A stretch of 10,947 nucleotides of DNA from Dehalococcoidia bacterium (GTDB taxonomy: Bacteria > Chloroflexota > Dehalococcoidia > Dehalococcoidales > RBG-16-60-22): the NCBI GenBank assembly GCA_013202615.1, contig JABMRL010000132.1, forward strand, positions 1-10,947. The letters are read 5' to 3'. How positions within the stretch are numbered: position 1 is the first letter of the stretch; every line of letters begins with the position of its first letter. Positions 1 through 10,947 of the stretch are shown here, in pieces. A model generated the notes under the pieces. It was not told where the DNA came from. It saw only the letters and a program-made list of their open reading frames with translations, and ran no database searches. The position numbers and the translations under genes are program-made.

Positions 1-16
1 CTTCACCTTCCTTATA

Positions 17-466
17 TTATTGCGGCTTCTCTTTCCGTTTTAAGAGGAGCCAGTTCTTTCCGTCGGTGTGGATTAGCACGTACGCCCCGGATAGTCTTTC
101 CCCTTCCAGGCTGAATTCCAGTTGAGCAGCTGTTTCCTTATCCAGCCGGAACGTGCCTTTATCCCAGATTTCTACCGTTCCTGCCCCATACTCTCCTTCC
201 GGGATAGTCCCGGCGAAGTCGATATAGTCAACGGGGTGGTCTTCCGTCTGCACGGCCAGTCGCCTCACCCCAGGCATGTCCGGCACGCCCTTGGGCACCG
301 CCCAGCTTCTCAGCACGCCTTCCATCTCCAGTCGGAAGTCATAGTGCAGATGGCTCGCCTGGTGTCTCTGCACCACGAAGCGATTCCCCTCACCACTGCC
401 CGCTTCACCTGCGGGCTCAGGCGTCCTGCCAAATTTACGCTTCTGCCGGTAATCTTCAAGCCCCAT
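17..466 (-). CDS. Standalone LigD-type DNA 3'-phosphoesterase (PE domain)
   Basis: 149-residue protein matching the phosphoesterase domain of bacterial NHEJ ligase LigD, which removes 3'-phosphates and ribonucleotides from DNA ends before ligation. Seen: the block FVVQRHQASHLHYDFRLE at about residues 30-47, then SWAVPKG, EDHP and IPEGEYGAG. By family comparison H35/H41/D43 and H77 would be the metal and catalytic residues (inference). No polymerase or ligase domain is attached, so it acts alone or with a ligase encoded elsewhere. The open frame runs back to 625, but the start at 466 is preferred: it has a GAGGT ribosome site five bases upstream, and the extension would cover a near-perfect promoter. 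The residues before 466 also do not resemble the family. It diverges from the superoxide dismutase gene. The family call is strong; the cellular role is inferred. Confidence 0.9.
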   Translation of the reverse strand: MGLEDYRQKRKFGRTPEPAGEAGSGEGNRFVVQRHQASHLHYDFRLEMEGVLRSWAVPKGVPDMPGVRRLAVQTEDHPVDYIDFAGTIPEGEYGAGTVEIWDKGTFRLDKETAAQLEFSLEGERLSGAYVLIHTDGKNWLLLKRKEKPQ

Positions 467-506
467 TTTTACCTCGTCCGAAGCGACAAATCCAATGGTG
501 AGTGAT

Positions 507-535
507 ATTATAGTTCCAGACCCCCCTCCAGTCAA
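507..535 (-). promoter_or_regulatory. Promoter of the phosphoesterase gene
   Basis: On the minus strand TTGACT (530-535) and TATAAT (507-512) are separated by exactly 17 bp, which is a near-consensus sigma70-type promoter. Predicted transcription start is near 500, giving a leader of about 35 nt before the ATG at 466. It lies back to back with the dismutase promoter. Confidence 0.8.
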
Positions 536-548
536 GTATAACGACCTG

Positions 549-577
549 TTGACACTTACCCGGTACAGGCATATTAT
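549..577 (+). promoter_or_regulatory. Promoter of the superoxide dismutase gene
   Basis: TTGACA (549-554) and TATTAT (572-577) with a 17-bp spacer form a near-consensus sigma70-type promoter. Transcription would start near 584 and give a leader of about 125 nt. The leader can form a CCAGC/GCTGG stem across about 630-657. The two -35 boxes of this divergent pair are only about 13 bp apart, so one bound regulator could affect both genes. Confidence 0.8.
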
Positions 578-709
578 ATTGCCGTAATGAATACAGGTAG
601 TGTGATTTAAGTCGCAGAAGTCCACATTCCAGCCGCTTATAATTAATGAAATAGCTGGCTTCGGTCGTTAAACAGACACTGAACCAGAAGGGAAAAGGAG
701 GAAAGCAAA

Positions 710-1276
710 ATGGCCTATCAGGCAAAGGATTACAGCTACCTTATTGGCATCGATGGTTTCAGTGAAACGCTGCTGAAAAACCATTTCACCCTGTACCAGG
801 GCTATGTCAATAACACCAACAAGCTGGTGGAACTGCTAAACGGCAAGGCGAAGGATGCCACCAACCCGGAATACGCCGAACTGAAGCGGCGTTTTGGCTT
901 TGAGTTCAACGGCATGCGACTGCACGAGTACTACTTCGAAAACCTTATCTGCCCGACAACCAGGCCGGAACCGGTGACCAGGAAACTGGCAGAGGCGTTT
1001 GGCAGTTATGAAGCCTGGGAGCAGGATTTCAGGGCCACCGGCGCCATGCGCGGTATCGGCTGGGTGATTCTTTACCAGGACAACGTCACCGGCCAGCTTT
1101 TCAACCAGTGGATAAACGAGCACGAGGCGGGTCACCTTGCCGGCGGCAAGCCCATCCTGGTAATGGATGTTTTTGAGCACGCCTTCATGACCGATTACGG
1201 GTTGAAGCGGGCGGACTACATCGCCGTCTTTTTCCAGAACATAAACTGGGAAATCGTTGAAAAAAGGCTCGGCTGA
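710..1276 (+). CDS. sod: Superoxide dismutase, Fe/Mn family
   Basis: 188-residue cytoplasmic dismutase converting superoxide to oxygen and hydrogen peroxide. The four metal ligands of the Fe/Mn family are visible: H25 in the N-terminal helix, H72 in LHEYYFENL, and D153 and H157 in DVFEHAF. The GIGWVIL segment (115-121) is the usual start of the C-terminal domain. No signal peptide is seen. The start is secure: AAGGAGG at 695-701 lies eight bases before the ATG. The segment between GIGWVIL and DVFEHAF, where MnSODs carry NQD with the second-sphere Gln, reads NEHEAGHLAGG, so the usual Gln is replaced, perhaps by His. This makes the metal (Fe, Mn or either) unpredictable from sequence. It is transcribed alone from its own promoter, divergently from a DNA-end repair enzyme. 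Confidence 0.95.
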   Translation: MAYQAKDYSYLIGIDGFSETLLKNHFTLYQGYVNNTNKLVELLNGKAKDATNPEYAELKRRFGFEFNGMRLHEYYFENLICPTTRPEPVTRKLAEAFGSYEAWEQDFRATGAMRGIGWVILYQDNVTGQLFNQWINEHEAGHLAGGKPILVMDVFEHAFMTDYGLKRADYIAVFFQNINWEIVEKRLG

Positions 1277-1366
1277 AGAAAGCGCCTCAAGGGTGAGATA
1301 AAAGTCACTGACGGCCGTCGGCAGGGGGCGTATTATAAGTAGGAATAAATAATATCATCAGGCCGG

Positions 1367-1395
1367 TTGTGGTGAGGCTGGTTAGCGTCTATAAT
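1367..1395 (+). promoter_or_regulatory. Promoter of selD
   Basis: TTGTGG (1367-1372) and TATAAT (1390-1395) with a 17-bp spacer. The predicted start near 1402 gives a leader of about 28 nt before the ATG at 1430. The -10 is perfect and the -35 matches three of six bases. The rest of the 1277-1366 gap shows no terminator; a perfect 10-bp palindrome (GACGGCCGTC) there lacks a T-run. Confidence 0.6.
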
Positions 1396-1429
1396 ATTAC
1401 TTGACTGTAACGATTATGGAGGCAAATGG

Positions 1430-2479
1430 ATGGGCGATGAGATGAGACCACGCCTCACCGAGACCGTTCACGGGGCGGGCTGAGCTTGCAAAATAGGTCC
1501 GGGAGACCTGAAGAAAGCATTAGCCGGCCTTTCTTTTATCTCTCATCCCAACCTGATAGCAGGCATGGAGAGAGCTGAAGACGCTGGCGTCTATAAACTT
1601 ACCGACGACCTGGCGGTCATCCAGACGCTGGACTTTTTCACGCCTATTGTGGATGACCCGTATTCGTTCGGGCAGGTGGCGGCGGCCAATGCGCTGAGCG
1701 ATGTCTATGCCATGGGCGGCCGACCGCTCACCGCGATGAACATCGTCTGTTTCCCCATAAAGACCATGGACATCTCGGTGCTACAAGATATACTGCGCGG
1801 TGGTCTGGACAAAGTGCACGAGGCGGGCACCATTGTGGTGGGCGGGCACACCGTGGAGGATGACGAGTTGAAGTACGGCCTTTCCGTCAGCGGGCTCGTT
1901 CACCCCCAAAAAGTGGTCCTCAATACTGGCGCCAAGGTCGGCGACAGGTTGATTCTCACCAAACCGCTGGGCACAGGCATTATCAGCACCGCCGTAAAAG
2001 GCGGCGTGGCGTCTGCCAGTGCGGAAGCCAGCATCGTGAAAAGCATGACCACGCTCAACCAGAAGGCCGCCGAACTCATGCAGGAGGCAGGCATTCACGC
2101 CGGCACAGACGTAACCGGTTTTGGCCTTCTCGGTCACGCCAGCGAGATGATAGAAGGAAGCGAGGTTGGCATGGTCATCCATTCGGCAGCAGTGCCTTTT
2201 TTCCCTGAAGCCAGAGAGTACGCCGAATTGGGCATGATTCCCGGCGGGCTGCACCGCAACCGCGATTTCCGCTCCGGGATGGTCGCCATTGAGAAGACCG
2301 TGCCGGAATATCTGGCCGATATCCTCTTTGACCCCCAGACATCCGGAGGGCTGTTTATATCCGTTGCCCCCGAAAAAGCCGAGCCCCTGCTGGAAAAAAT
2401 GCACCGGGAAGGTATTGATAAAGCCGCCATCGTCGGCGAAGTCGTTGCGACGCCAAAAGGGAAAATAATAGTCGATTAA
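1430..2479 (+). CDS. selD: Selenophosphate synthase SelD, itself a selenoprotein (UGA = Sec at residue 18)
   Basis: Makes selenophosphate from selenide and ATP, the selenium donor for selenocysteine and selenouridine synthesis. The full frame gives 349 residues, the usual family length. Residues 14-25 read HGAG-U-ACKIGPGD, matching the family's GAGCGCK active-site loop: the catalytic Cys is replaced by UGA at 1481-1483 (Sec18), with the essential Lys at 21. Downstream family motifs are present, including TLDFFTPIVDDPYSFGQVAA, DVYAMGG, VGGHTVEDDE, TDVTGFGLLGH and FDPQTSGGL. The start at 1430 is preferred because GGAGG (1418-1422) lies seven bases upstream; no other stop interrupts the frame. 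A conventional ORF begins at 1565 and would miss the active site. SelD enzymes with Sec at this position are known; translation here requires SelA, SelB and tRNA-Sec encoded elsewhere. Confidence 0.95.
1481..1483 (+). other. In-frame UGA selenocysteine codon of selD
   Basis: TGA at the exact position of the catalytic Cys of SelD. The frame is conserved on both sides: VHGAG before it and ACKIGPGDLKKAL after it. This rules out a random stop and makes a sequencing error unlikely, since a single TGC-to-TGA change at the active site would be required. Confidence 0.92.
1484..1518 (+). promoter_or_regulatory. Candidate bacterial SECIS hairpin of selD
   Basis: Immediately after the UGA, AGGTC (1495-1499) pairs perfectly with GACCT (1505-1509) around a five-base loop CGGGA. 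A lower stem GCTT (1484-1487) with AAGC (1515-1518) is separated from it by an internal loop. Position and size fit bacterial SECIS elements, where SelB binds the apical stem-loop 3' to UGA. The loop lacks the GU seen in the E. coli fdhF element, so SelB recognition is inferred from position, not from a matched consensus. Confidence 0.6.
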
Positions 2480-2575
2480 GATTTCTGTCCCTTGATACCG
2501 GCAGCTCCTCCCGCCATGCAGAAGAGACTAAACAGTGACCGCCAGTATCCCCGGCAGCCCACCGATTTTTGGATG

Positions 2576-2581
2576 TATAAT
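2576..2581 (+). promoter_or_regulatory. -10-like box next to the radical SAM start (possible leaderless mRNA)
   Basis: TATAAT at 2576-2581 ends five bases before the ATGATG at 2587. No Shine-Dalgarno sequence precedes that start. If the box is a real -10, transcription would begin at or within a base or two of the start codon. No good -35 is visible, so this is tentative. Confidence 0.35.
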
Positions 2582-2586
2582 CTATA

Positions 2587-3711
2587 ATGATGGCCGGGAT
2601 AAAGCTCATTGATAAAAAGGGGTCCACACTGCACGACTACCCGTACCGCACGCCCGCCCGCAAGTGCCCGCACTTCTGGATAATCAACGTTACTCCACCC
2701 GGCCCAGCCCACTGTATCCACCGCTGCCTTTACTGCTATGCCCGCGAGGCAATCTATTCGAACTACTCTGCCGAAACGTTAATTTACCGCAACCTGCCGG
2801 AACTGGTGGAAAGAGACCTGAAGCGGATAAACATCTGCCCGCCCATCTCCATCTCCAACGTTTCCGACCCCTGCCAGCCCATCCCGGAGCTAAGGACAGA
2901 AGTGAAGCGACTGGTTAAATTGCTGATGGGCTACGGCGTCTCCTTTGCCATCACCACCAAAGGTGACCCTGGCTTCCTCCTGGACCTGCCTGGTTTCATC
3001 AGCTACCGCCCAAAATTCATCGCCGTCACCATAGAGGGCACCGCCGATATTTTGCGCCTGCTTTCTCCGGCAGCGCCTTCACTGGAACAGAGATTAGCGA
3101 CGGTGCACCGGCTTTCCGCCCTGGGCATCGATAGCCTGATACGCTTCGACCCCGTCTTCATTCACCTCTTCCAGGCGCTGTACGGCAACGCCCTGCTGGA
3201 GAAAATCGAGGCGCTGATTAAAGACTTCGCTGAGACCGGAGCAAAGCACATCGTCAGCAGCACCGGCCGGTTGCCGCGGAAGTCCGTCGGCCCGGACGGC
3301 ACCAGCCTGTGGCAACGGATTTGGAGCGTGATTCACAGTCAATCACCGGAAGCCGCCGCAAGATTTGAAAAGGAATACCGCTATGAGCGCGGCGGCACCA
3401 GCCAGGGGTATCTGCTGCGAAAAGATATTCGCCTGGCAGTGCACCAGCAGCTCAGAAGGCTGACAGAGCAAAACGGAATGACCTACGCCACCTGCCAGGA
3501 ACTCAGCGCCGCCGAATCCGATTCCCCCGGGCTGGTACACTGTGAGCGCTTTGTGCTGCCTTTCACCCGGAAACAGGCAGACGGTCGATTCCAGGCCATC
3601 GATGAATGCACAGCAAACTGCCACGTGACCTGCCGCAACCTGACTCGACCACCCTGCGGGCGACCCGAGCTTGCCTCGCCCCGACCGTTTCGGACTGGTT
3701 CTTTAAGATAA
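2587..3711 (+). CDS. Radical SAM protein, SplB/COG1533-like
   Basis: 374-residue protein. The radical SAM cluster motif CX3CX2C is at C43, C47 and C50 (HCIHRCLYCYAR), the form found in the spore-photolyase-like (SplB/COG1533) group. It is followed by SNVSDPCQPIPE and ITTKGDP, typical of SAM-binding and barrel strands in that group. It should bind a 4Fe-4S cluster and cleave S-adenosylmethionine to a 5'-deoxyadenosyl radical; the substrate is unknown. The C-terminal third is Cys-rich: C303, C319, then CX3CX3C at C341/C345/C349 and C357, which could bind a second cluster (inference). Two adjacent ATGs (2587 and 2590) are both possible starts and neither has a clear ribosome site. It stands alone, 107 bp after selD; no functional link to selenium is evident. 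Confidence 0.8.
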   Translation: MMAGIKLIDKKGSTLHDYPYRTPARKCPHFWIINVTPPGPAHCIHRCLYCYAREAIYSNYSAETLIYRNLPELVERDLKRINICPPISISNVSDPCQPIPELRTEVKRLVKLLMGYGVSFAITTKGDPGFLLDLPGFISYRPKFIAVTIEGTADILRLLSPAAPSLEQRLATVHRLSALGIDSLIRFDPVFIHLFQALYGNALLEKIEALIKDFAETGAKHIVSSTGRLPRKSVGPDGTSLWQRIWSVIHSQSPEAAARFEKEYRYERGGTSQGYLLRKDIRLAVHQQLRRLTEQNGMTYATCQELSAAESDSPGLVHCERFVLPFTRKQADGRFQAIDECTANCHVTCRNLTRPPCGRPELASPRPFRTGSLR

Positions 3712-3744
3712 CAGAAAAGCAGCAACCATACCAAGCACAAATTA

Positions 3745-3753
3745 TGCTATAAT
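3745..3753 (+). promoter_or_regulatory. Extended -10 promoter before the small membrane gene
   Basis: TGCTATAAT is a perfect extended -10 (TG at 3745-3746, TATAAT at 3748-3753), which can work without a clear -35; none is seen. Predicted start is near 3760, about 36 nt before the candidate start of the next gene and upstream of a GGGAGG ribosome site at 3782-3787. Confidence 0.6.
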
Positions 3754-3795
3754 AAGTCCGTACACGCAGCATTTGCCAGATGGGAGGTTGCTGCA

Positions 3796-3975
3796 ATCAA
3801 TAATACGGAGAAGCGTTATCATCTTGTCGGCTGGCTGCTGTTCCTTGTCTGTGCCGTCTTCTTCATCGCACAGAGCCTTACGGACAATAATATGCTGGGG
3901 CTCACCGGCAGCATCGTCTTTTTTGCCGGCTGCATCGCCTTCCTTATCCCGCTGCTGGGCAACTGGCGCAAATAG
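3796..3975 (+). CDS. Small two-helix membrane protein with no standard start codon
   Basis: A reading frame ending at TAG 3973-3975 encodes a protein-like sequence: a short polar start (INNTEKRYH), a first hydrophobic helix (VGWLLFLVCAVFFIA), a short DNN-containing loop, a second helix (GSIVFFAGCIAFLIPLL) and a basic tail NWRK. Hydrophobicity pattern and length are typical of small inner-membrane proteins. A strong ribosome site (GGGAGG, 3782-3787) and an extended -10 promoter precede it. No ATG, GTG or TTG is in frame near the ribosome site; the codon at the expected distance is ATC at 3796, eight bases after GGGAGG, suggesting an AUC start or a base change in the start codon. The overlapping frame from 3773 is Ser-rich and looks like a shadow. 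Function unknown. Confidence 0.6.
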   Translation: MNNTEKRYHLVGWLLFLVCAVFFIAQSLTDNNMLGLTGSIVFFAGCIAFLIPLLGNWRK

Positions 3976-4081
3976 AAAAACAATGATACAGCGGATATAG
4001 TAAAATAGAAGATAATTGTATTGCGGCAACATATTGAGTGCACATCATTGATAAAAGGCAATAGATTGGAGTGATTTACTT

Positions 4082-4414
4082 ATGGATATGCAAGGTATTC
4101 TGTTCATAATACTGATAGTCATACTGTTTATCCTGACGGTCCTCTTCATACCCTACTGGATGACAATGCGTTCTATCCCGAAAGTAATCAAGGCATTCCG
4201 GCAGAAGAATGCTATCGGGGAAAAGAATGCCCTGCCCATCGACGAGCTGGAGCTGAAACCAAAGTCCATATTCCGCAGGATGTTCACCCGGCGCGATTAC
4301 AGCCAGCAGGGCCTTCAGTTCCTTATCAGGGCCGAAGTGGTTGATATCACCGAAGAGGGTAAGTTTTTTCTCAACGAACAAAACCTGATGCTCTCCAAAT
4401 GGAAACATCTATAG
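4082..4414 (+). CDS. Membrane-anchored protein of unknown function
   Basis: 110-residue protein. Residues 5-26 form one very hydrophobic helix (ILFIILIVILFILTVLFIPYW), probably an uncleaved N-terminal anchor. The rest is a soluble, charged domain of about 80 residues containing RRDYSQQGLQFLIRAEVVDI and TEEGKFFLNEQNL, a helix-then-hairpin pattern that could be a small winged-helix-like fold (inference from pattern only). The basic residues after the helix suggest the soluble part is cytoplasmic. The start at 4082 has GGAG at 4068-4071, ten bases upstream; the second ATG at 4088 is less well placed. It lies 106 bp after the small membrane gene and 64 bp before the methyltransferase, so it may be co-transcribed with the latter. 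I do not recognise the family. Confidence 0.75.
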   Translation: MDMQGILFIILIVILFILTVLFIPYWMTMRSIPKVIKAFRQKNAIGEKNALPIDELELKPKSIFRRMFTRRDYSQQGLQFLIRAEVVDITEEGKFFLNEQNLMLSKWKHL

Positions 4415-4478
4415 ATACGATATCAGCCGGAATTAGCTGCGGTGAAATAAGCTCTTTAATTAACTCCGGCGAATTTAC

Positions 4479-5306
4479 ATGACACACTGGACGGAAGAGC
4501 TTTTTAAGAAAAACCCGGAGCTGTTTATCGGCCACTTCGAAGAGCGCCTCAAGCAAGCTCCAAGGGAAACAGCCTCCCTTATCAGCTACCTGAAAGAACA
4601 GGGATTTCAACCGGAGCGAGTCCTCGACCTTAACTGCGGCATTGGCCGCCACTCCATCGCGCTGGCAAAGCGCGGTATCAGGGTTCTGGGCACCGATATC
4701 TCGCCTCACTATATTAAAATCGCGGGGAGAAAAGCCCGGGAAGAGAAAGTGGCTGACAAAGCCAAGTTCAGGGTGGCGGACATGCGCCGGATTGCCTCAA
4801 TCCTCGCCGACGAACCACAATTTGACGGCATTGTTTGCCTCTGGACTTCCTTCGGCTTTTACGATGACGAAACCAATGAGAACATACTGCGTGACTGCCT
4901 CAAGCTGGTGAAACCCGGCGGCTTCTTCGCCCTGGACATCGTGAACAAGGACTGGCTTCTCCAGAACTACCTGGAAAAGGGATTTGCCCGATACAATGAC
5001 TGGGTTGTCCTTGAGGAAAGGAAACTTGACCTCAAGAAATCGCGGAATCACAACACCTGGATGTTCCTGAAGCAAACCGGGGAGCTGTCTTTCAAACTGG
5101 AAAATATAATCGAGCTTGACCACCACATATGGAACCTGCCGGAGCTTATCACGCTTTTCAACGATACCGGCTGGCGCTTTAAAGTCGCCTATCCCGGATT
5201 TGCCACCGGATTCGCCCGGCGGAAGGTCGCTCCCATCTCTGTAGAAAGCAAGCCTGAAGAAGCACCGATGCTTCTGGTCATATCCTGTCGCCCTGGCCGA
5301 AAATAA
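4479..5306 (+). CDS. Class I SAM-dependent methyltransferase
   Basis: 275-residue Rossmann-fold methyltransferase. Motif I is VLDLNCGIGRHSIALA (48-63), the acidic residue ending strand 2 is D73 in VLGTDIS, D101 in VADMRR is the usual adenine-side acidic position, and LKLVKPGGFFALD (141-153) is the post-motif strand region. No transmembrane or signal segment is seen. The C-terminal 120 residues, with WNLPELITLFNDTGW, look like the typical substrate-side extension of methyltransferase_25/11-type enzymes; the substrate cannot be predicted. The start at 4479 lacks a clear ribosome site (CTCCGGCGA precedes it). An imperfect inverted repeat (CCGGAATTAGCT with AGCTCTTTAATTAACTCCGG) fills the 64-bp gap upstream. 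The DUF72 gene follows after 26 bp in the same direction, so the two are probably one operon. Confidence 0.87.
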   Translation: MTHWTEELFKKNPELFIGHFEERLKQAPRETASLISYLKEQGFQPERVLDLNCGIGRHSIALAKRGIRVLGTDISPHYIKIAGRKAREEKVADKAKFRVADMRRIASILADEPQFDGIVCLWTSFGFYDDETNENILRDCLKLVKPGGFFALDIVNKDWLLQNYLEKGFARYNDWVVLEERKLDLKKSRNHNTWMFLKQTGELSFKLENIIELDHHIWNLPELITLFNDTGWRFKVAYPGFATGFARRKVAPISVESKPEEAPMLLVISCRPGRK

Positions 5307-5332
5307 ATCGAAAAAGAGAGTTGCTTACCATC

Positions 5333-6199
5333 ATGACTGACAGAGGGGCTATTTACATCGGCACATCAGGCTGGTCTTACCCTAAAGGCAGAGGCACCTG
5401 GACCGGCTACTTCTACCCTGCCGGCAAGATAAATGAACTTGAGTATTACAGCCAGTTCTTCAACACGGTCGAGATAAACAGCTCATTTTACCGCCCGCCG
5501 AATCCCGGCTACGTGGACAACTGGGTGCGCCTGACGCCGGGAGGTTTTCTCTTCGCGGTGAAGTTATGGCAGAAGTTCACCCACCCCCGGATGTACGAGG
5601 CTGCCACCGGCGAGGTGGCGGTGATATCCCAGAATGATGTCGACCTCTTCCGTCAGAGCCTGGAGCCGCTCTATAAATCGGGAAAGCTCGGCGCACTCCT
5701 GGCCCAGTTTCCACCGAGCTTCAGGAATGACCGGCACGGCCAGCAGATACTTTCCGCCGTGCTCCGGACATTCGGCCAGTACCGGCTCGCCGTTGAGCTA
5801 CGCCACCGCAGCTGGAGCGACGACCCGCACACCGCGGAACTGCTCAGGGAATACAACGCTGCCTGGGTGCAAATTGATGAACCGAAATTCCCGTCCTCCA
5901 TCGCCGCCGAAGTTCCGTTGACGGCTGATATAGCTTATTTTCGCTTTCACGGGCGTAATAAGGAAGAGTGGTGGACCGGCGACAGCGAGACGCGCTATAA
6001 ATACCTGTATTCTCCGGAAGAGATAAGGGAACTGGCAAACAGAACAAGGCCTGCCCTTGAGCAGACCAGGCTAGCTTTCGTCTTCTTCAACAATCACTGG
6101 CGCGGATATGCTCCGCGCAATGCCGTTGCTCTGAAGAAGGAGCTGAAACTGCCGGTTCAGGAGTTACCCGTGGCGGAGAAGTTGCCTGATGAGGAGTAG
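5333..6199 (+). CDS. DUF72 (YecE-like) family protein
   Basis: 288-residue protein of the DUF72/YecE family, which folds as a TIM barrel; its biochemical function is not established. Family hallmarks: IYIGTSGWSYPKGRGTW at the N-terminus, FFNTVEINSSFYRPP (first barrel strands), FAVKLWQKFTH, LLAQFPPSFR, LAVELRHRSW, YFRFHGRN and the C-terminal FFNNHWRGYAPRNA. Length is as usual (about 240-300). A TTG at 5321 would add four residues, but the purine run AAAAAGAGAG abuts that TTG, so the ATG at 5333 is the better start. No membrane or secretion signal. It follows the methyltransferase closely (26 bp) and is likely co-expressed with it. Confidence 0.9.
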   Translation: MTDRGAIYIGTSGWSYPKGRGTWTGYFYPAGKINELEYYSQFFNTVEINSSFYRPPNPGYVDNWVRLTPGGFLFAVKLWQKFTHPRMYEAATGEVAVISQNDVDLFRQSLEPLYKSGKLGALLAQFPPSFRNDRHGQQILSAVLRTFGQYRLAVELRHRSWSDDPHTAELLREYNAAWVQIDEPKFPSSIAAEVPLTADIAYFRFHGRNKEEWWTGDSETRYKYLYSPEEIRELANRTRPALEQTRLAFVFFNNHWRGYAPRNAVALKKELKLPVQELPVAEKLPDEE

Positions 6200-6208
6200 C
6201 CGTAACAA

Positions 6209-6418
6209 TTGAGAAGCAACCGAATCACGAAATTTCTGTCTCTTAAATCAAGATTAACGTTATCCCAGGCGTTTGCCTGGGCTATCATCGCCATATCGCT
6301 GGCTACCATATTCACCGAAGGCAGCTTTCAGGCTTACTTTATTTATCAGAAAAGCCTTGATTTTGCCGATTTTTGCTTTAACCTTGCCAGACAGTGGATA
6401 ATGAATTTAATCCTCTGA
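6209..6418 (+). CDS. Doubtful small membrane ORF (TTG start)
   Basis: 69 residues from a TTG codon: a basic N-terminus (RSNRITKFLSLKSR), one possible membrane helix (AFAWAIIAISLATIF, about 22-36) and an aromatic tail. GAGGAG (6191-6196), overlapping the end of the DUF72 gene, is 12 bases upstream, rather far. It may be translationally coupled to DUF72, or it may be chance or decayed coding sequence in the convergent gap before dctM. A perfect 7-bp hairpin (6264-6281) lies inside it. I do not recognise it. Confidence 0.35.
   Translation: MRSNRITKFLSLKSRLTLSQAFAWAIIAISLATIFTEGSFQAYFIYQKSLDFADFCFNLARQWIMNLIL
6264..6281. repeat. Perfect inverted repeat with four-base loop
   Basis: CCCAGGC (6264-6270), GTTT, GCCTGGG (6275-6281). 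This strong GC-rich hairpin sits in the gap between the convergent DUF72 and dctM genes. Neither strand has a T-run after it, so it is not a canonical intrinsic terminator, but it could still slow polymerase or protect a 3' end from either side. Confidence 0.6.
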
Positions 6419-6446
6419 CCATCTGGCAGGTTTAAGATACCAGAAG

Positions 6447-7781
6447 CTACCCGATCATCTTGCTCGGTAGCCACAGCATCAGCTGTGGAAACGCGACGAA
6501 CAAGCCAAGCGCTACCATTACCAGGACGACAAATGGAATTACCCCACGAATTATATCACCGCTGGTTACTCCCAGGTCCGGGTCGGCGCTTCCCTGGCAG
6601 ACGAATATCGCCTGGGCGAGGGGTGGGGTCATAAATGACATCTGAAGGTTAACGCAGAGCATCAGGGCAAACCACACCGGGTCAAACCCCAGCTCGGGCG
6701 CAATGGGTACCAGTATCGAGACAATGATTAGAATGATGCTCATCCAGTCGATAAACATGCCCAGGATAAATGCCGCCAGCATGATGGCGAAAAAAGCACC
6801 CCACCGTCCGAAAGGCATAGTCAGAATCAGTTCGCTAATAACCTCTTTACCACCGATGTATATAAAAACGCCCACGACCGCATTGGCACATGCCGTTATG
6901 AGCATAACAAAACCGGTAACTCGCAAAGTCTCTCGCATGGCATATTTCATCAGCTTCAGGCTAAACTTTCGGCAGACAATGGTGACCAGAAGCGTGGCGG
7001 TAGCCCCGACGCCAGCTGCCTCGTAAACGGTGGCGACGCCAAAGAATATCGTTCCCAGAACTGACATTATAATAATCAGAGGCGGAAATACCCAGCCCAG
7101 AAGCAGGGTTATCTTTCTGGCAAAGGAGATTTGTCTTTCCTCAAAGGGTGCCGGGGGGCCTATTTGCGGCTGAAGCCCGCAACGAACGACAACGTAGGTC
7201 AGATATAAACCGGAGAGGATAAAGCCAGGAATGAAGGCGCCGAAGAACAGCCTGCCTACAGATAAGCCGGCCGTCATGCCCAGGATGACCAGCATAATAC
7301 TGGGGGGAATGAGAATGCCGAGGGTTCCGCCAGCGCAAATTACGCCACAGGCCAGCTCCTTGCTGTAACCCCTCTCCAGCATTGAGCGCAGGGAAATAGT
7401 GGTCAGCATGCTCACCGAAGCCTGGACAACCGCCAGGCCGGCCGCGATAATCGTGCCCAGTATCAGGGTACTCAGCGCCAATCCCCCCCTCAGTCTTCCC
7501 AGCCACAGGTGCAAAGCACCATAGAGATTCTCGGCAAGCGTCGAATGCGCGAGCAGGACTCCCATGAAAGTGAAGAGCGGAATGGCCAGCATATTGTGAT
7601 TCATTATTATGTGATAGATACGACTGTACATCAGCCAGAATACTGGTGGCCCAATAACTAAATAGCCGATGATAGTGGCTACACCGATTAAAACCAGGGC
7701 GATGTGAAAGCCGCTCAGGATACCGGCAAGTACCGCCACCAGGAATACCAGCGCTATGATTTCGGGGCTTATCTCGATCAC
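6447..7781 (-). CDS. dctM: TRAP transporter large membrane subunit (DctM)
   Basis: 444-residue membrane protein of the TRAP transporter DctM family, the ion-coupled permease that imports organic anions or similar solutes. Almost the whole chain is hydrophobic, with about 11-12 predicted helices. Recognisable segments are IPLFTFMGVLLAHS, AGGTLGILIPPSIMLVILG (the characteristic GxLGxLIPPS motif), FGAFIPGFIL and FIDWMSIILIIVSILVPI. The length matches the family. The start is GTG at 7779-7781, overlapping the dctQ stop as GTGA, so the two are translationally coupled. No periplasmic binding protein (dctP) gene follows or precedes it in this window. The substrate cannot be inferred without dctP. 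The gene is convergent with the DUF72 unit, and its stop lies in a weak hairpin (GCTACCCGA with TCGGTAGC). Confidence 0.95.
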   Translation of the reverse strand: MIEISPEIIALVFLVAVLAGILSGFHIALVLIGVATIIGYLVIGPPVFWLMYSRIYHIIMNHNMLAIPLFTFMGVLLAHSTLAENLYGALHLWLGRLRGGLALSTLILGTIIAAGLAVVQASVSMLTTISLRSMLERGYSKELACGVICAGGTLGILIPPSIMLVILGMTAGLSVGRLFFGAFIPGFILSGLYLTYVVVRCGLQPQIGPPAPFEERQISFARKITLLLGWVFPPLIIIMSVLGTIFFGVATVYEAAGVGATATLLVTIVCRKFSLKLMKYAMRETLRVTGFVMLITACANAVVGVFIYIGGKEVISELILTMPFGRWGAFFAIMLAAFILGMFIDWMSIILIIVSILVPIAPELGFDPVWFALMLCVNLQMSFMTPPLAQAIFVCQGSADPDLGVTSGDIIRGVIPFVVLVMVALGLFVAFPQLMLWLPSKMIG

Positions 7782-8293
7782 AGCGCCTTGCCCCTGGCCA
7801 GAAGGTATACGTCACGGGTGAACCGGGCCCCGAATTGAAGGAAGAAAAGGCTCAATCCAAGCAGAATCAATGTTTTATGCAGCAAGGGGAGTGGTACTGC
7901 CCCACTATAACCTATGTCTACAAATTTACCACCGAGCAAGGCGCCCCACATTGCTCCGCCCGCCAGCACAATCAAAGCGCCAAATAAAGGGAAAAAGAAT
8001 AACGTGGCGCCGGTAATATTAACCAGCGCCTGTTTACGCGGCGAGAGGCGGGTATAGATGAAATCTACTCTGATATGCGAGTCAAGCAGTTGAGCATAGG
8101 CCCAACCCAGGACTACAATGGCACTGCCCAACATGCGGAGGGAACCGAACGCCCATTGTGTTGGCGAGTTAAACACATATCGGGAGACAACTTCATACAG
8201 GATGACCACAATCAGAACGGCGACAAGCCAATTGGATATAGATGCTGCCCGTTCGTTCAGCGTGTCAATGGCACGCAATATCCTCTTTATCAT
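7778..8293 (-). CDS. dctQ: TRAP transporter small membrane subunit (DctQ)
   Basis: 171-residue four-helix protein of the DctQ family, the small subunit that pairs with DctM. Helices lie at about 20-40, 50-70, 90-115 and 135-158. SHIRVDFIY (about 73-81) and the SRYVFNSPTQWAFG segment after helix 1 match the family signature. It is the first gene of the minus-strand pair; dctP, which normally precedes or follows, is absent. No good ribosome site lies before the ATG at 8291-8293, so translation may be weak or the true start may lie slightly downstream. A TATAAT on the minus strand (8367-8372) about 75 bp upstream is a possible -10. Confidence 0.93.
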   Translation of the reverse strand: MIKRILRAIDTLNERAASISNWLVAVLIVVILYEVVSRYVFNSPTQWAFGSLRMLGSAIVVLGWAYAQLLDSHIRVDFIYTRLSPRKQALVNITGATLFFFPLFGALIVLAGGAMWGALLGGKFVDIGYSGAVPLPLLHKTLILLGLSLFFLQFGARFTRDVYLLARGKAL

Positions 8294-8366
8294 TACAACT
8301 TAAACTTTGCTAAGGGTTGCCGGTGTGCAGACGGAGATTTACCGGCTGTCTCCAGCACTAAAGTAT

Positions 8367-8374
8367 ATTATAAT
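8367..8374. promoter_or_regulatory. Overlapping -10-like boxes facing both ways
   Basis: ATTATAAT contains TATAAT on the plus strand (8369-8374) and TATAAT on the minus strand (8367-8372). It sits between dctQ and the truncated B12-domain gene. Neither direction has a convincing -35 at the right spacing, so use as a dctQ promoter is only possible. Confidence 0.3.
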
Positions 8375-8395
8375 CGGTGCTCGGAGTGCAAAGTA

Positions 8396-8611
8396 ATCCG
8401 CGCCAGCGCTCATCTGCACCTGTTCTCCGAGGTAGTTCAGCAGCTGAAAGAAAAAGGGGCTGGCGATATCACCGTTATTGGGGGTGGCATCATCCCTGAA
8501 GAGGATATCCCTGCGCTCAAGGAAGCTGGTATCAGGGAGATATTTCTACCCGGTGCATCTCTGGATGGAATACTGGACTGGACCAGAGAGAACATAAAGC
8601 CGGTAAGATAG
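8396..8611 (+). pseudogene. C-terminal remnant of a cobalamin-binding domain (methylmalonyl-CoA mutase type)
   Basis: From about 8402 the frame reads SAHLHLFSEVVQQLKEKG, then DITVIGGGIIPEEDIPALKE, GIREIFLPGAS and DWTRENIK, ending at TAG 8609-8611. This is the last half of the B12-binding domain of methylmalonyl-CoA mutase small/C-terminal subunits and relatives. The part with the cobalamin-ligand motif DxHxxG is missing: upstream of about 8396 the frame contains only unrelated sequence, antisense to dctQ. There is no in-frame ATG, GTG or TTG near the homology start. About 70 residues cannot form a full domain, so this is read as a 5'-truncated gene. GGAG at 8383-8386 upstream is probably chance. 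The homology break marks a likely rearrangement point. Confidence 0.7.
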
Positions 8612-8671
8612 CTTTCTTCACCCGACAATTTCTCAGACCAGCCCGGTAATAGTTGCTCTCTTATTCCCTCG

Positions 8672-8709
8672 CCATTGAATATGACATTAGTCATATACGA
8701 ATGGTTTTT
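8672..8709 (+). terminator. Hairpin plus T-run: candidate intrinsic terminator, or operator
   Basis: ATATGAC (8679-8685), ATTA, GTCATAT (8690-8696) is a perfect inverted repeat. Outer arms CCATT (8672-8676) and AATGG (8700-8704) extend it with a small asymmetry, and five T follow (8705-8709). Placed 60 bp after the B12 remnant, this fits an intrinsic terminator. The inner part, with TGA...TCA symmetry, also resembles operators of ArsR/SmtB metal regulators, and the next gene is a metal permease, so a regulatory site is a real alternative. Confidence 0.45.
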
Positions 8710-8716
8710 ACTGGCA

Positions 8717-8735
8717 TAAAATAGACGATAGGAGG
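8717..8735 (+). promoter_or_regulatory. -10-like box and orphan ribosome site upstream of the permease
   Basis: TAAAAT at 8717-8722 could be a -10 for the permease gene; no -35 is clear. AGGAGG at 8730-8735 is a full Shine-Dalgarno sequence but is 76 bases before the permease ATG and is followed only by an ATA-initiated four-codon frame. It may be a relic or a leader element. Confidence 0.35.
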
Positions 8736-8811
8736 TTAAGCCCATAAAATATAAGTAATAAATCAAGGTAACAGAATTAAACCTGCATGAAAATAATGGA
8801 GAAACTGAGCC

Positions 8812-9816
8812 ATGATACTCCAATTCTTCCTTGTATTTAAGGATTATCTAATTGAATTATTACCTTTTCTGGCAGCGGGCTTCTTCCTGAGTGGATTAAT
8901 CCACGAATTTATCCCTACCGGCTGGGTGGAGAGGCACCTCGGGGGGAAAGGAATCAAACCGCTCCTATACTCCACTCTTGTCGGAACAGCTCTTCCCGTC
9001 TGCTGTCTTGGCTCCCTACCAGTGGCGGTAAGCCTTCATCAAAAAGGCGCCAGATTGGGGCCGGTTTTAGCATTTCTAGTAGCAACACCAGCCACCTCCG
9101 TAACCGCCCTCCTGGTCTGTTACGGTCTGCTGGGTATCAAGTTCACTGCCTTCATATTCTTTGCCGTGATAGTGATGGGCCTGGTCATGGGGCTTGTCGG
9201 GAACCTGATAAAGGTACAACCCGGAGCTTCTGCGTCTCAGGATGAACAACTGGCCACAGACCCGATTTGCGGAATGAACGTAGAAATAGGGAAGGCGGTT
9301 AAAACAGAGTATAAGGGGGAGATTTACTATTTCTGTTGCTCCCATTGCCAGCAGGCATTTGAAAGTCGACCCGAGGAATATTCGAGAGGCAATTCCAAAA
9401 ATATTGCTCACAGGCTGAAGCACGTCTTGAAATACTCCTTTGTGGACATGGTTAAGGAGATAGGCCCTGAGCTGCTCTTAGGATTGGCCCTGGCCGCACT
9501 GGTAGTGACGATTACCCCGGTTGGGAAATTTGTCGGGGATTATTTTGGCAGCGGCCTAGGCTATCTCTTCAGCCTTGGTTTTGGTCTTGTCATGTATATT
9601 TGCTCCACAGCCAGTGTGCCATTGGTGCATGCTTTCATATCGCAGGGGATGAACATCGGCGCCGGGATGGTACTGTTGATAGCAGGGCCAGTTACCAGCC
9701 TGGGGACTATCCTGGTGTTAAGAAAGGAGTTCGGCGGCCGGACTCTGCTCATCTATCTGGCTGTCATCAGCGTACTAGCTCTGGCTTCAGGCTATGGCTT
9801 CTCCCTAACAGGATAG
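8812..9816 (+). CDS. SO_0444/ArsP-type metal permease with inserted YHS domain
   Basis: 334-residue inner-membrane permease of the DUF318/ArsP (SO_0444-like) superfamily, linked to export of metals or organoarsenicals. First half: helices within 1-30 and 82-133 flanking LPVCCLGSLPVAVSLHQKGA (61-80), with a Cys pair (C64, C65) at the family's conserved Cys position. A YHS domain follows (about 148-192): TDPICGMNV, then YYFCCSHCQQAF with C153, C175, C176 and C179, a metal-binding module common in copper and heavy-metal proteins. Second half: VMYICSTASVPLVHAFISQG (260-279, C264) and AGPVTSLGTI (291-300), the repeat-related motif. The ATG at 8812 has GGAG ten bases upstream. It stands alone, with no adjacent regulator gene; a palindrome upstream could be an operator. 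Direction and substrate (Cu, Zn, As) are inferred from the family. Confidence 0.88.
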   Translation: MILQFFLVFKDYLIELLPFLAAGFFLSGLIHEFIPTGWVERHLGGKGIKPLLYSTLVGTALPVCCLGSLPVAVSLHQKGARLGPVLAFLVATPATSVTALLVCYGLLGIKFTAFIFFAVIVMGLVMGLVGNLIKVQPGASASQDEQLATDPICGMNVEIGKAVKTEYKGEIYYFCCSHCQQAFESRPEEYSRGNSKNIAHRLKHVLKYSFVDMVKEIGPELLLGLALAALVVTITPVGKFVGDYFGSGLGYLFSLGFGLVMYICSTASVPLVHAFISQGMNIGAGMVLLIAGPVTSLGTILVLRKEFGGRTLLIYLAVISVLALASGYGFSLTG

Positions 9817-9884
9817 AACCGGTAATACACGCCTGTCTTTGAGCAGGGAATACTCTTAATATTTCTTGAATAATTAAGGGAAAG

Positions 9885-9914
9885 TTCACTTAATCAGGCG
9901 AGTTGTGCTAAAAT
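9885..9914 (+). promoter_or_regulatory. Promoter of hyuB
   Basis: TTCACT (9885-9890), an 18-bp spacer and an extended -10 TGCTAAAAT (9906-9914). Transcription would start near 9921 and leave a leader of about 150 nt. This is the only good promoter-like signal in the 253-bp gap after the permease. Confidence 0.55.
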
Positions 9915-9925
9915 GCCGTAAAACC

Positions 9926-10025
9926 GCTTGCCTCGATTCATTTTCGCGAGTGAATTCAGCCTTCATCCCAGCTACTTAAATCTGGCAAGCTGAAGCGCAT
10001 CAGACTACATACGCCGCGATGAAGG
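9926..10025 (+). promoter_or_regulatory. Structured 5' leader with competing pairings ahead of hyuB
   Basis: Three perfect long-range complements overlap: GCTTGCC (9926-9932) with GGCAAGC (9984-9990), TTCAGC (9955-9960) with GCTGAA (9989-9994), and CCTTCATC (9960-9967) with GATGAAGG (10018-10025). Pairs one and two share bases 9989-9990, and pairs two and three share base 9960, so they cannot all be complete at once. This pattern is expected of a regulatory leader, but it matches no riboswitch class I recognise, and chance is possible. Confidence 0.35.
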
Positions 10026-10069
10026 ACAGCGAGTTATGGCAACGCAGATAATAGACAAGGAGGTCGCCT

Positions 10070-10947
10070 GTGAACGCAGCCGAGTCAACTAAAAGTGAGC
10101 ATCCAGCCCTTGACCCCATCAGGTTTGAAGTTATCCGGAACCTGATGCACGCTTTTGTAGAAGAGATGGCTGCCGCCCTGGCAAGGTCAGCCTACTCGAC
10201 AAACATTAAAACCCGTCGCGACCATTCATGTACCTTCTTTGATGTCAAGGGAAAGATGGTTGACCAAGCTTCCGACCAGCCTTCCCACCTCGGCGCGCTG
10301 GTCTTCTCTGTGCCGGCAGTACTGGAAGAGTATGGCATAGAGAATCTTGAGCCCGGCGACGGGATACTGGTCAACGACGCGCACCGCGGCCTGGTCCACC
10401 TGAATGACGTTTGTCTTATTTCCCCCGTCCATTACCAGGGGAAAATCTTCGGCTACGTGGCCAACGCCGCTCATCATGTTGATATCGGCGGGAGAGCACC
10501 GGGAAGTATAGCCATGACAACGGACATCTTCCAGGAAGGGTTAATCGTGCCGGGCGTTAAGTTTGTGAAGCGTGGTGAAATCGACAAGGATATGCTGAAA
10601 TGGTTCATCGCGAATGTGCGTGGCAAGAAGGAGTCCGCAGGTGACCTCAGGGCTCAGGTGGCATCAAATAAGCTTGGCATAAGAAGGATAGTGGAGCTGC
10701 TGGATAAGTTCGGAGTGGATGTGATAAATGCAGCGATAGGGCAACTCCATGAATATACCGAGCGCAGAGTCCGTCATGAGTTACAGAAGTTTCCCGACGG
10801 TGTGTTTGAGGGCGATGCGTATGTTGATGACGACGGTATAACGGGTGAGCCGGTATGTATCAAGGCTAAAGTAATCATCAAAAAAGGAGATGTGACCGTC
10901 GACCTGACCGGCTCGGACCCGCAAAACAGGGGGCCGATGAACTCCAC
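10070..10947 (+). CDS. hyuB: Hydantoinase B/oxoprolinase family protein, 5' part
   Basis: Open from GTG at 10070 to the window edge (292 codons seen; the family is usually 500-600 residues, so about half is present). HyuB-type subunits work with a HyuA partner in ATP-dependent hydrolysis or carboxylation of cyclic amides and ketones. Family motifs are clear: DPIRFEVIRNLMHAFVEEM (15-33), STNIKTRRDHSCTFFD (43-58), VNDAHRGLVHLNDV (101-114), HHVDIGGRAPGS (135-146, probable metal-binding His/Asp) and AGDLRAQVASN (190-200). The start is well supported: AAGGAGGT (10057-10064) is five bases upstream. Compared with the usual NDPxxGGxH, this protein has NDAHRGLVH. It is the first gene of its transcription unit; hyuA is not upstream and may lie beyond the window. 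Substrate unknown. Confidence 0.9.
   Translation, partial: MNAAESTKSEHPALDPIRFEVIRNLMHAFVEEMAAALARSAYSTNIKTRRDHSCTFFDVKGKMVDQASDQPSHLGALVFSVPAVLEEYGIENLEPGDGILVNDAHRGLVHLNDVCLISPVHYQGKIFGYVANAAHHVDIGGRAPGSIAMTTDIFQEGLIVPGVKFVKRGEIDKDMLKWFIANVRGKKESAGDLRAQVASNKLGIRRIVELLDKFGVDVINAAIGQLHEYTERRVRHELQKFPDGVFEGDAYVDDDGITGEPVCIKAKVIIKKGDVTVDLTGSDPQNRGPMNS

Follow-up and report, generated by a model that had tools for sequence, protein, structure and literature searches.

The closest described counterparts of the gene analyzed here are the bacterial selenophosphate synthetases (SelD) that themselves contain selenocysteine (Sec). In the survey by Zhang et al. (2006; PMC1794560), FdhA and SelD are given as the most widespread bacterial selenoproteins, and every organism with selenoproteins has one or both of them; Sec-containing SelD accounts for 38 of the 285 bacterial selenoproteins, and the Chloroflexi are represented by three selenoproteins from three families. 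The same ranking appears in Peng et al. (2016; PMC5029168), based on more than 5200 genomes. Sec-containing SelD is a long-described selenoprotein (PMC1794560, PMC5029168), and an earlier sequence-only reading of this DNA had noted that some SelD enzymes have Sec at this position.

The window, i.e. the whole stretch of 10,947 nucleotides that was analyzed, contains a selD gene that resembles these described genes in encoding the same enzyme with UGA at the Cys/Sec site, and in keeping company with SelA, SelB, tRNA-Sec and a UGA-containing formate dehydrogenase. Only the host lineage differs; here it is represented by the draft genome of an uncultured organism, close to Dehalococcoidia bins. 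The gene is thus a plain addition to a known kind and opens no new biology by itself. With regard to structures, E. coli SelD (3u0o) aligned along residues 6-348 and shares the same residues around the active-site loop, but has Cys17 where the SelD of the window has Sec18. Aquifex SelD (2yye, 2zod), natively a selenoprotein, aligned along residues 9-340 (E 1.2e-71); the crystallized chain has Cys at the site.

The selD gene and its in-frame TGA

The selD frame runs on the plus strand from an ATG at 1430-1432 to a TAA at 2477-2479 and, as read from the sequence, is interrupted only by a TGA at codon 18, giving 349 residues when this codon is read through. The features of the gene are as follows.

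1418-1422, plus strand: GGAGG ribosome-binding site, 7 nt 5' of the ATG
1430-2479, plus strand: selD, selenide water dikinase (selenophosphate synthetase), with Sec at residue 18 (TIGR00476, 3u0o, Pfam AIRS and AIRS_C)
1481-1483, plus strand: in-frame TGA, selenocysteine codon 18, aligned with E. coli Cys17; TGA in relatives
1490-1492, plus strand: Lys21 codon of the active-site loop, aligned with E. coli Lys20
1565-2479, plus strand: 304-aa ORF obtained by calling with translation table 11, without Sec18 and Lys21

GGAGG is the ribosome-binding consensus, and Lys21 of the loop presumably has a catalytic role. The sequence-only reading had described a TGA at 1481 that splits an HGAG-x-ACK loop behind GGAGG and the ATG at 1430, with homology on both sides. 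These coordinates and the loop were confirmed: HGAG-U-ACK lies in the N-terminal loop of SelD, the Sec being followed by xxK, and the 349-residue read-through product scored 401.8 bits against TIGR00476 (cut-off 125) and contains the AIRS and AIRS_C domains of Pfam. The proposed alignment of Sec with E. coli Cys17 also held, since in 3u0o (E 3e-75) residue 18 corresponds to Cys17 and residue 21 to Lys20. We regard it as almost certain that the UGA is read through and that the product is an ordinary bacterial SelD whose catalytic position is occupied by selenocysteine.

As the same reading had warned, the mechanically called ORF from 1565 is 45 residues shorter at the N-terminus, so that U18 and K21 are lost. 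Such a call would still be named SelD, yet it would miss the catalytic loop. One could suppose that the shorter protein is the real product and that the upstream stretch is a leader, given that the 304-aa ORF still scores above the SelD cut-off (360.8 bits). However, the strong ribosome site stands before 1430, and the loop, in the form [HR]G[AS]G-U-ACK, is kept in each of the 26 SelD genes detected in the GTDB family, so that we consider a start at 1565 very improbable.

Selenocysteine machinery in the draft genome

The window is contig C78 of a draft genome that totals 1.34 Mb over 277 contigs, with a completeness of 76.6% and a contamination of 2.8%. All four sel genes are present in it. 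SelA (C102:2580-3923; 553.9 bits, cut-off 267.9) and SelB (C102:3975-5813; 337.9 bits, cut-off 242.25) adjoin each other on one contig, and tRNA-Sec was found at C94:3079-3171 with 73.6 bits (gathering score 47) and the anticodon TCA by ARAGORN. Therefore, the selenocysteine pathway is present, as the sequence-only reading had expected when it proposed a search for selA, selB and selC. Six weaker tRNA-Sec matches in the same genome were ordinary tRNAs by ARAGORN.

Conservation of the TGA among SelD relatives

Among the 31 genomes of the GTDB family, SelD-level matches were found in 26, with one TGA each; these comprise 25 single genes (that of G006 being partial) and the gene of G027, which is split over two contigs. 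The homologous codon was TGA in 25 of the 25 single genes and in G027, i.e. in 26 of 26, so that its position is not accidental, and the genes that share it extend down to 60% identity. No SelD-level match was found in the remaining family genomes searched (G001, G015, G021, G022 and G023). We also compared named relatives, taking the best 80 of 145 loci, among which bins of Dehalococcoidia and Chloroflexi have the closest SelD. After removal of L094, which stops short of the site, 76 of the 79 relatives had TGA, two had TGT and one had TGC, with neither TAA nor TAG. Seven of the 79 (L016-L020, L025 and L048) duplicate family genes over the 174 compared bases, so that the 104 stretches (25 family genes and the 79 relatives) represent 97 different sequences. 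At the level of the class, SelD scored over the cut-off in 208 of 294 genomes; in the best 150 rows listed, 142 had one in-frame TGA and eight had none, counted per gene and not per site, and one of the 142 (G169) also has a TAA.

These counts bear on the possibility that a Cys codon was turned into TGA by faulty sequencing or assembly. The TGC or TGT at the site in three of the 79 named relatives would suit such an error, but the Sec machinery is present in the genome, and an error is very unlikely because separate, independently assembled genomes of the family all share this TGA (26 of 26 genes). We consider it extremely improbable that selD has become a pseudogene through a nonsense mutation: the in-frame stop does lie close to the start, as might be expected of one, but the frame is otherwise open over 349 codons, and the same stop, always TGA, is kept in family genes as distant as 60% identity.

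The three relatives with Cys codons (L075, L077 and L080) group together among Sec rows on a SelD tree, a placement consistent with what a Sec-to-Cys change would give. This tree contains 88 rows, from 10 of the 25 family genes and the 79 named relatives, one row having been removed by a length filter. The gene of the window and its family kin form a group of 16 rows (100/99), whose neighbors are 45 Desulfobacterota-like rows (93/76 at the joint fork), and the Chloroflexota rows L021 and L046 are placed elsewhere. Because similarity to the query determined which rows entered the tree, we claim no gene transfer. Two genomes from one family of the class, G295 (L135, L136) and G123 (L137, L138), have two SelD genes each, one copy with one in-frame TGA, as counted over the whole gene, and the other with Cys in AGCAAK.

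Co-occurrence of SelD and Sec genes in the family

SelA and SelB scored over their cut-offs in 24 and 25 of the 31 family genomes, respectively, and tRNA-Sec exceeded the gathering score in 24, with 67 bits or more in 21. The tRNA-Sec matches of G021, G022 and G029 (47-51 bits) were rejected, as ARAGORN assigns them to tRNA-Ser with the anticodon TGA. In G021, which is 92% complete, there was no SelA match, no SelB over the cut-off, no SelD-level match and no true tRNA-Sec. G010 (70% complete) and G013 (55%) have a TGA-containing SelD, but neither SelA, SelB over the cut-off nor tRNA-Sec over the gathering score was found in them; these missing partners are likely due to incompleteness. In G006 and G020, tRNA-Sec was found, with no SelA and no SelB over the cut-off, and in G001, G015, G022 and G023, SelA and SelB were found with no SelD. 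All eight of these genomes are drafts, 55-85% complete. In G024 (L149, C135), G025 and G026, selA and selB are separated by about 1.2-1.3 kb, whereas they adjoin in the genome of the window; in G024 this gap holds an open frame that, by eye, resembles a purine-biosynthesis gene.

Other UGA-containing genes and the reading of TGA

The sequence-only reading had further suggested that other UGA-containing genes may be missed in this genome, and this holds for at least two. Two formate dehydrogenase-N alpha frames (matches at C270:12267-13070 and C197:5934-6650, minus strand) were found with TIGR01591, below the cut-off of that model; when read through, they scored 1186.1 and 1168.9 bits against TIGR01553 (cut-off 814.2). 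In both, the motif HCARI-U-HS has TGA at the corresponding selenocysteine site. The earlier observation is confirmed, and its interpretation is supported in essentials. The correction to the annotation is sound: under the plain bacterial code, SelD loses its catalytic residues, and two formate dehydrogenase genes in this genome are broken. Since most of the best class SelD rows listed (142 of 150) have one in-frame TGA, many draft genomes should show the same mistake.

That TGA is a sense codon, for example for Trp, throughout the genome would also account for its being read through in selD, but this has a practically negligible probability, as TGA ends two of the 10 window genes (710-1276 and 7778-8293), TGG is used in nine of the 10, in-frame TGA occurs in selD only, and the selD site aligns with Cys and not with Trp. 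A scan of the window for other TGA read-through frames, judged by eye, gave none but selD that resembled a TGA-interrupted recognized gene.

In the family, TIGR01591 matches over the cut-off amounted to 30 rows, 15 with one TGA and 15 without. At the codon that is TGA in the formate dehydrogenases of G005, G010 and G023, the formate dehydrogenase of G021 has TGC. This TGC is consistent with the lack of Sec genes found in G021, but is not decisive because stop-free formate dehydrogenases also occur in genomes with Sec genes, e.g. G003 and G017. The single FlpD match of the genome of the window has no in-frame TGA. FlpD with one in-frame TGA was seen in the relatives G003, G006, G016, G022, G024 and G025.

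A putative SECIS hairpin after the TGA

Two predicted RNA structures lie at the TGA.

1473-1530, plus strand: larger predicted hairpin containing the TGA, from fold energy and outer-stem pair counts
1494-1510, plus strand: putative SECIS apical hairpin, stem UAGGUC/GACCUG, loop CGGGA

The apical hairpin has 6 bp and begins 10 nt 3' of the TGA. In the 25 family genes, the third bases of its stem codons are nearly fixed (G23 GGT in 23, P24 CCG in 24 and D26 GAC in 25), and the loop codon G25 uses all four third bases. The mean codon entropy of codons 19-27 was 0.91, against 1.25 expected from the same amino acids elsewhere; this constraint is suggestive only, because codons 176-181 of selD are more constrained still. 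The stretch 1472-1540 folds at -28.4 kcal/mol (z -3.09), whereas three further stretches in this region gave z-values of -0.86, -1.33 and 0.15; the 50 nt counted from the TGA are no more stable than shuffled sequences (z 0.15). In the two formate dehydrogenase genes of this genome, the sequence 3' of the TGA showed no notable fold (z -0.30 and -0.55).

We then aligned the region in 43 of the 104 stretches (selected plus-strand loci and the window), 41 of them distinct. In these 41 sequences, 89.0% of the cells of the apical helix are paired, and the outer stem of 1473-1530 is paired in 70.7% of cells in relatives. At three of the six positions of the apical helix, pairs fail in 15, 9 and 3 of the 41 rows; no compensatory double change was found in it among these sequences, and RNAalifold proposed a different consensus fold. 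Taken together, the hairpin at 1494-1510 is likely to be a SECIS element, a prediction from sequence that is unproven by covariation. Its location just after the UGA fits SECIS elements as described by Zhang et al. (PMC1794560).

Within the alignment, the hairpin sequence GGUCCGGNNGACC hardly changes from the Chloroflexota rows to most of the Desulfobacterota-like ones. One could speculate that GGUCCGGNNGACC is a selD-specific SECIS kept across phyla, by which SelD output would be tuned to the selenium supply through the product of the enzyme. We consider this unlikely, and a protein-level constraint on the GPGDL residues together with gene transfer would explain much of the conservation.

Proposed working of the gene

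By analogy with the families to which these genes belong, selD would work as follows. Ribosomes would start at 1430; at the UGA, SelB, probably with the hairpin immediately 3' of this codon as its guide, would deliver Sec-tRNA(Sec), and translation would continue to 2479. The product would then convert selenide and ATP into selenophosphate, which SelA would use to turn Ser-tRNA(Sec) into Sec-tRNA(Sec), both for SelD itself and for the formate dehydrogenases.

Other features of the window

Several minor features were observed elsewhere in the window. By eye, the stretch 8389-8611 resembles a B12-binding mutase domain of which only the tail is present, with no remainder of the gene, and the ORF at 8075-8608 had no Pfam match. 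A stand-alone DNA ligase D 3'-phosphoesterase domain protein is encoded at 17-625 on the minus strand (LigD_N, 134.9 bits), and 8812-9816 encodes an ArsP_1-type permease with an inserted YHS domain.
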